A DNA stretch of 64,000 bases from NCBI RefSeq assembly GCF_017641085.1, contig NZ_JAEPPI010000003.1, positions 372,001-436,000 on the forward strand. Direction: 5' to 3'. Each line of letters starts with the position of its first letter. The stretch's first letter is position 1. Below, in pieces: positions 1 to 64,000 of this stretch. A program made the position numbers and the translations under genes. The stretch comes from Gracilimonas sp. (GTDB lineage: Bacteria; Bacteroidota; Rhodothermia; Balneolales; Balneolaceae). Below the pieces are notes generated by a model. It had not been told where the DNA came from. It made no database searches and was given only the letters and a program-made list of their open reading frames with translations.

Positions 1-2
1 AC

Positions 3-206
3 GTTAAAGCCGAAGATGAAGCACGGCTCACCAACCGTATAAAACTGGAAACCGTTGTTCCCGATGAACGGGTTGCTGAAATTATTGATACGATCATCCA
101 AAAAGGAAAAACAGGTAATTCGGGTGATGGTAAAATCTTTATATCCGAAGTAGATAAAGCGGTCAGAATACGCACCGGGGAAATCGACGAAGAAGTGATT
201 AGATAG
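3..206 (+). CDS. P-II family signal protein, C-terminal part only
   Basis: The window begins inside this gene. The visible 67 codons end in GDGKIFIS, then VRIRTGE, which is the C-terminal signature of GlnB/GlnK-type P-II proteins that bind ATP/ADP and 2-oxoglutarate and control nitrogen transporters or enzymes. The N-terminus and the T-loop lie outside, so its target cannot be judged. It is followed by a 147-base gap and the AraC-HMA regulator. A second, more divergent PII-like gene sits at 28159 beside the Czc pump, so PII-type proteins appear at both ends of the metal region. Family assignment is firm; a role in metal control here is only inferred from position. Confidence 0.85.
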   Translation, partial: VKAEDEARLTNRIKLETVVPDERVAEIIDTIIQKGKTGNSGDGKIFISEVDKAVRIRTGEIDEEVIR

Positions 207-353
207 GCTAAGAGTACATCACTTTATACCCCGGGATTGCTGTCATTTGACCGTGGCAGTAGTCATCTGAAATTATATTCGTGATAACAATGAATTGCGA
301 TTTGAAATACACCGCTTAATTGTTGTTACAACAGCAACTTTTTAAACATAACT

Positions 354-926
354 ATGACCATGGAAGAACAAATTTTTCGTATAAAAAATATGGTGTGTGA
401 ACATTGCGGAGAAGTACTGGAGAGTAAATTAAATGAAGCTGGTTTTGTAGTAGAATCAATGAGGTTGGGTGCTATAAAGCTCCAAGAACCGGTGAACCGG
501 CAACAGTTTATCAAACTAACAAATATTGTTCATCAAAATGGATTTGAAATCATAAGTGATAAAAGCAGTCAGTTGGTGGAACAAATCAAACATCTGATTA
601 TAGATGTTATTCATGGCCGGAATAAACTGGAGGGTAATCTGTCGGAGTATATAGTGGAGAACATTCACAAAGACTATCAACATCTTAGCAGACTGTTTTC
701 CAGTGTAGAGGGAAAATCTATAGAACGATACTTTATTTTACAGAAGATTGAGCGATCTAAAGAATTGATTGTTTATGGAGAGCAAAATTTAAGTGAGATT
801 GCTTTCGAGCTTGGTTATAGCAGCCAACAGCACTTTTCGCGACAGTTTAAAAAAGAGACGGGACTAGCGCCATCGCACTTCAAAGAAATTAAAGAACAAA
901 AAAGAACTTCCATTGATCGCTTGTAA
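354..926 (+). CDS. AraC-type regulator with N-terminal heavy-metal-associated domain
   Basis: This 190-residue protein joins two domains. Residues 1 to about 70 resemble a heavy-metal-associated (HMA) fold, with the metal-binding motif MVCEHC at residues 13-18. Residues from about 100 to 185 are an AraC/XylS-type double helix-turn-helix, including NLSEIAFELGYSSQQHFSRQ. The most direct reading is a transcription factor that senses a soft metal (Cu, Zn, Cd or similar) in the cytoplasm through the CxxC pair. It begins the metal gene block and probably controls it; two genes downstream share the 10-mer ATCTGCAAGA in their leaders. ATG at 354 or at 360 could be the start. The metal specificity cannot be read from the sequence. 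Confidence 0.85.
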   Translation: MTMEEQIFRIKNMVCEHCGEVLESKLNEAGFVVESMRLGAIKLQEPVNRQQFIKLTNIVHQNGFEIISDKSSQLVEQIKHLIIDVIHGRNKLEGNLSEYIVENIHKDYQHLSRLFSSVEGKSIERYFILQKIERSKELIVYGEQNLSEIAFELGYSSQQHFSRQFKKETGLAPSHFKEIKEQKRTSIDRL

Positions 927-952
927 CATAAAATTGCATATAGATATCATAC

Positions 953-962
953 ATCTGCAAGA
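953..962 (+). promoter_or_regulatory. Shared 10-mer ATCTGCAAGA, copy 1
   Basis: The sequence ATCTGCAAGA lies 84 bases before the gene at 1047. An identical copy lies 69 bases before the gene at 3010. The similar distance to the start codons suggests a regulator site, most simply for the AraC-HMA protein encoded just upstream. This is inference; two copies are few. Confidence 0.3.
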
Positions 963-1046
963 TTTCTTTGGCGGAAATAGATAGTATGGGTCAAATATTG
1001 GTATAAGAAAATATCATTACTGATTAAAAAGGGAGCAATAAATTCT

Positions 1047-1484
1047 ATGGAAATAATTAAAATCGAACTTGGAAAATTATTGAAAAGTGTTTCTGACTCA
1101 AGAGATTTTTGCATTGACCGGCTGTTAGGCAGCCTAAAAAAACGGGAAGGAATTTTAAACATAAAAAAAAGTGAATCAGTTACAGATAAGCCTCAACTCA
1201 CCATTTCTTTTGATCCAGAAATTATTAGTGAACATCAGGTAAAAAGGATGGCCCGGGAAACTGCCAATTCGCTCGATCAAACCTTTGGCCACTTTCAAAT
1301 TAGATTAAAAGAATTCACAGATTCCGAAAAACTTAAGGCTGCTACTTCTGTTCTGAAAAATATGAAAGGAGTTATGAATGTTTTGATCGTACCAACCGGC
1401 AGCCTGATTGTTGAATTCAATAAATATATTACCCAAGAGTCTATTCTAAATGAGATAATTAAGAACTTAAATGTACTAAGCTAA
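1047..1484 (+). CDS. Stand-alone homologue of the N-terminal domain of the nearby metal ATPase
   Basis: This 145-residue soluble protein matches, end to end, the first about 145 residues of the P-type ATPase at 3491. Shared positions include C..RL.G.L..REGI near residue 22, then PQL.I.FDP, then FGH and a C-terminal GV...G...EF.K block. The pattern looks like two degenerate HMA (ferredoxin-like) folds in tandem. The classic CxxC pair is absent; one Cys is kept at the start of the first repeat. No membrane segment or signal peptide is seen. Possible roles are a metal chaperone or a partner that docks on the ATPase. It follows the AraC-HMA regulator and precedes a methyltransferase. I do not know a named function for this family. 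Confidence 0.75.
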   Translation: MEIIKIELGKLLKSVSDSRDFCIDRLLGSLKKREGILNIKKSESVTDKPQLTISFDPEIISEHQVKRMARETANSLDQTFGHFQIRLKEFTDSEKLKAATSVLKNMKGVMNVLIVPTGSLIVEFNKYITQESILNEIIKNLNVLS

Positions 1485-1498
1485 ATTTAATGAGTGGG

Positions 1499-1506
1499 TA
1501 CTTTTG
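1499..1506 (+). promoter_or_regulatory. TAnnTTTG promoter element before the methyltransferase
   Basis: TACTTTTG fits the Bacteroidota -7 consensus TAnnTTTG exactly and lies 21 bases before the ATG at 1528. No clear -33 element is seen at the expected spacing. Confidence 0.35.
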
Positions 1507-1527
1507 TGAACAAAAGGCACAATTATC

Positions 1528-2181
1528 ATGGACTATGAAATACTTTCAAAAAAACAAATAAAAGAAATCTACAGTGATTGGGCGGACCGATACGATCTTT
1601 CACTTTGGTTGTTCAACCTGATTGGTTTTCAGTATCAGTTTTACAGAAGAGAAGCTATTAAAGGATTATCGCTAAAACTGGGAGATACTGTTATTGACTT
1701 GGGATGTGGTACAGGACTAAATTTTTCCATACTCCAGCGAATGGTTGGATACAAAGGCACGATCATTGGAGTTGACTTATCGGAATCGATGTTAGATAAA
1801 GCACAGAAACGGGTAAGACGACACAGTTGGAAAAATGTGCAACTGGTCGAGTCAGATATGGCTGATTTTGCTATTCCAGAACATACGGATGCTGTGCTTT
1901 CTACTGCTGCATTGACTATGTCGCCAAAATATGATCAAATCATACAGTACGTTGCTGATGAATTAAAACCGGGCAAACGGATGTCTATTTTTGAATTCAA
2001 AAAACCGGAAAAGTGGCCTGAATGGTTAGTAGATGTCACTCTTTCATTCCTGAAAACCTATGGAGTACGAAAGGCTCACACGAAAAGAACTCCATGGAAA
2101 TCTATGGAACAGCATTTTCAGCAATCAGAAATGAAGGAGTATTACTTCGGAGCTGTTTATGTTTGTTCCGGAACAGCTTGA
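1528..2181 (+). CDS. SAM-dependent class I methyltransferase
   Basis: This 217-residue protein carries the SAM-binding motif I VIDLGCGTG at about residues 55-63 and the acidic end of the second strand (GVDLSESML) after it, so it is a Rossmann-fold methyltransferase. The N-terminal YSDWADRYDLS resembles the UbiE and phosphatidylethanolamine N-methyltransferase groups, so a lipid or small-molecule substrate is possible. The substrate cannot be told from sequence. Genes of this type are common beside metal and arsenic resistance genes, but no Cys triad like that of ArsM was seen, so arsenite methylation is not supported. It converges with the rhomboid gene, 18 bases away. Confidence 0.8.
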   Translation: MDYEILSKKQIKEIYSDWADRYDLSLWLFNLIGFQYQFYRREAIKGLSLKLGDTVIDLGCGTGLNFSILQRMVGYKGTIIGVDLSESMLDKAQKRVRRHSWKNVQLVESDMADFAIPEHTDAVLSTAALTMSPKYDQIIQYVADELKPGKRMSIFEFKKPEKWPEWLVDVTLSFLKTYGVRKAHTKRTPWKSMEQHFQQSEMKEYYFGAVYVCSGTA

Positions 2182-2199
2182 ATATAAAAGCTTTATCTA

Positions 2200-2820
2200 T
2201 TACCCTCGCCTCTTTAGTCCCCAAAATTTAATTAAGGCGTACCCAAATAGCATTCCACCCAGATGTGCAAAATTGGCCACTCCGGCCTGTGTGCCTAATA
2301 CTCCGTTCATTAGCTCAATGCCTCCAAATATGGCTACAAAATATTTAGCTTTAATGGGTATAGGAGGAATAAGAAGAACGATATAACGATTTGGAAACAT
2401 CATGCCAAAGGCAAGCAAAATTCCATAAACCGCCCCCGATGCGCCAACAGTAGGAACGTTGGCATTTACAAATATCAATTGAATAATTGCAGCCCCAATT
2501 CCTGTTATAAAATAATAGATAGTAAATCGCTTAGAACCCCAATAGTTTTCAATAGCTTGACCAAACATCCATAGTGCAAAGAGATTGAAAAAGATGTGTG
2601 CAAACCCAGCGTGCAGGAAGAGATAGCTCACCGGCTGCCATATTTCAAACTTTCCGGAATCGAGAGGCCAAAGTGCCCCCAATTGGTATAGAAAGTTACC
2701 TAAACCCGGAATATTCAACCCTATGAAAACCAACGCGTTTATGATAAGTAAGTTTTTAACCGCGGTTGGGAATACAGAAAATTGTGAGTTTGGTTGATAT
2801 TGATCGTTTTGATAATTCAA
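2200..2820 (-). CDS. Rhomboid family intramembrane serine protease
   Basis: This 206-residue membrane protein has about six hydrophobic segments and the rhomboid catalytic pair: Ser128 in GASG (residues 126-129) and His186 in FAHLGGM. The HIFFN stretch (residues 75-79) matches the conserved His/Asn of the oxyanion region. Such enzymes cut single-pass membrane proteins inside the bilayer. The length is typical for short bacterial rhomboids without extra domains. The gene stands alone on the minus strand between plus-strand metal genes, so its membership in the metal system is uncertain. The substrate is unknown. Confidence 0.9.
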   Translation of the reverse strand: MNYQNDQYQPNSQFSVFPTAVKNLLIINALVFIGLNIPGLGNFLYQLGALWPLDSGKFEIWQPVSYLFLHAGFAHIFFNLFALWMFGQAIENYWGSKRFTIYYFITGIGAAIIQLIFVNANVPTVGASGAVYGILLAFGMMFPNRYIVLLIPPIPIKAKYFVAIFGGIELMNGVLGTQAGVANFAHLGGMLFGYALIKFWGLKRRG

Positions 2821-2930
2821 AGTTGAAGTCTTTACTGTTAACTTTTTCTTGTAAATCTTAAACCTGTGGTAGTCTCTTTAAGTTTCGTGAAGTCAGCTTA
2901 ACAGCAAAATCCTGCACAAGTACCACATAA

Positions 2931-2940
2931 ATCTGCAAGA
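2931..2940 (+). promoter_or_regulatory. Shared 10-mer ATCTGCAAGA, copy 2
   Basis: Identical to the copy at 953-962, and placed 69 bases before the SpoIIAA-like gene at 3010. Both copies are followed by a TATGG or TTATGG about 25-35 bases later. A candidate operator; inference only. Confidence 0.3.
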
Positions 2941-3009
2941 CTCAACAGAGGTAGTATTGTACATTATGGTAAATAATTAGCAACAGTACAGGAATGATCG
3001 AAAACTATT

Positions 3010-3354
3010 ATGATCGAAGTTAGTGAACTTAGTGATTCGTCAGTTTTGGTTTTGAATATTTCAGGAAAATTGACAAAGCAGGATCTTGATGAACTTATTC
3101 CCATGTTAAAAAATCATATTTCTCAATCTGACGATCCTCACCTTTATATTAGTATGCAGGGCTTTAAAGGGTGGGAAAGTGTAGCCGCAGCCTGGAAAGA
3201 TTTAAATCTTGATGCGGACTACATTGGATATTTCGACCGAATTGCTATTGTTGGTGAAAAGAAATGGCAGGAATGGGGAACACAATTGGTCGATGCAATA
3301 AGCAAAGAAGAACTTAAATACTTTTATACAGAAGAAGCCGACAAGGGATGGTAG
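3010..3354 (+). CDS. SpoIIAA-like (STAS/SEC14 type) protein
   Basis: This 114-residue soluble protein has the layout of the SpoIIAA-like family: an N-terminal strand ending in LNISGKLTKQDLDELIP, a central LYISMQGFKGW, and DRIAIVGEKKWQEWGT near residue 80. In several bacteria such proteins are encoded with membrane transporters or stress genes, and some bind lipids or other ligands; no enzyme function is established that I can cite for this one. It sits between the rhomboid and the zinc-type ATPase. No signal peptide or membrane segment is seen, so it is likely cytoplasmic. Confidence 0.75.
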   Translation: MIEVSELSDSSVLVLNISGKLTKQDLDELIPMLKNHISQSDDPHLYISMQGFKGWESVAAAWKDLNLDADYIGYFDRIAIVGEKKWQEWGTQLVDAISKEELKYFYTEEADKGW

Positions 3355-3436
3355 TGGATTAACAATACACACGAATAAAGTACCTATGCAAAATTATGTG
3401 AATAGTACATAAGAATGCACCGTTACAGCTATTCAC

Positions 3437-3472
3437 AAGCTGGATTAGGTTGAATCCTGGTTCAGCTTTTTT
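3437..3472 (+). terminator. Imperfect hairpin with T-run ahead of the ATPase gene
   Basis: AAGCTGGATT pairs with AATCC and AGCTT across a bulge, and is followed by a run of six T. It could end transcription of the SpoIIAA-like gene or act as a leader attenuator, since the ATPase starts at 3491. The stem is broken, so confidence is low. Confidence 0.3.
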
Positions 3473-3490
3473 AACTCAAATTAGGACATT

Positions 3491-6085
3491 ATGGAAAAAC
3501 TTAAACTTGATTTACCTGTTTTATTGCCTGAAATACCTGATTTAAAAGATCAATGTGTGTCCAGGTTAACCGGAACCTTAGAGGGGCGGGAAGGTATTTT
3601 TCGGGTGCATGTCAAAAGCGAAGAAAATCCGCCCCAGCTTTGCATTCATTTTGATCCTGATGTCATTACACTGCATCGAATAAAAAGTATTGCCGAACAG
3701 ACCGGGGCTCAACTGCACGATAAATTCGGTCACTTGTTGGTTGAAGTAGTTGGAAACAGACATGCCCGTCATGCCCGAAGCATTACCCGTATGCTAAATG
3801 AATTGGAGGGTGTAGTTGATGCCTTTGCCGGGTCCAGCGGATGGATTCGAATGGAATTCGACAAAAGCAAGACTACAATTAAAGATTTGATAATTTCTCT
3901 TCAAGATATGGGGCTCAGCATTAAGCCCGCATCACTCAAACACCGAAATGAAGAGGGTGAAACTCTTCTTAAGAAGGAATCTAAGTCATTGGATAGAAGC
4001 CAAAAAATGAACAATGATATAGAAAAACCACCTGCCAAAAATGAAGAGAATCATGAGGAAAGTGAGGCTAAACATGAAGATGATAGCCATGAGCATGATC
4101 AAGACCATGCTCATGAAGACGAAGAGTCGCACGATCATACCCACGCCCACGGCGGCATCTTCGGCGAAAAAACCGAGCTGATCTTTTCGCTGACATGCGG
4201 TGGGCTGCTTGCCACAGGTTTCGGCCTCTCTTATGTGAGCGCTATTCCCGGCTGGGTATCGCTGGTACTGTATGTGGGAGCTTACTTCTTTGGCGGATAC
4301 TACATCGTTCAGGAAGCCTGGACCGAGATAAGGGCAGGCAACTTTCAGATCGATTTCCTGATGCTGGTTGCCGCGATTGGAGCTGCAATCCTTGGGGAGT
4401 GGGCTGAGGGGGCGCTTCTGCTTTTCTTGTTCAGCCTTGGACATTCCCTGGAACACTATGCTATGGGTCGGGCACGAGATGCCATCAAAGGGCTTTCTGA
4501 CCTTGCGCCAAAAACCGCTCTGCGAAAAAAAGATGGAACCACCGAAGAGGTACCTGTTGAGGAGTTGCAGGTTGGAGATGTTATTGTGATCAAACCGAAC
4601 AGTAAAATTTCCGCCGACGGGGTAGTTATCAATGGCGAGAGCAGCGTCAACCAGGCACCCATCACCGGCGAAAGCGTGCCCGTAGACAAGATGGAATATG
4701 ACGATCCTGAATCCATCGATGAAGATGCAGATTCTATTGACGATAAGCACCGCGTGTTTGCCGGCACCATCAATGGAAATGGAAGTCTGGAGGTAAAGGT
4801 GACAAAACTTTCCAAAGATTCCACACTTTCTCGCCTGATCAAGCTGGTTAACGAAGCCGAAGCTCAGAAGTCGCCGACCCAACAGTTCACCGACAAATTT
4901 GAAAAGTATTTTGTACCGTCCGTGTTAGTATTAGTGGTGATATTGAATTTTGCTTTTCTGGTTATAGATGAATCTTTTTCAGCAAGTTTTTATCGGGCCA
5001 TGGCGGTTCTTGTGGCAGCAAGTCCCTGTGCACTGGCTATTTCTACGCCCAGCGCAGTGCTTAGCGGTGTAGGACGAGCCGCAAGAGGTGGAGTTCTGAT
5101 AAAAGGCGGTCGCCCCCTTGAAAACCTTGGAATATTAAAGGCGTTAGCTTTTGATAAAACCGGAACCCTCACAGAAGGCGAGCCCAGACTTACTGATGTG
5201 ATCACCTTTGGTGATACGGAGGAAAACGAGTTGTTAAAAGTAGCTGTAGCTGTAGAAAGTTTAAGTGATCACCCCCTCGCTGATGCCGTGGTGCGTGATG
5301 GAAAAGAGAAGTTAGGGGAAACTGATTTTCCCGAAGCCGAAGATCTTGAATCCATTACAGGGCGGGGAGTAAAAGCAACGATTAAAGATATAACAGTGTA
5401 TATCGGGAATGCGGAGCTATTTGAAGAGGCCGATGGCATTAAACTCTCTGAAGACCTTAAACGAAGTGTAGAAGAATTGGAAGGAGAAGGGAAAACGACT
5501 ATGATTGTTCGTCATGGTGATCGATATCTTGGTATGCTTGGGCTGATGGATACCCCACGAGAGGATGCCAAGGAGGTTATTCAAAAACTGCGGGACATGG
5601 GCTTGACACACCTGATCATGCTTACGGGCGACAATCAGCGGGTGGCCGATGCTGTTGCTAAAGAGATCGGTATCGACGACCCAAAAGGTAATTTACTGCC
5701 TGAAGACAAGGTGGAAGCTGTCAAAAAGCTTCGTGAAGAGGAAGGCGACGTAGCGATGGTAGGCGATGGCGTCAACGATGCTCCGGCCATGGCCAACAGC
5801 ACAGTGGGCATTGCTATGGGAGCAGCCGGATCAGATGTGGCCCTTGAAACAGCCGATGTAGCTTTAATGGCCGACAAGATTTCCGTTCTTCCGTTTGCTA
5901 TCGGACTGAGCCGCAAAACCAAATCGATCATCAAGCAGAACCTGTGGATCAGCCTGGGTATGGTGGCTCTGCTTGTGCCAGCTACGATTTTTGGCCTGAG
6001 CATGGGTTGGGCAGTCATCGGCCACGAAGGGTCAACAGTAATTGTTGTTTTCAATGCATTGCGGCTGCTGGCGTATAAATCCTAA
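3491..6085 (+). CDS. Heavy-metal P-type ATPase with His-rich linker (Zn/Cd/Co type)
   Basis: This 864-residue inner-membrane pump should export a divalent metal from the cytoplasm using ATP. In order it has two degenerate HMA-like repeats (about 1-145), a linker with many HxH and HxHD units (about 185-222), the membrane domain with the ion-path motif SPC at residues 511-513, the phosphorylation motif DKTGT (Asp555), an HP motif (SDHPLAD), and GDGVNDAP. SPC rather than CPC is typical of the P1B-4 group (Co, Zn, Cd). The TGES actuator motif is present. The N-terminal domain is homologous to the separate protein at 1047. Base composition changes near the linker: sampled lines before 4141 are 38-43% GC and after it 58-60%, which suggests a fusion or recombination point. 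Confidence 0.93.
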   Translation: MEKLKLDLPVLLPEIPDLKDQCVSRLTGTLEGREGIFRVHVKSEENPPQLCIHFDPDVITLHRIKSIAEQTGAQLHDKFGHLLVEVVGNRHARHARSITRMLNELEGVVDAFAGSSGWIRMEFDKSKTTIKDLIISLQDMGLSIKPASLKHRNEEGETLLKKESKSLDRSQKMNNDIEKPPAKNEENHEESEAKHEDDSHEHDQDHAHEDEESHDHTHAHGGIFGEKTELIFSLTCGGLLATGFGLSYVSAIPGWVSLVLYVGAYFFGGYYIVQEAWTEIRAGNFQIDFLMLVAAIGAAILGEWAEGALLLFLFSLGHSLEHYAMGRARDAIKGLSDLAPKTALRKKDGTTEEVPVEELQVGDVIVIKPNSKISADGVVINGESSVNQAPITGESVPVDKMEYDDPESIDEDADSIDDKHRVFAGTINGNGSLEVKVTKLSKDSTLSRLIKLVNEAEAQKSPTQQFTDKFEKYFVPSVLVLVVILNFAFLVIDESFSASFYRAMAVLVAASPCALAISTPSAVLSGVGRAARGGVLIKGGRPLENLGILKALAFDKTGTLTEGEPRLTDVITFGDTEENELLKVAVAVESLSDHPLADAVVRDGKEKLGETDFPEAEDLESITGRGVKATIKDITVYIGNAELFEEADGIKLSEDLKRSVEELEGEGKTTMIVRHGDRYLGMLGLMDTPREDAKEVIQKLRDMGLTHLIMLTGDNQRVADAVAKEIGIDDPKGNLLPEDKVEAVKKLREEEGDVAMVGDGVNDAPAMANSTVGIAMGAAGSDVALETADVALMADKISVLPFAIGLSRKTKSIIKQNLWISLGMVALLVPATIFGLSMGWAVIGHEGSTVIVVFNALRLLAYKS

Positions 6086-6129
6086 GAAAGTTTATTTTAA
6101 TTATACGCCACTCCAAACCCGTGACATTT

Positions 6130-6306
6130 ATGAAATGGACATTCGAAAATCATGAAATGGATTTAAAAAATTTAAATCCACAGGTAAGAAAGAAAGCCCT
6201 GGAAATTGCCAACCGTTTGATGGAGGAGGGCGATTATACCAAAGGAGAGGCTATCAAACAGGCGATAAAAGAAGCCCGGGAATGGTTTTTGGATATACAA
6301 GGATAA
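6130..6306 (+). CDS. Small YdaT-like protein
   Basis: A 58-residue protein read from ATG at 6130; a GTG nine bases earlier is also in frame. It contains a WTFENHEMDLKNLNPQVR start, then KALEIANRLMEEG and KGEAIKQAIKEAREW. This resembles small YdaT-like/DUF2188-type proteins, which often pair a W..N..P start with an EIAN helix, though the match is from memory. No Cys or His cluster suggests metal binding. It sits 45 bases after the ATPase and 88 bases before the exchanger, so it may be co-transcribed with the pump. Function unknown. Confidence 0.55.
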   Translation: MKWTFENHEMDLKNLNPQVRKKALEIANRLMEEGDYTKGEAIKQAIKEAREWFLDIQG

Positions 6307-6394
6307 ATATAAAATTCCATTTCTATCTTTATGTTTAAACCGCCTGAGCTCAAGAAATAACAGACTACGAGTAATTAACTGATATAGGTGCAAA

Positions 6395-7393
6395 ATGAAC
6401 GCATGGCTATGGGCTGGAGTATTGATTATAGCAGCCTGGGCTGCTCACTGGGGTGCTGATAAACTGCTGCTGCCTCTAAAGTTGTTACGTAAACAGTGGG
6501 GACTAACCGCTTCTGCCGGAGCTGCTTTTTTAGCCATCGTTACCGCAAGTCCCGAAGTGGCCATAAACATTACCAGTGCAGCGCGGGGTGTTTCGGATAT
6601 TGGCCTGGGTAATTTGCTGGGATCCAACATTATTTCTATTCCTTTAATCACTACGATTGCTTATCTGGCATCCCGCAGGCAGTTTAAAAACAACCAACAG
6701 CATCAGAAACATTTGGAAGAGAATACGTTGGCGCTGAACAAACGCTCGGTGATTGTGCTCTCGTTGCCATACTTGGGTATTATTGCGCTGGTGGCCGTGC
6801 TGACCCTACCTGAAGGCTGGCGCGGACTCCAACCGGTAGACGGCTGGATTATGTTAGGAGCATACGCCGCCTTTTTGGCTCATGCAATCATAAGGGGCCG
6901 TAAAGAAGGAAAAAAGGTAAGTTGGGATAAAAAGGACATTGTACTTTCTGTGGCCGGGGCAGCAACCATTACCGTCGGCGCTTTTTTTATCGTTAAGGCA
7001 ACGGAAAACATTGTTTCAGCACTGGGTATTTCTCAGATCATCGGAGGATTATTTATTACGGGAACGATGGTTACGCTTCCCGAAATTTTTAAGACCTGGA
7101 GCGTTGTAAAAGGCGGGGAAGTAACCGCAGGCACTACCAGCGTGATTGCCGATAATGCTATTACCATGAGCGTGGCCTTTTTCCCGCTGGCTCTTGTAAA
7201 TACCCCGGTGGAGGACTTTCAGCTATACTGGGTAAATCTGGCATTTGTCGGTCTTATGCCCCTGCTTTATTCGGTCTTCGTCCATCAAAGCAAATCGCAG
7301 CACGGTTTTAGCAGTTGGCAGATTCTTGTGTTTGACACTGCTTATATCTTGTACATTTTAACCATGCTGTTTGTAGTACTGGATCTTTTTTAA
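6395..7393 (+). CDS. Sodium/calcium exchanger family cation antiporter
   Basis: This 332-residue protein has about ten membrane segments in two repeats. The first repeat holds ASPEVAINI and DIGLGNLLGSNIISIPL, close to the alpha-repeat of the CaCA superfamily (consensus SxPE and GN..GSN). The second holds GTMVTLPEIFKTW and TAGTTSVIADNAI. These motifs bind Na and Ca ions in relatives such as YrbG. Here it probably exchanges a divalent cation for Na or H. Its place between two metal ATPases suggests it serves the metal-resistance set, but the ion is not known. The stop codon overlaps the end of lspA on the other strand by four bases. Confidence 0.82.
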   Translation: MNAWLWAGVLIIAAWAAHWGADKLLLPLKLLRKQWGLTASAGAAFLAIVTASPEVAINITSAARGVSDIGLGNLLGSNIISIPLITTIAYLASRRQFKNNQQHQKHLEENTLALNKRSVIVLSLPYLGIIALVAVLTLPEGWRGLQPVDGWIMLGAYAAFLAHAIIRGRKEGKKVSWDKKDIVLSVAGAATITVGAFFIVKATENIVSALGISQIIGGLFITGTMVTLPEIFKTWSVVKGGEVTAGTTSVIADNAITMSVAFFPLALVNTPVEDFQLYWVNLAFVGLMPLLYSVFVHQSKSQHGFSSWQILVFDTAYILYILTMLFVVLDLF

Positions 7394-7932
7394 TCAGATT
7401 GGGCCGTTTTGAGATTCGCCGGTTCCGGTAACAGGCGCCGATTAAACAATAATAGCAGAATGATAGAAGTGCTTATAAACACGTCTGCCATATTGAAAAT
7501 ATATGGGAATACCGGATCACCGTTAAAAGAATAGGTAAAGTACAGAAAGTCATTTACGCGGCCCTGCAGGATATGTCCGTAGCCTTCTATTTTTGCCATA
7601 ATCAGCCGGTCGATGATATTCCCCAGTGCTCCGCCCAGTATAAGTCCCATACAGAAAAGGTATCCTTTGGTTGCCTGGCTCAAATTCCTTGCTATGTAAA
7701 TAAAAATACCGGCGACCGCCACAATGGAAATCAGGCTGATAGCCCAGGTGGGAAACCAGTCTATACCCAGGGCCATGCCGGGGTTTTGGGTATAGGCAAA
7801 GACCAGCCATCCGGGAATGACTTCCAGGTTCTGCAGGGACGGGGACGTACGAACCAGCTGTTTGGTGAGCTGATCGATGAGCGCTGCCAGCAGGGCCGGC
7901 GCAAGCAAGAACCACAATTTCTTTCTGTTCAT
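7390..7932 (-). CDS. lspA: Lipoprotein signal peptidase II
   Basis: This 180-residue enzyme has four membrane segments and the two catalytic aspartates of LspA: Asp108 in NIIDRL and Asp150 in FNMADVF. TQNPGMALG matches the conserved N.G.AFG region. It cuts the signal peptide of prolipoproteins after diacylglyceryl attachment to Cys. LspA is usually a single core gene; here it lies within a metal island, transcribed away from the CmtR/ATPase pair. Several proteins of the island have lipobox signals (15569, 18031, 26887), so it could process them. Whether a second lspA exists in the genome is not visible. See also the Lnb-like gene at 19571. Confidence 0.93.
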   Translation of the reverse strand: MNRKKLWFLLAPALLAALIDQLTKQLVRTSPSLQNLEVIPGWLVFAYTQNPGMALGIDWFPTWAISLISIVAVAGIFIYIARNLSQATKGYLFCMGLILGGALGNIIDRLIMAKIEGYGHILQGRVNDFLYFTYSFNGDPVFPYIFNMADVFISTSIILLLLFNRRLLPEPANLKTAQSD

Positions 7933-8020
7933 AAGGGCTGATATTACAAATACATTGGAGTTAGAAGAATTTCCGGTACAACGATTGTATCGTTATGTTG
8001 TTTTAAATAATATATAACTA

Positions 8021-8038
8021 TATATTTATATAAATATA
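8021..8038 (+). promoter_or_regulatory. Perfect 18-bp palindrome, candidate CmtR-type operator
   Basis: TATATTTATATAAATATA is its own reverse complement, centred between 8029 and 8030, and ends 17 bases before the regulator's start at 8056. AT-rich dyads at this place are typical operators for ArsR/SmtB repressors. Since the region is very AT-rich, chance palindromes are not excluded. Confidence 0.5.
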
Positions 8039-8055
8039 ACTAATCAACCTTTTTT

Positions 8056-8385
8056 ATGCCTGCCATAACAGCTGAACTCGGTACCGAATTAAAATCGAAA
8101 CTTTTCCGCGGCTTCTCCGACGGCTCTCGCCTTTCCATACTTGAGATTTTGCTGGAAGGAAATACCACCGTGGGTGAAATCGTGGAACGGACCGGGCTGA
8201 GCCAGCCGAACGTGTCCAGCCATCTGCGCTGCCTCAGCGAGTGCGGACTGGCCCTAAGCCGCAGGGACGGCCGCCATATCTATTACCGGGCCAGCGATTC
8301 CCGCGTGCACAAAATCATACAGCTTGCTGAAGAACTGCTGGCCGACAGCGCCAAAGGCGTATACGAATGCACCCGGTACGAATAG
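8056..8385 (+). CDS. ArsR/SmtB-family metal-sensing repressor, CmtR-like
   Basis: This 109-residue protein has a winged helix with the recognition stretch SQPNVSSHLRCLSECGL. Cys59 and Cys63 lie in the recognition helix (RCLSECG) and Cys105 is near the C-terminus (YECTRYE). This three-Cys spacing matches CmtR, the Cd/Pb sensor of mycobacteria, in which the equivalent residues are Cys57, Cys61 and Cys102. It should repress its own operon until Cd, Pb or a similar thiophilic metal binds. It is followed 44 bases later by a P-type ATPase, the usual partner. The palindrome at 8021 is its most likely operator. Confidence 0.9.
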   Translation: MPAITAELGTELKSKLFRGFSDGSRLSILEILLEGNTTVGEIVERTGLSQPNVSSHLRCLSECGLALSRRDGRHIYYRASDSRVHKIIQLAEELLADSAKGVYECTRYE

Positions 8386-8429
8386 CAGAGCCGCCCTATG
8401 TTACCTATTAAAACTTGCACAAAGATCCC

Positions 8430-10574
8430 ATGAAGAAAGAAAACAAACTGACTCCCCGAACAACTTCCCAACAGAAAGAAAAAGCCCGATTCCGTGTTTC
8501 CAATATTGACTGTGAGCACGATGCAGCACAGCTGCGGCGCCAGCTGGAAGAAACCGAGGGCCTGGCGGGGCTGGATATCCTTCCCAAGTCTGCCCGGGTC
8601 ACTATTGATTACGATCCCGATCTTCTCAGCCCGAAAGAGCTCGAAAAACTGTTGGATGAGGCCGGGTTTCCGGTACAGGAAGACGGCATGCCTGAGCAGC
8701 CCAAACCGTGGAAAAACCCCAAGGTAGTCACCTCGGTTTTGTCCGGACTGCTGCTTCTGGCGGGCTGGCTGCTGGGCTTTGCGGGTATCCCGGAGGCGGT
8801 GTCAACCGGCATCTACTGGGTAGCCATACTCACCGGCGGATACTATTTCGGAAGGGAGGCCCTGGAGGATCTCTGGTTTGAGAAATCCATCGGCATTGAG
8901 CTGCTGATGAGCATCGCGGCGGTGGTTGCCGCGGTGATGGGCCAGCCCGCAGAGGGTGCCATGCTGGTGTTTCTATATTCCATCTCGGAGGCCGCCGAGG
9001 GCTATACCGAGGAGAAAACGCGTTCTGCGGTCAAAGCGCTTATGGACCTTGCCCCGAAAACCGCCCTCATTTTGCGCGACGGCCACGAAGAAGAAATACC
9101 TGTGGAAGAAGTCCGGGTTGGAGACCTTTTTCTGGTCAAGCCGGGACAGTCGGTGCCCACCGACGGGGTCATCCGGGAAGGAGCCTCCAGCCTGAACGAA
9201 GCCCCGGTAACCGGAGAAAGTACGCCGGTGGATAAATCCGAAGAAAGCCAGGTGTTTGCCGGTACCATCAACGGCGAGGGATTGTTAAAAGTAGAAGCTA
9301 CCAAGACCACCGCCGACAACACCCTTGCACGGATTATTCAAATGGTGGAAGAGGCCCAGGAGCGGAAGGGCAAAAGTCAGCGGTTTATTGAACGCTTCGG
9401 CAGCCGGTACAGTCCGGCGGTGCTTGCCGCAGGAGTGCTGATCGCCATTATACCTCCGCTTTTGTTTAATGCAGGCTGGGAGACCTGGATCACACGGGCC
9501 ACCGTTTTTATCGTGGCCGCCGCTCCCTGTGCGCTGGTTATTTCCATCCCCATTACGCTGGTGGCCACGCTTGGAACGGCCGCCCGGAACGGAGTGCTTA
9601 TAAAAGGTGGAATGTATGCCGAAGAGCTAAGCAAGGTTAAAGTCGTGGCCCTCGACAAAACCGGAACGCTCACCTCGGGGCAGCCTAAAGTAACCGATGT
9701 GGTGGCATTTAATGGGGCTGATAAAGACCGAATTCTGAAGTTGGCTGCCGGGATCGAAAGTGGCAGCGAGCACCCATTAGCTCAGGCCGTTGTTGCCTAC
9801 GGGAAAGAAAATGAGATTACCCCCGCCCCGATAACCGGCTTCCAATCATTAACCGGAGCGGGAGCGAAAGCAACCATTGACGGACTAACCTGGTATATCG
9901 GCAGTCCCGGCCTGTTCGAACACCAATTGGGGGTATCCCTGGATGAATACAAAGCGAGAATAAGCCGCCTGCAGGAAGATGGAAAAACCGTCGTACTGGT
10001 CGGCCGTGAACAGTCGGTACTGGGATTAATCGCCATCCGGGATACCATTCGCCCCAAGGCCAAAACCGTAATTCACGAATTGCATGAAGCAGGCATCGAA
10101 AAAGTGGTCATGCTTACCGGCGATAATGAACGTACGGCCCGGGCCATTGCCGGAGAACTGGGCATCGAAGAGGTGTTTGCCGGGCTCAAGCCGGAAGACA
10201 AATCGAATATTATACGAGAACTCTCTGAGCGCTATGAACATATCATCATGGTGGGTGATGGCGTAAATGACGCCCCGGCGCTGGCCGAGGCCACCGTAGG
10301 TGTAGCCATGGGCGCCGCCGGAACCGATGTGGCGCTGGAAACGGCTGATGTGGTGCTGATGGCCGACGACCTGGAAAAACTGGTCTATGCGTTGAAGCTT
10401 GCAAAACGGAATCAAAAAGTGATCAACCAAAACCTGGCCCTTTCTGTTGTCGTTATAGCCGGATTAATTATCGGTGCTGTTACCGGGTACTTTACGCTCC
10501 CAATAGCAGTAATAGGGCATGAGGTCAGCGAGTTTATGGTGATCGGAAACGGGCTGCGCATGCTGCGTTCCTGA
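8430..10574 (+). CDS. Heavy-metal P-type ATPase, CadA-like with APC motif
   Basis: This 714-residue pump, read from ATG 8430 (an in-frame TTG at 8415 is the alternative), has one N-terminal HMA-like domain whose metal loop is NIDCEHD, that is Cys28 and Asp31 instead of CxxC. The membrane domain carries APC at residues 365-367 in a context (CALVIS.P) that normally reads CPC in CadA and ZntA. The catalytic parts are intact: TGES, DKTGT (Asp409), SEHPLAQ, GDGVNDAP. It should export Cd, Zn or Pb under control of the CmtR-like protein just upstream. Loss of the first Cys of CPC may change the ion preference. Its base composition is GC-richer than that of the flanking Czc region. Confidence 0.92.
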   Translation: MKKENKLTPRTTSQQKEKARFRVSNIDCEHDAAQLRRQLEETEGLAGLDILPKSARVTIDYDPDLLSPKELEKLLDEAGFPVQEDGMPEQPKPWKNPKVVTSVLSGLLLLAGWLLGFAGIPEAVSTGIYWVAILTGGYYFGREALEDLWFEKSIGIELLMSIAAVVAAVMGQPAEGAMLVFLYSISEAAEGYTEEKTRSAVKALMDLAPKTALILRDGHEEEIPVEEVRVGDLFLVKPGQSVPTDGVIREGASSLNEAPVTGESTPVDKSEESQVFAGTINGEGLLKVEATKTTADNTLARIIQMVEEAQERKGKSQRFIERFGSRYSPAVLAAGVLIAIIPPLLFNAGWETWITRATVFIVAAAPCALVISIPITLVATLGTAARNGVLIKGGMYAEELSKVKVVALDKTGTLTSGQPKVTDVVAFNGADKDRILKLAAGIESGSEHPLAQAVVAYGKENEITPAPITGFQSLTGAGAKATIDGLTWYIGSPGLFEHQLGVSLDEYKARISRLQEDGKTVVLVGREQSVLGLIAIRDTIRPKAKTVIHELHEAGIEKVVMLTGDNERTARAIAGELGIEEVFAGLKPEDKSNIIRELSERYEHIIMVGDGVNDAPALAEATVGVAMGAAGTDVALETADVVLMADDLEKLVYALKLAKRNQKVINQNLALSVVVIAGLIIGAVTGYFTLPIAVIGHEVSEFMVIGNGLRMLRS

Positions 10575-10633
10575 AAAAAGCTAAACAAGGCTTTATAAAG
10601 CTATAGGAACTTTTATTATGGTTCAGGTATTCT

Positions 10634-10641
10634 TAACTTTG
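10634..10641 (+). promoter_or_regulatory. TAnnTTTG promoter element
   Basis: TAACTTTG fits the TAnnTTTG consensus exactly and lies 24 bases before the ATG at 10665. It would let the Cys-rich gene be transcribed separately from the ATPase. Confidence 0.4.
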
Positions 10642-10664
10642 TGATTGTTTAAGCCAACCTCATA

Positions 10665-11120
10665 ATGAACTTCTTCCGGTTGACGAAAGATTTTAAAAAA
10701 TATCGTATCACGGCAACCGCACTGCTTATGGTGCTGGGCATCCATGTGGTTATGCCTGTGGCTGTTCTGGCAGCAGGCTACTGCAACGCTGAATCAAATG
10801 CACCGGCTGACACCGAAATTTTGATTGAAGACTGTTGCGATCTAAAACGCAACAGTGCAGCAGACCGAGATCAGGATATTGTGGGTAACTGCACCTTCGA
10901 GCGGTTCTGTAATTCTCTGCCGGCCCATTCATTTGGAGAACACAAAAGCTTGCTGCCGTCAAAAAAACAAAGTAATCCTTTACCGGCGATATCCGGCTTT
11001 GTTCATACACTTTATTCTGTCGATAAGAACCGGGAAACGTTCAGCCACACTTCTTTAGATACTTTATTACTCTATCCCGGCCCGCCCGTCTTTTTGCTGA
11101 ATAGCACCTTTCTGAAATAG
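10665..11120 (+). CDS. Small secreted Cys-rich protein, HYC_CC_PP-like layout
   Basis: This 151-residue protein has one hydrophobic segment or signal peptide (about residues 15-37) ending in VLAAGYC, then an acidic region with DCC and two further Cys in NCTFERFC. Near the C-terminus comes PGPPVFLLNS. The order YC, CC, PP resembles the small HYC_CC_PP family found beside metal pumps in Bacteroidota; that link rests on the pattern only. It would be periplasmic or membrane-anchored and may bind metal or sense it. It follows the ATPase by 90 bases with its own promoter-like element. A protein of similar plan lies before CzcA at 21882. Confidence 0.6.
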   Translation: MNFFRLTKDFKKYRITATALLMVLGIHVVMPVAVLAAGYCNAESNAPADTEILIEDCCDLKRNSAADRDQDIVGNCTFERFCNSLPAHSFGEHKSLLPSKKQSNPLPAISGFVHTLYSVDKNRETFSHTSLDTLLLYPGPPVFLLNSTFLK

Positions 11121-11246
11121 CCGGCGTTTTGAACAAATCATGAGCCTTTTCCAGGGCTTGTAAGTGATTTTAAATAATCAGTAATCACAATATTCTACAC
11201 AATACCGCTTTCACTAAATTATTTTTCATTCCTAATTTAAATACAC

Positions 11247-13760
11247 ATGCTTGGCACCATCGGTAAAATTCTTATTAACGTTGCTTTTTTATCGGCAATT
11301 CTATCCCTGATCGGCTATTTCCTGTATTCAAAAGAGGAAAATAAACGATTTCTTACCCTGTCAAACTGGTTGTTTGGCCTCAAAGGGCTATTGATTCTTG
11401 CCGCTTCAGGGATTCTTATCTACCTGATTCTTGGCCACCAGTTTAACTATTACTACGTTTATAATTATACCAGCAGTGATCTTCAGCTCAAATACCTGAT
11501 CTCTGCTTATTGGGGCGGACAAGAAGGGAGCTTCATGCTATGGATTCTCTTCTCTGCACTTACGGGATTTGGCCTGATGAAATGGGTGCGCGAGCCCTAC
11601 CGCGGGCCGGTACTGTTCTTTCTAACGCTCAATCAACTGTTTTTACTGTCGATGATTCTTGGCCTTGATTTCGGCTCGTTCAAAATTGGAGCGTCTCCTT
11701 TTCGAACCCTGGCTGAGGCCATGCCCAATGCCCCGTTTATCCAATCTAACCCTGATTTTGTGCCAGCCAATGGTAAGGGGCTGAATGATTTACTGAAAAG
11801 TCCGTGGATGATTATCCACCCGCCAGCACTGTTTCTGGGTTTCTCTCTGATGGCCGTACCTTACTGCTTTGCCATGGCGGCCCTGTGGAAACGCAAATAT
11901 CACGAGTGGGTTAATGCGGCTCTTCCGTGGACGCTTGCGGCCAACCTGTCACTGTTCGCCGCCATCTTTCTGGGCGGTTACTGGGCGTACGTTACGCTCT
12001 CGTTTGGCGGTTACTGGGCATGGGACCCGGTTGAAAATGCCTCTTTTATTCCCTGGTTGATCGGTACGGCCGGCATACATACCATGCTTATACAACGAAA
12101 AAGCTCCACTTCGCAGAAAGCCTCTATCATTCTAGCCATGCTGGCATACGTGGCGGTAGTCTATGAAACTTTTCTGACTCGATCAGGGATATTGGCCGAT
12201 TCTTCCGTCCACAGTTTTGTGGATCTGGGATTGTACAATCAGTTGTTGCTATTTATGGTAGTCATTGTGGGTGTGGGCATCGGTATGCTGATTTATCGAT
12301 ATAAAGACCTGCCCTCCCAGCAAAATGAGTCCAGATTCCTCAGCAGGGAATTTATGACTTTTGCCGGGGCCATGGTACTATTCCTGATCGGGATGGTGAT
12401 GGCTCTCGGTACCAGTTCTCCCATTATAGGGTGGCTGTTTGTGGAAAATCCTACGCCGCCGGAAATCAGTTTCTATAACGAGTGGACCACTCCGCTGGCT
12501 ATTATTGCAGCCATATTGACTGTCATCGGTCAATACCTGTTCTGGGAACGCCACAGTGCAGAATCATTGGCTGAGGAACTTCTATGGCCCTTAGTCGGTG
12601 CCTCTATTGGCACCATTGCCACTATTGTGATTGGTAATGTCCGTGATTTATACTACATGATTTATCTGCTATCGGCCTGGTTTGCCCTGTTTGGTAACGG
12701 TTTTGTCATGTTCCGGCTAGCCCGCAGGAAGCCCCGCCTGATCGGTGGATCTCTGAGCCATATCGGTTTTGGGATCCTGCTGTTGGGATTCCTGGGCTCT
12801 TCAGCCTATCAGAGCAATCTGCTTGATATGCAAACGCGAAACTACAACGTCGCTGTCAAAGAGGGCGAAATCAGAGACAAGGAGGGTTTTACGGTTTCAG
12901 AGCCGATCACCCTTTTGGAGCTTAAACTCAATGAGCCGAAAGTAGTGAACGATAAATACCTGGTTACCTACCAGGGCTATACCCTTCGAAACCAGGATCG
13001 GCCCGGCCAGCAGGAATATAAGATCAAGTTCGAAAACATCAATCAAAATGGAAGCGGAAACGCCTTCTATCTATATCCGCAAGTGTATCCTATGTCATCG
13101 GCCGACAAAATTCAGTGGTCGGTAGATGTGGACGTAAAAGCCGGACTACTTAGCGATGTGTATTTATATGTGGCCGGCAGTTCATTTGTGGAAGGTAAAA
13201 ATGAAGAGTACAAAAAGATGAAGAACCTTCGTAGCGGGAATAATATTCAGCCCGTCTCCCAAGAGGGCCTAGAAGCTGAGCAGGACACTGTACCTACCCA
13301 GAAAATTTCCCTTGCACGGGGAGACTCAGTTCGGATGGGGAATTATACCTTTATCTTTCAGGATTACAGCCCCGTAGATCAATCTCAACTTCCCGACAGC
13401 ACCTCCATCGCTGTACGTGCTTTGGTGGATATCATGTATGATGCCAGCCAAACCCCGTACCGCACACAACCCTTATTCGTGCTTTATGCTAAGGATGGTA
13501 AAAACTGGGTGTATTCCCCGCCTGTTAAACTTGCTGAACATAATATTGAAGTTCAGTTTACCAGCATAGAGCCGGAAACGGGAAAAATTGAACTGACCAT
13601 TGAGGGTATTAGCGAAAAACCGAAAGAAGAGTGGGTATTGTTGATGGCCGAAGAAAAACCGTTTGTATCGCTGGTATGGCTGGGCACCTTTGTGCTGATG
13701 GCCGGATTCAGCGTATCCATCCTCCGGCACTGGGATCGTGAACGGAAAAGACACCGATAG
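11247..13760 (+). CDS. ccmF: Cytochrome c heme lyase, CcmF type
   Basis: This 837-residue protein has about 13-15 membrane segments and the tryptophan-rich heme-handling motif of CcmF/NrfE (WAWDPVENASFIPWL), followed by a large periplasmic domain (about residues 550-800) and a last membrane helix. CcmF joins heme to apocytochrome c in the periplasm. No other ccm genes surround it, although a TlpA-like and a DsbD-like protein, which could reduce apocytochrome thiols, follow in the next block. Its presence in a metal island may mean an extra copy that protects cytochrome c maturation from copper; that is inference. Confidence 0.9.
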   Translation: MLGTIGKILINVAFLSAILSLIGYFLYSKEENKRFLTLSNWLFGLKGLLILAASGILIYLILGHQFNYYYVYNYTSSDLQLKYLISAYWGGQEGSFMLWILFSALTGFGLMKWVREPYRGPVLFFLTLNQLFLLSMILGLDFGSFKIGASPFRTLAEAMPNAPFIQSNPDFVPANGKGLNDLLKSPWMIIHPPALFLGFSLMAVPYCFAMAALWKRKYHEWVNAALPWTLAANLSLFAAIFLGGYWAYVTLSFGGYWAWDPVENASFIPWLIGTAGIHTMLIQRKSSTSQKASIILAMLAYVAVVYETFLTRSGILADSSVHSFVDLGLYNQLLLFMVVIVGVGIGMLIYRYKDLPSQQNESRFLSREFMTFAGAMVLFLIGMVMALGTSSPIIGWLFVENPTPPEISFYNEWTTPLAIIAAILTVIGQYLFWERHSAESLAEELLWPLVGASIGTIATIVIGNVRDLYYMIYLLSAWFALFGNGFVMFRLARRKPRLIGGSLSHIGFGILLLGFLGSSAYQSNLLDMQTRNYNVAVKEGEIRDKEGFTVSEPITLLELKLNEPKVVNDKYLVTYQGYTLRNQDRPGQQEYKIKFENINQNGSGNAFYLYPQVYPMSSADKIQWSVDVDVKAGLLSDVYLYVAGSSFVEGKNEEYKKMKNLRSGNNIQPVSQEGLEAEQDTVPTQKISLARGDSVRMGNYTFIFQDYSPVDQSQLPDSTSIAVRALVDIMYDASQTPYRTQPLFVLYAKDGKNWVYSPPVKLAEHNIEVQFTSIEPETGKIELTIEGISEKPKEEWVLLMAEEKPFVSLVWLGTFVLMAGFSVSILRHWDRERKRHR

Positions 13761-13818
13761 CAAGATGAAGAAGAGCGAGGGCTGAATTGATTACTCCTCC
13801 CTTGCACGAAACCCATCG

Positions 13819-13847
13819 CGGCAGGCACGGGTGACGCCAGCCTGCCG
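13819..13847 (+). terminator. Hairpin after ccmF
   Basis: CGGCAGGC at 13819-13826 pairs exactly with GCCTGCCG at 13840-13847, with a 13-base loop and TTT after it. It fits a weak terminator for ccmF. Confidence 0.45.
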
Positions 13848-13866
13848 TTTATAACTATATACAGGT

Positions 13867-13884
13867 GACCCGATATATCGGGTC
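13867..13884 (+). promoter_or_regulatory. Perfect 18-bp palindrome before the copper block
   Basis: GACCCGATATATCGGGTC is a perfect dyad that ends 23 bases before the first gene of the copper block at 13908. The shape (GC-rich arms, AT centre) is like operators of copper repressors such as CsoR, but no CsoR gene is in the window. It could equally be a small hairpin in the leader. Confidence 0.4.
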
Positions 13885-13907
13885 GTCTCAACTAAACCAA
13901 TAAAACT

Positions 13908-14129
13908 ATGATGGACTGGTCAACTTTTTGCGGAGGCGGTATGCTGATGATGATTGCGTGGTTAACACTGATTGTTCTGGGCATTGTAGCCCTGGTCAAA
14001 TGGATATCGGGAACAAAAGGCGAGGACTCAAAACCTGATTCAGCGCTTGAAATATTGCGCAAACGATATGCCAGCGGAGAAATAACCAAGGAAGAATTTG
14101 AAGAACGCAAACAGAATCTTAACCAATAA
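13908..14129 (+). CDS. Small membrane protein with SHOCT domain
   Basis: This 73-residue protein has one membrane segment (about residues 10-30) and a C-terminal SHOCT motif: LEILRKRYASGEITKEEFEE. SHOCT is a short oligomerisation motif found at the ends of many membrane proteins. Such small SHOCT proteins are often the first gene in copper-resistance blocks, though their role is unknown. Start codon ATG; the palindrome at 13867 lies just upstream. It is followed by a candidate 21-codon reading frame and the DUF411 gene. Confidence 0.8.
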   Translation: MMDWSTFCGGGMLMMIAWLTLIVLGIVALVKWISGTKGEDSKPDSALEILRKRYASGEITKEEFEERKQNLNQ

Positions 14130-14146
14130 CAAAACGAGGAAAAGTT

Positions 14147-14212
14147 ATGGACATGGATAACAATGATGATGGGCGGTGGCAGTCAGAACGGGAAGGACTG
14201 AGTAGAAAATAA
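14147..14212 (+). CDS. Candidate 21-residue peptide
   Basis: A short frame starts with MDMDNNDDGRW behind a purine-rich GAGGAAAAG site. It is acidic and hydrophilic. It may be a real small peptide, or the remnant of a longer gene between the SHOCT and DUF411 genes. No homologue is recognised. Confidence 0.25.
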   Translation: MDMDNNDDGRWQSEREGLSRK

Positions 14213-14260
14213 AATTTCTGTTTTAAATAGTTATTTAATCCATAACAAAAGAGGAATATC

Positions 14261-14746
14261 ATGAAACACATAAAACAGTTCTTGCCATTCACTCTTGTTC
14301 TTCTCCTGGTGGCAGGTATATCGGCCTGTTCCCAGGAAAAGCAACCCAACGCAGAAACAAAGCATTCATCGGCTGCCAAAACAGTCAGCGTAACCATGTA
14401 CAAAAACCCAAACTGTCAATGCTGTTCTAAATGGGCAACATACTTGGAAAACAATGGGTTCTCAGTTGAAGAAATACCGACAGATACTCTTGCTTCCGTC
14501 AAGAAGCAGAAAGGCGTCCCTGATCAATTAGGGGCCTGTCATACGGCGGTGATCGACGGGTATGTAGTAGAAGGTCACGTACCGGTAGAGGCGATCAACA
14601 AAGTGCTAAAGGAACGCCCTGAGGCCAAAGGCATTGCCGTACCTGGCATGCCGGCTCAATCCCCCGGGATGGCGGAAGTTCCCGGACCGGTTGATGTATA
14701 TTTCTTCAACGGACCAGACCAAGTGGCCTATTTTGACAAGTTCTGA
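14261..14746 (+). CDS. DUF411 metal-binding protein, secreted lipoprotein
   Basis: This 161-residue protein starts with a signal peptide ending in the lipobox-like GISACS, so it is likely a lipoprotein. The mature part has the DUF411 signature: MYKNPNCQCCSKW near residue 46 with three Cys, then LGACHTAVIDGYVVEGHVP. The fold is thioredoxin-like and related proteins (CopG type) bind copper in the periplasm. It sits between the SHOCT gene and the azurin-like gene, in keeping with copper handling. The C-terminal GMPAQSPGM segment is the usual family ending. Confidence 0.9.
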   Translation: MKHIKQFLPFTLVLLLVAGISACSQEKQPNAETKHSSAAKTVSVTMYKNPNCQCCSKWATYLENNGFSVEEIPTDTLASVKKQKGVPDQLGACHTAVIDGYVVEGHVPVEAINKVLKERPEAKGIAVPGMPAQSPGMAEVPGPVDVYFFNGPDQVAYFDKF

Positions 14747-14795
14747 CTAATTAAAGATGATTACCTGTTTTAACTCCTTTTACCCCTAATATGCG

Positions 14796-15554
14796 ATGAC
14801 ATCTAAAAATAAACTTAAATACTTGTTTATTCTGGGAGTGTTGATTGCCGCCGGTTTCGCCCTGGCGGATTCTCTGGGCTTTTTTAACCCGAAGCCCTAC
14901 ACGGCGGTAAACCACGGCTCGCATAATCACTACGTGCCGGACAACCGGGATTCCGGTGTTGGTATCAACCGATTTCCCATGGAGGAACCCGGACCCGGAG
15001 AGATGATTACCCCGACGGGGCAAATCGTAAAGACAGCCGAATGGGAACAGCAGCAAAAGACGGCCGCCGAAAGCTCTGAAAAGGGGAAGGCAACCGGTGA
15101 TAATATTCGAACCATTGATATCACCGGTACCGACCAGATGAAGTTTGTTGTTGAAGAGGAAGGAGAAGGGCTTGCTACGGGAAGTTCTATCAAAACCTTC
15201 AACGGTAAATCCTACTTGATGCTGAATCAGATACAGGCCAAGCCTGGGGAACTACTCAAGATTCGCCTGAGAACGCTTAGTCAGCTCAAACCCCAGATGA
15301 TGGCACATAACTGGGTACTGCTGGACCAAGGCGTTAATGCCCAGGCGTTTGTCAATGCGGCCAGCCGGGAAAACGACTACATCCCCTCCACCAGAGAAAA
15401 AGACATTATCGCTAATACCGGAATGGCTGCCGAGGGAGAAACTGTAGAAATTTCTTTTACCGTCCCTGATGAACCCGGCCAGTATGAATTCCTGTGTTCA
15501 TTTATGGCCCACTTCGCCGCGGGCATGCGGGGACAATTAATCGTTCAATCATAA
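14796..15554 (+). CDS. Azurin-like cupredoxin with long N-terminal extension
   Basis: This 252-residue protein has an N-terminal membrane anchor or signal (about residues 7-28), an extension of about 90 residues with His-containing segments (NHGSHNHYVPDNRD), and a C-terminal cupredoxin domain from about residue 120. The copper ligands are seen: His in MMAHNW, and Cys, His and Met in FLCSFMAHFAAGM. This is the azurin arrangement of a type 1 copper site, which carries electrons. It may serve as electron partner or copper store for the multicopper oxidase of the same block. The extension may be a separate metal-binding part; I do not recognise it as a named domain. Confidence 0.85.
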   Translation: MTSKNKLKYLFILGVLIAAGFALADSLGFFNPKPYTAVNHGSHNHYVPDNRDSGVGINRFPMEEPGPGEMITPTGQIVKTAEWEQQQKTAAESSEKGKATGDNIRTIDITGTDQMKFVVEEEGEGLATGSSIKTFNGKSYLMLNQIQAKPGELLKIRLRTLSQLKPQMMAHNWVLLDQGVNAQAFVNAASRENDYIPSTREKDIIANTGMAAEGETVEISFTVPDEPGQYEFLCSFMAHFAAGMRGQLIVQS

Positions 15555-15568
15555 AACAAAATGATATT

Positions 15569-16150
15569 ATGAAGTACTTAATACTTTCAGGATTAGTGGT
15601 TTTTTTGACCGCTTGTGGTGCTAAGCAAGACGAGTCTCAACAACAAGGTACGTCTGGACAGACCGAGACTCAGCGCGTCGAGCGGCTGGATCCGGCTTCC
15701 GCACCGTTGCACCGGGCCCAAAAAGAGGCACCGGCCACGGATTTCGAAGTGACACTTTTAAGCGGGGAAACCTTTAGGCTTTCCGACCAAAAAGGGAAAG
15801 TCGTCTTGATGAACATCTGGGCTACCTGGTGCCCGCCCTGCCGCGAGGAAACCCCCGAATTAGAGGAGCTATACCGAAAATATAAAAATGAGGGATATGT
15901 CACGCTCGGGGTCTCCATCGATGAGCAGGGTGAATCGGTAGTGCGCCCGTTTATGGAAGAGTTCGATGTCACGTATCCGATGTACATCGACACCGACGGT
16001 ACCGTCATGGACAAGTACGGCCCTACCATGGGCATCCCCACCACCTATATTATCGGCCGGAAAGGCAACATGCGGTACTTTACGGTAGGTGCGGTTACAA
16101 AAAAAGAGCTGGAACCGAGGATTAAAGAATTGTTGGCAGAAGAAAGCTAA
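15569..16150 (+). CDS. TlpA/ResA-like thioredoxin lipoprotein
   Basis: This 193-residue protein is read from ATG at 15569, where a signal peptide with lipobox LTACG begins; an earlier in-frame start lies inside the previous gene. The redox centre is WCPPC within NIWATWCPPCREE, and GIPTTYIIG provides the cis-Pro of the thioredoxin fold. Such proteins reduce disulfides in the periplasm, often for cytochrome c or copper-protein assembly. It directly precedes the DsbD-like gene, its likely electron donor, with no gap if that gene starts at GTG 16151. Confidence 0.9.
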   Translation: MKYLILSGLVVFLTACGAKQDESQQQGTSGQTETQRVERLDPASAPLHRAQKEAPATDFEVTLLSGETFRLSDQKGKVVLMNIWATWCPPCREETPELEELYRKYKNEGYVTLGVSIDEQGESVVRPFMEEFDVTYPMYIDTDGTVMDKYGPTMGIPTTYIIGRKGNMRYFTVGAVTKKELEPRIKELLAEES

Positions 16151-16180
16151 GTGTCAACTATTAAAATCTTTCAACGCCCT

Positions 16181-17977
16181 ATGAAAATACACCAATTCAT
16201 TATAGTTACACTGTCTGCCCTGCTTTTATCCGGATTAGGGATTATAGTTACAGCCCAACCGACGGGCAGCACCGGAAAATTGGCCACCGAGATCCGGCTT
16301 TCTCAAAATGTGGTTCCGGCCGGAGATTCCGTTGCCGCCGCTGTGGTGATGAACATTGATGAGGGCTGGCACGTTAATGCTCACCAGCCCACCCTCGATT
16401 ACCTGATCGGTACGGAGTTAACCATTGATGAGCAAGCCGGTTTCAGGGTTTCAGGAATTCAATATCCGGAGTCAGAGGAATTTAGCTTTGCTTTCGCCGG
16501 GGAACCGCTGGATGTGTATCAGGGCGGTGCTCCCATATTTTTTACCCTGGCAACAGCCCCCGCCCTGGCCCCCGGCTCCTACACCCTTACCGGCAGCCTG
16601 CGCGTGCAGGCCTGCGATGACAAATCCTGCCTGGCGCCTTCCACGCTCGATATATCCATTCCTGTGGAAGTTGTGGCGGCTAAAACGGCCTTCAAAACGA
16701 TCAATCAGGGACTGTTTACCGAATATTCTGGCAGAGAAGGGTGGGACTCCCCGGCTTCCCTGACCGACAATTCCATCGCCTCCATGTTCAGCGAACGGGG
16801 CACGATTCTGGCTTTTCTGGGGATATTCCTGATCGGACTGGCGCTCAACCTCACCCCCTGCGTCTATCCCATGCTGTCGGTGACAGTCTCTTTGTTCGGC
16901 GGGCAGGCGGAAAAAGAAACCCGTACCCGGAAGACGTTTATGATGGCCTCGATCTACGTGCTCGGGATCGTCAGCATGTACAGCGTGTTGGGCGTGGCGG
17001 CCGCCTACACCGGCAGCCTGTTCGGTAATTGGCTTCAGAGTTCAGCGGTTCTGGCAGGAGTCGGTATTATCCTATTGGCCATGGCGCTGAGCATGTTCGG
17101 ACTGTACGAACTGCAACCCCCGCAATGGCTGATGCAAAAACTGGGCAGCGCCGGGGGCAGCGTAGGCCCGGCCGGCCATTTTCTGTCCGGGGTGATGGTG
17201 GGCATTTTTGCCGCCCCCTGTATCGGTCCGCCGGTCATTGCGCTGCTGACCTTCGTGGGCGCCCAAGGCGATCCGCTGTTTGGTTTCTTTACCTTTTTTG
17301 TGATGGCCCTCGGGCTTGGGCTTCCGTATCTCATCCTCGGCACCTTCAGCAGCCTGCTTTCCAAGCTGCCGCGATCCGGCCAGTGGATGGTATGGGTGAA
17401 AAAAGTGTTTGGCGTGGTACTGGTCGGCGCTGCTCTGTTCTTTCTGGCACTGGCCTGGTTTCCGAAATATGTGCTGTACACCCTGCCGCCAACGCTGATC
17501 CTGGGTGGGATCTACCTCGGCTTTATAGAATCATCGGGCCGCAACCGGAAGATTTTTTCGCGCGTGAAGCGGGTGGTGGGTGTTGCCGGTATGATAGGCG
17601 GACTGCTTATCATTGTAAACCTGACAAAATCTACCGTTCAGTGGGAGTCCTATCATCCCGACAAACTGGAGGCAGCCGTTTCAAAAGGAACGCCGGTGGT
17701 GCTGGATTTCACGGCCGACTGGTGCGTGCCCTGCCTGGAACTGGATCGCATTACTTTTACCAATCCGGATGTGATTGCGGCATTGCAGCCATACCGGACA
17801 ATAAAAGTGGATCTCACCGATTACGGATCGCCCGAAGCCGAAGCGCTCCGCAAACAGTTCGATGTGGCCGGGGTGCCGACGATTATTTTTCTGGACGATG
17901 AGGGAAATGAAATTGAGGAGGCCCGCATTACCGGGTTCGTAGATGCTGAGGAATTTTTGAAGCGAATGCCTGAATAA
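16181..17977 (+). CDS. DsbD-type thiol:disulfide interchange protein
   Basis: This 598-residue protein (from ATG 16181; GTG at 16151 behind a purine-rich site is the alternative) has a signal peptide, an N-terminal periplasmic DsbD-alpha-like domain with two Cys (VQACDDKSCL), a membrane domain with the Cys-bearing helices NLTPCVYP and AAPCIGPP, and a C-terminal thioredoxin domain with DWCVPC. This is the full three-domain plan of DsbD, which carries electrons from cytoplasmic thioredoxin to periplasmic proteins. In the copper block it could keep TlpA and copper-damaged thiols reduced. The gene is complete. Confidence 0.92.
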   Translation: MKIHQFIIVTLSALLLSGLGIIVTAQPTGSTGKLATEIRLSQNVVPAGDSVAAAVVMNIDEGWHVNAHQPTLDYLIGTELTIDEQAGFRVSGIQYPESEEFSFAFAGEPLDVYQGGAPIFFTLATAPALAPGSYTLTGSLRVQACDDKSCLAPSTLDISIPVEVVAAKTAFKTINQGLFTEYSGREGWDSPASLTDNSIASMFSERGTILAFLGIFLIGLALNLTPCVYPMLSVTVSLFGGQAEKETRTRKTFMMASIYVLGIVSMYSVLGVAAAYTGSLFGNWLQSSAVLAGVGIILLAMALSMFGLYELQPPQWLMQKLGSAGGSVGPAGHFLSGVMVGIFAAPCIGPPVIALLTFVGAQGDPLFGFFTFFVMALGLGLPYLILGTFSSLLSKLPRSGQWMVWVKKVFGVVLVGAALFFLALAWFPKYVLYTLPPTLILGGIYLGFIESSGRNRKIFSRVKRVVGVAGMIGGLLIIVNLTKSTVQWESYHPDKLEAAVSKGTPVVLDFTADWCVPCLELDRITFTNPDVIAALQPYRTIKVDLTDYGSPEAEALRKQFDVAGVPTIIFLDDEGNEIEEARITGFVDAEEFLKRMPE

Positions 17978-18030
17978 AGGATTGAAAATTAGACAAGAAA
18001 CAAACACAGAAAATTAAATACAAAGCCGTC

Positions 18031-19566
18031 ATGAAACGTAAAGAATTCCTTAGACTTGCAAGTATCGGAACCGGAATAGCAACACTTTCACCGGCCCTGC
18101 TGGCCTGTAGCCCGGAGGGGAAAAACAGCATCATCTTTCCGGAGGATGCCTTTAGCCGTCCACTGGCATTTCCGGAAGAGATTCGTGCCACCGATTTTGA
18201 GCTGGCTGCTGAAACCGCCCGGAGAACACTGGCCGGAGATACCGCCTCGGATGTCTATACCCTGAACGGCTCGCTGCCCAGCCCTACCATCCGTGTGAAG
18301 AGGGGTGAAAGCCTGGCTATCGACTATCAGAACCGCATCGACCAGGAAAGTATCATTCACTGGCACGGGCTGATCGTCCCGCCCGAGATGGACGGCCACC
18401 CCAAAGACGCCGTGCAACCCGGACAAACCTACAACTACCGGTTCGATGCGGATCAGCGGGCAGGCACCTACTGGTACCATCCGCATCCCGACAAGCTGAC
18501 CGGACCGCAGGTTTACCGGGGACTGGGCGGTTTTTTCATCATTGAAGACGAAGAAGAGCAGTCGTTCAATTTACCGTCCGGTGATTACGAACTACCTTTA
18601 ATCGTTCAGGATAAACGCATCAGCGACCGGGGCCGCATAACCTATAACCTGAACAGGATGGACCGGATGATGGGCTTCTTTGGTAATTCCCTGCTAGTGA
18701 ACGGCATACAGGCACCCTACCACGAAGTAAGCAATCGCTTTTACCGGCTGCGCCTGCTAAACGGCTCCAACGCACGCATCCTGGATTTTTCCTTCAGCGA
18801 CAACAGCTCGTTTTATGTAATTGGAAGCGACGGCGGGCTGCTCGACGGGCCGCATGAAATACCGTCTATCACCTTGGCACCGGGCGAACGGGCCGACCTG
18901 CTGGTGGACTTCAGCGGCTATAACGTGGGAGAGAAGGTTCAGATGACCGCCGAACCCCGAAACGGTATGGGCGGGATGATGAACGGAGACGGCGGTGGCA
19001 TGATGGACGGGAGAGGGATGATGAGAGGCTCCGAAAACAGGAGGGGGATGCGTGGAATGATGGGCAGAGACAGACGTAATTCTGAAAATGGCGGAGCCTT
19101 CCTCGAATTTCGTATCACCAAAGAGGAAGATGATTCCTTTCGTTTGCCGCAAATACTTACAGAGCTATCATTTCCCAACGAAGATGACGCCGGCCGTACC
19201 CGCCGCATCGAACTGACTATGAAGATGATGCAGGGGGCGGCTATCGATGGTAAGTTTTTCGAGATGCTGCGGGTGGATCAAAAAGTTCAGCAAGGCGCAC
19301 TGGAGGTCTGGGAGTTCAACAACCGCACGATGATGGCGATGCCGCATCCCATGCACCTGCATGCCACCCAGTTTAAGGTACTGGAGCGCAGCGGCGGCAG
19401 CCTGGCCCCGCACGAGCGCGGCTGGAAAGATACCGTCCGCGTGGATGCCGGAGAAACCGTGCGGGTGCTTACCAAATTTGATGCTGAAAAAGGGCTCTAC
19501 GTTTTTCACTGCCACAATCTGGAGCATGAAGACAACGGAATGATGGCCAATTTTGAGATTATATAA
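18031..19566 (+). CDS. Multicopper oxidase, CueO-like, with Met-rich loop
   Basis: This 511-residue protein has an N-terminal export signal with a lipobox-like LLACS, then three cupredoxin domains. All four copper-binding clusters are visible: HWHG, WYHPHP, HPMHLHATQF and HCHNLEHED. Between domains two and three (about residues 310-350) lies a loop rich in Met and Gly (repeats of GMMNG, GMMDG, GMMRG type), like the Cu(I)-binding insert of CueO. It probably oxidises Cu(I) to the less toxic Cu(II) outside the cytoplasm. KRKEFLRL near the start resembles a Tat signal but lacks a full RR pair. It is followed four bases later by the Lnb-like gene. Confidence 0.93.
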   Translation: MKRKEFLRLASIGTGIATLSPALLACSPEGKNSIIFPEDAFSRPLAFPEEIRATDFELAAETARRTLAGDTASDVYTLNGSLPSPTIRVKRGESLAIDYQNRIDQESIIHWHGLIVPPEMDGHPKDAVQPGQTYNYRFDADQRAGTYWYHPHPDKLTGPQVYRGLGGFFIIEDEEEQSFNLPSGDYELPLIVQDKRISDRGRITYNLNRMDRMMGFFGNSLLVNGIQAPYHEVSNRFYRLRLLNGSNARILDFSFSDNSSFYVIGSDGGLLDGPHEIPSITLAPGERADLLVDFSGYNVGEKVQMTAEPRNGMGGMMNGDGGGMMDGRGMMRGSENRRGMRGMMGRDRRNSENGGAFLEFRITKEEDDSFRLPQILTELSFPNEDDAGRTRRIELTMKMMQGAAIDGKFFEMLRVDQKVQQGALEVWEFNNRTMMAMPHPMHLHATQFKVLERSGGSLAPHERGWKDTVRVDAGETVRVLTKFDAEKGLYVFHCHNLEHEDNGMMANFEII

Positions 19567-19570
19567 AGCC

Positions 19571-20812
19571 ATGCTCGTTTTAACTGTTGATCAATGTTTC
19601 ATATACAAATACAAAAAGTTCTGCATCCTGCTGGCGGTATTTTTTGGGGGTTTAACCGTCCCGCTTTGGGCACAGCAGGCACAACTTTCTGATAAGACAC
19701 AGGTAAGCCTTATCACCGCCTCGCCGGGCAATGAACTCTATACAATTTTCGGCCATACAGCGCTTCGGATTTCCGACCCGGTCAACAACATTAACCGCAC
19801 CTACAACTACGGCACCTTCGATTTTGATACAGACGGATTCTACTGGAAGTTTGCCCTTGGCAACCTGCAATATTTCCTTTCGGTAAACCAGTTTGAAAAT
19901 GCAAAAGAGGGTTATCTGAAGGCCGGTCGCGCCATCACCGAACAGAAGCTCAACCTGAGCCCGCAGCAAACCCAACAGCTGTTCCGCTATTTAGAAAACA
20001 ATGCAAAACCAGAAAACCGGTACTATTCTTATGAGTTCTTTTATGACAACTGCACCACGCGGGTCTATGATGCCCTCAACACAGTCATCGGTGATTCGCT
20101 CCGGTTTCAAAAACCACTAAATCCAGCAAAGAATAGTTTTCGGCAGTTTATTAATCCCTACCTGAAATCCGTTTCCTGGGTAAAATTTGGGATTAACTTG
20201 CTGTTGGGTACTCCCGCCGACCGCAACCCACCCGAGTCGGAAACGCTGTTCTTACCCGACCTGTTAAAAGAGGGATTTTCACACGCCCGGATTCAGCAAG
20301 CTGATACAAGTCTTGCCTTGGTTTCAGAGCAGAGATTTTATGCCCCTCAGAAACGGTCTGTCATTAGTCCTGCGAGTGTAAGCCCCACTTTAAGCTTTTG
20401 GTTTTTGCTGATTACAAGCCTGCTTGCCGGGTTTTTCTATAGAACTAGTCACACATTCTGGTTTTGGTTCGACCGTCTGTTATTCGGGATAATTGGGTTG
20501 ATTGGAGTGTTGATCATTTTTTTGTGGCTGTTTTCTTCGTATCCCTCCACCAAATGGAACTGGAATATACTATGGTCTGCCCCGGCCTTGACGGCCTTTA
20601 TATTTTCTTTTACAGACAGTAAACGACTTTCAGGAAGTTATAGGGTTTGTTTGGTACTATATGCAGCTATTCTTCTGCTCTTTCTCCTAAGCTGGTCATT
20701 TATTCCTCAACAGATCCCCTCTGCAATTTTGCCTCTTCTTTTTTTGTTGGGATTTCGGAGTATTAAAAAGCAATCCGAATCAGTAAATCAGGAAAGGGTC
20801 AATGTGTTATAG
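19571..20812 (+). CDS. DUF4105 protein, Lnb-like (lipoprotein N-acyltransferase family)
   Basis: This 413-residue protein is read from ATG 19571; an in-frame TTG at 19553 lies within the previous gene. It has a signal peptide ending near PLWAQQ, a periplasmic DUF4105 domain (about residues 30-260) with FGHTALRI and YDNCTTRVYDAL, and about four C-terminal membrane helices. The His and Cys in these motifs look like a catalytic pair. In Bacteroides, Lnb of this family N-acylates lipoproteins. Here it follows the multicopper oxidase by four bases, so it is probably in the copper operon. In Gram-positive bacteria, lipoprotein-modifying enzymes (Lit2 with LspB) also occur in copper operons, which makes this link notable. 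Function is by homology. Confidence 0.8.
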   Translation: MLVLTVDQCFIYKYKKFCILLAVFFGGLTVPLWAQQAQLSDKTQVSLITASPGNELYTIFGHTALRISDPVNNINRTYNYGTFDFDTDGFYWKFALGNLQYFLSVNQFENAKEGYLKAGRAITEQKLNLSPQQTQQLFRYLENNAKPENRYYSYEFFYDNCTTRVYDALNTVIGDSLRFQKPLNPAKNSFRQFINPYLKSVSWVKFGINLLLGTPADRNPPESETLFLPDLLKEGFSHARIQQADTSLALVSEQRFYAPQKRSVISPASVSPTLSFWFLLITSLLAGFFYRTSHTFWFWFDRLLFGIIGLIGVLIIFLWLFSSYPSTKWNWNILWSAPALTAFIFSFTDSKRLSGSYRVCLVLYAAILLLFLLSWSFIPQQIPSAILPLLFLLGFRSIKKQSESVNQERVNVL

Positions 20813-20880
20813 CTTGCCAATCTTTCACTTATTTAGAATTTTGGAAACGTCAAGATAACTGCTCTGAACCCATATGTTTT

Positions 20881-21245
20881 GGCTCTATGTTGATTGGTAT
20901 GGGTAAAGAATAAAAGTACCCCTGTTGTCCGGCCGCTCAACCTGAGTTTTTAAGAGCTTTCTCCAAAGGAACGCCTCCGGTGTCATGTCCGTGTTCCGTT
21001 GCCGGTTAGTGGTTACCTGTTCGGATCCTGATCCGGCACTCTGCGCCTGCACCATCGATCAGATGGGTGATCCATCAGATCGAATCCGGGAATGTGTAAC
21101 CTGCCTCCTCGGTCTGCCGGCTCCGGGCCGTCTGACCGATTGCCGGATTCGGGCACCCCGGCTTGTTATTATCTCCAGCGGACGTTAATCTGCTTTACCA
21201 GTGGCAAGCTAACATTCAATTACCCATACCAATCAACATAGAGCC
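20881..21245. mobile_element. MITE-like element with 26-bp perfect inverted ends
   Basis: The first 26 bases (from GGCTCTATGTTGATTGG) are repeated as an exact reverse complement at 21220-21245. The 313 bases between are GC-rich compared with the flanks and hold several hairpins (for example CGGATCCTGATCCG and a GATCAGATGG dyad), but no convincing gene; the one open frame of 67 codons has no recognisable features. The flanks TATGTTTT and TATATTTT differ at one base of eight and may be a target duplication. This is the look of a non-autonomous transposable element. It fills most of the gap between the copper block and the Fur-type gene. Confidence 0.7.
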
Positions 21246-21390
21246 TATATTTTTATCAAGATCAATAAATATGAGTTTCAAAGATTTTAGTGGTAGTTTA
21301 TCATAGAATTGATATGATTTATACCGGCGATTCGCCCTTTGTATAAATATTACTTGTACACATTAATCAACGAATATTATTTCAATAAAG

Positions 21391-21804
21391 ATGACTATTC
21401 ATGAAAAAAGATTGCAGAGCAGAGATATACAACCGACCGCTATGCGCATGCGGATTCTTCTTTTCATGGCTGAAACAAAGTCGGTAATAAGCCTATCAGA
21501 TCTTGAAGAAAAGTTTACCCATGCAGATCGAACAACGCTTTATCGTACCTTAAAAACATTCTTAGAACATGGTTTGGTGCATCAAATAAACGATGCAAGT
21601 GGGATAACTAAATATGCCCTTTGTTCTGAAAACTGTACCTGTTCGTACCCGGATGATGTGCACGTTCATTTTTATTGTTTATCCTGTGAACAAACATTTT
21701 GTTTTCCACATCTTGGCATTCCTAACTACGATCTGCCCGAAAATTTTACTCCATCCAACGGCAATTTTGTGATAACCGGGAGTTGTCCTTCCTGTTCTTC
21801 CTGA
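21391..21804 (+). CDS. Fur-family metal-dependent regulator (Zur/PerR-like)
   Basis: This 137-residue protein has an N-terminal winged helix (ADRTTLYRTLKTFLEHGLVH) followed by the Fur metal and dimerisation region: HVHFYCLSCEQTFCF with one CxxC pair and CPSCSS at the end with the other, a structural zinc site. Such proteins repress genes when loaded with Zn, Fe or other metals. It precedes a Cys-rich secreted protein and the CzcA pump, and is the probable controller of that set. The inducing metal cannot be stated. A tail Cys pair like this is common in the Zur and PerR groups. Confidence 0.88.
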   Translation: MTIHEKRLQSRDIQPTAMRMRILLFMAETKSVISLSDLEEKFTHADRTTLYRTLKTFLEHGLVHQINDASGITKYALCSENCTCSYPDDVHVHFYCLSCEQTFCFPHLGIPNYDLPENFTPSNGNFVITGSCPSCSS

Positions 21805-21881
21805 TCTTTGCAATTGAGTTGCATTACAAATAATCCTTATTATCTGCATTCTACTTAATCACAATATTTCCCCTTAAAGAA

Positions 21882-22313
21882 TTGTATTTTTTCAGAGCAT
21901 ACATACGTAATCTGAATGTTGCGACAATCGCATCTTTTCTTTTTTCATGGGCAGGGTTTTTCTTTTTTCTACCCTTAAGTGTTTCTGTATTAGCAAGTAC
22001 TCATGATGTTTCCTCTACCTACAACTTAGATAAAGGCTGTTTTGAAATTGTATTACAACATTCAGAAGAGACTAATTCAGGGTACAAAACAGTTGAAAAA
22101 AAGCACCATCAATTTCAAAATCAGTGCTGCTATGATGATGCACTGTTAAGAAATGAGTGCCCGGACTGTAAGTTTATGTTTCCAATCATTCCTTATTTGT
22201 TTGGGAACTATGGTGAACCTGTTTTTCAAATTACGTTACCTGTATATCTAAAAGACAACTTATCCCCTCCAATAACTCTTAAAGTTATTAAAGTCACGCA
22301 ACTTCTGATTTAA
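21882..22313 (+). CDS. Small secreted Cys-rich protein before CzcA
   Basis: This 143-residue frame has a long hydrophobic N-terminal segment (residues 16-39, ending VSVLAS), then a mature part with a His-rich KKHHQFQ, QCCYDD, NECPDCKF and, close to the end, SPPITL. The order Cys, CC, PP resembles the protein at 10665 and the HYC_CC_PP family. It would be exported and could bind or sense metal for the Czc system. The only start in frame near the signal is TTG, which lowers certainty. It is placed 77 bases after the Fur-type gene and 150 bases before CzcA. Confidence 0.6.
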   Translation: MYFFRAYIRNLNVATIASFLFSWAGFFFFLPLSVSVLASTHDVSSTYNLDKGCFEIVLQHSEETNSGYKTVEKKHHQFQNQCCYDDALLRNECPDCKFMFPIIPYLFGNYGEPVFQITLPVYLKDNLSPPITLKVIKVTQLLI

Positions 22314-22463
22314 TACCTGCCTTTCTCTATTTAGCAGAAACAAATTCTGCCCCATCCATTTTTTTCAACGAGCTGTTTAACCTCTGGTCATTCTGTGGTT
22401 TCAGCCAAAGTATTTGAAAAAGATCGGCATCAAAGACTAATCTATATTCACACAGCTGTAAAC

Positions 22464-25400
22464 ATGATCAACAAAATTATTGCCTTTTCGATTAAGAACA
22501 AGTTTATCATCGGCTTGTTTATCCTGTCTCTAATAGGAGTAGGATTATATTCTATGATGACCATTAATCTAGGTTCGGTTCCTGATATTACAAATAATCA
22601 GGTACAGGTGATTACGGTATCGGAAAATCTATCTACCGAAGACATTGAACAATTTGTAACCTATCCCGTGGAGCTTGCCATGGGTAACCTGCCAGGAGTA
22701 ACTGAAATCCGTTCGGTATCCCGATTCGGGTTATCCGTGGTTACCATCGTTTTCGAAGATGATATGGGTACCTATTTACCCCGGCAACTGGTACAGGAAA
22801 AACTCAGTGAACTGGGCGAAACGATCCCCGAGAATTTTGGAAGTCCATCCATGGGGCCCATTTCAAGTGGATTAGGCCAAATTTACGAGTACTCCATTCA
22901 GGTGGACCCTGCATATGAAGATCAATATACGCCTGATGAATTGCGCACAATACAAGATTGGATTATTAAGCGCCAAATGGTGCTCCTGGAAGGGGTTATA
23001 GAGGTCAACTCCTTCGGTGGAGGCATCAAACAATATGAAGTAGCCATAAGTCCTGATAAACTAAATGCAATGGGAGTTAGTATTTCAGAAGTATATGAGG
23101 CAATGTCCAGGAATAATGTAAATACCGGCGGGGCCTATATCGAGAAAAACAAGATGGCTAATTTTATTCGTGGCGAAGGATTGATACGCAGCCTTGAAGA
23201 TATAGAAAACATTGTAGTCAAGAACGAAAACGGACTACCCATCCTAATCAGAGATGTAGCAGAAGAGGTTACCTTTGGAACTCAAATTCGTTATGGAGCT
23301 TTTACTCAGGATGGTGAGGAAGCAGTAGGTGGCATTATTATGATGCTGAAAGGCTCAAACCCGAATGCAACCATTCAAAACGTTCAGGATAGAATTGCTG
23401 AAATTCAAAAGTCACTGCCTGAAGGTATAAAGATTGAGCCTTTCCTTGATCGAAGTGCTCTTATTGAACGAACCACCAGTACAGTTACCACAAACCTGGT
23501 GGAAGGTGCATTGATTGTAGTTTTCGTTTTGGTAATACTCTTAGGAAGTTTACGCGGAGGGTTAATAACCGCCTCACTTATTCCGCTTTCCCTTCTTTTT
23601 GCTTTTATAATGATGAAGGCCACCGGGGTGTGGGCCAATCTAATGAGCCTTGGAGCCATCGACTTCGGTATTATTGTTGATGGAGCCGTAATTATAGTGG
23701 AAGGCACGGTTCATGAAATTGAAAAAAGGGTGAAATCCGGAAAACGTGCTTTTAGTAAAACACAGATGAATGAAATTGCCTACAAGGCAAGCAGCACCAT
23801 GATGAATGCTGCCTTCTTTGGACAGTTGATCATCCTTATTGTATTTGCCCCTATCCTGTTTCTGGAAGGAGTAGAAGGTAAGATGTTCCGTCCTATGGCA
23901 TTCACCTTTGGGTTTGCTGTATTAGGTGCTATTATTTTATGTCTTACCTATGTACCAATGGTCTCGGCACTGTTTATGAAACCCTCACAAAATAGAAAGG
24001 GATGGTTTGCCCGGTTCGAGCGAGGCCTCGATCGGGTCAGCAACAAACTTATATCCTTTATTCAGAAGGGCTACGATCCGGTTATCCAATGGTCGTTAAA
24101 GCGAAAACCTGTTGTGATTGTAGCTGCCATACTGCTTTTTGGCGGTGCGATGTTCACCTTTTCGAGAATGGGAGGTGAATTTATTCCACAACTGGATGAG
24201 GGAGATATTGCCATGCAAGCCCTATTCCGTCCGGGCAGTGGATTATCAGAGGCGATCGATCAATCCAAGAAAATTGAGACGACACTGCTGGAAGAATTTC
24301 CAGAGATAGAAACAGTAACAGCTCGAATTGGGGTAGCTGATATTCCCACTGATCCTATGCCCATGGACATTGCCGACATGTACATCATTCTGGACAAGAA
24401 TAAAGAAAACTGGATCTCTGCCGAATCTAAAGAGGAGCTGATAGAAAAAATAAAGAGTAAACTCGATCAGACCATGATAGGTGTGAATTTCGTTTTTACC
24501 CAGCCGGTAGAGCTTAGGTTTAACGAACTTTTGGAAGGTGTTCGAGAAGATATCGCCGTAAAGCTATACGGAGACGACATAGATGTATTGGCTGAGAAAG
24601 TTCAGGAAATGGCTCAAATTATTCAAACTATTCCAGGGGTGGGTGATGTGAGTCCCGAACGTACGGCTGGACTACCTCAAATGACCGTTAGGTATGACCG
24701 GCAAAAAGTGGCTCAATATGGACTGGATATCACGAAGCTCAATCAATACGTAAGTTCAGCTTTTGCCGGAGGTGTTGCTGGAGTTGTATTCGAAGGCGAA
24801 AGACGATTTGATCTTGTGATCCGCTTTGATGAAGCTCATCGTACTGGCATTGAGGATATTCGCAATCTGTATGTAGATCTGGAAAACGGTGCACAGGTGC
24901 CGGTTAAAGAAGTGGCGGATATCAGTTATCAGCCGGGGCCTATGCAGATCTCGCGAGATAACACCTTTCGCAGGAGCTATGTTGGTGTGAATACACGCGG
25001 GCGGGATGTGGAATCGGTGGTTTTGGATATTCAAGAAAAACTGGAGGCCGAATTGAATCTGCCGCCGGGTTATTACATTACTTATGGGGGTGAATTTGAG
25101 AATCTGCAACGGGCCAAGAACCGATTGGCTATTGTAGTGCCTATAGCCCTGTTTCTTATCTTTGTGCTACTGTACTTCGCACTAAAATCGTTCTCACAGT
25201 CGGTAATGATCTATCTGGCTATTCCCCTGGCTTCTATTGGAGGTGTCTTCTTCCTGGCTTTACGTGGAATGGACTTCAGTATTTCTGCCGGAGTTGGTTT
25301 CATTGTATTGTTCGGAGTGGCTGTGCTAAACGGCCTTGTGCTCGTCAGCCGGTTTAATTCATTAAAAATCGAAGGTGTTATGGATTTACAAGAACGAATT

Positions 25401-26864
25401 TTGACAGGTACCAAAGAGCGACTTCGCCCCATTTTATTGACCGCTACGGCGGCTATTATGGGTTTTCTTCCGATGGCGTTTTCAACAACAGCCGGTGCTG
25501 AAGTACAGCGGCCGCTGGCCACTGTTGTAATCGGCGGGTTGATTAGCGCCACGCTGCTTACGTTGGTCGTGCTGCCCATCCTTTATGCGTACATAGAAAA
25601 GCGTAAAATGAGAAAACACAAGCCGGGTAGTACTTCTATGGCCTCCGTTGTGTTGCTGATTATTGGTGGAAGCCTGCTGCTTTCTCCCGATTCTGTACAG
25701 GCTCAGGAACAGGTGCTGAATGATACCCTCCCGCAAATTGCGCTGGATCAGGCCGTTCAAAAAGCGATAGCAAATTATCCTTCTCTTGAGGCAGCCAGGC
25801 TTGGAATTGACAACAGGAAGGCTCTTCAAAAAACAGCCTGGGACTTTGGCGATACGAACCTCTTTACCGGAGGTGAAGAGTTCGGCAACGGTTCGGACGG
25901 TGTTACTACAAAATTTGGCATTCAGCAGCAGTTTGATCTGTTCGGTGTTTTACCAAGGCTAAATCATCGGAATGAACAAACAGAACTTGCCAGGCTGAAC
26001 TATGAATTGTCTGAGTTAGAGCTCAGGCTCCGGGTAAAGCAGGACTGGTCAACGGTTTTCATCGCTAAACAACAATATGAGATCTATAATCGCCTGAACC
26101 AGCAATTCAGGGATATTGCTAGGGCTGCGGAAATAAAATTTGAAACGGAGGAAATTTCCCGGCTGGGATATCTTAATATCATGAATCAGGCCAACCAAAT
26201 TACCATACAAACAGAACAAGCCTTCCGCGATTATGGGGCTGCTGTTCGAGCTTTTAACAAATGGTTTGAGGGGGACTCGTTATACACGGTTCAAAGTGTT
26301 TCAGCCGAACAGCTTGTTCAACCTTTACAGGTAGATTCTACATTCGACCATCCGCTGATTGCTTTATATCAACAAAAAATTGACGTGGCGGAAGCATCGA
26401 TTAAAGAACAAAGAAGTCAGTTTTTACCAAGTTTTCAAGCCAGTTATGGCTGGCAGGAAATAGCTGGGCAAGGTGGCTTTAATTCCTATGAGATCGGGAT
26501 CAGACTTCCGGTATTCTTCTGGTCTAAGGCCGGGAAAACTCAATCCGCCCGGATTGAACGAAATATTGCCCGTCAAAACCTAGACCAGGCTCAGAGAGAA
26601 TTCAACAGTACCTATAACAGTATCCGGGAAAATTATCAGAAATGGTTGCGCTCGTGGGAATATTATCGACAGGAAGCACTCCCTCTTGCCAAAGAACAAC
26701 AGCAAGGTGCCATCACCTCTTATGAAGAAGGAGCCATAGACTATGTGGCTTTCTTTCAAAGCATCAGAGATGCCATTCGCATTGAAATCGACTCATGGAA
26801 TGCATTTGGCAATTATCTGAATAGCCATTTCCAATTAGAATACTACCTCAACAAAACTCAATAA
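22464..26864 (+). CDS. czcA: CzcA/CusA-type RND pump fused to an outer-membrane factor
   Basis: This 1,466-residue protein is read from ATG 22464 (MINKIIAFSIKNKFIIG), the usual start of heavy-metal RND pumps; an in-frame ATG-less extension upstream is less likely. Residues 1-1045 are a complete HME-RND pump with 12 membrane helices and the proton-path acids Asp400 and Asp406 in IDFGIIVDGAVIIVE. After a Lys/Arg-rich linker, residues 1059-1080 form a second hydrophobic segment ending VQAQE, like a signal peptide, and the remaining about 380 residues match TolC/CzcC outer-membrane factors. The pump and its exit duct are thus encoded as one chain, perhaps cut after export. The adaptor CzcB follows 22 bases later. 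Confidence 0.92.
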   Translation: MINKIIAFSIKNKFIIGLFILSLIGVGLYSMMTINLGSVPDITNNQVQVITVSENLSTEDIEQFVTYPVELAMGNLPGVTEIRSVSRFGLSVVTIVFEDDMGTYLPRQLVQEKLSELGETIPENFGSPSMGPISSGLGQIYEYSIQVDPAYEDQYTPDELRTIQDWIIKRQMVLLEGVIEVNSFGGGIKQYEVAISPDKLNAMGVSISEVYEAMSRNNVNTGGAYIEKNKMANFIRGEGLIRSLEDIENIVVKNENGLPILIRDVAEEVTFGTQIRYGAFTQDGEEAVGGIIMMLKGSNPNATIQNVQDRIAEIQKSLPEGIKIEPFLDRSALIERTTSTVTTNLVEGALIVVFVLVILLGSLRGGLITASLIPLSLLFAFIMMKATGVWANLMSLGAIDFGIIVDGAVIIVEGTVHEIEKRVKSGKRAFSKTQMNEIAYKASSTMMNAAFFGQLIILIVFAPILFLEGVEGKMFRPMAFTFGFAVLGAIILCLTYVPMVSALFMKPSQNRKGWFARFERGLDRVSNKLISFIQKGYDPVIQWSLKRKPVVIVAAILLFGGAMFTFSRMGGEFIPQLDEGDIAMQALFRPGSGLSEAIDQSKKIETTLLEEFPEIETVTARIGVADIPTDPMPMDIADMYIILDKNKENWISAESKEELIEKIKSKLDQTMIGVNFVFTQPVELRFNELLEGVREDIAVKLYGDDIDVLAEKVQEMAQIIQTIPGVGDVSPERTAGLPQMTVRYDRQKVAQYGLDITKLNQYVSSAFAGGVAGVVFEGERRFDLVIRFDEAHRTGIEDIRNLYVDLENGAQVPVKEVADISYQPGPMQISRDNTFRRSYVGVNTRGRDVESVVLDIQEKLEAELNLPPGYYITYGGEFENLQRAKNRLAIVVPIALFLIFVLLYFALKSFSQSVMIYLAIPLASIGGVFFLALRGMDFSISAGVGFIVLFGVAVLNGLVLVSRFNSLKIEGVMDLQERILTGTKERLRPILLTATAAIMGFLPMAFSTTAGAEVQRPLATVVIGGLISATLLTLVVLPILYAYIEKRKMRKHKPGSTSMASVVLLIIGGSLLLSPDSVQAQEQVLNDTLPQIALDQAVQKAIANYPSLEAARLGIDNRKALQKTAWDFGDTNLFTGGEEFGNGSDGVTTKFGIQQQFDLFGVLPRLNHRNEQTELARLNYELSELELRLRVKQDWSTVFIAKQQYEIYNRLNQQFRDIARAAEIKFETEEISRLGYLNIMNQANQITIQTEQAFRDYGAAVRAFNKWFEGDSLYTVQSVSAEQLVQPLQVDSTFDHPLIALYQQKIDVAEASIKEQRSQFLPSFQASYGWQEIAGQGGFNSYEIGIRLPVFFWSKAGKTQSARIERNIARQNLDQAQREFNSTYNSIRENYQKWLRSWEYYRQEALPLAKEQQQGAITSYEEGAIDYVAFFQSIRDAIRIEIDSWNAFGNYLNSHFQLEYYLNKTQ

Positions 26865-26886
26865 CAGATTTTAAATCAACAAAAAA

Positions 26887-28086
26887 ATGAATAAATCTAA
26901 TTTATATATAATTTTATTGGCTGTCCTTGCATCTGTTTTTACAGCCTGCGGCGAGATCAATAGCGATGAAAAAGAACAAGAAGCAACAGAACTTGCCGGT
27001 GTGGCTGAGGCAGAAGAAAACATGGTTCATCTGTCGGAACTGAAGTTCAACAGCCTTGGAATGAAACTGGATACTTTGTCCCTGCGCTTTCTCTCAGAGA
27101 GCGTAGAAGCAAATGGTCAGCTGGAAGTTCCCCCGCAGCATGAGGCAAGCGTAACTGCGGTTTTGGGAGGTAATATTGGTTCCATAGAAGTTATTGAGGG
27201 AGATCAGGTGTCAAAAAATCAGACTATTGCCTTCCTTTCCCATCCTAATTTAACCAAAGTCCAAACTGAATACGTACGGTTGTATCAGCGCATGTTGTAT
27301 TTAGATCATGAATTTAAGCGACAAGCAAGGTTATATGATGAAAAGGTAGGCTCCGGCCAAACTTACCAACAAACTAAAGCCGAATACGAATCAGTTAAGG
27401 CGGAGGTCAAAGGTTATGAGGCTCAGCTGAATCAGCTTAACCTGGACGTTGAACAAATACAAGACGGCGATATTTATTCGTCGGTGCCGGTAGTAAGCCC
27501 TATTGATGGGTACATCGAAAAGGTTCAGATTCAAATCGGTCAGTACGTTGATCCCCAAACAATCATGTTTGAAATTGTGGATAACGAACATGTTCATGCC
27601 GATTTGATGGTCTTTGAAAAAGATGTGCACAAAGTTAAAAGGGGCCAATCCATCTCTTTTACTGTACAGTCAGTACCGGATCAAATACTTACAGCTACCA
27701 TTTACTCTGTAGGCAAACAATTCGAACAAAATCCTAGGGCAGTGCATGTGCACGGCGAAATTGATCAGAAAGAAAACTTCCTGATTCCCGGGATGTATAT
27801 CAACGGCACGATTCACACTTCAGAGACTAAAGCCTTTGCTTTGCCTGAGAATGCCATTGTTGAGGACGAGGGTAAAACCTACCTATTCACCGCAGAACAA
27901 CAAGAGGAAAACGGAAATACCGAATGGTCTTTCACTCCGGTAGAAATTATGACCGGCATTGAGGAAGATGGTTGGGTTGAAGTGAAGTTGTTAGAACCAT
28001 TGCCGGATGGAGCACGAGTAGCTTGGAACAATGCCTATTACCTGATCTCTGAAATGAAGAAAAGCCAGACTTCCGACGATGATTAA
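26887..28086 (+). CDS. czcB: Periplasmic adaptor of the RND pump (CzcB/CusB)
   Basis: This 399-residue lipoprotein (lipobox FTACG near residue 20) has the membrane-fusion-protein plan: a barrel-sandwich part (VLGGNIGSIEVIEGDQV), a helical hairpin of about 80 residues (VQTEYVRLYQ to NQLNLDVEQ), the second half of the lipoyl domain (PVVSPIDGYIEKVQIQIG), a beta-barrel and a C-terminal part. It should bridge the CzcA pump and the fused outer-membrane part and may hand over metal. It starts 22 bases after CzcA and is surely in the same operon. Confidence 0.92.
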   Translation: MNKSNLYIILLAVLASVFTACGEINSDEKEQEATELAGVAEAEENMVHLSELKFNSLGMKLDTLSLRFLSESVEANGQLEVPPQHEASVTAVLGGNIGSIEVIEGDQVSKNQTIAFLSHPNLTKVQTEYVRLYQRMLYLDHEFKRQARLYDEKVGSGQTYQQTKAEYESVKAEVKGYEAQLNQLNLDVEQIQDGDIYSSVPVVSPIDGYIEKVQIQIGQYVDPQTIMFEIVDNEHVHADLMVFEKDVHKVKRGQSISFTVQSVPDQILTATIYSVGKQFEQNPRAVHVHGEIDQKENFLIPGMYINGTIHTSETKAFALPENAIVEDEGKTYLFTAEQQEENGNTEWSFTPVEIMTGIEEDGWVEVKLLEPLPDGARVAWNNAYYLISEMKKSQTSDDD

Positions 28087-28096
28087 CAAAAACTTT

Positions 28097-28134
28097 CCGG
28101 CAAAGCCATATTCATGTTTTTATGGCTTTGCCGG
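28097..28134 (+). terminator. Perfect 14-bp hairpin between czcB and the PII gene
   Basis: CCGGCAAAGCCATA pairs with TATGGCTTTGCCGG around a ten-base loop. No T-run follows, so it may be a processing or partial-termination site that reduces expression of the PII-like gene relative to czcB rather than a classic terminator. Confidence 0.5.
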
Positions 28135-28158
28135 GGTTAATGCACAACACATAATATT

Positions 28159-28488
28159 ATGAAAGAAATAAAAGCCTTTATAAAACCAAACAGAGTAGAA
28201 AATGTAGTTGCAGCACTCCAAGAAGCAGGACATGAAAGTGTTACGCTTTCCAAAGGAGAAGGTACCGGAGCATACAAACAGAAAGATGCGTCCCCATCGC
28301 TGGATTTTCACTTTACGGACAGTCCAGTCGTAAAATTAGAGCTGGTATGTCAATGCAAAGAATCCGATAACGTTGTTCAACTTATCTGCGCCAATGCCAA
28401 AACACCGGAACGCGGTGACGGCATCATTTACGTTACAGATATTCAAAAAGCGTTTAGGATTAAAACCTGTGAGCCTTTTGAGGGGTAA
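28159..28488 (+). CDS. PII-like protein next to the Czc pump
   Basis: This 109-residue protein has the P-II fold signature at both ends: MKEIKAFIKPNRVENVVAALQ at the start and RGDGIIYVTDIQKAFRIKT near the end. The T-loop region (about 36-55) differs from GlnB and lacks the usual Tyr51 context. PII-like proteins of a newer group are known to be encoded beside heavy-metal RND pumps, so this protein probably regulates CzcCBA or senses nucleotides for it; that link is from gene context. No metal-binding motif is clear, apart from CQCKESDN near residue 62, which has two Cys close together. It precedes a CDF transporter. Confidence 0.85.
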   Translation: MKEIKAFIKPNRVENVVAALQEAGHESVTLSKGEGTGAYKQKDASPSLDFHFTDSPVVKLELVCQCKESDNVVQLICANAKTPERGDGIIYVTDIQKAFRIKTCEPFEG

Positions 28489-28549
28489 GGAACAGGTGAT
28501 TCTTTGTCACAGTTAAGTTGAAGATGAAAATAATCCCATATATTCAACC

Positions 28550-29344
28550 ATGAAAAAATCCACATTTAATATTCCACAAATGGACTGCTCAGCCGAAGAG
28601 CAAATGATTCGAATGAGGTTGGAAGAGTTTGAAGATATTAAATCTCTAAACTTTGATATCCCGAATCGTACATTAGAAGTGTATCACGAAAATAGGCTTA
28701 ATGAGATTGAGAAAGCCCTTGACTCCCTGAGTTTGGGTTCTAAATTGAATTCAACAAAAGAGGCTCAAATGTCGCCTTTCGCTTCTGATGAGCAGCAACA
28801 AAAGAACATTCTATGGTGGGTTTTAGCGATCAACTTTCTCTTCTTTATCATTGAAATGACAGCCGGATGGATTATCAATTCTATGGGGCTGATTGCAGAC
28901 TCACTGGATATGCTGGCAGATTCATCCGTATATGCGCTCAGCCTTTTTGCGGTTGGAGCAGCGGTAGCAAGAAAAAAGAAAGTAGCAAAAATTAGCGGAT
29001 ATCTTCAGATGGGTCTGGCATCACTGGGATTTCTTGAAGTACTGCGGAGGTTTCTTGGAGTGGGTGAAATGCCCGACTTTCATTGGATGATCATTATTGC
29101 TTCAACGGCTCTTGTTGCAAATGTTTTTACCTTATGGCTTATCAATAAAGCGAAAAGCAAAGAAGCACACATGCAGGCAAGCACAATTTTTACCTCCAAT
29201 GATATTATTGTAAATGGTGGTGTAATTTTGGCCGGAATTCTTGTTTATGCACTGGATAGCAGGTGGCCGGATCTGCTCATCGGAGCTATTGTGTTTAGTT
29301 TTGTCATGAGAGGAGCAGTAAGAATTTTGAAACTCTCGAAATAA
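28550..29344 (+). CDS. Cation diffusion facilitator with N-terminal HMA-like domain
   Basis: This 264-residue protein starts with a short HMA-like domain (MDCSAEEQ at residues 11-18, where the second Cys of the usual CxxC is missing) and continues with about six membrane helices. The CDF metal site is seen as DSLDMLAD in the second helix, and as SNDIIVN in the fifth, where an N or S takes the place of the usual His. It lacks the cytoplasmic C-terminal domain of typical CDF proteins. It likely exports a divalent cation into the periplasm, where Czc could take it up. It follows the PII-like gene by 61 bases. Confidence 0.82.
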   Translation: MKKSTFNIPQMDCSAEEQMIRMRLEEFEDIKSLNFDIPNRTLEVYHENRLNEIEKALDSLSLGSKLNSTKEAQMSPFASDEQQQKNILWWVLAINFLFFIIEMTAGWIINSMGLIADSLDMLADSSVYALSLFAVGAAVARKKKVAKISGYLQMGLASLGFLEVLRRFLGVGEMPDFHWMIIIASTALVANVFTLWLINKAKSKEAHMQASTIFTSNDIIVNGGVILAGILVYALDSRWPDLLIGAIVFSFVMRGAVRILKLSK

Positions 29345-29458
29345 AAGATTATGAGACTAAATTAACGACAAAAGACGATGAAAAACCATCTTTTATCTTT
29401 TCGATCAATTTCGGCGTTCTCACGACAGGACTTCTGGAAATGAGCGGAGTATATTAGT

Positions 29459-30401
29459 ATGAATTCGATTAACAGATATCAGTCACTTATTATAGCGCTG
29501 GCAGTCATTGCAGGTTTGCTGGCTGGGCAGGTGGAAACAGTGGCATCGGTTGCCGGATATGTGATCGTCCCTTTTTTAATGCTCATGCTATTTGGGCTAT
29601 TTCTTAACATCCCGATCAACGATCTGCTGAAGAGCTTTTCCAATTTAAAATTCTTTTCAGCAAACCTGGCCATCAATTTTCTCTGGACACCCTTTTTTGC
29701 CTGGGTACTGGGCTACCTGTTTCTTCAGGATCACCTAAGCCTTTGGATAGGTTTTGTCATGTTGATGATAACCCCCCTGTACGGATTGGTACCTGATTTT
29801 TACCGGTATTGCAAAAGGAAATACGACGCTTAGTGCCTCTGTGCTTCCTCTGAACCTGATTTTACAGGTGATTTTATTACCCGTGTTTTTACTACTCTTT
29901 TTTGGTGTATCCGGTTCGGTGAACCCGGCATTTCTGTTTGAAAGTATCGGCCTTGTGTTGATCGTACCCTTTGTTGCAGCGCAAGTCACAAAATATCTGC
30001 TCCACAGGTTCAAGCAATCCGTATTTCTTGAAACCAAGCTGCTGCCTTTTTTTTAGCTATCTCAGGTACTATTTCTTGGGTTAGCGATCATGGCTATGTT
30101 TGCATCTCAGGGTGATTACCTTCTTCAAAACATCGAAACTGTTCTTATTCTGCTGATCCCCCTAATGATATTTTTCGCCATAAATTTCCTGGTGAGTCGC
30201 TTTACAAGTTATCTGCTCCATTTTGATTATGAAGATTCAGTCAGCTTGAACCTTACCACACTTGCAAGAAATTCACCCATTGCATTAGCGATAGCTCTTA
30301 CGGCTTTCCCCAACAGTCCGCTGGTAGCTCTGGCTTTAATCATTGGGCCTCTTATTAAATTGCCGGTTTTAGCCTTGGTTTCACAAGTATTACTTAAATG
30401 A
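29459..30401 (+). pseudogene. Broken arsenite-permease-like gene (SBF/Acr3 superfamily)
   Basis: Three open pieces (29459-29833, 29841-30056, 30090-30401) together make one membrane protein of the bile-acid/arsenite transporter group. Reading across a run of six C at about 29771 with one C removed restores the family motif ITPCTDWYLIFTGIAKG, so that site is a one-base frameshift. The second and third pieces share a frame and are parted by a single TAG at 30054-30056 in LLPFF*LSQVLFLG. Two lesions in one gene mean it is probably dead, unless there is a sequencing error at the C-run. It follows the CDF gene, where an arsenic or metal exporter would fit. Confidence 0.85.
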
Positions 30402-30603
30402 GAGGCGGCAGATTTTCGGAAAGGACGGGAGCATAACGTATTCAGTCAATACAGAAACTAAGCTGCATAATGTTAACATGTCCAGCGATTATTCAATTGA
30501 ATAAGAGCATCCGATTGACGATTTCGTTGTATTTCACATCTAAATAACCTTTGTCTTTGAGCACTGATTTTGTTAGGATAAGCGCCAACCCAATTGTTTA
30601 TCT

Positions 30604-33600
30604 ATGACCATTCAGGAATACGTCGATCAGTTAAACCTAAGATATAAATCAGGCATTTCGCGGGAGCACAGTTACCGGGGCGATTTACAAACATTGCTTA
30701 GTAATTTATTACCCGACCTACTCATAACCAATGAACCCTCACGAACAGATGTTGGAGCCCCCGATTATATCCTCACTAAAGGCAAAATTCCAGTTGGATA
30801 CATTGAAGCCAAAGACATTGGTGATCCAGATCTTGAGGGTAAGAAGAGGAATAAGGAACAGTTTGAACGCTACAAAACCGGTCTTCCTAACCTGATCTTC
30901 ACCGACTATATCGATTTCCATGTATATCGCGAAGGAGAATTTTTGACCTCGGTTTCTATTGCTGAAATTCAGGATGGAAAAATCGTTGGGAAGACGGAAA
31001 ACTACGGCAAGTTCGAAAATATCATCAAAGATTTTGGGACCCATGTGGGGCAAACCATCCGCAGTGCCAATAAGCTGTCGAAGATGATGGCCGGTAAAGC
31101 CCGAATCCTCGCTGATGTAATTGAGAAAGCCCTGAATGCCGATGAAGAAAAGCAAAAAAACAAAGTAAACGAGACGGCTAACAATACCCTACGGGAACAA
31201 CTGGCTGCATTTCAGAATGTATTGATCCACGATATCAAGGCGAAGGAGTTTGCGGACATCTATGCCCAGACTATTGCTTATGGTATGTTTGCAGCTCGTT
31301 TACACGATTCGACTTTGGATACCTTTGATCGCCATGAGGCAGCTGCGCTGATTCCGAAAACCAATCCCTTTCTTCGTAAGCTTTTCCAATACATAGCTGG
31401 TTATGATTTGGATGATCGTATTGTATGGGTGGTAGATGGATTGGCTGATATTTTCAGAGCGACGGATGTTGATGGCCTTCTCAAGAACTTTGGCAAAGCT
31501 ACACAACAGCAAGATCCCATCATTCATTTTTATGAAACGTTCTTGGCTGAGTATGATCCTAAGCTTCGAAAAAGTCGCGGAGTCTGGTACACACCTGAGC
31601 CGGTCGTAAACTTTATAGTTCGTGCCGTAGATGACATTTTGAAGGACGAGTTTGGTCTAAAAGAAGGACTGGCTGACACCACCAAGACCAAAGTGAAAGT
31701 AAAAGTACCCACGCACGATAAGCGCCACAAAGGCGGCATGGTAGAGGAAGAACGGGAAGTTCATAAAGTGCAGATTTTAGACCCGGCTGCTGGGACTGGA
31801 ACCTTCTTAGCCGAAGTGATCAAACAGATTCATTCCAAGTTTGAAGGACAGCAAGGTATCTGGGCTACCTATGTGGAAGAACACTTGATCCCACGCCTGA
31901 ATGGATTTGAGATCTTGATGGCCAGTTATGCAATGGCACACCTGAAACTGGACCTGCTGTTAAGGGAAACTGGTGTAGAGCCAAGTGGCAGTGAACGCTT
32001 TCGGGTGTATCTCACTAACTCCCTGGAAGAACATCACCCCGATACCGGAACCCTTTTTGCTGGTTGGTTGAGTGAAGAGGCCAATGAGGCCAACCACATT
32101 AAGCGCGATACCCCTGTGATGGTAGTATTGGGTAATCCGCCATACAGTGGCATTTCCTCAAATATGGGCAAATGGATATCTGAACTTATTGAAGATTATA
32201 AATATGTAGATGGTGAACATTTTGGGGAGCGAAAACATTGGCTTCACGATGATTATGTGAAGTTTATTCGATATGGTCAGCATTTTGTAGAGAAGAACGG
32301 CGAAGGTATTTTAGCATATGTAAACAATCATAGTTTTATCGATAATCCAACTTTTCGTGGTATGCGTTGGAATCTTATGAATACATTTGACGAGATTTAC
32401 ATACTGGATCTTCACGGTAGTTCAAAAAGAGGGTTAAAGGCGGAAAATGGTGAAAGGGACAAAAACGTATTTGATATTCAGCAAGGTGTTTCAATTAACA
32501 TATTTGTCAAAAAGTCTACTTCTAAAAAAGGTCTTGCTGATATCTATAAAGCAAATTTAATTGGCCCAAGAAATATGAAATATGATTTTCTTAACCAAAA
32601 TAGCCTTAAAGAAATTGATTTCAGTTTAATTAAAAATGAAAGTCCATACTACTTCTTTGTCGAGAAAGATTATTCTATTAAAGATGAATATTTAAGTGGG
32701 TTTAATGTAAATGAACTTTTCAATGAGTCAGTTACAGGAGTCCTAACAGCAAGAGATCATTTGGTTATTGATTTTGACAAAAATGATCTTATTGAAAGAA
32801 TTGAAGTATTTACAGATGACAGCTATTCTGATCAGCAAATAAGAGATAGATTTTTTGGAAATAGAACAGCAGGCAAGTATCCCGCAGGTGATACTCGTGG
32901 GTGGAAACTAAATGAAACAAGAGAGAAAATCAGAGGTAAAGAACACGATAAAATTACTTTGAATTACTCTTATCGCCCATTTGATACCAGAAAAATTTAT
33001 TATAGTCCTGAAATGGTTGATTGGGGACGTGAGAATTACATGCACCACTTAATTAGTGGAAAAAATGTGGCTCTTGACATTTGTAGACAGCTTATATCTG
33101 ATTCCTACCAACATATTTTTGTCACAAATAGATTAACAGATGATTCCTTTGTTTCTAATAAATCGAGAGAAAGAGGGTACATACTACCACTTTATTTATA
33201 TCCTGAAAAATCCACCCAAAAAACCCTAGATGGCAAACCAGAGCGAACACCCAATTTAGATAAGAAGATCGTTCAGGAAATAGCGAAGAAACTGGGGCTG
33301 AAGTTTATACCGGAGAAGGAAGAAACCGAAGGTACCTTTGCCCCTATTGATCTACTCGATTACATTTATGCGGTATTGCACTCCCCAAGCTACCGGGAGA
33401 AATACAAAGAGTTTCTTAAGATCGACTTTCCAAGAGTGCCTTACCCCGAAGATCCTGAGCTTTTTTGGGAACTCGTAGAACTTGGTGGAGAGCTACGCCA
33501 AATTCACTTGCTGGAGCATCCGGTTGTAGAAAAATTTATAACCACCTATCCCATTGCAGGGAGCAATGTGATTTCCAACCGGCTTACAAAAACCGATCCT

Positions 33601-33852
33601 GGTTTTATTCCGGAAGACGATGATGAAACCACCGGGAAAGTGTGGATAAACGAAGAACAGTATTTCGGCAAGGTTCCAAAAAAAGCCTGGGAATTCTACA
33701 TCGGCGGCTACCAACCCGCCGAAAAATGGCTCAAAGACCGACGAGATCGCGAACTCTCTATTGATGAAATTCGTCACTACCAAAAAATCATCGTGGCCCT
33801 TATGGAGACAGATCGATTGATGCAGGAGGTTGATGGGGTTTTGGACGTTTAA
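30604..33852 (+). CDS. Single-chain restriction-modification enzyme (type IIG/ISP-like)
   Basis: This 1,082-residue protein unites cutting and methylation. At the N-terminus lies a PD-(D/E)xK nuclease pattern (Asp54 in GAPDY, Glu68 and Lys70 in YIEAKD). The middle holds an N6-adenine methyltransferase with motif I ILDPAAGTGTF (Asp393) and motif IV GNPPYSG (Asn511). The C-terminal 300 residues include a likely target-recognition part and match the tail of type ISP enzymes, but no helicase motifs are present, unlike LlaBIII. Thus it is closer to type IIG in build. It defends the host against foreign DNA, or stabilises the island. It stands alone, without separate R or S genes. Confidence 0.85.
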   Translation: MTIQEYVDQLNLRYKSGISREHSYRGDLQTLLSNLLPDLLITNEPSRTDVGAPDYILTKGKIPVGYIEAKDIGDPDLEGKKRNKEQFERYKTGLPNLIFTDYIDFHVYREGEFLTSVSIAEIQDGKIVGKTENYGKFENIIKDFGTHVGQTIRSANKLSKMMAGKARILADVIEKALNADEEKQKNKVNETANNTLREQLAAFQNVLIHDIKAKEFADIYAQTIAYGMFAARLHDSTLDTFDRHEAAALIPKTNPFLRKLFQYIAGYDLDDRIVWVVDGLADIFRATDVDGLLKNFGKATQQQDPIIHFYETFLAEYDPKLRKSRGVWYTPEPVVNFIVRAVDDILKDEFGLKEGLADTTKTKVKVKVPTHDKRHKGGMVEEEREVHKVQILDPAAGTGTFLAEVIKQIHSKFEGQQGIWATYVEEHLIPRLNGFEILMASYAMAHLKLDLLLRETGVEPSGSERFRVYLTNSLEEHHPDTGTLFAGWLSEEANEANHIKRDTPVMVVLGNPPYSGISSNMGKWISELIEDYKYVDGEHFGERKHWLHDDYVKFIRYGQHFVEKNGEGILAYVNNHSFIDNPTFRGMRWNLMNTFDEIYILDLHGSSKRGLKAENGERDKNVFDIQQGVSINIFVKKSTSKKGLADIYKANLIGPRNMKYDFLNQNSLKEIDFSLIKNESPYYFFVEKDYSIKDEYLSGFNVNELFNESVTGVLTARDHLVIDFDKNDLIERIEVFTDDSYSDQQIRDRFFGNRTAGKYPAGDTRGWKLNETREKIRGKEHDKITLNYSYRPFDTRKIYYSPEMVDWGRENYMHHLISGKNVALDICRQLISDSYQHIFVTNRLTDDSFVSNKSRERGYILPLYLYPEKSTQKTLDGKPERTPNLDKKIVQEIAKKLGLKFIPEKEETEGTFAPIDLLDYIYAVLHSPSYREKYKEFLKIDFPRVPYPEDPELFWELVELGGELRQIHLLEHPVVEKFITTYPIAGSNVISNRLTKTDPGFIPEDDDETTGKVWINEEQYFGKVPKKAWEFYIGGYQPAEKWLKDRRDRELSIDEIRHYQKIIVALMETDRLMQEVDGVLDV

Positions 33853-34197
33853 AAGCTTTCCTGGAATTCTGCGGAGTTATATGAGTAAACTGGAATAAAA
33901 CAGCATTTAATGCAGCTCGGTATTTAAAAAAAGACTCCCCAAAGGCGAAAATAGCTCAATTTTTTTAAACGAATCTCAAAAAGGCTCAATTAAACAGTAA
34001 TTTATAAGTTTCAAATCACGAATTATTTCTAATATCCCTCACATCTTTCAAAGAAATTGACAGTAAGTATTAGTTAACGAAAGTTATTAGCCTAAATGTG
34101 GCCTAATTCAAGTGATTTGTTATAAGGAATCATTCAATAATGACTAGATACCGAAACCCGAATGTCTATTTCTTTCAAATAAATAAAGAAAAACCTA
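33853..34197. other. AT-rich gap after the restriction enzyme
   Basis: No credible gene is seen. The stretch is rich in A and T, and leads into the TGCTAA array at 34198. Two GCTCAAT words (near 33955 and 33985) are the only repeats noticed. Confidence 0.5.
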
Positions 34198-34430
34198 TGC
34201 TAAGCTGCTAAACACTGCTAAGTTTTTTAAAAGATGGTCCGGTTTATATAAAAGAAGGGATATTGGTTTTAGCAAAGATTTAAAGAAAATGCTAAGAACT
34301 GCTAAAGTGTGCTAGAGATTTTAGCAGCTTTTAGCACCTGTTAGCAGACCTTAGCAGTTAGTTATTTGTAAATAAACGATGATTTAATGGGTGTTTTGAT
34401 AGATTTTGGGTCAATCTTAGCAGTTTAGCA
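34198..34430. repeat. Dyad-symmetric array of TGCTAA/TTAGCA hexamers
   Basis: TGCTAA occurs at 34198, 34206, 34216, 34290 and 34300, with the variant TGCTAG at 34310. Its reverse complement TTAGCA occurs at 34321, 34331, 34341, 34351, 34417 and 34425, and once out of order at 34269. The inner copies are exactly ten bases apart, about one helical turn, and the outer pairs eight apart. Orientation flips near 34318, so the whole array is roughly mirror-symmetric. It lies just after the end of the recombinase gene. Possible roles are arm-type sites for the recombinase, an origin or partition site, or an operator. Confidence 0.85.
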
Positions 34431-34562
34431 GAAAAAGCCCTGGATTTGTTTAAACTTTTTTGAATACTGACTATCCGAATCAATTTTTTCTAAAAACACT
34501 GGGGTTAACAGCTGATTATCTACTGTTTATTTCCATAAAAAGTAGGTAATCATAGCTATGAG

Positions 34563-35831
34563 TTAAGCAGAATAACTCGTTTCACTGAAGAAATAGTTGA
34601 CTGTATCAATCTGAGTCGCTGGCTTCTTTTGCTCTTCCTTAGCTTCTTCAGCTTTTCGCTTTTCTATCTTATCCATTTTTCTTTTGAGGTTCTTTACCGA
34701 AAGGTGCGTGTACTTCTCGGTAACCTGCTGGCTGGAATGTCCGGCCATTAAGGAAGCCTCTGCAGTATGAAAACCATCCTCAATCCAGGTAGTGATGGCC
34801 TGATGTCTCATTCCGTGAAGGGTTCTGGTTGTAGGTACTCCGGCTAACTTCGCATAGCGCTTGAATTCGTAATACACCCGATCACCACGTACAGCTTTGC
34901 CTTTGGTTGGTCCTCCCTGATAGATAAATATGAAATCATCATTTTTTACAGAACCCCGAATTTTTAAATAATCTTCCAAATACCCACGAAGTTCTTTGCA
35001 AATTGGAATAAATCGCTCTTTTCTTCCTTTTGTCGGGCCCAGATAGATAAAGGTGAGTTCATCATCTACATATTCAAGATTTTGCCCTTTTAGTCCCGAG
35101 TATTGTAATTCAGGTGTATGACCAACTTCATGTTTACGCAATCCGGCATAGTAATAAAGAGCCAGAATAGGCTTAAACCAGTGCTGAACTTTTCTGGGGT
35201 CAAATTCCGGAAGTTTCTTTTTTCGCTCTAGTTCTTCGTCAAATTTTTCAAAAACCGACATGAGTTCTTCTTCAGAAATCATTTTTGGTCGAATACTGGA
35301 TCGGACTTTGGGTAATTCTTCCCTTATCTGATCGATCAGATCTTTAGTCACAATCTTCCGTTTTTTTAAATAATACCACCAGGTTTTTAGATGTTTGAAA
35401 TAAAATCCCATAGTGGCTGTTTTAATCTCTTTTCTGAGAATGACCCTTTCAAAATGCTTGAGGTGTATCCTGCGTGGATCAATTTTTTCAAGATCATTTA
35501 ATTCCACAAAATATTCTAAAACTCTTTTATATGCAGCAATAGTCGCAGGTGATAAATGTTTCTTGGATTCATAAAACATATCTATCGCCTCACGAACCGT
35601 TCGGCAGTTGTAGGGATTCTCTACTTCCTTTAAAGCTGCAATTGGGTCAAAGCTGGGATGGAAAGGATCAATTTTGCCGAGACTCTCCAGGCGCTCCAGC
35701 TTAGAGATCATCTTGAGTGCTACATCCTTATGCCGGGTTTTAAGCGATTTAGTAATGGTTTGAGAAACGCCTTTTACGGAACTATGATATCGGACATAGT
35801 AATAGCGGTTTCGTTTCTTGAGATATGCCAT
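34563..35831 (-). CDS. Tyrosine recombinase (phage-type integrase)
   Basis: This 422-residue protein, read from ATG at 35831 (an in-frame TTG at 35867 adds 12 codons), has an N-terminal arm-binding and SAM-like core-binding part (about residues 1-190) and the catalytic domain with the conserved residues: Arg in YAGLRKHEV, HGMRH with His and Arg, His in MAGHSS, and the Tyr nucleophile in EKYTHL. Such enzymes insert islands at tRNA genes. It lies between the hexamer array and a truncated tRNA-Met gene, which marks one edge of the island. The C-terminus is Lys/Glu-rich. Confidence 0.93.
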   Translation of the reverse strand: MAYLKKRNRYYYVRYHSSVKGVSQTITKSLKTRHKDVALKMISKLERLESLGKIDPFHPSFDPIAALKEVENPYNCRTVREAIDMFYESKKHLSPATIAAYKRVLEYFVELNDLEKIDPRRIHLKHFERVILRKEIKTATMGFYFKHLKTWWYYLKKRKIVTKDLIDQIREELPKVRSSIRPKMISEEELMSVFEKFDEELERKKKLPEFDPRKVQHWFKPILALYYYAGLRKHEVGHTPELQYSGLKGQNLEYVDDELTFIYLGPTKGRKERFIPICKELRGYLEDYLKIRGSVKNDDFIFIYQGGPTKGKAVRGDRVYYEFKRYAKLAGVPTTRTLHGMRHQAITTWIEDGFHTAEASLMAGHSSQQVTEKYTHLSVKNLKRKMDKIEKRKAEEAKEEQKKPATQIDTVNYFFSETSYSA

Positions 35832-36022
35832 GATAAGTCTCCAAAAATGTACCCCAAAACGAACCAAAATTGTGGGAATGGAAGGGAATAAAAGTGTTCC
35901 TTTTCGTTCCTTTTTGTTCGCTTACTAACTGTAAGAAAAGGGGCTTTTTTTTAACTTAAGAGGCACATTTTGGCGTTTTCAGTACTTTAAAAACACACAA
36001 GATAAGCTTCGTACTTTCCGCC

Positions 36023-36061
36023 TTATGAGTCGACTGCTCTAACCAACTGAGCTACGGGCCC
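36023..36061 (-). tRNA. 5' half of tRNA-Met(CAT), truncated at the anticodon loop
   Basis: On the minus strand the sequence reads GGGCCCG (acceptor), TA, GCTC/GAGC with a normal D-loop, GTCGA (anticodon stem) and the loop CTCATAA with anticodon CAT. After it, GGCGG replaces the expected TCGAC, and no T-arm follows. The tRNA thus ends at the loop, next to the recombinase. This fits an attachment-site remnant left by island insertion. A good TAnnTTTG promoter is kept upstream, so it was once a full gene. The matching 3' half or the restored gene must lie outside the window. Confidence 0.85.
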
Positions 36062-36083
36062 GATCTCTTTTTTGAAAGGGCAG

Positions 36084-36091
36084 CAAAGTTA
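36084..36091 (-). promoter_or_regulatory. Promoter element of the truncated tRNA
   Basis: TAACTTTG on the minus strand fits TAnnTTTG exactly and lies 22 bases upstream of the tRNA 5' end. TTTG and TTGCAA words lie further upstream, near the -33 region. Confidence 0.5.
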
Positions 36092-36154
36092 CAACTTGTT
36101 TGCAACAACTTGCAAATAATTGAGTGTTGTTTATCAATTTGTTTGAGTGAGGGA

Positions 36155-36330
36155 GTCATTGCGTGGAGGCAGGGATGTAGAATATTGGTTTGGGGGTTTA
36201 TAACGCCGGAGCCTGCCTGCCGGCAAAGGCAGGCAATCTCCCTGAACCGACATCCTAAGTATATCAAGGAGATCGCGTCGTCGCCAGGCAGGGGTGTCCT
36301 GCTTCACCACACTCTACTCCTCGCGATGAC
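36155..36330. repeat. Dispersed palindromic repeat, copy A
   Basis: Starts GTCATTGCG, holds GCAATCTCCCTGAACC and GGAGATCGCGTCGTCGC, and ends CTCCTCGCGATGAC. The two ends and the two inner blocks are inverted copies, so the whole can fold into a long hairpin. It is longer and more degenerate than copies B (36362) and C (61447). Confidence 0.75.
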
Positions 36331-36361
36331 GGGTTTTTTACTACTCATTAACGTCCCGTGC

Positions 36362-36514
36362 GTCATTGCGAGGAGCCCGTAAATCCGAATGCAGGGCTTG
36401 GATGCATACCGACGCGGCAATCTCCCTGAACCGACATCCTAAGTGGCTTAAGGAGATCGCGTCGTCGCCAGGCAAGGTTATCCTGAATCACCTAATACTA
36501 CTCCTCGCGATGAC
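36362..36514. repeat. Dispersed palindromic repeat, copy B
   Basis: Same family as copy A, 31 bases after it: GTCATTGCGAGGAGC at one end and CTCCTCGCGATGAC at the other, with the same inner CAATCTCCCTGAACCGACATCC block. Together with copy A it fills most of the gap between the tRNA and the aldo/keto reductase. From 36515 to 36909 nothing else was recognised. Confidence 0.8.
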
Positions 36515-36909
36515 CGGGTTTTGCTTTCACCGGTATAAACCAGACCTGTTTATCTCATCAACGCAGAAGGAAAAATTGAGGGGGAAAAGGTGGAATTACT
36601 TGTAGGTGGGCTTTTGTTTCAAGTAACTACGATCAATATACGGCAGAGGTGCCCGGCTGACCAAATCTGTTTTACTTTTGCTATGCAATGTTTTCTTATA
36701 GGTAAGTAATAACAGGTAATAATATATTTATGATGAATGAAATGTGGGTAATATGATGCTCTTTATATAGATTTCGGCAGATGATTTTAATCCGAACTCG
36801 CTATCTTGTTCTTTACTACTTTTTCGGGATATGCAGAACGCATTAAAGGTATGAGCTGTTAACACATTGAACTACGGATAAAGAAAAGATTAAATCGGAG
36901 CTACAGATT

Positions 36910-37911
36910 ATGGAATACAGGTTTTTAGGAAGGTCAGGACTTAAAGTATCAGCGCTGTCATTTGGATCGTGGGTTACTTTTGGCGAGCAGGTGGACACGG
37001 ATCTCGCCTACAATCAAATGAAAGCGGCTTATGATGCCGGCGTGAATTTCTTTGATAATGCCGAAGGTTATGAGATGGGTAAATCGGAAGAAATTATGGG
37101 ACAGGTAATTAAGAAGGCCGAATGGAAGCGTTCAGACCTCGTTTTATCAACAAAAATATTCTGGGGTGGTGAAGGTGTAAATGATCAGGGGCTTTCGTTT
37201 AAGCATATTAAGGAGGGTACGGAAGCAGCATTGCAAAGAATGCAGACAGAGTATGTGGATCTCCTATTCTGCCACCGTCCGGATATATATACTCCTATAG
37301 AAGAGACCGTATGGGGTATGAACCAAATGATCAATGAAGGCAAGGCTTTATACTGGGGAACCAGTGAGTGGAGTGCTGATCAAATCCGCAAAGCTTATGA
37401 TTTTGCCCGGGAGAATCATTTACGTCCACCACTGATGGAGCAACCGGAATACAATATGTTTAGACGAAATAAGGTGGAAAAAGAGTTTTCCGCCCTGTAT
37501 GAAGATATCGGCTTGGGAACCACCATTTGGAGTCCGCTTGCCAGCGGTTTGCTCACCGGAAAGTATAATGATGGAATCCCTGAAGGTTCCCGGCTGGACC
37601 TGGAGAAATACAGCTGGCTCCGAAAAAAGCTGCTTGAAAGCGAAGAGGGAAAAGCCAAGCTTAGAAAAGTGGCAAATCTTGCAGCTATATCTGATGAAAT
37701 AGGCGTTCCGATGCCACAGCTTGCACTGGCTTGGTGCCTGAACAATGAGAATGTCAGCACCGTAATTACCGGGGCTTCCAATGTGGAACAGGTAGAGCAA
37801 AATATGAAAACCATGGACATCCTCGATAAGGTAGATGAGGAAGTGATGGCCAAGATTGAGGAAATCCTGGACAACAAGCCCAAGGAAGACATCGACTGGA
37901 GACGGAATTAG
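36910..37911 (+). CDS. Aldo/keto reductase, K-channel beta-subunit type
   Basis: This 333-residue NADPH-dependent oxidoreductase has the family catalytic set: Asp and Tyr in FDNAEGYEMG, Lys in LSTKIF, and His in FCHRPD. The C-terminal NADPH-binding part reads NVSTVITGASNVEQVEQN. The start YRFLGRSGLKVSALSFG matches the group of potassium-channel beta-like reductases, which reduce aldehydes or ketones with broad taste. No channel gene is near. It is followed 28 bases later by a deaminase. The substrate is unknown. Confidence 0.9.
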   Translation: MEYRFLGRSGLKVSALSFGSWVTFGEQVDTDLAYNQMKAAYDAGVNFFDNAEGYEMGKSEEIMGQVIKKAEWKRSDLVLSTKIFWGGEGVNDQGLSFKHIKEGTEAALQRMQTEYVDLLFCHRPDIYTPIEETVWGMNQMINEGKALYWGTSEWSADQIRKAYDFARENHLRPPLMEQPEYNMFRRNKVEKEFSALYEDIGLGTTIWSPLASGLLTGKYNDGIPEGSRLDLEKYSWLRKKLLESEEGKAKLRKVANLAAISDEIGVPMPQLALAWCLNNENVSTVITGASNVEQVEQNMKTMDILDKVDEEVMAKIEEILDNKPKEDIDWRRN

Positions 37912-37939
37912 ATTAACTTTAATCACGTAATACCTCCGG

Positions 37940-38383
37940 ATGAAAGATGAAGAACTGATTCGCCACTGTCTGCGACTGGCTCAGGAAGCCAAAGATCTTG
38001 GCGATGGTGCCTATGGAGCGCTGATTACTGATGAGACCGGTAACATCATTGCCAGAGCAGGCAACACCACCAACTCTGAGAATTCAGTGACATACCATGC
38101 TGAGATAAATGCCATTCAACAGGCGGAGTATAACAGAGGGAAAGGAAAGCTAAAGGGCTGTACGTTATACAGTAGTGCAGAGCCCTGCCCGATGTGTGCT
38201 TCAGCAATTGTATGGTCGGGAATTGAAAAAGTTGTTTTCGGTGCTTCAATTTCCGCTCTGAAGAATTTCGGTGTCCAGCAAATTGATATCGAAAGTCGGG
38301 ATATTCTTACGAAAGCAGATCATAAGATAGAAGTAAAAGGTCCGGTATTAGAGCAGGAAGCCCTTCAATTGTTTGGGCAATAG
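37940..38383 (+). CDS. Nucleoside/guanine deaminase of the CDA superfamily
   Basis: This 147-residue zinc enzyme has HAEINAI (His zinc ligand and catalytic Glu) and PCPMCASAIVW (two Cys zinc ligands). The layout is that of the guanine deaminase and TadA group rather than of small cytidine deaminases. It removes an amino group from a purine or pyrimidine base. The lack of the TadA-specific tRNA contacts is hard to judge, so guanine deaminase is a better guess than tRNA editing. It is likely co-transcribed with the aldo/keto reductase and ends before the terminator at 38503. Confidence 0.85.
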   Translation: MKDEELIRHCLRLAQEAKDLGDGAYGALITDETGNIIARAGNTTNSENSVTYHAEINAIQQAEYNRGKGKLKGCTLYSSAEPCPMCASAIVWSGIEKVVFGASISALKNFGVQQIDIESRDILTKADHKIEVKGPVLEQEALQLFGQ

Positions 38384-38502
38384 CTATATCTCAAATACCA
38401 CACAGATATGCGGTGAAAAAGAGATCGTAATATCTTTATTTAAAAGTGTATTGAGTTATGGGTATCAATTCTGAAAGTAGCTTTCAAAGGTTGATCCAAT
38501 AG

Positions 38503-38530
38503 CCACCGCTTGTGAGGGCGGTGGTTTTTT
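38503..38530 (+). terminator. Rho-independent terminator after the deaminase
   Basis: CCACCGC pairs with GCGGTGG around an eight-base loop and is followed by six T. It ends the deaminase transcript; the DUF3127 gene converges from the other side. Confidence 0.85.
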
Positions 38531-38558
38531 ATGTTTGGCAAGTAACTTTCCTTTCCGT

Positions 38559-38915
38559 CTAAAACGGCAGGTCGTCGTCGAGGTCCATTTCCTGATTGCC
38601 TTCGCGGGTTAAACCGGGGGCACTTGGCGGTGCCTGCACATCACCCTGAGCTTTTTCAACTTTCCAGGCCTTCACGTCGGTGTACCAATTCCCTTTATAT
38701 TCCCGGCTTTGGATGTCAATGGAAACAGTGACTTCATCTCCTTTATTGACCGCCTGTTGATCAATGTTATCACCCCACTGCGTTATGCACACCTGCTTGG
38801 GGTACTGCCCTTTGGTTTCAAGAATAAAATCTCTTTTTCTCCATGGACCGTTTTTCCCCTGACCTGATTGCTCATCTAATATTTGTGTGACTTTTCCTGT
38901 TAACTGAAGATCCAT
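38559..38915 (-). CDS. DUF3127 protein with SSB-like acidic tail
   Basis: This 118-residue protein starts MDLQLTGKVTQILDEQSGQG and has the beta-strand pattern of an OB-fold (DFILETKG, QVCITQWGD, VTVSIDIQSREYKGNWYTDVKAW). It ends in DLDDDLPF, very like the C-terminal tip by which single-stranded DNA-binding proteins recruit partner enzymes (DDDIPF in E. coli SSB). It therefore may bind single-stranded DNA or dock repair proteins. The family is listed as DUF3127 in Bacteroidota. It is monocistronic on the minus strand. Confidence 0.75.
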   Translation of the reverse strand: MDLQLTGKVTQILDEQSGQGKNGPWRKRDFILETKGQYPKQVCITQWGDNIDQQAVNKGDEVTVSIDIQSREYKGNWYTDVKAWKVEKAQGDVQAPPSAPGLTREGNQEMDLDDDLPF

Positions 38916-39056
38916 AAAAAACGCTTATTTAATATTTTTGAAGAATAGAGAATATAGTCATTGAGCTATTTAACATCGAGTTGGGATGTTGATGTTTAGA
39001 TATTAGCTGCACCAACCATCACGGACATCCATCAGACTATCAGGAAAAAGTATTTA

Positions 39057-39176
39057 AAAAAGAGTGTTCACAGATTCCAACCATACAAACAGAAACCAGA
39101 TCCCAAAACCAATCCCACCAAGGCGTCCTCTTTCCCTTCCCAAAAAGGGAAAGAGACAGAGATAGGGTTCTGGTAG
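39057..39176. repeat. Direct repeat, copy 1
   Basis: About 120 bases starting AAAAAGAGTGTTCACAGATT and ending near AGAGATAGGGTTCTGGT. A second copy lies at 39337, about 280 bases on, with a few substitutions. The middle holds CTTTCCCTTCCC/GGGAAAG, which can fold into a hairpin. It lies in the gap before hemA. Confidence 0.8.
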
Positions 39177-39336
39177 AGTTGGCAAAATTCCATTTTACGA
39201 ACAAAATGCCCAAAAAAATTAGTTCTACGTTTAAGTCTACTGGAAGCAGGTATAATTTTTGGCAATAATTAATCACCATACTAACCCATCCTTGTTCCTT
39301 CCCTAACCTACAAGCACGCCAAGGAAGGAGACTTCT

Positions 39337-39455
39337 AAAAAGAGTGTTCACAGATTCCAGTCATAGAAACAGAAATCAGATCCCAAAACCACTCTCACCA
39401 AAGCGTCCTCTTTCCCTCCCAAAGGGAAAGAGACAGAGATAGGGTTTTGGTGGAG
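39337..39455. repeat. Direct repeat, copy 2
   Basis: Same order of words as copy 1, including GTGTTCACAGATTCCA and AGATCCCAAAACCA. The 160 bases between the copies hold no credible gene. The pair fills most of the 760-base gap between the DUF3127 gene and hemA. Confidence 0.8.
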
Positions 39456-39519
39456 GGGCAGAAACTATTGCTTATCAGATAAATAAAGAATTTGAATTAA
39501 TTCTAAACAGAAAGAGGCT

Positions 39520-39527
39520 TATCTTTG
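39520..39527 (+). promoter_or_regulatory. TAnnTTTG element before hemA
   Basis: TATCTTTG fits the consensus and lies 151 bases before the hemA start. It would give a long leader. A -33 TTTG is present but at wide spacing (39491). Confidence 0.35.
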
Positions 39528-39678
39528 GCACGCTTTCATGAAATGTGAAGATCAAATTCAGCTTATACATCTATTCAGGAGCGTTTTTAAAGTTATGTGA
39601 ATCATTTTCTTCACATAATCTTCACATTCGGAAACTACTTTGTCATTCAATGTGCCGGAAATTTTTTAGAAGCTATTT

Positions 39679-40857
39679 ATGAGGTTTAGTGCAATAGGAA
39701 TTTCTCACTGGAAAAGTGAGGTCTCTATTCGTGAATTATTTTATTTAGACAATCATCGCAGGGAGCTTTTGGATTTTCACACCAAAGATATCCCCGGAGG
39801 TGTGATGATGCTGGATACCTGTAACCGGACAGAGCTATATGCTTTTTGTGATGCGGAGGTGTTGATTTCTGCTCTTTGCAAATCAACCAATACCGATCGC
39901 GAGTTTTTTAAGGAGCACGGTTATGTTTATGAAGAGGAGGATGCCTACAATCACTTGTATAAAGTAGGCACGGGGCTCGATTCCCAGGTTTTGGGAGATG
40001 TGCAAATTATCCAGCAGGTAAAGCAGGCCTACAAAAAATCAAAAGACCAGCTTTCCGGTGAGTTTCACCAGCTGGTACAATCCGTTTTCCGAGCACACAA
40101 AAGAAGCCGTACTGAAACCGATTTCGGCCGAGGTACGGCTTCTGTGGGTTTTGCCGCCACCCAGCATGCCCTTGATCACTTTAAGGACCTGAGCACTATC
40201 AACATCCTGTTGGTGGGAGCCGGGAAAATGGGTAAGGTGTCCTGTAAAAACCTTGTTTCCAATGGCGCAGAACACATTTCTGTGGTGAACCGAACCATCG
40301 ACAGGGCCAAAGAGCTGGCTTCCACATTCGACATAAAAGCTCATGCATTTTCAGAGCTGGATGAAGAAATCAAAAAAGCGGACCTCATCATTGCCGCTAC
40401 CGGCGCTAATAAACCCATCTTGCTCCCCAAGCATTTTGAGGGGGTTGAAAAGTCCCAGCTGGTACTTGATTTAAGCGTTCCACGGAATGTAGATCCGGCC
40501 GTGGGTGAATTAGAGCAGGTTACACTGGTTGATATGGATTCCATTCATGAAGACAACCAAAAAGCGCTGGAAAAGAGAGAGAATGCCATTCCAAAAATCA
40601 AGGAAATCATAGAGGAAGAAAAATCAGATTTTCTCAAAGGTGTGAAACGCTCCAGGTATCTGTTACCCCGCATCAAAGAAATTGATCACCGCTTAAGTGA
40701 TATTACCGATTCGGAACTGGACCGCGTAAAACATAAGATGGATGATGATTCTTATGCGAAGATGGAAGAAGTGACCCGGCGCATCAAAAAGAAAATCATG
40801 GCCATTCACATAGATCGAATCGACAAAGAATTCGAGAAGGCACAAAATGAAGCTTAA
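39679..40857 (+). CDS. hemA: Glutamyl-tRNA reductase
   Basis: This 392-residue enzyme makes glutamate-1-semialdehyde from glutamyl-tRNA with NADPH, the first step of heme synthesis by the C5 route. The catalytic Cys48 is in MLDTCNRTELY, the next conserved block reads GLDSQVLGD, and the NADPH site is LLVGAGKMGK. A C-terminal helical dimer part completes the fold. It opens a seven-gene heme cluster and overlaps hemC by 11 bases, so the two are translationally coupled. Confidence 0.96.
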   Translation: MRFSAIGISHWKSEVSIRELFYLDNHRRELLDFHTKDIPGGVMMLDTCNRTELYAFCDAEVLISALCKSTNTDREFFKEHGYVYEEEDAYNHLYKVGTGLDSQVLGDVQIIQQVKQAYKKSKDQLSGEFHQLVQSVFRAHKRSRTETDFGRGTASVGFAATQHALDHFKDLSTINILLVGAGKMGKVSCKNLVSNGAEHISVVNRTIDRAKELASTFDIKAHAFSELDEEIKKADLIIAATGANKPILLPKHFEGVEKSQLVLDLSVPRNVDPAVGELEQVTLVDMDSIHEDNQKALEKRENAIPKIKEIIEEEKSDFLKGVKRSRYLLPRIKEIDHRLSDITDSELDRVKHKMDDDSYAKMEEVTRRIKKKIMAIHIDRIDKEFEKAQNEA

Positions 40858-41749
40858 AATCGGTACCCGTAAAAGTACGCTCGCTCTTTGGCAGGCAGAA
40901 TTAGTTAGCAAAAAGCTGAACGACCTTGGTGTGCAAACACAGCTGGTGGAAATTGAGTCGTTTGGCGACAAAGAGCAAGATATCCCCATTCACAAACTGG
41001 GCGATAAAGGGGTTTTTACCAAAGCACTTGATGATGCACTCATCAAAGAAGAGGTAGATCTTGCCGTACATTCTCTGAAAGATGTACCCACTGTATTGCT
41101 GAATGACCTCGATTTGGTTTCGGTATTGGAAAGAGGCAATCCCCGGGATGTACTGGTAAAGCCCAAAGAGGAAAAAGAAAATATCCAACGAACAATCGCA
41201 ACCGGGAGCATACGCCGGACCGCCTTCTGGAAAAATCGTTTTCCGGGAGATGAAGTAGTTGGCCTGAGAGGAAATGTACCGACCCGCCTACAAAAAGTGG
41301 ATGACAACGATTGGTACGGAGCGGTATTTGCCTATGCCGGTTTGGAGCGTATTGGTTTTGAAAACAGGATCAGCGAGGTATTGGATTGGATGATCCCGGC
41401 GCCATCGCAGGGAGCCGTAGGAGTAGTAGCAAGAAAAGATACCGCTCATCGTGCATTATTTAACAAGCTGAATCACAACGAAACCCGGATTTGTGTAGAT
41501 ATTGAACGGGCTTTTTTGAATGAATTGGAAGCGGGGTGTTCTTCACCGGTTGGGGCTCATGCCTACATCAAAAAAGATGTGCTTTATTTTACAGGAGCGG
41601 TTTTAGCTCTGGATGGTTCACGACGAATGGATGTAGAACGGGAGATTCCGGTCTCAGAAGCTACAGCTGAAAAAGGACATCAATGGGCTGATTTACTGAA
41701 GAAAGACGGAGCGGTTGAATTATTAACCCACCGAAATTCCAATGATTAA
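40847..41749 (+). CDS. hemC: Porphobilinogen deaminase (hydroxymethylbilane synthase)
   Basis: This 300-residue enzyme joins four porphobilinogen units into hydroxymethylbilane. It starts LKIGTRKSTLALWQAE, has AVHSLKDVPT in the middle and the cofactor-bearing Cys231 in EAGCSSPVGAHA. It overlaps hemA by 11 and hemD by 8 bases. All parts of the family are present at the usual length. Confidence 0.96.
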   Translation: MKLKIGTRKSTLALWQAELVSKKLNDLGVQTQLVEIESFGDKEQDIPIHKLGDKGVFTKALDDALIKEEVDLAVHSLKDVPTVLLNDLDLVSVLERGNPRDVLVKPKEEKENIQRTIATGSIRRTAFWKNRFPGDEVVGLRGNVPTRLQKVDDNDWYGAVFAYAGLERIGFENRISEVLDWMIPAPSQGAVGVVARKDTAHRALFNKLNHNETRICVDIERAFLNELEAGCSSPVGAHAYIKKDVLYFTGAVLALDGSRRMDVEREIPVSEATAEKGHQWADLLKKDGAVELLTHRNSND

Positions 41750-42431
41750 TCAAAGCAAACCCAGAATTTTATTCACCACACGGCTTAAAAAGCAAAGGTT
41801 GGCAGCCTTACAATCGTCCGGGTTTTTAGTGGAAAGCGTGCCCTTTATTACTTTCGAATATGTAATTCCGGCTATGTGGATTAGCCAGCTTCCCGACCAA
41901 ACTGATGCCTGGATATTCACCAGTAAGAAAGCAGTAAAGGCTATCAAACCGGCCTTTAAAGACCTGGAAGTACCCGACCACATTTTTGCCGTAGGTTCTA
42001 AAACGGCCGGGATGCTGGAGGAACTGAATCTTGAAGTTACCATTCCGGACGAGTACAATGTTGTCGCTCTCGCTAAAAAGATGAAAGAGCTTGAACTAAA
42101 AAACGTGACTCATTTCTGCGGAAATTTAAAAGCCGGAGACTTAAATAAACTGCTGGGTGAGGATGTAAATCTTACTTCCGTGGAAGTTTACCGAACTAAA
42201 CTGGCTCCTCATACCTTAAATATTTCCAATTACGACGGCATTGTTTTTATGAGTCCAAGCGCGGTGGAGTCATTTTCTGAACGGAATGAGATAAACGGAA
42301 CGGCTAAAGTTTTTTGTATTGGCCCTACCACAGAGGCCGCAGCTACAGAGGTGGGCTTCGAAAACTGTATCACTCCGGAGTATTCCACGCTGGACGACCT
42401 GACTGAATCCATTCAAAATTATTTTAACTGA
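41742..42431 (+). CDS. hemD: Uroporphyrinogen-III synthase
   Basis: This 229-residue protein closes the tetrapyrrole ring with inversion of ring D. The family is poorly conserved, but WIFTSKKAVKAI near residue 60 and YDGIVFMSPSAVESF near residue 165 match its two-domain pattern, with the final FCIGPTTEAAATEVG. Position between hemC and hemE supports the call strongly. It overlaps hemC by eight bases and precedes hemE by two. Confidence 0.88.
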   Translation: MINQSKPRILFTTRLKKQRLAALQSSGFLVESVPFITFEYVIPAMWISQLPDQTDAWIFTSKKAVKAIKPAFKDLEVPDHIFAVGSKTAGMLEELNLEVTIPDEYNVVALAKKMKELELKNVTHFCGNLKAGDLNKLLGEDVNLTSVEVYRTKLAPHTLNISNYDGIVFMSPSAVESFSERNEINGTAKVFCIGPTTEAAATEVGFENCITPEYSTLDDLTESIQNYFN

Positions 42432-42433
42432 TC

Positions 42434-43465
42434 ATGAATTTTCCTGAACTAAAAAATCGATTGCTGCTGGATGTACTTGAAGGCAATGAAACTGAACGTC
42501 CACCGGTATGGATGATGCGTCAGGCCGGGCGATACCTTCCGGAATACATGGAGATTAAAAAGAAGTACGGCTTTTTTGAGCGGGTTAAAACCCCGGAGCT
42601 GGCTTGTGAAATCACCATTCAGCCCATCGATATTGTAGGCACAGATGCAGCCATCCTTTTTTCTGATATCCTGGTTTTGATTGAATGCCTGGATGTGGAA
42701 GTGCAACTGAAACCGGGTTTTGGCCCTTACCTGCCGGACCCAATCCGAACGGTGGAGCAAGTGGAAAACCTGAACATCATTCCGGCAGAGGAACAACTGA
42801 GCTATGTGTACGATGCACTGTCGCTCACCCGAAAAACACTGGACGGCCGCGTTCCCTTAATCGGTTTCGCCGGCGCCCCGTGGACGCTCTTCTGTTATTT
42901 GGTTGAAGGGCAGGGTTCAAAAACCTTCTCTACAGCAAAATCCTTTTTATTCTCACAACCGGAGGCTGCTCAAAAGCTGCTGGAAGTGATGACGGACCAA
43001 ACCATTCAATACTTGCATCATCAGGTGAAAGCGGGGGCACAAGTGCTTCAGGTGTTTGAATCGTGGGCGGCGGCACTGGGCCCGGATGATTTCCGGAAAT
43101 TAGCCCTGCCGCACTTGCAGCGTATTGCTGAAGAAGATTATGGCGTACCGTTAATTATGTTTTGCAAGGATGCGGAATGGAGTTATCCGTTTTTTGCTAA
43201 TACCAAAGTATCGGGTTTTGGAATTGGTTGGGGATGCACCCCCGAACATGCCCGTGAATTTGCCGGTGATAAGGTAGTTCAGGGAAATTTTGATCCGTCC
43301 AAATTATTGATGAGCCCGGATAAGATTGAAGCCGAAGCTACAGAGATGATGAAAAGGTTCGGAAAAGGAAATTACATTGCAAATCTGGGGCATGGCATTC
43401 TGCCAAACGTCCCGGTCGAAAATGCCAAACGATTCGTTGATACGGTTAAAAATTATCGATATTAA
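42434..43465 (+). CDS. hemE: Uroporphyrinogen decarboxylase
   Basis: This 343-residue enzyme removes four carboxyl groups from uroporphyrinogen III to give coproporphyrinogen III. It shows the family start PPVWMMRQAGRYLPEY, the ILFSDILV block with the catalytic Asp, GFAGAPWTL, and the C-terminal NLGHGILPNVPVEN. It lies two bases after hemD, and is followed by a strong hairpin at 43474. Confidence 0.96.
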   Translation: MNFPELKNRLLLDVLEGNETERPPVWMMRQAGRYLPEYMEIKKKYGFFERVKTPELACEITIQPIDIVGTDAAILFSDILVLIECLDVEVQLKPGFGPYLPDPIRTVEQVENLNIIPAEEQLSYVYDALSLTRKTLDGRVPLIGFAGAPWTLFCYLVEGQGSKTFSTAKSFLFSQPEAAQKLLEVMTDQTIQYLHHQVKAGAQVLQVFESWAAALGPDDFRKLALPHLQRIAEEDYGVPLIMFCKDAEWSYPFFANTKVSGFGIGWGCTPEHAREFAGDKVVQGNFDPSKLLMSPDKIEAEATEMMKRFGKGNYIANLGHGILPNVPVENAKRFVDTVKNYRY

Positions 43466-43473
43466 TTAGAACC

Positions 43474-43507
43474 CATGTAGAGACACAAAATCTTGTGTCT
43501 CTACATG
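43474..43507 (+). terminator. 15-bp hairpin between hemE and hemF
   Basis: CATGTAGAGACACAA pairs exactly with TTGTGTCTCTACATG around a four-base loop. No long T-run follows, so it may be an mRNA processing or partial-stop site inside the heme cluster. Confidence 0.55.
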
Positions 43508-43534
43508 TGGTTGCCAATTTTTTCTTGATCAATC

Positions 43535-44467
43535 ATGGATACAAAACTAACATCCAAAAAAGAAGAATTCAGCCGGTTCGTCAAGAATGTGCAACAGCAT
43601 ATTTGCGATGAATTAGAGGCTGTGGATGGAACCCAAAAATTCCGTATTGAGGATTGGGAGCGGGAAGGATTTGGAGGAGGCAGCACGCGCATAATTGCCG
43701 GTGGCAATGTGATAGAAAAAGGTGGGGTAAATGTGTCGGCCGTTGGCGGACCTCTGCCCGAGGCAATGCAGAAGAAATTTGAAGTACCGGAATCAGAGTT
43801 TTTTGCCACGGGTGTCTCACTGGTCATACATCCCCAAAATCCGTTTGTACCCACGGTTCACGCCAATTACCGGTATTTTGAACTGTATGATAAAGACACC
43901 GGAGAGCTGAAAGATCAGTGGTTTGGCGGCGGGGCCGACATGACGCCCTATTACCTGTTCGCGGAAGATGCTAATCATTTTCACCAGGTTCATAAAGAAG
44001 TATGTGACCGGTTCAACCCGGATTATTATCCTGATTTTAAAGCCGAGTGTGATGCCTATTTCTACAATCATCACCGGGAGGAAGCTCGTGGAATCGGAGG
44101 GCTGTTTTTTGATTATCAGCGCCCGGATAAGAACCGTTCTGCAGATGACTTATTCGAGTTTTGTAAGGCGGCCGGGTTTGCCTTCACCGATGCCTACGTT
44201 CCTATCATAAAAAAGCGGAAGGATGATGAGTTTAGCCAGGAACACCGGGACTGGCAGGAAATCCGCCGTGGCCGTTATGTGGAATTTAATTTAATTCACG
44301 ATCGCGGTACTTTATTCGGGCTGAAGACCAAGGGCCGGATTGAATCTATTTTGATGAGCCTGCCACCGAAAGTGCAGTGGGTGTACGATCATCATCCGGA
44401 ACCGGGCAGCCCCGAAGCCGAGCTGGTCGACCACCTGAAACCCATTGATTGGATTAATTATAGCTAA
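43535..44467 (+). CDS. hemF: Oxygen-dependent coproporphyrinogen-III oxidase
   Basis: This 310-residue enzyme turns coproporphyrinogen III into protoporphyrinogen IX using O2, which points to an aerobic host. Conserved blocks are GGSTRII, NPFVPTVHANYRYFE, WFGGGADMTPYY and GRYVEFNLIHDRGT. No anaerobic counterpart (hemN) is in the window. It lies between two hairpins, at 43474 and 44478, which suggests its message may be handled separately from hemE and hemB. Confidence 0.96.
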   Translation: MDTKLTSKKEEFSRFVKNVQQHICDELEAVDGTQKFRIEDWEREGFGGGSTRIIAGGNVIEKGGVNVSAVGGPLPEAMQKKFEVPESEFFATGVSLVIHPQNPFVPTVHANYRYFELYDKDTGELKDQWFGGGADMTPYYLFAEDANHFHQVHKEVCDRFNPDYYPDFKAECDAYFYNHHREEARGIGGLFFDYQRPDKNRSADDLFEFCKAAGFAFTDAYVPIIKKRKDDEFSQEHRDWQEIRRGRYVEFNLIHDRGTLFGLKTKGRIESILMSLPPKVQWVYDHHPEPGSPEAELVDHLKPIDWINYS

Positions 44468-44477
44468 GTGAAAGGGG

Positions 44478-44524
44478 AAAAGTGAAAAGGCAAACGTAAT
44501 TTTCACTTTTGCCTTTTCACTTTT
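44478..44524 (+). terminator. 17-bp hairpin between hemF and hemB
   Basis: AAAAGTGAAAAGGCAAA pairs exactly with TTTGCCTTTTCACTTTT around a 13-base loop. The T-rich right arm makes it a plausible terminator for hemF in the plus direction. Confidence 0.6.
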
Positions 44525-44539
44525 CACAAGCAAAGAAAT

Positions 44540-45523
44540 ATGAAATACCCAACAACCCGATTACGACGAAACCGGCAATCAGATGCCATCCGTGAGATGG
44601 TGCAGGAGAACCGTTTACATCCATCCGATTTTATAGCTCCCATTTTCATCATGGAGGGAGAGAACAAGAAAGAGGAAATCCCCAGCATGCCGGAGTATTT
44701 TCGGTACTCGTTAGATTTGCTGAAGGATGAACTGGATGAATTGGTTGAAGTTGGGATTCAGTCGGTATTGTTATTTGTAAAGGTTCCGGACGAAAAGAAA
44801 GACAATAAAGGCACCGAGGCTTTAAACGATGACGGACTGATGCAAGAATCCGTTAGGTTTATCAAAAAGGATTACCCGGATTTGCTGGTTATGACCGATG
44901 TGGCGATGGATCCATATTCCTCATACGGACATGATGGCATTGTGGAAGATGGCGAAATTGTGAATGACCCTTCGGTGGAGGTGCTTGCACAGATGGCTGT
45001 GAGTCATGCCAAGGCCGGAGCTGATATGGTGGCGCCGTCCGACATGATGGATGGCCGGATTGGAGCCATGCGTGTAGCATTGGATGAAGCCGGATTTGAG
45101 AATACCAGCATCATGGCGTACAGTGCAAAATATGCTTCTTCTTACTACGGTCCATTTCGTGATGCCCTGGATTCTGCTCCGGGATTTGGGGACAAAAAAA
45201 GCTACCAGATGAATCCGGCTAATGTGGACGAAGCCCTGCGTGAAGTGGAGCTGGACATTCAGGAAGGAGCCGATATTGTAATGGTAAAGCCGGGAATGCC
45301 TTATCTGGATGTGGTGCGGGCCGTAAAGCAGAACTTCAACATTCCGGTTTCGGTTTATAACGTCTCCGGTGAATATGCCATGATTAAAGCAGCTGCTGAA
45401 AAAGGCTGGCTCAATGAAGAAGAGGCCATGATGGAAGCACTGTTAGGATTCAAAAGAGCCGGCGCTGATTTAATTGCCACTTATTTTGCGAAGGCTGCTG
45501 CCCGTATTATTCATAAATGGTGA
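44540..45523 (+). CDS. hemB: Delta-aminolevulinic acid dehydratase
   Basis: This 327-residue enzyme condenses two 5-aminolevulinate molecules to porphobilinogen. The active lysines are in YSAKYASSYYGPFRDA and VMVKPGMPYLD. The metal loop reads DVAMDPYSSYGHDG; the three Cys that bind catalytic zinc in other HemB proteins (CxCx8C) are absent, so this is the Mg-dependent type. It lies between the hairpin at 44478 and hemL. Confidence 0.96.
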   Translation: MKYPTTRLRRNRQSDAIREMVQENRLHPSDFIAPIFIMEGENKKEEIPSMPEYFRYSLDLLKDELDELVEVGIQSVLLFVKVPDEKKDNKGTEALNDDGLMQESVRFIKKDYPDLLVMTDVAMDPYSSYGHDGIVEDGEIVNDPSVEVLAQMAVSHAKAGADMVAPSDMMDGRIGAMRVALDEAGFENTSIMAYSAKYASSYYGPFRDALDSAPGFGDKKSYQMNPANVDEALREVELDIQEGADIVMVKPGMPYLDVVRAVKQNFNIPVSVYNVSGEYAMIKAAAEKGWLNEEEAMMEALLGFKRAGADLIATYFAKAAARIIHKW

Positions 45524-45548
45524 TCGTGAATTTTTCTTGATTCTAAGG

Positions 45549-45596
45549 GGAAGCTGGAGCTTCCGGACAGTTGTTGCGAAGCAGGAGCTTCGCAAC
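45549..45596. repeat. Tandem-hairpin repeat, copy 1
   Basis: Two adjacent short hairpins: GGAAGC-TGGA-GCTTCC and TTGCGAAGC-AGGA-GCTTCGCAA. They share the tip AAGC-NGGR-GCTT with copies 2 (53342) and 3 (54289), while the lower stems differ and keep pairing. It lies between hemB and hemL. Confidence 0.75.
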
Positions 45597-45670
45597 GAGA
45601 AGAAAAAGCATCCTAGGGTGATGGAAATTCATTAAGGCACGAAAGAAATTTTTAATTGATAAACAGAGAT

Positions 45671-46966
45671 ATGGATTACCCAAAGAGCAAAGAACTTTAC
45701 GAACGAGCATCAAAAGTGATTCCCGGCGGAGTAAATTCTCCGGTACGGGCTTTTAACAGTGTGGGGGGAACACCCTTGTTTATCACCCGCGCTCAGGGAT
45801 CGTATCTCTGGGACGAAGAAGGCAATCGATATATCGATCTCATCAGTTCGTGGGGACCAATGCTGTTGGGTCATGCGGAGCCGGATGTTATTAAAGCAGT
45901 TCAGCAAACCGCAGAAAACTCGACTTCATTTGGAGCACCGACCCGACTGGAAGTGGAGATGGCCGAGCTGATTTGCAGCTCTGTTCCGGGAGTGGATAAA
46001 ATCCGGATGGTGAATTCAGGAACCGAAGCTACCATGAGTGCCATCCGTGTTGCTCGTGGATATACCGGGAAGAACAAGATCATTAAGTTTAAAGGAAATT
46101 ATCACGGCCATGGCGATTCCTTTTTGATTGAAGCCGGAAGCGGTGCCCTCACCATGGGCGAGCCAAGCAGTCCCGGTGTTACGGAAGGAACAGCCAAAGA
46201 CACACTGAACGCCGAGTACAACAACCTGGATTCCGTGAAGAAATTGGTGGAGGCCAATAAGGATGACATGGCTGCGATCATCCTGGAACCCATTGCCGGA
46301 AATATGGGATGTATTCCTCCTAATGAAGGATTCTTGGAAGGATTGCGAGCACTTTGTGATGAACAAAATATCGTACTCATTTTTGATGAAGTGATGACCG
46401 GTTTTCGTGTGGATTTCCGGGGTGCCCAGAAAGTGTACGGGGTTACGGCCGATATGGTAACCTATGGTAAAATCATAGGTGCCGGATTGCCGGTGGGAGC
46501 CTATGGCGGAAAAGAAGAAATCATGGATTATGTGGCACCGACAGGCCCGGTTTATCAGGCGGGGACCTTGTCCGGAAACCCGCTGGCTATGGCGGCAGGA
46601 TTTACTCTTCTGAAGAAGCTGAAAGATCACCCCGAAGTGTATGACGAGCTGGAGAAGAAATCACAAGTACTGGCTACCGGCATAACTAAAATACTTCAAG
46701 AGTATGACATCCCTCACGCGATGAACCGGGTAGGCTCCATGATCGGGGTGTTTTACTGTGAAGGTCCGGTTGAGACTTTCGACGACGCCAACCACACCGA
46801 TAAGGAACTGTTTGGTAGGATCTTTCATGGCATGCTGAAGCGGGGTGTTCACTTGCCTCCGTCTCCCTTTGAGGCTTTCTTTCTGGCTAATTCGCTGACA
46901 ACAGACGATATCAGCTTTATATTGACGGCTTTTGAGGAGACGATTTCAGAGATAAAATCTGATTAA
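45671..46966 (+). CDS. hemL: Glutamate-1-semialdehyde 2,1-aminomutase
   Basis: This 431-residue PLP enzyme (from ATG 45671; a TTG 15 bases earlier is in frame) converts glutamate semialdehyde to 5-aminolevulinate. It shows IPGGVNSPVRAF at the start, NSGTEATMSAIR, FDEVMTGFR, and the PLP lysine in TYGKIIGAGLPVGAYGG. With hemA it gives the C5 route, and with hemB, C, D, E and F the pathway runs to protoporphyrinogen IX; the last two steps (hemG/Y, hemH) are not in the window. Confidence 0.96.
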   Translation: MDYPKSKELYERASKVIPGGVNSPVRAFNSVGGTPLFITRAQGSYLWDEEGNRYIDLISSWGPMLLGHAEPDVIKAVQQTAENSTSFGAPTRLEVEMAELICSSVPGVDKIRMVNSGTEATMSAIRVARGYTGKNKIIKFKGNYHGHGDSFLIEAGSGALTMGEPSSPGVTEGTAKDTLNAEYNNLDSVKKLVEANKDDMAAIILEPIAGNMGCIPPNEGFLEGLRALCDEQNIVLIFDEVMTGFRVDFRGAQKVYGVTADMVTYGKIIGAGLPVGAYGGKEEIMDYVAPTGPVYQAGTLSGNPLAMAAGFTLLKKLKDHPEVYDELEKKSQVLATGITKILQEYDIPHAMNRVGSMIGVFYCEGPVETFDDANHTDKELFGRIFHGMLKRGVHLPPSPFEAFFLANSLTTDDISFILTAFEETISEIKSD

Positions 46967-47050
46967 CAGATTACTGGAAACGGGTTCCCTCTTGCACTTA
47001 ATTTCCATTCTATTAACTTAGCTTTATCCATTCACAAACCGGATAAGGCT

Positions 47051-47491
47051 ATGAGCACCATCACAGTCACCAAACGGATACATGCTCCCAAGGAACTCGT
47101 TTTTAAAACGGTTTCGGATATAAAGAACTTTTCCAAAGCGGTTCCTGATATTACAAACGTAGAGTTTTTGACAGAACAGGATTATGGAGTGGGAACCAAA
47201 TTCAGGGAAACCCGTGATATGAACGGGCGGAAGGCCTCTACAGAACTTGAGGTGACTGAACTGGTCGAAAACGCTCACATTCGAATAGTATCTGATACCA
47301 TGGGCACGATTTGGGATTCGCTATTCACCGTCGAAAAGAAAGAAGACGGAACGGAGCTCACGCTGATCATGGATACCAAAGCGTATAAACTCATGTCAAA
47401 AATTATCAACCCTTTTATGAAAGGCATGATGAAAAAAGCGCTTGAGAAAGATATGGACGCTGTGAAAAATTATTGTGAATCGAATAATTAG
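47051..47491 (+). CDS. SRPBCC-fold (START/polyketide cyclase-like) protein
   Basis: This 146-residue soluble protein has the SRPBCC pattern: an opening strand with ITVTKRIHAPKELVFKTVSDI, a middle GTKFRETRDMNGRKASTELEVTEL, and a last long helix of MSKIINPFMKGMMKKALEKDM. Members bind hydrophobic ligands in a deep cavity; some are coenzyme Q-binding chaperones, others respond to stress. No substrate can be named. It stands alone, 84 bases after hemL. Confidence 0.8.
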   Translation: MSTITVTKRIHAPKELVFKTVSDIKNFSKAVPDITNVEFLTEQDYGVGTKFRETRDMNGRKASTELEVTELVENAHIRIVSDTMGTIWDSLFTVEKKEDGTELTLIMDTKAYKLMSKIINPFMKGMMKKALEKDMDAVKNYCESNN

Positions 47492-47836
47492 CTGATCTAT
47501 ATAAAGCCTGTTTACAAAGGCATTGGGAGAGTAATTACCTAAAACCTGTTCATTAAGGCATTAATGTGGAAATACCATCACTTCGTGTGTGCTTGGCAAA
47601 CAGGTTCTTTAAAAAGGCTTAGAACCATTCACTTTACCGGATTTCAAAATATTTGCCTTCTCTTTTTTCTTTAAATCCTGTCAGTTACTGAACAAGAATT
47701 TGGTGGACTCCTGATATCAATGACGATATTCAGTCTATAATTACCTGCGATTTTAATAGGCAAATCTGAGCTGTTTTATAAAGCAGTTACGTAGGGCTAT
47801 TGTGCATGAAATAATTAAAAGACAAAAACTATATAA
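47492..47836. other. 345-base gap without a gene
   Basis: No gene, RNA or strong repeat was seen. AAAACCTGTT and similar half-words recur weakly. It probably holds the promoter of the propeller lipoprotein at 47837. Confidence 0.4.
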
Positions 47837-49615
47837 ATGATAACGATGTTAAAGAAATTACCAGTTCTGAGCATATCACTGGCCATCCTGTTGACGGGTT
47901 GTGGAACCACCATAGAAACAACTATGACGAAAAAATGGGAAAAAGAACGAATATTCGATTCTGAAGAAGATAAATCATTTTCCCAAATGTACATGACTGA
48001 TGATGGTTCGGCCGTGACTGTAATCTCACCGGGTGGGGTGCAGGCTGTAAATGTTGAAGGTGAAACAATAGCAGAAGAAAAAAGAGCAGATTTCTACACA
48101 ACTTTTCTGAATGAAAACACCGGCCTTGATCGCCTGACTGATAAGGTTACTTACATTTACATTCCTCACCGGCATGCATTGCTGGAGTTTAATTATGCCA
48201 GCTTCTCAGAATCCGTAAGCTACATTGATCTGGAAAATAAGAATGTAAAATGGATGGCTGATGACCTGAAATGGAGTCTTGAAAGGTATCAGGCATTTGC
48301 ACGTTCCTTATCTAAAGGATTAAACTTTGGCGGGCAGTTAGCAACTGGTGCTGCAGCTGAAGTAATGTTACCGGAACGGTTTGTAGGAAACCTGACCCGG
48401 ATAATACCGGAACTGGATGCTTTTATTTTTAAAACACTGGATGGCCTTAAGCTTATTAGTTTAAAAGATGGAAGTGTAATATGGACTAATAATAAATTTG
48501 ATGGGGGCTTGGTGGAGATTATTTATGATAAACCAAGTAATAGTCTGGTTGCCGTTAATAGAGATGATGATGCATTTGCAGTGAAAGGGCTTCAGTTTAA
48601 TAAACAACTGATGCGCATTGATGCAAGTACGGGACAAACAATTTGGGAAAACTCATACGATGGTAATATCCGTGAAAAACTGGATGGGGTAGGAGTTTGG
48701 GCAGACCGTAGGACGGATATCCGGTTAAAGGATGGAAACATCATGATCAATTTTCTGAATGTGGAGGTCTATGATTTTGAGACTGGTGAAAAACACTGGC
48801 AGACAACAACAGGAAATGACAAACTTCTGGATATGGTAGCCCCCGAAATGCAAGTCATGAATTTGTTTGCGTTTCCGGAGATTGAGGACGGGAAATTATA
48901 TCGCGTAACACATGAGAATACCAGTCTTGGCGGGGTTGATGTCGTGATCGAAGCCTATGATTATGATTCCGGTAATCTGCTTTGGAAAACGGATAAGATT
49001 ACCCGCAACGACCCGGTTAATGATATGGTCGTGGAAGGAGATCATTTGATTGCTTCAACTACCGCCTCAGAAGGTATCATCGCTTTTGATCTCTCGACTG
49101 GGGAGGAAGTATGGCAATATACCGGCTTTGGAAAACATGGCATTCAGTTTAAGATGGAAAAAGCAAATGGAACTGTTATTGCCGCAGGCTTCGGGAATAT
49201 AGTTTCGCTAAACACAGATAATGGAGAACCGATTTATAAGCTCTCAACTTCGGATATTGGATTGGGAGATCTCAACGATATGGATAAAAAAGGAAACGCA
49301 TTACTGGTATCGGGAAGCAAAGGTTTTGGAAGTTTTGATCTGTCAGACGGTTCCGAAAAGGCTTCCATCCCAACTCCAAGCGGTGGCATTATGAACATAC
49401 ATGAAAGTCAGGGTTTGGTGCTCATTCAACCCAAACCAAATTATGGTGATGCAAAGTATCCGGTAGATGACGCCTATCATTTGGTTGACCTTCAGAATGA
49501 AATGTTACTGGGAACCCTTGGCAATGGCAACCGTCGGGGGGTACAAGTGTCTCCTGATTTTAGTCATTTGTATGTATTGACCAATGGTAAAATCATGATG
49601 TATTCTGCGAACTAA
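47837..49615 (+). CDS. PQQ-type beta-propeller lipoprotein
   Basis: This 592-residue protein has a signal peptide with lipobox LTGCG (near residue 22; start ATG 47837, or ATG 47846 in frame) and repeats of the PQQ-enzyme type: GQTIWENSYDG, GEKHWQTTTGN, GNLLWKTDKI, GEEVWQYTGFG. These fold into a beta-propeller, often without PQQ, as in BamB. The location should be the outer membrane's inner face or the cell surface. The function is unknown: the propeller is too general. A terminator follows at 49644. Confidence 0.82.
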   Translation: MITMLKKLPVLSISLAILLTGCGTTIETTMTKKWEKERIFDSEEDKSFSQMYMTDDGSAVTVISPGGVQAVNVEGETIAEEKRADFYTTFLNENTGLDRLTDKVTYIYIPHRHALLEFNYASFSESVSYIDLENKNVKWMADDLKWSLERYQAFARSLSKGLNFGGQLATGAAAEVMLPERFVGNLTRIIPELDAFIFKTLDGLKLISLKDGSVIWTNNKFDGGLVEIIYDKPSNSLVAVNRDDDAFAVKGLQFNKQLMRIDASTGQTIWENSYDGNIREKLDGVGVWADRRTDIRLKDGNIMINFLNVEVYDFETGEKHWQTTTGNDKLLDMVAPEMQVMNLFAFPEIEDGKLYRVTHENTSLGGVDVVIEAYDYDSGNLLWKTDKITRNDPVNDMVVEGDHLIASTTASEGIIAFDLSTGEEVWQYTGFGKHGIQFKMEKANGTVIAAGFGNIVSLNTDNGEPIYKLSTSDIGLGDLNDMDKKGNALLVSGSKGFGSFDLSDGSEKASIPTPSGGIMNIHESQGLVLIQPKPNYGDAKYPVDDAYHLVDLQNEMLLGTLGNGNRRGVQVSPDFSHLYVLTNGKIMMYSAN

Positions 49616-49643
49616 CTCCATAAATCCTTTAGAAAATTACAGG

Positions 49644-49671
49644 AAAAGACCGGGTGAAAGCCCGGTCTTTT
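49644..49671 (+). terminator. Rho-independent terminator after the propeller lipoprotein
   Basis: AAAAGACCGGG pairs with CCCGGTCTTTT around a six-base loop, and the T-run is within the right arm. Since both arms carry A/T ends, it could work in both directions. Confidence 0.85.
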
Positions 49672-49788
49672 ATTGTGAAAGGCAGGATTTAAAAGAGCTT
49701 GAGAATGACAGGATGAGTGTAAAATATTATTGCGTATCGATTTATTAGCTGATCTCATGTAACCTGGCTCACAACTAATCGTTTTACA

Positions 49789-50766
49789 ATGAACTCTGAG
49801 AACAAAAAAAATAACGGGTTCATGAAGAAATTTCTTTATTTAGTGCCACTTCTTTTTCTGATGTTGTCAAATATAAGAATTGCCACTGCACATCCCTGGG
49901 GCGGATTGGTTATCGATCAACAGGGTAATATTTACTTCACCTTTATTTATCCTTTCGTAGATGACGATCACTACGCCTGTGTCTGGCAAATAGATGATCA
50001 GCAGAACCTGAAGCAAGTGCTGGAATCTTCTCATTCTCCCAGCGACATCATCCTTTCGCGAAGCCCGGATCGGGTGATTTATGGTGCAGAAAGAAATAAT
50101 GCCGCGGGTGGTTTTCAGGCAAGGCTATGGAAGGTTAATGGTTCAGGTAATGAACTCTTCATTAATCCTACTACGAATGAAGATGTTTTTTTCATTCAGG
50201 CTTATGCCGTAGCTGAAGATGGAATGGGTTACTTTGCTCGGGAGAACCGGCTGTTCGAGCGGAGTGATGGTGGAGAGGTAACCGAAATTGAAATACCATC
50301 AGACATTGACCGCATTGATGACCTCGCTTGGGGATTGAGTAACAAGCTGTACATTCTGGACAGGAAAAGCATCAAGGTCATGGAAGAAGACGGATCTGTT
50401 TCGGTTTTAGCTACTGGTTTAAAGGATGATAATCCCGAAAATATCCCGTTCTCCGGAGCAAATATACTGTTCGATTTTACAGTAGACGAAACCGGAAATG
50501 TGTACCTGGCCTATTATGGAAACAGGAGAGTGTTGAAGGTGAATCCGGCGGGGGAGGTATCTGTATTTCTGGAATCGGAAGGGCCGTGGTCACCCCATGG
50601 AGTAGATGTTTTTAACGGGGAGGTGTATGTACTGGAGTCAACGTTTGGAACTTCGAAGTGGTGGGAGTTTTGGGAGGATGATGTAATTATTCCCCGTGTT
50701 CGAAAGGTGGATGCGAATGGAGATGTATACACTGTTTTTGAATATAAGCCGGACCGGAAGAATTAG
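49789..50766 (+). CDS. Secreted NHL/SMP-30-like beta-propeller protein
   Basis: This 325-residue protein has a signal peptide (start at 49789, or at 49822 with MKKFLYLVPLLF) ending near IATAHPWGG, and then propeller repeats such as GLVIDQQGNIYFTFIY, LSNKLYILDRKSI, VDETGNVYLAYYGNRRVLKV and GVDVFNGEVYVLES. These resemble NHL and gluconolactonase-like propellers. No catalytic site is clear. It may be a binding or sensing protein in the periplasm. It ends just before mutS2, which comes from the other strand. Confidence 0.75.
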   Translation: MNSENKKNNGFMKKFLYLVPLLFLMLSNIRIATAHPWGGLVIDQQGNIYFTFIYPFVDDDHYACVWQIDDQQNLKQVLESSHSPSDIILSRSPDRVIYGAERNNAAGGFQARLWKVNGSGNELFINPTTNEDVFFIQAYAVAEDGMGYFARENRLFERSDGGEVTEIEIPSDIDRIDDLAWGLSNKLYILDRKSIKVMEEDGSVSVLATGLKDDNPENIPFSGANILFDFTVDETGNVYLAYYGNRRVLKVNPAGEVSVFLESEGPWSPHGVDVFNGEVYVLESTFGTSKWWEFWEDDVIIPRVRKVDANGDVYTVFEYKPDRKN

Positions 50767-50800
50767 CCGAGATTTAGAAGAGCGGTAACAAACCGGAGCC

Positions 50801-53209
50801 CTACTTCAACTCCACGATCGTACAACCAGACCCGCCACGCTCAATAGGTGCCGTTTCCACATTCTTGACATCACTACGGGTGTTGAGGTAGCTCTGTATT
50901 TGGCTGCGTAAAATTCCATCACCTTTTCCATGGATGATTTCCACCTGATTCATATTTCGGTACACGGCGCGGTCGATATATTGAGTCACTTCGTGTAAGG
51001 CATCCTCTGTTCGCATTCCCCGCACTTCGATAGATGGCTTCACCATTTCGGTAGTCAGGCTATTATCGCCCACCATGATTGAAGAACGGGCTTTGGATTT
51101 CTTCTTTTTCTGTTTTTCTACCTTAACCAGGTTTTTGTATTTGGTTTTGAGTCGGAGTCCGCCTGCCTGAACCACCGCGTTGTTACCATTAATCTCCACC
51201 AACTCACCGGTCGTATTTCCATCTTTGAACCGAACATGATCTCCTTTTTGGGGCGGATCGTCGGTTACTTGTTCGCGCTCCTCTTTCCGGTCTTCTATTT
51301 CTTCCAGAGAACGATTTATATCCTCTTTCTCCTGATCTACTTCTTTGCGGATTTCCTTGATCTCATCCTTATCGGCCTTGTTTTGCTCAACGATCTTCTG
51401 AACTGCCTGCTCCACACGTTGGTTGGCAGAATCCATAATCGACTTGGCTTCTTTCAGGGCCTTCTCCCGGATTTTCTCTTTGTCTTTCTCGATAGCCTGA
51501 ATTTTATTCTCATACTTTTTGCGCTCTGATTCCGCTTTATCCTGCAACCTCGAGTACTTCTCTTTCAAGTCGGCAGCCTGCTGAGATTTGGTTTCCAGCT
51601 CGGTGATCAAAGATTCCATCTTGTCTTTGGCTTCTCCCAGCAGCACGCGCGATCGCTCCAGCACTTTCTTATCCAGGTTCATCCGTTCGGCTATTTCAAA
51701 AGCATAACTGCTGCCGGGAATTCCTTTCTTGAATTTATAGGTGGGGGAAAGGGTAGCCTGATCAAACTCCATGGAGCCATTCACGGCTTTGGGATGCTCG
51801 TGGGCAAATACCTTCAGCGAGCCGTGATGCGTCGTTACAATGATCTTGCCATTTCGATCCAGCAGCTTCTCAATAAACGACTGAAACAAGGCTCCGCCTT
51901 CTTCGGGGTCAGTTCCTGCAGCCGCTTCATCAATAAGCACCAGGCTTCCGGGTTCAAATTCTTCTAAAGTTTCCCGCATCCATTTTAAGCGGGATGAGAA
52001 GGTACTCAGATCATTCTCTATGGATTGATCATCTCCCAGATCCACAAAAAGTCCGGAGAAAATGGGGATTTCGGATGTGGGATCGGCAGGCACTCCATAA
52101 CCGGATTGAATCATCAGCGCCAGCAGGCCCACGGTTTTCATGGCTACGGATTTACCCCCGGCATTAGGACCGGTAATCATCAGGCACTGCTCGTCTTCCT
52201 CAAGGCGCAGAAAAAGCGGGATGATGGTTTCCTTGTCTTCTTTCTTTTTTGCACTCAGATTCTTGAGCCGAAGAATAGGATTGTAAGCTTCCTTAACGCT
52301 CAAATACTGATTTTTGGCGATGATGGGAATTTGCCCGTCCAGCTTTTGAGTGAGTTTAGCTTTGGCAAAAACCACATCAATTTCGGCCAGGAAAGAGAGG
52401 TTCTGATTAATGTAATCCGAGTTATTATTCACGTGACGGGTCAGCTCTTTCAGGATGCGCTCAATTTCACGCTGTTCTTCAGCCTCAAACTGCCGGATTT
52501 CATTATTCAGGTTCAGTGCTTCTACCGGTTCAATGTAAACCGTTTGACCGCTGGCCGAAACATCATGCACAAAGCCCTGGATCTTTCGCTTAAATTCAGC
52601 CTGAATTGGAATTACCATACGTCCATTACGGATTGTTGGTCCTTCATCCGATGCCATGCCATCCTTGCTGGCATCTTTCATCGATCGGTTGATGGTGGTC
52701 CGTAAATCTGACTTCCGCTTGTTTAATTTCTTTCGAATGGCTCGTAATTCCGGGCTGGCATTATCACGCAGTTCACCGTGTTCTGTAACTTTTTCCTTTA
52801 TACTTTTTTCGAGCTCCTTCATTGGGATAAGGCCTTCGGAAAGTTTGGCCATTCGGGGTAGTTGTTCGGAACGAGCTTTAAAAAAGCTTTTTACCTGTCG
52901 CGACATGGACGATATTTTCAGAATATCCACAAAAGCAGGGAGGGGGATAATACTTCCTTCAGCCTTTGCGGCACCGAGGTAATCCCGGACTTCGGGAAAT
53001 TCCCCTAAAGGGAAGGGGTCGGCTGAGGCAATCACTTCCAACATCTCTTTAGTTTGTTCGGTCAGCAGTTCCACCCGCCGGGGGTTGGATGTGGGAGAAA
53101 GAGCCTCCATCAGCTCCTCCGAACGCACCGATTGGGTTAATTCGAGGGTTGCCTGCCGGATTTGGTCGAAACCGAGCTTTTCTAAAAGGGAGTCAGGGTA
53201 AAGTTTCAT
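50801..53209 (-). CDS. mutS2: MutS2 family ATPase/endonuclease
   Basis: This 802-residue protein has the MutS core with Walker A ITGPNAGGKSVAMKT, Walker B SLVLIDEAAAGTDPEEG and VTTHHGSLK, a long coiled-coil arm (about residues 500-640), a KOW-like part and a C-terminal Smr domain (EVRGMRTEDALHEV, IIHGKGDGILR). It lacks the mismatch-binding N-terminal domain of MutS. MutS2 acts on branched DNA or stalled ribosomes, depending on species. A TATCTTTG element at 53241 lies upstream. Confidence 0.95.
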   Translation of the reverse strand: MKLYPDSLLEKLGFDQIRQATLELTQSVRSEELMEALSPTSNPRRVELLTEQTKEMLEVIASADPFPLGEFPEVRDYLGAAKAEGSIIPLPAFVDILKISSMSRQVKSFFKARSEQLPRMAKLSEGLIPMKELEKSIKEKVTEHGELRDNASPELRAIRKKLNKRKSDLRTTINRSMKDASKDGMASDEGPTIRNGRMVIPIQAEFKRKIQGFVHDVSASGQTVYIEPVEALNLNNEIRQFEAEEQREIERILKELTRHVNNNSDYINQNLSFLAEIDVVFAKAKLTQKLDGQIPIIAKNQYLSVKEAYNPILRLKNLSAKKKEDKETIIPLFLRLEEDEQCLMITGPNAGGKSVAMKTVGLLALMIQSGYGVPADPTSEIPIFSGLFVDLGDDQSIENDLSTFSSRLKWMRETLEEFEPGSLVLIDEAAAGTDPEEGGALFQSFIEKLLDRNGKIIVTTHHGSLKVFAHEHPKAVNGSMEFDQATLSPTYKFKKGIPGSSYAFEIAERMNLDKKVLERSRVLLGEAKDKMESLITELETKSQQAADLKEKYSRLQDKAESERKKYENKIQAIEKDKEKIREKALKEAKSIMDSANQRVEQAVQKIVEQNKADKDEIKEIRKEVDQEKEDINRSLEEIEDRKEEREQVTDDPPQKGDHVRFKDGNTTGELVEINGNNAVVQAGGLRLKTKYKNLVKVEKQKKKKSKARSSIMVGDNSLTTEMVKPSIEVRGMRTEDALHEVTQYIDRAVYRNMNQVEIIHGKGDGILRSQIQSYLNTRSDVKNVETAPIERGGSGCTIVELK

Positions 53210-53240
53210 TCAGGAGTTTAGTTGCCTTTAATTAGCCTAA

Positions 53241-53248
53241 CAAAGATA
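53241..53248 (-). promoter_or_regulatory. TAnnTTTG promoter element of mutS2
   Basis: TATCTTTG on the minus strand, 31 bases upstream of the mutS2 start. It fits the consensus exactly. Confidence 0.45.
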
Positions 53249-53341
53249 AGGGGAATATGGTTGTATATCGACGTTGAATTGAGGAAGAGAATAAGAGGTG
53301 GGATAGGTCTCTGTTACTAATGAGAGAGATAAGACATGGAG

Positions 53342-53391
53342 TTGGAAGCCGGAGCTTCCAATTTTCGTCCCCAAGCAGGGGCTTGGGGACG
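53342..53391. repeat. Tandem-hairpin repeat, copy 2
   Basis: TTGGAAGC-CGGA-GCTTCCAA at 53342-53361 is followed by GTCCCCAAGC-AGGG-GCTTGGGGAC at 53367-53390. Tip motif AAGC-NGGR-GCTT as in copies 1 and 3. It lies between the mutS2 start and the end of the metallopeptidase gene. Confidence 0.8.
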
Positions 53392-53411
53392 AGGGAATTG
53401 TTGTTCAATAA

Positions 53412-54125
53412 TTAATTTTTGGATCGGCGTTCCACAATTTCATCTAACGTTATAGAATTTCTTTGATCTAAAGCATTCTTTACGAATTTAAATTGATAAT
53501 ATCCGTAGTGATAAGCATTCATCCCTAACTGAGCGTAATTTTCATTGAAATATTCTTCCTCTGAAACTCCATCCGGTGCCGGGTTTTCAAGGAAATTAAC
53601 CAGTGCATTTACTTTTGGTTCTATTGTATCAAGAAAATTTTGCCCTTCCTCAGAACTTTGAAGATACGCCACAGTAATTTCATTGGCTTCATTTTCACTA
53701 AAATACCTATCGGAGTTGATTTCTCCATCCATCTGATATTGGCCCCAATGTGCAAACTCATGGTAGTAGAAAAAAGTGTTAAAGAAGGTTTGAAAAAATT
53801 CTCTTCCCTCCATATCTGCAGCATTTGCAAAATCAAGCATAACGGTTTTCATTTCAACTGGCAGATCTTCAAACCAAGGAACAACGACTTCATTATTTGT
53901 GGGATTATAAAAGATAAGGTAAGGTTCATTCCTGACGCTAATTGATGGAATATTCCCCGTATCTACTCCACGTTCATCCAACATGTACTTTAGCTCGTTT
54001 GCCATCTTCTGACCTTTTTCTACTAATTCCTGCTTATAAGTAGGTGGATCTATAGAAGTGGTTTCTGAGTTTTCTGTTTTGCAAGAAGTAAAAAGTACAA
54101 GTATAAAGATGAGTATGTATTTCAT
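53412..54125 (-). CDS. Putative zinc-metallopeptidase lipoprotein
   Basis: This 237-residue protein starts with a short signal and lipobox (FTSCK, Cys15). At residues 122-126 it has HEFAH, which fits the HExxH zinc site, and 20 residues later ENEANEI, where Glu146 could be the third ligand as in gluzincins. The rest matches no family I recognise. The substrate may be peptidoglycan peptides or envelope proteins. It lies between two tandem-hairpin repeats, alone on the minus strand. Confidence 0.6.
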   Translation of the reverse strand: MKYILIFILVLFTSCKTENSETTSIDPPTYKQELVEKGQKMANELKYMLDERGVDTGNIPSISVRNEPYLIFYNPTNNEVVVPWFEDLPVEMKTVMLDFANAADMEGREFFQTFFNTFFYYHEFAHWGQYQMDGEINSDRYFSENEANEITVAYLQSSEEGQNFLDTIEPKVNALVNFLENPAPDGVSEEEYFNENYAQLGMNAYHYGYYQFKFVKNALDQRNSITLDEIVERRSKN

Positions 54126-54288
54126 ATATAGCTATGACATTGTTATTAATTGGCAGATAATAAATAATTTATATAATTAGTTAAACAGATTAAATAATAT
54201 TAATCTTTTAGCCCTAATATATTTGCATGTTATTCTCAAATATAGCTCGTCTATAGATTACGAAGGAAAATTGAGGGATAGCGAATGT

Positions 54289-54336
54289 GGAAGCCGGAGC
54301 TTCCCATTTTCGTCCCCAAGCTGGAGTTTGGGGACG
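54289..54336. repeat. Tandem-hairpin repeat, copy 3
   Basis: GGAAGC-CGGA-GCTTCC at 54289-54304, then CGTCCCCAAGC-TGGA-GTTTGGGGACG at 54311-54336, with one G-T pair in the second stem. The linker CATTTT is close to ATTTT of copy 2. Confidence 0.8.
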
Positions 54337-54389
54337 AGTAAAGCCTTGGGAAGAGAGATTGGGTAGGCGTTACACTGATTAAGTTGAAT

Positions 54390-56387
54390 TTACATAGAGT
54401 ACTTTATACCACCGAGTACCCAGCGGCCAGGCATGGGGGCTCCCAGGATTTCCTGATATTGAGTATCGGTCAGGTTCAGAACTTCCATATATACTTTAAA
54501 GCGATCTCCGAAAAGGGTATATCCCACATTCAGATTCGTGATAAAATATTTATCCGGTACTTCTGCATTAATCAGTTCTGCTGACTCCTCAGAGCGGACA
54601 TTAAAGGAAGACTGGGAGTTAATGGATAAAGGTCCTGCCTGAAGGCTCAGGTCCAGGCTTGCCTGGTGCTCGGGGTGATTGGCAATATATCTTGATACCG
54701 TATTTTGATCACTGGTGGTATTGATGTAGGTATAGCTAACCTGCGAGCGAAGGGTGCTATTGGATGCAAACTTTTGAGTGAATGCTGAAAGCAGTTCTAC
54801 TCCGGTTACATCACTTTCAGAGATATTGGATGCATAAAAGTATTCGGCATCTGCCATCAGGTTATCGGCATTATCTATCTGATTTGAGTTAGTCAGGCTG
54901 TAATCAATCAGGTTAGAGGAACTGCGGTAAAAGAAAGTGGGAGAAAACCGGAGCTGGGCAATCGGAGTCCAGTCAAAGCCAATATCAAAAGAAGTGGATT
55001 CTTCAGGGAGTAAATCCGGGTTTCCGACATTTCTTCCGGGAGTCAGGTTTGGAATTTGGTGAGAAATATATCGCTCGGTGAAATCACCTTCCCGGATGGC
55101 CCGTCCTACAGACGAACGCAGTACAATAGAGCCCAGATCAAATGAAGCACTAACCTGAGGAAGAAAGCTCAAATCACTGATAGGGTTGAACTGTAACCGC
55201 AGGCTGGAGGTCATGCTGAGGCCGAAATCAAAGTTCATGGTGTGGATGCCATACACTCCCCAAGATGTATTTCCGTGGTTACCTCTGTCGGTACTCTCGA
55301 TTTCTTTATTCAGCACTTGAGCACCGGCCATAAACCGCATGTATCTCAGAGAAGAAGAAAGAGTATTCAGTTGATTGGTATTTAATTCGTATTGGTGTGA
55401 ACCGTTTACATAAAAAGCCCCGGTCTGATGTACGTTGGCTGGAGACAATGCGGAATTAAAGTCGAATACATCCTCAACATCGCGATAGGAAGCTGTAAAC
55501 TCGGACCGATGAACACCATTTTCATAAGTCAGTTCGGTAAGGGCCCATCGGCTTTCAATTTGCTCTTCCGATTCATCGTAAATACTGCGGGTATAAAAAT
55601 AACGAGCATTGAAATCCCGATTCTCCACACCTCCACGGGTGTACCAGGTCCAGTTATCATTCAGCTTCACCGACATAGCCGACGAAAGATTGGTGATGTC
55701 GAAATAGGAATTAAAAGTTTCGGCAGAGGATACACCCTCATCAAAGCCGGGATTCCGGAAAGACTCTCCGTCCGATTGTGCTGTTCGGAAGGAAGTACTG
55801 AACCTCCAGTTTTTCCTGGCTACGCCAACGCTTGCATCCAGGATTTGCAGGTTGTGTTCACCGGCTGCCACGTCCACGTTTGTGCGGGTTTGCAGGCTCT
55901 CCGGGGCTTCCGAATCTTTCATTAAGTAGGCTTTGGTCTTAATATGAACCACTCCGCCAACAGCATCGGCACCGAAAGAGGTGCTGGCTGGTCCGCGAAT
56001 CAGCTCAATTTGTCCGATTTCAGATAAAGCCACCGGAATATTGGTGTTGAAATGAGCGGTCAAAGGGTCGTTAAGGGGTACGTTGTCAAGCATAAAAAGC
56101 ACTTGGGAAAAGGTGCTTCCTCTCACGCCCACATCGGCTTGTACTCCAAAGCCGGCACGTGCATTAATATTGATACCTGGAAGGCTGCGTAAAAGATCAT
56201 CTACCGACTGCACCGGCATATTCTGAATATCAGTTTGTGTGATGACGGCAACACTTTTCCCACTTTCGGATATGGTGGTTGTGATGCGTGAGGCCGTTAC
56301 GTCAATGGAGTCAAGTTCAGCGGTTAGCTGCCCAATAGCCGGACAGGTTATTAGAAATGAAAGAACAATAGCGATTAAGATTCTCAT
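54390..56387 (-). CDS. TonB-dependent outer-membrane receptor
   Basis: This 665-residue protein has a signal peptide (to about residue 20), a plug domain with SVDDLLRSLPGININARAG and RGPASTSFGADAVGGVVHI, and a beta-barrel with a C-terminal aromatic ending (GRWVLGGIKYSM). Such receptors take up iron chelates, vitamin B12 or other large nutrients with energy from TonB. The layout resembles BtuB and other vitamin or siderophore receptors; the ligand is unknown. It is preceded by a TATCTTTG promoter element. Confidence 0.9.
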   Translation of the reverse strand: MRILIAIVLSFLITCPAIGQLTAELDSIDVTASRITTTISESGKSVAVITQTDIQNMPVQSVDDLLRSLPGININARAGFGVQADVGVRGSTFSQVLFMLDNVPLNDPLTAHFNTNIPVALSEIGQIELIRGPASTSFGADAVGGVVHIKTKAYLMKDSEAPESLQTRTNVDVAAGEHNLQILDASVGVARKNWRFSTSFRTAQSDGESFRNPGFDEGVSSAETFNSYFDITNLSSAMSVKLNDNWTWYTRGGVENRDFNARYFYTRSIYDESEEQIESRWALTELTYENGVHRSEFTASYRDVEDVFDFNSALSPANVHQTGAFYVNGSHQYELNTNQLNTLSSSLRYMRFMAGAQVLNKEIESTDRGNHGNTSWGVYGIHTMNFDFGLSMTSSLRLQFNPISDLSFLPQVSASFDLGSIVLRSSVGRAIREGDFTERYISHQIPNLTPGRNVGNPDLLPEESTSFDIGFDWTPIAQLRFSPTFFYRSSSNLIDYSLTNSNQIDNADNLMADAEYFYASNISESDVTGVELLSAFTQKFASNSTLRSQVSYTYINTTSDQNTVSRYIANHPEHQASLDLSLQAGPLSINSQSSFNVRSEESAELINAEVPDKYFITNLNVGYTLFGDRFKVYMEVLNLTDTQYQEILGAPMPGRWVLGGIKYSM

Positions 56388-56433
56388 AGGTCTATTTAAT
56401 TGAATAGTATTTTGGGGTCCTCAGGAAAACGTT

Positions 56434-56441
56434 CAAAGATA
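56434..56441 (-). promoter_or_regulatory. TAnnTTTG promoter element of the receptor gene
   Basis: TATCTTTG on the minus strand, 46 bases upstream of the receptor's start codon. It is identical to the mutS2 element at 53241. Confidence 0.45.
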
Positions 56442-56571
56442 ATAAAGGAGCATCTGTAAAGACGAATCAGAAAGACATTTAATTTATAATTTCGTGAGTT
56501 CGATCTGCGAAACCAATGGTTTACTTACTCCATGATTGCCCCTACATTAATGGAAACTAAAGACTAAGACT

Positions 56572-57357
56572 ATGAAGTTACCGCTATATCAGGTTGATGC
56601 CTTTACGAACAAACTTTTTAATGGAAATCCGGCAGCGATTGTCCCGCTAACGGAGTGGCTCTCAGACGATCTAATGCAGCAGATTGCCGCGGAAAATAAC
56701 CTTTCAGAAACCGCCTTTTTTGTTGAAGAGGGTGATGGATATCGCCTGAGGTGGTTCACTCCGGCTGTTGAGGTTGATTTATGCGGACATGCCACACTGG
56801 CGACGGCTCATATACTATTTGAGGAGCTGGGATATGATAAAGACGAAATCATATTCAAAACGCGCAGTGGACTGCTGACTGTAAAGAAAGAGAACGGCCA
56901 CCTGTCGATGAACTTTCCTGCCGTGGAACCGGAACAAGCCGAAGGCCCGGCTATCCTGTTTCAGGCGCTGGGTATTGAGCGGACTTCAAACGTTTATAAG
57001 TCGGATGACTACATGATTGTGCTGGATTCTGAAGAAGAAGTGACCAATCTTCAGCCCGATTTTCGCATGCTTAACGAAGTTGATGCCCGGGGGATTATCG
57101 TGACGGCTCCCGGAGATGATGCAGATTTCGTCTCCCGGTTTTTTGCCCCCCAGTCTGGCATTGATGAAGACCCCGTAACCGGTTCGGCTCATACCAAAAC
57201 AACACCGTACTGGAGTCGTGAACTGGGAAAAACGGTGATGAAAGCCCGACAGATTTCAGAAAGAGGGGGTGACCTGACTTGTCGGCTCAAAGGGGACCGG
57301 GTTGATATTTTAGGACAGGCGGTAACCTATCTGAAAGGGGAGATTTTCCTTGGTTGA
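56572..57357 (+). CDS. PhzF-family isomerase
   Basis: This 261-residue protein has the PhzF fold in two similar halves: YQVDAFTNKLFNGNPAAIV at the start, LSETAFFVE with the likely catalytic Glu, RWFTPAVEVDLCGHATLA, and then FFAPQSGIDEDPVTGSAHT in the second half. PhzF acts on chorismate-derived compounds in phenazine makers; other members are unassigned isomerases. No phenazine genes are near, so phenazine synthesis is not supported. It overlaps the next gene by eight bases. Confidence 0.88.
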   Translation: MKLPLYQVDAFTNKLFNGNPAAIVPLTEWLSDDLMQQIAAENNLSETAFFVEEGDGYRLRWFTPAVEVDLCGHATLATAHILFEELGYDKDEIIFKTRSGLLTVKKENGHLSMNFPAVEPEQAEGPAILFQALGIERTSNVYKSDDYMIVLDSEEEVTNLQPDFRMLNEVDARGIIVTAPGDDADFVSRFFAPQSGIDEDPVTGSAHTKTTPYWSRELGKTVMKARQISERGGDLTCRLKGDRVDILGQAVTYLKGEIFLG

Positions 57358-58162
57358 GATTTTGATTCTATTGGCATTGGGACTGGCTGCGGGAGTGCTG
57401 GCCGGACTTTTAGGTATTGGAGGGGGAATCATTTTCACCCCGGTGCTTTTCTTTTTATTTGAAGCCGAAGGGGTGGAAAATCCGGTACTTTGGACGGTGG
57501 CATCCGGCTTGTTCTGCACGTTTGTGGCTGCTTCCGGAAGCACTATTCGGCAATATGTTCAGAAACATGTTTTTTGGCTGGAGGGAATTAAGCTTGGAGC
57601 ACTGGGAGCCGTGGGTGTGTACATTGGGAAGCTGCTGATCACTTCACCATATTACAGTCGCACCGAATTCGTGATATTTTTCAGCTGTATGCTGATTTAT
57701 GTGGCCTTTATGATGTTCCGCCGTGGCAGCGATAAAGAGAATGAGTACGACCGGGAGTACACCCGCATGGGATTTAAAGAAACATCAATTACCGGGGGGT
57801 TAGGCGGATTTGTAGCTGCTTTAGCCGGTGTTGGCGGCGGCGGGATTATGGTTCCCATCATGAACCTGTTTTACAAACAACCTTTTCGCAAAGCAGTAAG
57901 CGTTTCTCATTTAGCGATGATTATTATGGTGACCTCCGGTTGGTTGCAGCTGGCTTTTGAGCCCGGAGCCATTTCAGGGATAACGGAATTCTCTGTGGGT
58001 TATGTGGATTTCGGGGCGGCATTACCTCTTTCTCTGGGAGGATTAGCCGGTGGATTTGGTGGCGCTTTCCTGAATCACAAAATAAACCGTACATACCTGC
58101 AATGGGGATTTGCAGTACTTGCCGTGGCCATGGCCGGCCGGTTGATTTGGGGAATTCTGTAG
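57350..58162 (+). CDS. TauE/SafE-family permease
   Basis: This 270-residue membrane protein has about eight helices and the TauE/SafE pattern with two inverted repeats: GVLAGLLGIGGGIIFTPVLF near the start and GGFVAALAGVGGGGIMVPIMN in the middle. Members export sulfite, sulfonates or other organic acids. The start is TTG at 57350, within the PhzF gene; TTG at 57362 is also possible, and no ATG is well placed. Translational coupling with PhzF is likely. Confidence 0.85.
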   Translation: MVEILILLALGLAAGVLAGLLGIGGGIIFTPVLFFLFEAEGVENPVLWTVASGLFCTFVAASGSTIRQYVQKHVFWLEGIKLGALGAVGVYIGKLLITSPYYSRTEFVIFFSCMLIYVAFMMFRRGSDKENEYDREYTRMGFKETSITGGLGGFVAALAGVGGGGIMVPIMNLFYKQPFRKAVSVSHLAMIIMVTSGWLQLAFEPGAISGITEFSVGYVDFGAALPLSLGGLAGGFGGAFLNHKINRTYLQWGFAVLAVAMAGRLIWGIL

Positions 58163-58190
58163 CTATATTCGGAATCATAAAGAGATATAA

Positions 58191-59336
58191 ATGAAAATAG
58201 GCTACATCACAAAACAGAATCCTTTAAACCGGAAAGCATATTCCGGAACGCATTATTATATGTTAAAGGCGCTGGGGAAAAGCTTTGAAGAGGTAGTTCC
58301 ATTCGGCCCGGTTGATTCCAACTATAAAATCATCCCGAAGGCAAAAGGCCGATTGCTTCGATTACTGACGGGTAAGGTGTACAAATACCAGTATGATATC
58401 GGGCTGGCCAAACGTATGGCTTCCATCATTGATCAAAAAATTACGGAACATCAGCCCGATGCGCTATTGGCCTCGTTGATGAATCCGGAGATGGCGTATG
58501 TGAAATCGGATGTGCCCTTTTACCTAACTTCAGACGCCACCTCCGTTTTGTTGAATGAAGTGTATGGCAGTCATTCCAACCTTCATCCATTAAGCATTAA
58601 AGAAGCCATCCATCTCGAAAAAAAAGCGTTTGAGAAAGCCGCTAAACTTATACTTCCCCTCCAATGGCTGGCCGATTCTGCGATGAAAGACTTTGGGGTT
58701 CCATCATCCAAAATAGAAGTGATACCCTACGGAGCTAATCTGGATACTGAAATTTCAGAAGATGAAGTGGAGCAGCTACTTCAACACCGCCGGCAATCAT
58801 CAAAAGTAAAGTTGCTCTTTGTAGGTATTCGCTGGGAAGAAAAAGGAGGTTCTTTTGTAGTGAAAGTGTTGCGCTCACTGTTAGAAAAAGGAATGAACGC
58901 CGAATTGAACATTGTAGGCTGTGAACCTGATATCCCCAACAAACCTGAGGGGATAAACATGATCGGGTTCGTGGATAAGGAGACAGAAGAGGGTAGAACA
59001 CGTTTGGATCAGCTCTATAAAGAAGCCACATTTTTTATCATGCCCACCCAAGCCGAGTGTGTGGGGATGTCGTTTATAGAAGCCGCCTCGTACGCATTAC
59101 CGGCAATTGGTTCTGAAACCGGAGGCGTTCCCGAAGCCGTTTCGGATCATGAAACCGGGCTAATTTGCAGGTCTTCACACACCCCGGATGAAGTGGCTGA
59201 TTGGATTATGGCTGTCCGAAAGGATGAGCAGAGATACAGTAACTTATCTGAGCAAGCTTATGCCCGATATAAAAGTCAGATGAATTGGGGGAATTGGAGT
59301 AGAAAAGTGAAAGATGTGATCACACTTCTCCACTAA
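58191..59336 (+). CDS. Family 4 glycosyltransferase (GT-B fold)
   Basis: This 381-residue protein has the GT4 pattern: a C-terminal half with VKLLFVGIRWEEKGG, then FIMPTQAECVGMSFIEAASYALPAIGSETGGVPE, where the Glu residues contact the sugar nucleotide. The N-terminal half holds the acceptor site and is divergent. It adds a sugar to a lipid, protein or other acceptor, which cannot be named. No other glycan genes are near. The stop overlaps the convergent DUF4440-like gene. Confidence 0.88.
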   Translation: MKIGYITKQNPLNRKAYSGTHYYMLKALGKSFEEVVPFGPVDSNYKIIPKAKGRLLRLLTGKVYKYQYDIGLAKRMASIIDQKITEHQPDALLASLMNPEMAYVKSDVPFYLTSDATSVLLNEVYGSHSNLHPLSIKEAIHLEKKAFEKAAKLILPLQWLADSAMKDFGVPSSKIEVIPYGANLDTEISEDEVEQLLQHRRQSSKVKLLFVGIRWEEKGGSFVVKVLRSLLEKGMNAELNIVGCEPDIPNKPEGINMIGFVDKETEEGRTRLDQLYKEATFFIMPTQAECVGMSFIEAASYALPAIGSETGGVPEAVSDHETGLICRSSHTPDEVADWIMAVRKDEQRYSNLSEQAYARYKSQMNWGNWSRKVKDVITLLH

Positions 59337-59809
59337 TTCTCCGAAGACTCCGCCATCCGGGTAGCCTGCCAGACAACTGCTTTCCATTGACCGTTGCGCT
59401 TCTCAAAGAATCCGCTGTTGAGGTAGTAGCTTGTGTCCACACCCGATTCGGAAGGGGTTTCGGCTATTAACCGGAAAGTGAGAGCTGCCGTATTATCGAA
59501 AATTTTCACCTGGAGGTTATCAAAAGAATAAGCAGGGCCTGCTGATTCTGCGGTATCCGATTCGGAATCCATCATCCCATCCATAATCACATCTTTCCCG
59601 TGGCGGGTGCCTGCCGATCCTGTATATATCAGGTCTTCGGCCCAAAGCCGGTCGTGCATGTCGGGATCATCTACATTTGTCAGGAACTCATCCAATAGCT
59701 CAGTCAAAGCTGCTTTTTCTTGCTGGGGATTGATCTGTGAGCAGCTGCTCAAAAAAGCGATTAATATAAATACAAATAAGCCCGATAAACTGATAGGTAG
59801 TTGTTTCAT
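59333..59809 (-). CDS. SnoaL/DUF4440-like lipoprotein
   Basis: This 158-residue protein, read from ATG at 59809 (an in-frame upstream start adds 11 codons), has a lipobox LSSCS and the NTF2-like fold of the SnoaL/DUF4440 group: LLDEFLTNVDDPDMHDRLWAED, GTRHGKDVIMDGM, AALTFRLIAE and NGQWKAVVWQATRM. The family includes isomerases and proteins of unknown role. As a lipoprotein it would act at the cell surface or periplasm. It converges with the glycosyltransferase, with four overlapping bases. Confidence 0.78.
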   Translation of the reverse strand: MKQLPISLSGLFVFILIAFLSSCSQINPQQEKAALTELLDEFLTNVDDPDMHDRLWAEDLIYTGSAGTRHGKDVIMDGMMDSESDTAESAGPAYSFDNLQVKIFDNTAALTFRLIAETPSESGVDTSYYLNSGFFEKRNGQWKAVVWQATRMAESSEN

Positions 59810-59900
59810 TATTGAATCATTTTGTTGGTAACTGGATGCCATTATAGTGTTTCAGAGTGAGACATGCAGTTGCAGTCTGTGTAATCCAAAAAAATGCGAT

Positions 59901-59932
59901 TAAAAAAAGAAGCCCCGATCAAGAGGCTTCTT
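59901..59932 (-). terminator. Rho-independent terminator of ftsZ
   Basis: On the minus strand AAGAAGCC pairs with GGCTTCTT around a ten-base loop and is followed by a T-run. It closes the division cluster transcript after ftsZ. Confidence 0.85.
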
Positions 59933-60043
59933 CTGTTGTTAGCAATCTATAGCTTGAATGAAGCTATATTCCAGTAAAATTCAGTGGTTCACGGAGATAC
60001 CATTCCCATGGCATCGGGGGCGAACCGGTTCAATGGCAACTCC

Positions 60044-61372
60044 TTAGTCCATGATTTTGCGGAGGAAAGCCGGCTGGTCGGTGTCATCCTTGCGGATGCG
60101 TTCCGTGCGGCTCTGGAATGGCGCGATGTTATCCTGCGCCTCACTTTTTTGCTCCTCTTCTTCAGGGACCTCAATGCTGTCTTCTTGCTTGCGCACGTTT
60201 AAATCGCGGCGCAGGTAAGACGGAGTGTCTAATTTTTTAAGGTTGTTTTCACCCTTGTAATAATCACCGGTACCACGCTGAAAGCGGTTAGGCACATCGG
60301 GTTTCTTGCTGCTGGTTTGCATGTTAGCCTGTGCATTTTCAGCTGCTTTGTTCAGCGAGCCTTTATCATTGCCGGCTACTTTAGCAGTGGTTCGGTCTTC
60401 GGCTAGATCAAAACCGGTGGCAATAACGGTCACACGGATGTCTTCGCCAAAGTTCTCATCCAGTACCGTACCCAGGATGATTTCGGCATTTTCACCGGCT
60501 TCATCATGGATGATGTTGGTAGCCGTGGTGGTTTCGCGCATTCCAAGGTTGGAACCGGCGGAAATATTCACCAACACGTTGCGGGCTCCGCGAATGCTTA
60601 CTCCGTCCAACAGCGGAGAGTTAATAGCAGCACGAGCGGCTTTCTCGGCACGGTCGGCACCTTCAGCTGTTGCTGATCCCATAATGGCAGCTCCACCGTC
60701 GCTCATGGTTGTGCGAACGTCGGCAAAGTCAAGGTTAATCAGACCCGGCATCAGGATAAGATCACTGATACCCCGCGTTGCGTTGTAGAGAACCTCATTT
60801 GCCATTGCGAATGCATCCATAAGAGATGTGTTTTCGTCGGCGATATCGAGTAGTCGCTCATTCGGAATCACTATTACCGTATCGCAATTTTTCTTCAGTT
60901 CGGTGATGCCTTCCAAGGCATATTTTTTCCGAACTTTACCCTCACATTCAAAAGGGGTGGTTACAATACCCACGGTAAGTATGCCACGGCGCTTGGCGAT
61001 TCCGGCAACCACGGGAGCTCCCCCGGTTCCGGTTCCACCGCCCATTCCGGCCGTTACAAATACCATGTCGGCATTTTCGATAGATTCTTCGATTTCATGG
61101 CGGTTTTCTTCTACCGCTTCACGTCCGATTTCGGGACGTGCTCCGGCTCCAAGCCCATTGGTAAGTGCCGAGCCTACCTGAACCTTGATATCTGCCATGC
61201 TGTTCTTCAGGGCCTGTGCGTCGGTGTTCAGAGCGATATACTCCACACTTTCAAGGCCCATGTTTATCATATTGTTTATGGCGTTACCGCCACCGCCGCC
61301 AACGCCGATCACTTTGATCTTGGCGTTTTCCTGGCTCTGTTCGTCAAAAAAGAAACGTGAATTGTTAGCCAT
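60044..61372 (-). CDS. ftsZ: Cell division protein FtsZ
   Basis: This 442-residue tubulin-like GTPase forms the division ring. The GTP-binding loop is GGGTGTGGAPV, the N-terminal IKVIGVGGGGGNAI and NTDAQAL blocks are intact, and the T7 loop with catalytic residues is LDFADVRTTM. The C-terminal linker (about residues 330-425) is variable and the tail ends TDQPAFLRKIMD, the conserved peptide that binds FtsA and others. It lies last in the minus-strand cluster. Confidence 0.98.
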   Translation of the reverse strand: MANNSRFFFDEQSQENAKIKVIGVGGGGGNAINNMINMGLESVEYIALNTDAQALKNSMADIKVQVGSALTNGLGAGARPEIGREAVEENRHEIEESIENADMVFVTAGMGGGTGTGGAPVVAGIAKRRGILTVGIVTTPFECEGKVRKKYALEGITELKKNCDTVIVIPNERLLDIADENTSLMDAFAMANEVLYNATRGISDLILMPGLINLDFADVRTTMSDGGAAIMGSATAEGADRAEKAARAAINSPLLDGVSIRGARNVLVNISAGSNLGMRETTTATNIIHDEAGENAEIILGTVLDENFGEDIRVTVIATGFDLAEDRTTAKVAGNDKGSLNKAAENAQANMQTSSKKPDVPNRFQRGTGDYYKGENNLKKLDTPSYLRRDLNVRKQEDSIEVPEEEEQKSEAQDNIAPFQSRTERIRKDDTDQPAFLRKIMD

Positions 61373-61446
61373 TGTTAACTCCTATTTGAGTTGTTGTATT
61401 TTACTGGATTGTTATTATTGTAGATGATTGCTGCAGGAAACGAGTC

Positions 61447-61579
61447 GTCATTGCGAGAAATGAGCTTTGCGAATGCCGAAGCAATCTCCTTGACCCACTT
61501 GGGGATTTTTTAAAGGGAGATTGCGTCGTCGCAAGGCTTTCAAGCCTAACTTTATACAGAGTTGGCTCCTCGCAATGAC
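61447..61579. repeat. Dispersed palindromic repeat, copy C
   Basis: GTCATTGCGAG at one end and CTCCTCGCAATGAC at the other, with GCAATCTCC and GGAGATTGCGTCGTCGC inside. This is the same family as copies A and B at 36155 and 36362. It fills most of the 257-base gap between ftsA and ftsZ, so both would be transcribed through it. Confidence 0.85.
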
Positions 61580-61629
61580 AATCTTTATTTACTTCTGTTT
61601 CCATAGCGCTTTGATTGCTGATTTTACTT

Positions 61630-62889
61630 CTAAAGCTCTTTGAACCAACTTTTCATGCGGTCGGTGATTTTCTGCATCACTTGTTCCACGTTGGTTCCTT
61701 TCGATGATGATGGCATCATCGTTTGATTGTTCGCAGTACCTGAACGAAGAGCGTGCATCACCAATCCTACACCGGTGGCGTAAATCGGGCTGTTTACTTC
61801 TTCCTTCAGTCCACCTGTGATACCTAATGGGATTCCCACTTTGGCATCCAGTCCTAATATTTCGTTTGCAAGGGGACATACATTCTTCACAAGCGATCCG
61901 CCGCCGGTAATAACGACGCCGGCACTCATCGAGTCAGCATATCCGCTGCGCTTAATTTCAATTCCCACGATTTCCAGGATCTCTTCCATCCGAGCCTGAA
62001 CAATCTTGGCGAGAATACTCTTTGTGATTTCCTTTGGAGGACGTCCCGCAATGCCGGGTACCGTTATGACTTCATCCTCTTCGATCAGATCAGCATAACT
62101 TTCGCCGTGCTTGCGTTTCAGGGTTTCGGCCTGATCGTCAAGCACGCTGAGCCCGAGACGAATGTCGTCGGTTACTTTTTGTCCGGCGATGGCAATTACG
62201 GCCGTATGGCGGATCGTGTTATCCTGGAAGATGGCCACGTCGGTAGTTCCTCCTCCGATATCCACCAGCACCACACCGGCTTCTTTTTCCTCTTCGTCCA
62301 ACACGGAGTAGGAGGAAGCCAGGGGTTCTAAAATGATGTCGGCAACCTGGTATCCGGCGCGTTCCACACAGCGATAAATGTTTTTGGCCGCAGATACCAG
62401 TCCGGTTATGATGTGAACTTCGGCTTCCATACGCATACCGCTCATTCCTACCGGATCACTGATTCCATCCTGCCCGTCCACTACAAACTCCTGTGGAATT
62501 ACGTGCAGAATCTGCTGGTCAGTCGGAAGCATGATGCGCTGGCAGTCTTCAAGAAGGCGCTCTACATCTTTAGCTGTAATTTCGTTGTCTTTGTTGTTGA
62601 TGGTGATTACGCCTTTGCTGCGCATACTGCGGATATGATCGCCGGCAATACCCACATTCACCGAGTTTACCTGTATACCGGAAGCCAGTTCTGCCTGGGC
62701 AATGGCATCTTTGATGGCATTTACGGTTTTATCGATGTTCACCACCACGCCACGGTTCAGGCCATCACTTTGAGCTTTGCCCACCCCGAGGATGTGAATC
62801 CGTTCTTGTTCATCGATTGAAGCTACGATTGCGCAAATTTTGGTGGTCCCGATATCGAGACCTACCATGATGTTTTCATGTTCTTCCAT
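61630..62889 (-). CDS. ftsA: Cell division protein FtsA
   Basis: This 419-residue actin-like ATPase ties FtsZ filaments to the membrane. It has the phosphate motifs VGLDIGTTKICAIV and VLVDIGGGTTDVAIF, the 1C domain between, and the amphipathic C-terminal helix (MQKITDRMKSWFKEL) that inserts in the membrane. ATG at 62889 lies inside the end of the small frame upstream. It is co-transcribed with ftsQ and ftsZ. Confidence 0.97.
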   Translation of the reverse strand: MEEHENIMVGLDIGTTKICAIVASIDEQERIHILGVGKAQSDGLNRGVVVNIDKTVNAIKDAIAQAELASGIQVNSVNVGIAGDHIRSMRSKGVITINNKDNEITAKDVERLLEDCQRIMLPTDQQILHVIPQEFVVDGQDGISDPVGMSGMRMEAEVHIITGLVSAAKNIYRCVERAGYQVADIILEPLASSYSVLDEEEKEAGVVLVDIGGGTTDVAIFQDNTIRHTAVIAIAGQKVTDDIRLGLSVLDDQAETLKRKHGESYADLIEEDEVITVPGIAGRPPKEITKSILAKIVQARMEEILEIVGIEIKRSGYADSMSAGVVITGGGSLVKNVCPLANEILGLDAKVGIPLGITGGLKEEVNSPIYATGVGLVMHALRSGTANNQTMMPSSSKGTNVEQVMQKITDRMKSWFKEL

Positions 62890-63181
62890 GACGATCCGCT
62901 GTGTTTTTGTTGATTGCTAATTTTCTTTTCTGGGTTGATGGCGAAGCCAAGTCAGAGTAAAAGTCTGAGACAGAATCTTTCTTCCGTAATCCTTTGTCCG
63001 GTTCCGTTAGCAGAGTATTCAAAAGACTCCCTGCCTGCTTTATCCGTTCCGCCCGCTCTGCTTGTTCCGTTCTTCCACCTCGTTCCGTATGCTCTGCGTC
63101 GGAACGATTAGACGATTCTTCTTTCAGCATAGAATATCCCTGAACATCGGCGAACGATATGTGATTGAAATCAAATTTCAC
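62876..63181 (-). CDS. Uncharacterised 101-residue protein between ftsQ and ftsA
   Basis: This frame starts at GTG 63181, overlaps the end of ftsQ by 11 bases and the start of ftsA by 14, which is the look of a translationally coupled gene. The protein is highly charged, with an Arg/Glu-rich middle (ERGGRTEQAERAERIKQAG), and has no membrane helix. It could be a small division factor, but nothing in it matches a known family, and the frame may be chance in a 280-base gap. Confidence 0.4.
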   Translation of the reverse strand: MKFDFNHISFADVQGYSMLKEESSNRSDAEHTERGGRTEQAERAERIKQAGSLLNTLLTEPDKGLRKKDSVSDFYSDLASPSTQKRKLAINKNTADRHGRT

Positions 63182-63899
63182 GGGTCACCACCTGATTTGT
63201 AAACCGGAGATCAACTTGTCGCATCGATTGAATGCCTTTCACCTTAATTACATCCGTATAAAAGGCTTTCCAGTTCTCCAGTTTGGTTTGAAAGTCATTT
63301 CGGCCAAACAGCAGCTTCACTCCATTTTCATGACTTAAAGCTACCACGCCGTCGGTTTCATCATATACCACTTCGCTGATGGTAGTCCATCCAAAGCCAT
63401 CTATTTTGGCTCGCATCAAAAAATCTCGTACCTGTGCAAAGTCTTCTGTCTTGATTGTATCACCAGATGTTGTGCTGTATCCATACAAAAGCGGAACATC
63501 CTGCGTTTTTCCATCCAGTATGGGTAAACGTACGCCCTCGGCATCCACATACATTCGGTCGGATCCATTCACCAATAGGGCAATGGGCTGTCGTTCTGCT
63601 ACAGTGAGCCGCAAATCACCGCTTGGTTCGATATAGGGTTTCACCGATCGTACGTAATCCAATTTTTCTACCCGCTGAACAACTACATCCAGGTTCAAAC
63701 TGTCCGGCTTAATGCCCATTGGAATATCCGCAGCTTGCTTCACCTGCTCATAGCCGGTGTAGTACAAGCTGTTTACCTGCACATCCTGCACGGTCACATT
63801 CCTGTTCCAGTAGAGCGCAGCAAGCACAGCAATTCCCGTTACCATCAATACGGTGGTAATCCAGGGGAGCAGGCTTTTATTTGATCCTTGGTTGCTCAA
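63171..63899 (-). CDS. ftsQ: Cell division protein FtsQ/DivIB
   Basis: This 242-residue protein has a short cytoplasmic tail, one membrane helix (residues 11-30), a POTRA domain (VQDVQVNSLYYTGYEQVKQ to RLTVAERQPIALLVNG) and the FtsQ beta part. It links the FtsLB complex with others in the divisome. The start appears to be TTG at 63899, directly after the murC stop; the first ATG is further in. Order murC-ftsQ-ftsA-ftsZ is standard. Confidence 0.92.
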   Translation of the reverse strand: MSNQGSNKSLLPWITTVLMVTGIAVLAALYWNRNVTVQDVQVNSLYYTGYEQVKQAADIPMGIKPDSLNLDVVVQRVEKLDYVRSVKPYIEPSGDLRLTVAERQPIALLVNGSDRMYVDAEGVRLPILDGKTQDVPLLYGYSTTSGDTIKTEDFAQVRDFLMRAKIDGFGWTTISEVVYDETDGVVALSHENGVKLLFGRNDFQTKLENWKAFYTDVIKVKGIQSMRQVDLRFTNQVVTREI

Positions 63900-64000
63900 C
63901 TACTTGGCTTTTGGTTTGAATTTCCCTGATTTCAATGCTTCCACGAACTCTTCGCCAAAGCGATAAATATCTCCGGCACCCATCGTGATGATGATGTCGC
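63900..64000 (-). CDS. murC: UDP-N-acetylmuramate-L-alanine ligase, C-terminal end
   Basis: The window ends inside this gene. The visible C-terminus reads DIIITMGAGDIYRFGEEF, which is the end of MurC, the enzyme that adds L-alanine to UDP-MurNAc in peptidoglycan synthesis. The rest lies beyond 64000. The stop TAG at 63900-63902 is followed at once by the ftsQ start. Confidence 0.88.
   Translation of the reverse strand, partial: DIIITMGAGDIYRFGEEFVEALKSGKFKPKAK

Follow-up and report, generated by a model that had tools for sequence, protein, structure and literature searches.

A phased TGCTAA array in a Gracilimonas metal-resistance island as an orphan copy of a probable replication origin linked to a primase-helicase

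Among the origins of integrated elements described so far, those of PICIs lie directly 3' of the initiator gene, and two iteron sets flank an A+T-rich region there (PMC6092414). The oriV of SGI1 is located directly downstream of rep, and replication of a rep mutant is restored by rep expressed separately (PMC7433901). Action in trans has also been reported for RepA of PLE (PMC7145576). In the sequence record of P4, the alpha gene, whose product is a protein of 777 aa, is followed after 45 bp by the crr region, which consists of type 1 repeats in both orientations.

The array studied here, in a 64-kb stretch of Gracilimonas sp. DNA (hereafter the window), resembles three of these systems in part. 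It shares with crr/ori of P4 short repeats in both orientations, many of them 9-10 bp apart in P4 and spread over 300 bp, as well as the placement of the repeats after a primase-helicase initiator at related loci; the P4 repeat, however, is an 8-bp repeat of different sequence, and P4 has a second site (ori) elsewhere. The pri-rep-ori arrangement of PICI/SaPI elements is similar in that the origin lies just 3' of the initiator gene and combines iteron sets with an A+T-rich region, whereas our array has a central phased dyad core with outer clusters and its window copy lacks rep. SGI1 matches the window island as an integrated resistance island and has an iteron origin downstream of rep with a Rep that acts in trans, but its iterons are 17 bp long, its initiator is of the RepA_C type and it has kept its own rep. 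Because the array follows a primase-helicase gene in related loci, as the origins of PICIs, SGI1 and P4 follow their initiator genes, we read it as an origin. Judged by comparison, it is very probably the iteron-type replication origin of a primase-helicase initiator in integrated Balneolaceae elements, of which the window carries an orphan copy.

Sites and layout of the array

Within 233 bp, the array holds 12 exact copies of TGCTAA and one TGCTAG, which together make 13 sites, five forward, one variant and seven reverse (Table 1). An earlier note on this DNA had given the five forward copies and the variant correctly and had listed six reverse copies, overlooking the one at 34269. The spacing of 10 bp that it described for the inner copies was confirmed at the same positions by our site listing, and the step across the dyad, from 34310 to 34321, is 11 bp. 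Its outer pairs, said to be 8 bp apart, exist as such on the right side, while the left cluster turned out to be a triplet; the dyad symmetry that it proposed holds approximately and not exactly. About 0.12 copies of TGCTAA are expected in 233 bp, and the Poisson probability of at least 12 copies is about 2e-20. Across the 64 kb, 33 copies were counted against 33.7 expected, so that TGCTAA shows no overall enrichment there. The spacers between the site clusters are richer in A+T than the window (70-72% versus 55%), which places a candidate unwinding region next to the sites.

Table 1. Features of the array and its surroundings, in window coordinates.
Feature	Position	Strand	Basis or remark
Forward TGCTAA sites	34198, 34206, 34216, 34290, 34300	+	exact
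Variant site TGCTAG	34310	+	
Reverse sites (TTAGCA)	34269, 34321, 34331, 34341, 34351, 34417, 34425	-	exact
Whole iteron array, proposed Rep-binding replication origin	34198..34430	.	sites, chance figure, homologous arrays after primase-helicase genes
Left outer cluster, forward-site triplet, steps 8 and 10 bp	34198..34221	+	identical in 6/6 aligned copies
Left spacer, 70% A+T, candidate unwinding region	34222..34268	.	composition
Lone reverse site	34269..34274	-	invariant in 6/6 copies
Core, 3 forward (third = TGCTAG) and 4 reverse sites, 10-bp phasing, dyad near 34318	34290..34356		
Right spacer, 72% A+T	34357..34416	.	composition
Right outer pair, reverse sites, 8 bp apart	34417..34430	-	
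Whole homologous unit, between Type ISP gene and equivalent of helicase stop	33865..34462	.	
42-bp repeat AATTCTGTGGAGTTATATGAGTAAACCGGAATAAAACAGCAT, left edge of unit	33865..33906	+	
Type ISP/IIG restriction-methyltransferase, cargo beside unit	30604..33852	+	
Tyrosine recombinase (PF00589), intact, 423 aa from ATG	34563..35834	-	
tRNA-Met(CAT) 5' half, right attachment junction of the island	36023..36061	-	

Homologous arrays and the primase-helicase gene

A second array is present in the same genome at C3:78047-78279, on the contig that also contains the window. It is 86% identical to the window array over 380 bp and begins at most 30 bp from the stop codon of a gene for a 775-aa protein (C3:78310-80634). 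At five of five loci with near-identical helicases (95-100%), the same array lies without indels at most 30 bp past the helicase stop. Besides the locus at C3:78 kb, these are one in G004, two in G008 and one in G009, with helicases of 95-98% identity. Records that carry the helicase are labelled Gracilimonas, Rhodohalobacter, Balneola, other Balneolaceae and, in one case, unplaced Bacteroidetes. Arrays also lie downstream of more distant helicase relatives (51-69% identical), at a distance of more than 1 kb in G049 and G044, and one was present at every helicase locus with enough downstream sequence, which supports the earlier suggestion that the array is an origin site of the island. Short repeated sites stand by the putative initiator gene in related loci; beside the window copy, no such gene is present.

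The layout of the array is retained over considerable divergence of the helicase. Two relatives of 55-58% identity keep the layout with TGCTAA sites: their core has 10-bp phasing about a dyad, an outer pair with a step of 7-8 bp lies 65-66 bp from it, and the opposite side carries an outer cluster. Two relatives of 69% identity have a mixture of TGCTAA and TGCTTAA. The relative at 51% carries a CTGTAA-like hexamer and retains the 7-bp pair spacing, the 65-bp gap and the phased core; its 10 near-matches compare with 3.2 in shuffles (P 0.0005) for a motif picked after inspection. When 129 genomes of the order were scanned for three phased sites, nearly all arrays returned stood at helicase loci. 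Also returned were two arrays in G131 that run into contig ends, one of which has a helicase next to it, a decayed half-array without a helicase in G028, and one weak match in G093 with two exact sites and no helicase in the surrounding 8 kb. The half-array of G028 is located at L127 9374-9493 (G028 C4); a tRNA-Leu gene about 3.3 kb away from it has an integrase-like gene as its direct neighbour.

The whole unit in the window is 79-82% identical to the region from helicase stop to cargo gene in five Rep-linked copies. We aligned the arrays of these five copies with that of the window, and the 233 bp aligned without indels across all six. Invariant positions made up 77 of 78 in the sites and 130 of 172 outside them (P 9e-7). 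Of the six copies, that in the window diverges most, and its private substitutions number 14 in the 172 non-site positions versus none in the 78 positions of the sites (P 0.006). Because all 14 private changes fall outside the 13 sites, selection has held the sites of the window in place until recently, or does so still.

By its sequence, the 775-aa protein is a primase-helicase. It has an invariant RGTGKS motif (Walker A-type), and the stretches FPFFLDD and VMTGNDKP are conserved; from its motifs and from general knowledge of that family, we take it to be a superfamily 3-type helicase. The protein matched PHROG 1139, a DNA primase (E 1.6e-9), phage primases in tblastn searches (E 3e-12) and, in hhalign, two phage primase-helicases (E 5e-19 and 6e-8). 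Neither Pfam nor NCBIfam gave a match above the cut-off, no relative was found in IMG/VR, and the sequences of solved structures contained nothing relevant. The mean pLDDT of the AlphaFold models was 57 for the helicase and 45 for its core domain, and a PDB fold search with the first of them gave nothing better than E 0.8; evidence from the fold was therefore left unused. The hhalign comparison with P4 alpha revealed no homology (probability 0.7, E 0.079, an unrelated stretch), which rules out a P4 alpha-type system by homology.

The orphan copy and its island

Neither a helicase gene nor a remnant of one was found in the 64-kb window, and a genome search showed that the gene at C3:78 kb is the only one of this type in the genome. 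The window array is therefore an orphan whose helicase gene is missing. Its neighbours are an integrase on one side and a Type ISP restriction enzyme on the other, in a predicted island of about 58.7 kb that would extend from a complete tRNA-Met(CAT) at C3:349289 to the 5' half of one at C3:408023. In addition to the Type ISP enzyme, the cargo of the island comprises metal-efflux and copper genes, as read from translations. From the PICI gene set (int, xis, pri-rep, ori), it carries int and the array only; the G054 locus has, in order, int, an HTH protein, the helicase and the array. The element at C3:78 kb carries AbiE and, as read from translations, type I restriction-like genes, and no tyrosine recombinase was found near it.

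Several further observations concern the island and its surroundings. The 5' half of tRNA-Met(CAT) occurs three times, at C3:264863, 349289 and 408023, with two complete tRNA genes, the copy in the window (C3:408023, window 36023-36051) being without its 3' half; the three copies suggest that two islands lie in tandem at a single tRNA site. A second integrase, 60% identical and with an in-frame TGA, lies at C3:347850-349031, and a 41-residue integrase fragment is found near it (C3:350211-350333). The 42-bp repeat AATTCTGTGGAGTTATATGAGTAAACCGGAATAAAACAGCAT recurs at L045 7118 and 7631, at L061 5638 and 6258, and at L134 1686. It trails cargo genes in several related elements, where the cargo varies, and in this respect is like a cassette boundary. 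In G003, the place of the helicase beside a 230-bp unit beginning with AATTCTGTGGAGTTATATGAGTAAACCGGAATAAAACAGCAT is taken by a gene that matches PrimPol weakly. Three consecutive short ORFs at 29459-30401 of the window look like one broken transporter gene, and the first of them has a weak PF01758 match just under the cut-off. At 36200-36480, repeated intergenic text around GGAGATCGCGTCGTCGCCAGGCA is possibly REP-like.

Alternative readings and proposed function

Only 132 bp separate the end of the integrase gene from the array, and short repeats are typical of arm sites, such as the 12-bp arm repeats in P4. The earlier note had considered arm-type sites of the adjacent tyrosine recombinase and had proposed to look beside homologous recombinases. 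However, none of 12 integrase homologues at 59-63% identity has the array in flanks of up to 1.5 kb. Moreover, arrays lie beside helicases whose nearest integrase is 28-29% identical to that of the window or was not found, and the attachment junction is about 1.6 kb away, across the int gene. We rejected arm sites on this distribution and consider them very improbable; the integrase is a neighbour of the array, not its partner. An even smaller chance is left for a structured RNA formed by TGCTAA/TTAGCA pairing: a moderate folding excess (z -1.7 and -2.3) was the signal in its favor, but it is weak, there is no Rfam match, and the helical-turn spacing is held while the spacers are free to differ, which fits sites in duplex DNA. 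An RNA element was thus likewise rejected. The operator of a lost gene, also raised earlier, is half right: the loss of a gene is borne out by the missing helicase, but at other loci the array stands 3' of the helicase gene, the position usual for an origin.

Two other readings stay closer to the helicase. The array, conserved and helicase-linked, could be a site that the helicase binds for copy-number control, incompatibility, partition or as a decoy, since iterons serve control roles as well. We regard this as unlikely, given that position and layout match known origins and that A+T-rich spacers separate the site clusters; no further candidate origin was noticed in the course of the comparisons. 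The other reading concerns the window copy and is compatible with the array being an origin: after loss of the replication module, this copy may persist as a neutral fossil without present function. The missing helicase argues for such a fossil, and the decayed orphan half-array of G028 is a precedent that these arrays can become one. On the other side stand the 13 of 13 intact sites and the confinement of private changes to non-site positions, although a recent loss of the helicase would still be compatible with them. We put this at somewhat less than an even chance.

Under the origin reading, the core with its 10-bp phasing and the outer clusters would be where the initiator assembles; the A+T-rich spacers would then be opened, and the excised circle would start to replicate from the array. 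For the orphan array in the window, the helicase at C3:78 kb may act in trans, or the array may be a recent relic. We tentatively suggest, as a doubtful extension, that the metal-resistance island is a non-autonomous passenger: equipped with an integrase of its own and an orphan origin, it would depend for its amplification, once excised, on the primase-helicase of the defence element at C3:78 kb in the same chromosome.

Taken as proposed, the findings point to a probable pair of primase-helicase and origin in Balneolaceae, the initiator being one for which neither Pfam nor NCBIfam has a model that names it. The TGCTAA and CTGTAA-like hexamers on near-constant spacing constitute a natural test of how initiators recognize specific sites. 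The orphan copy raises the question of whether the origin of one island can be driven by the initiator of another in the same cell, and if the island is indeed a passenger, one element would borrow the initiator of another element.
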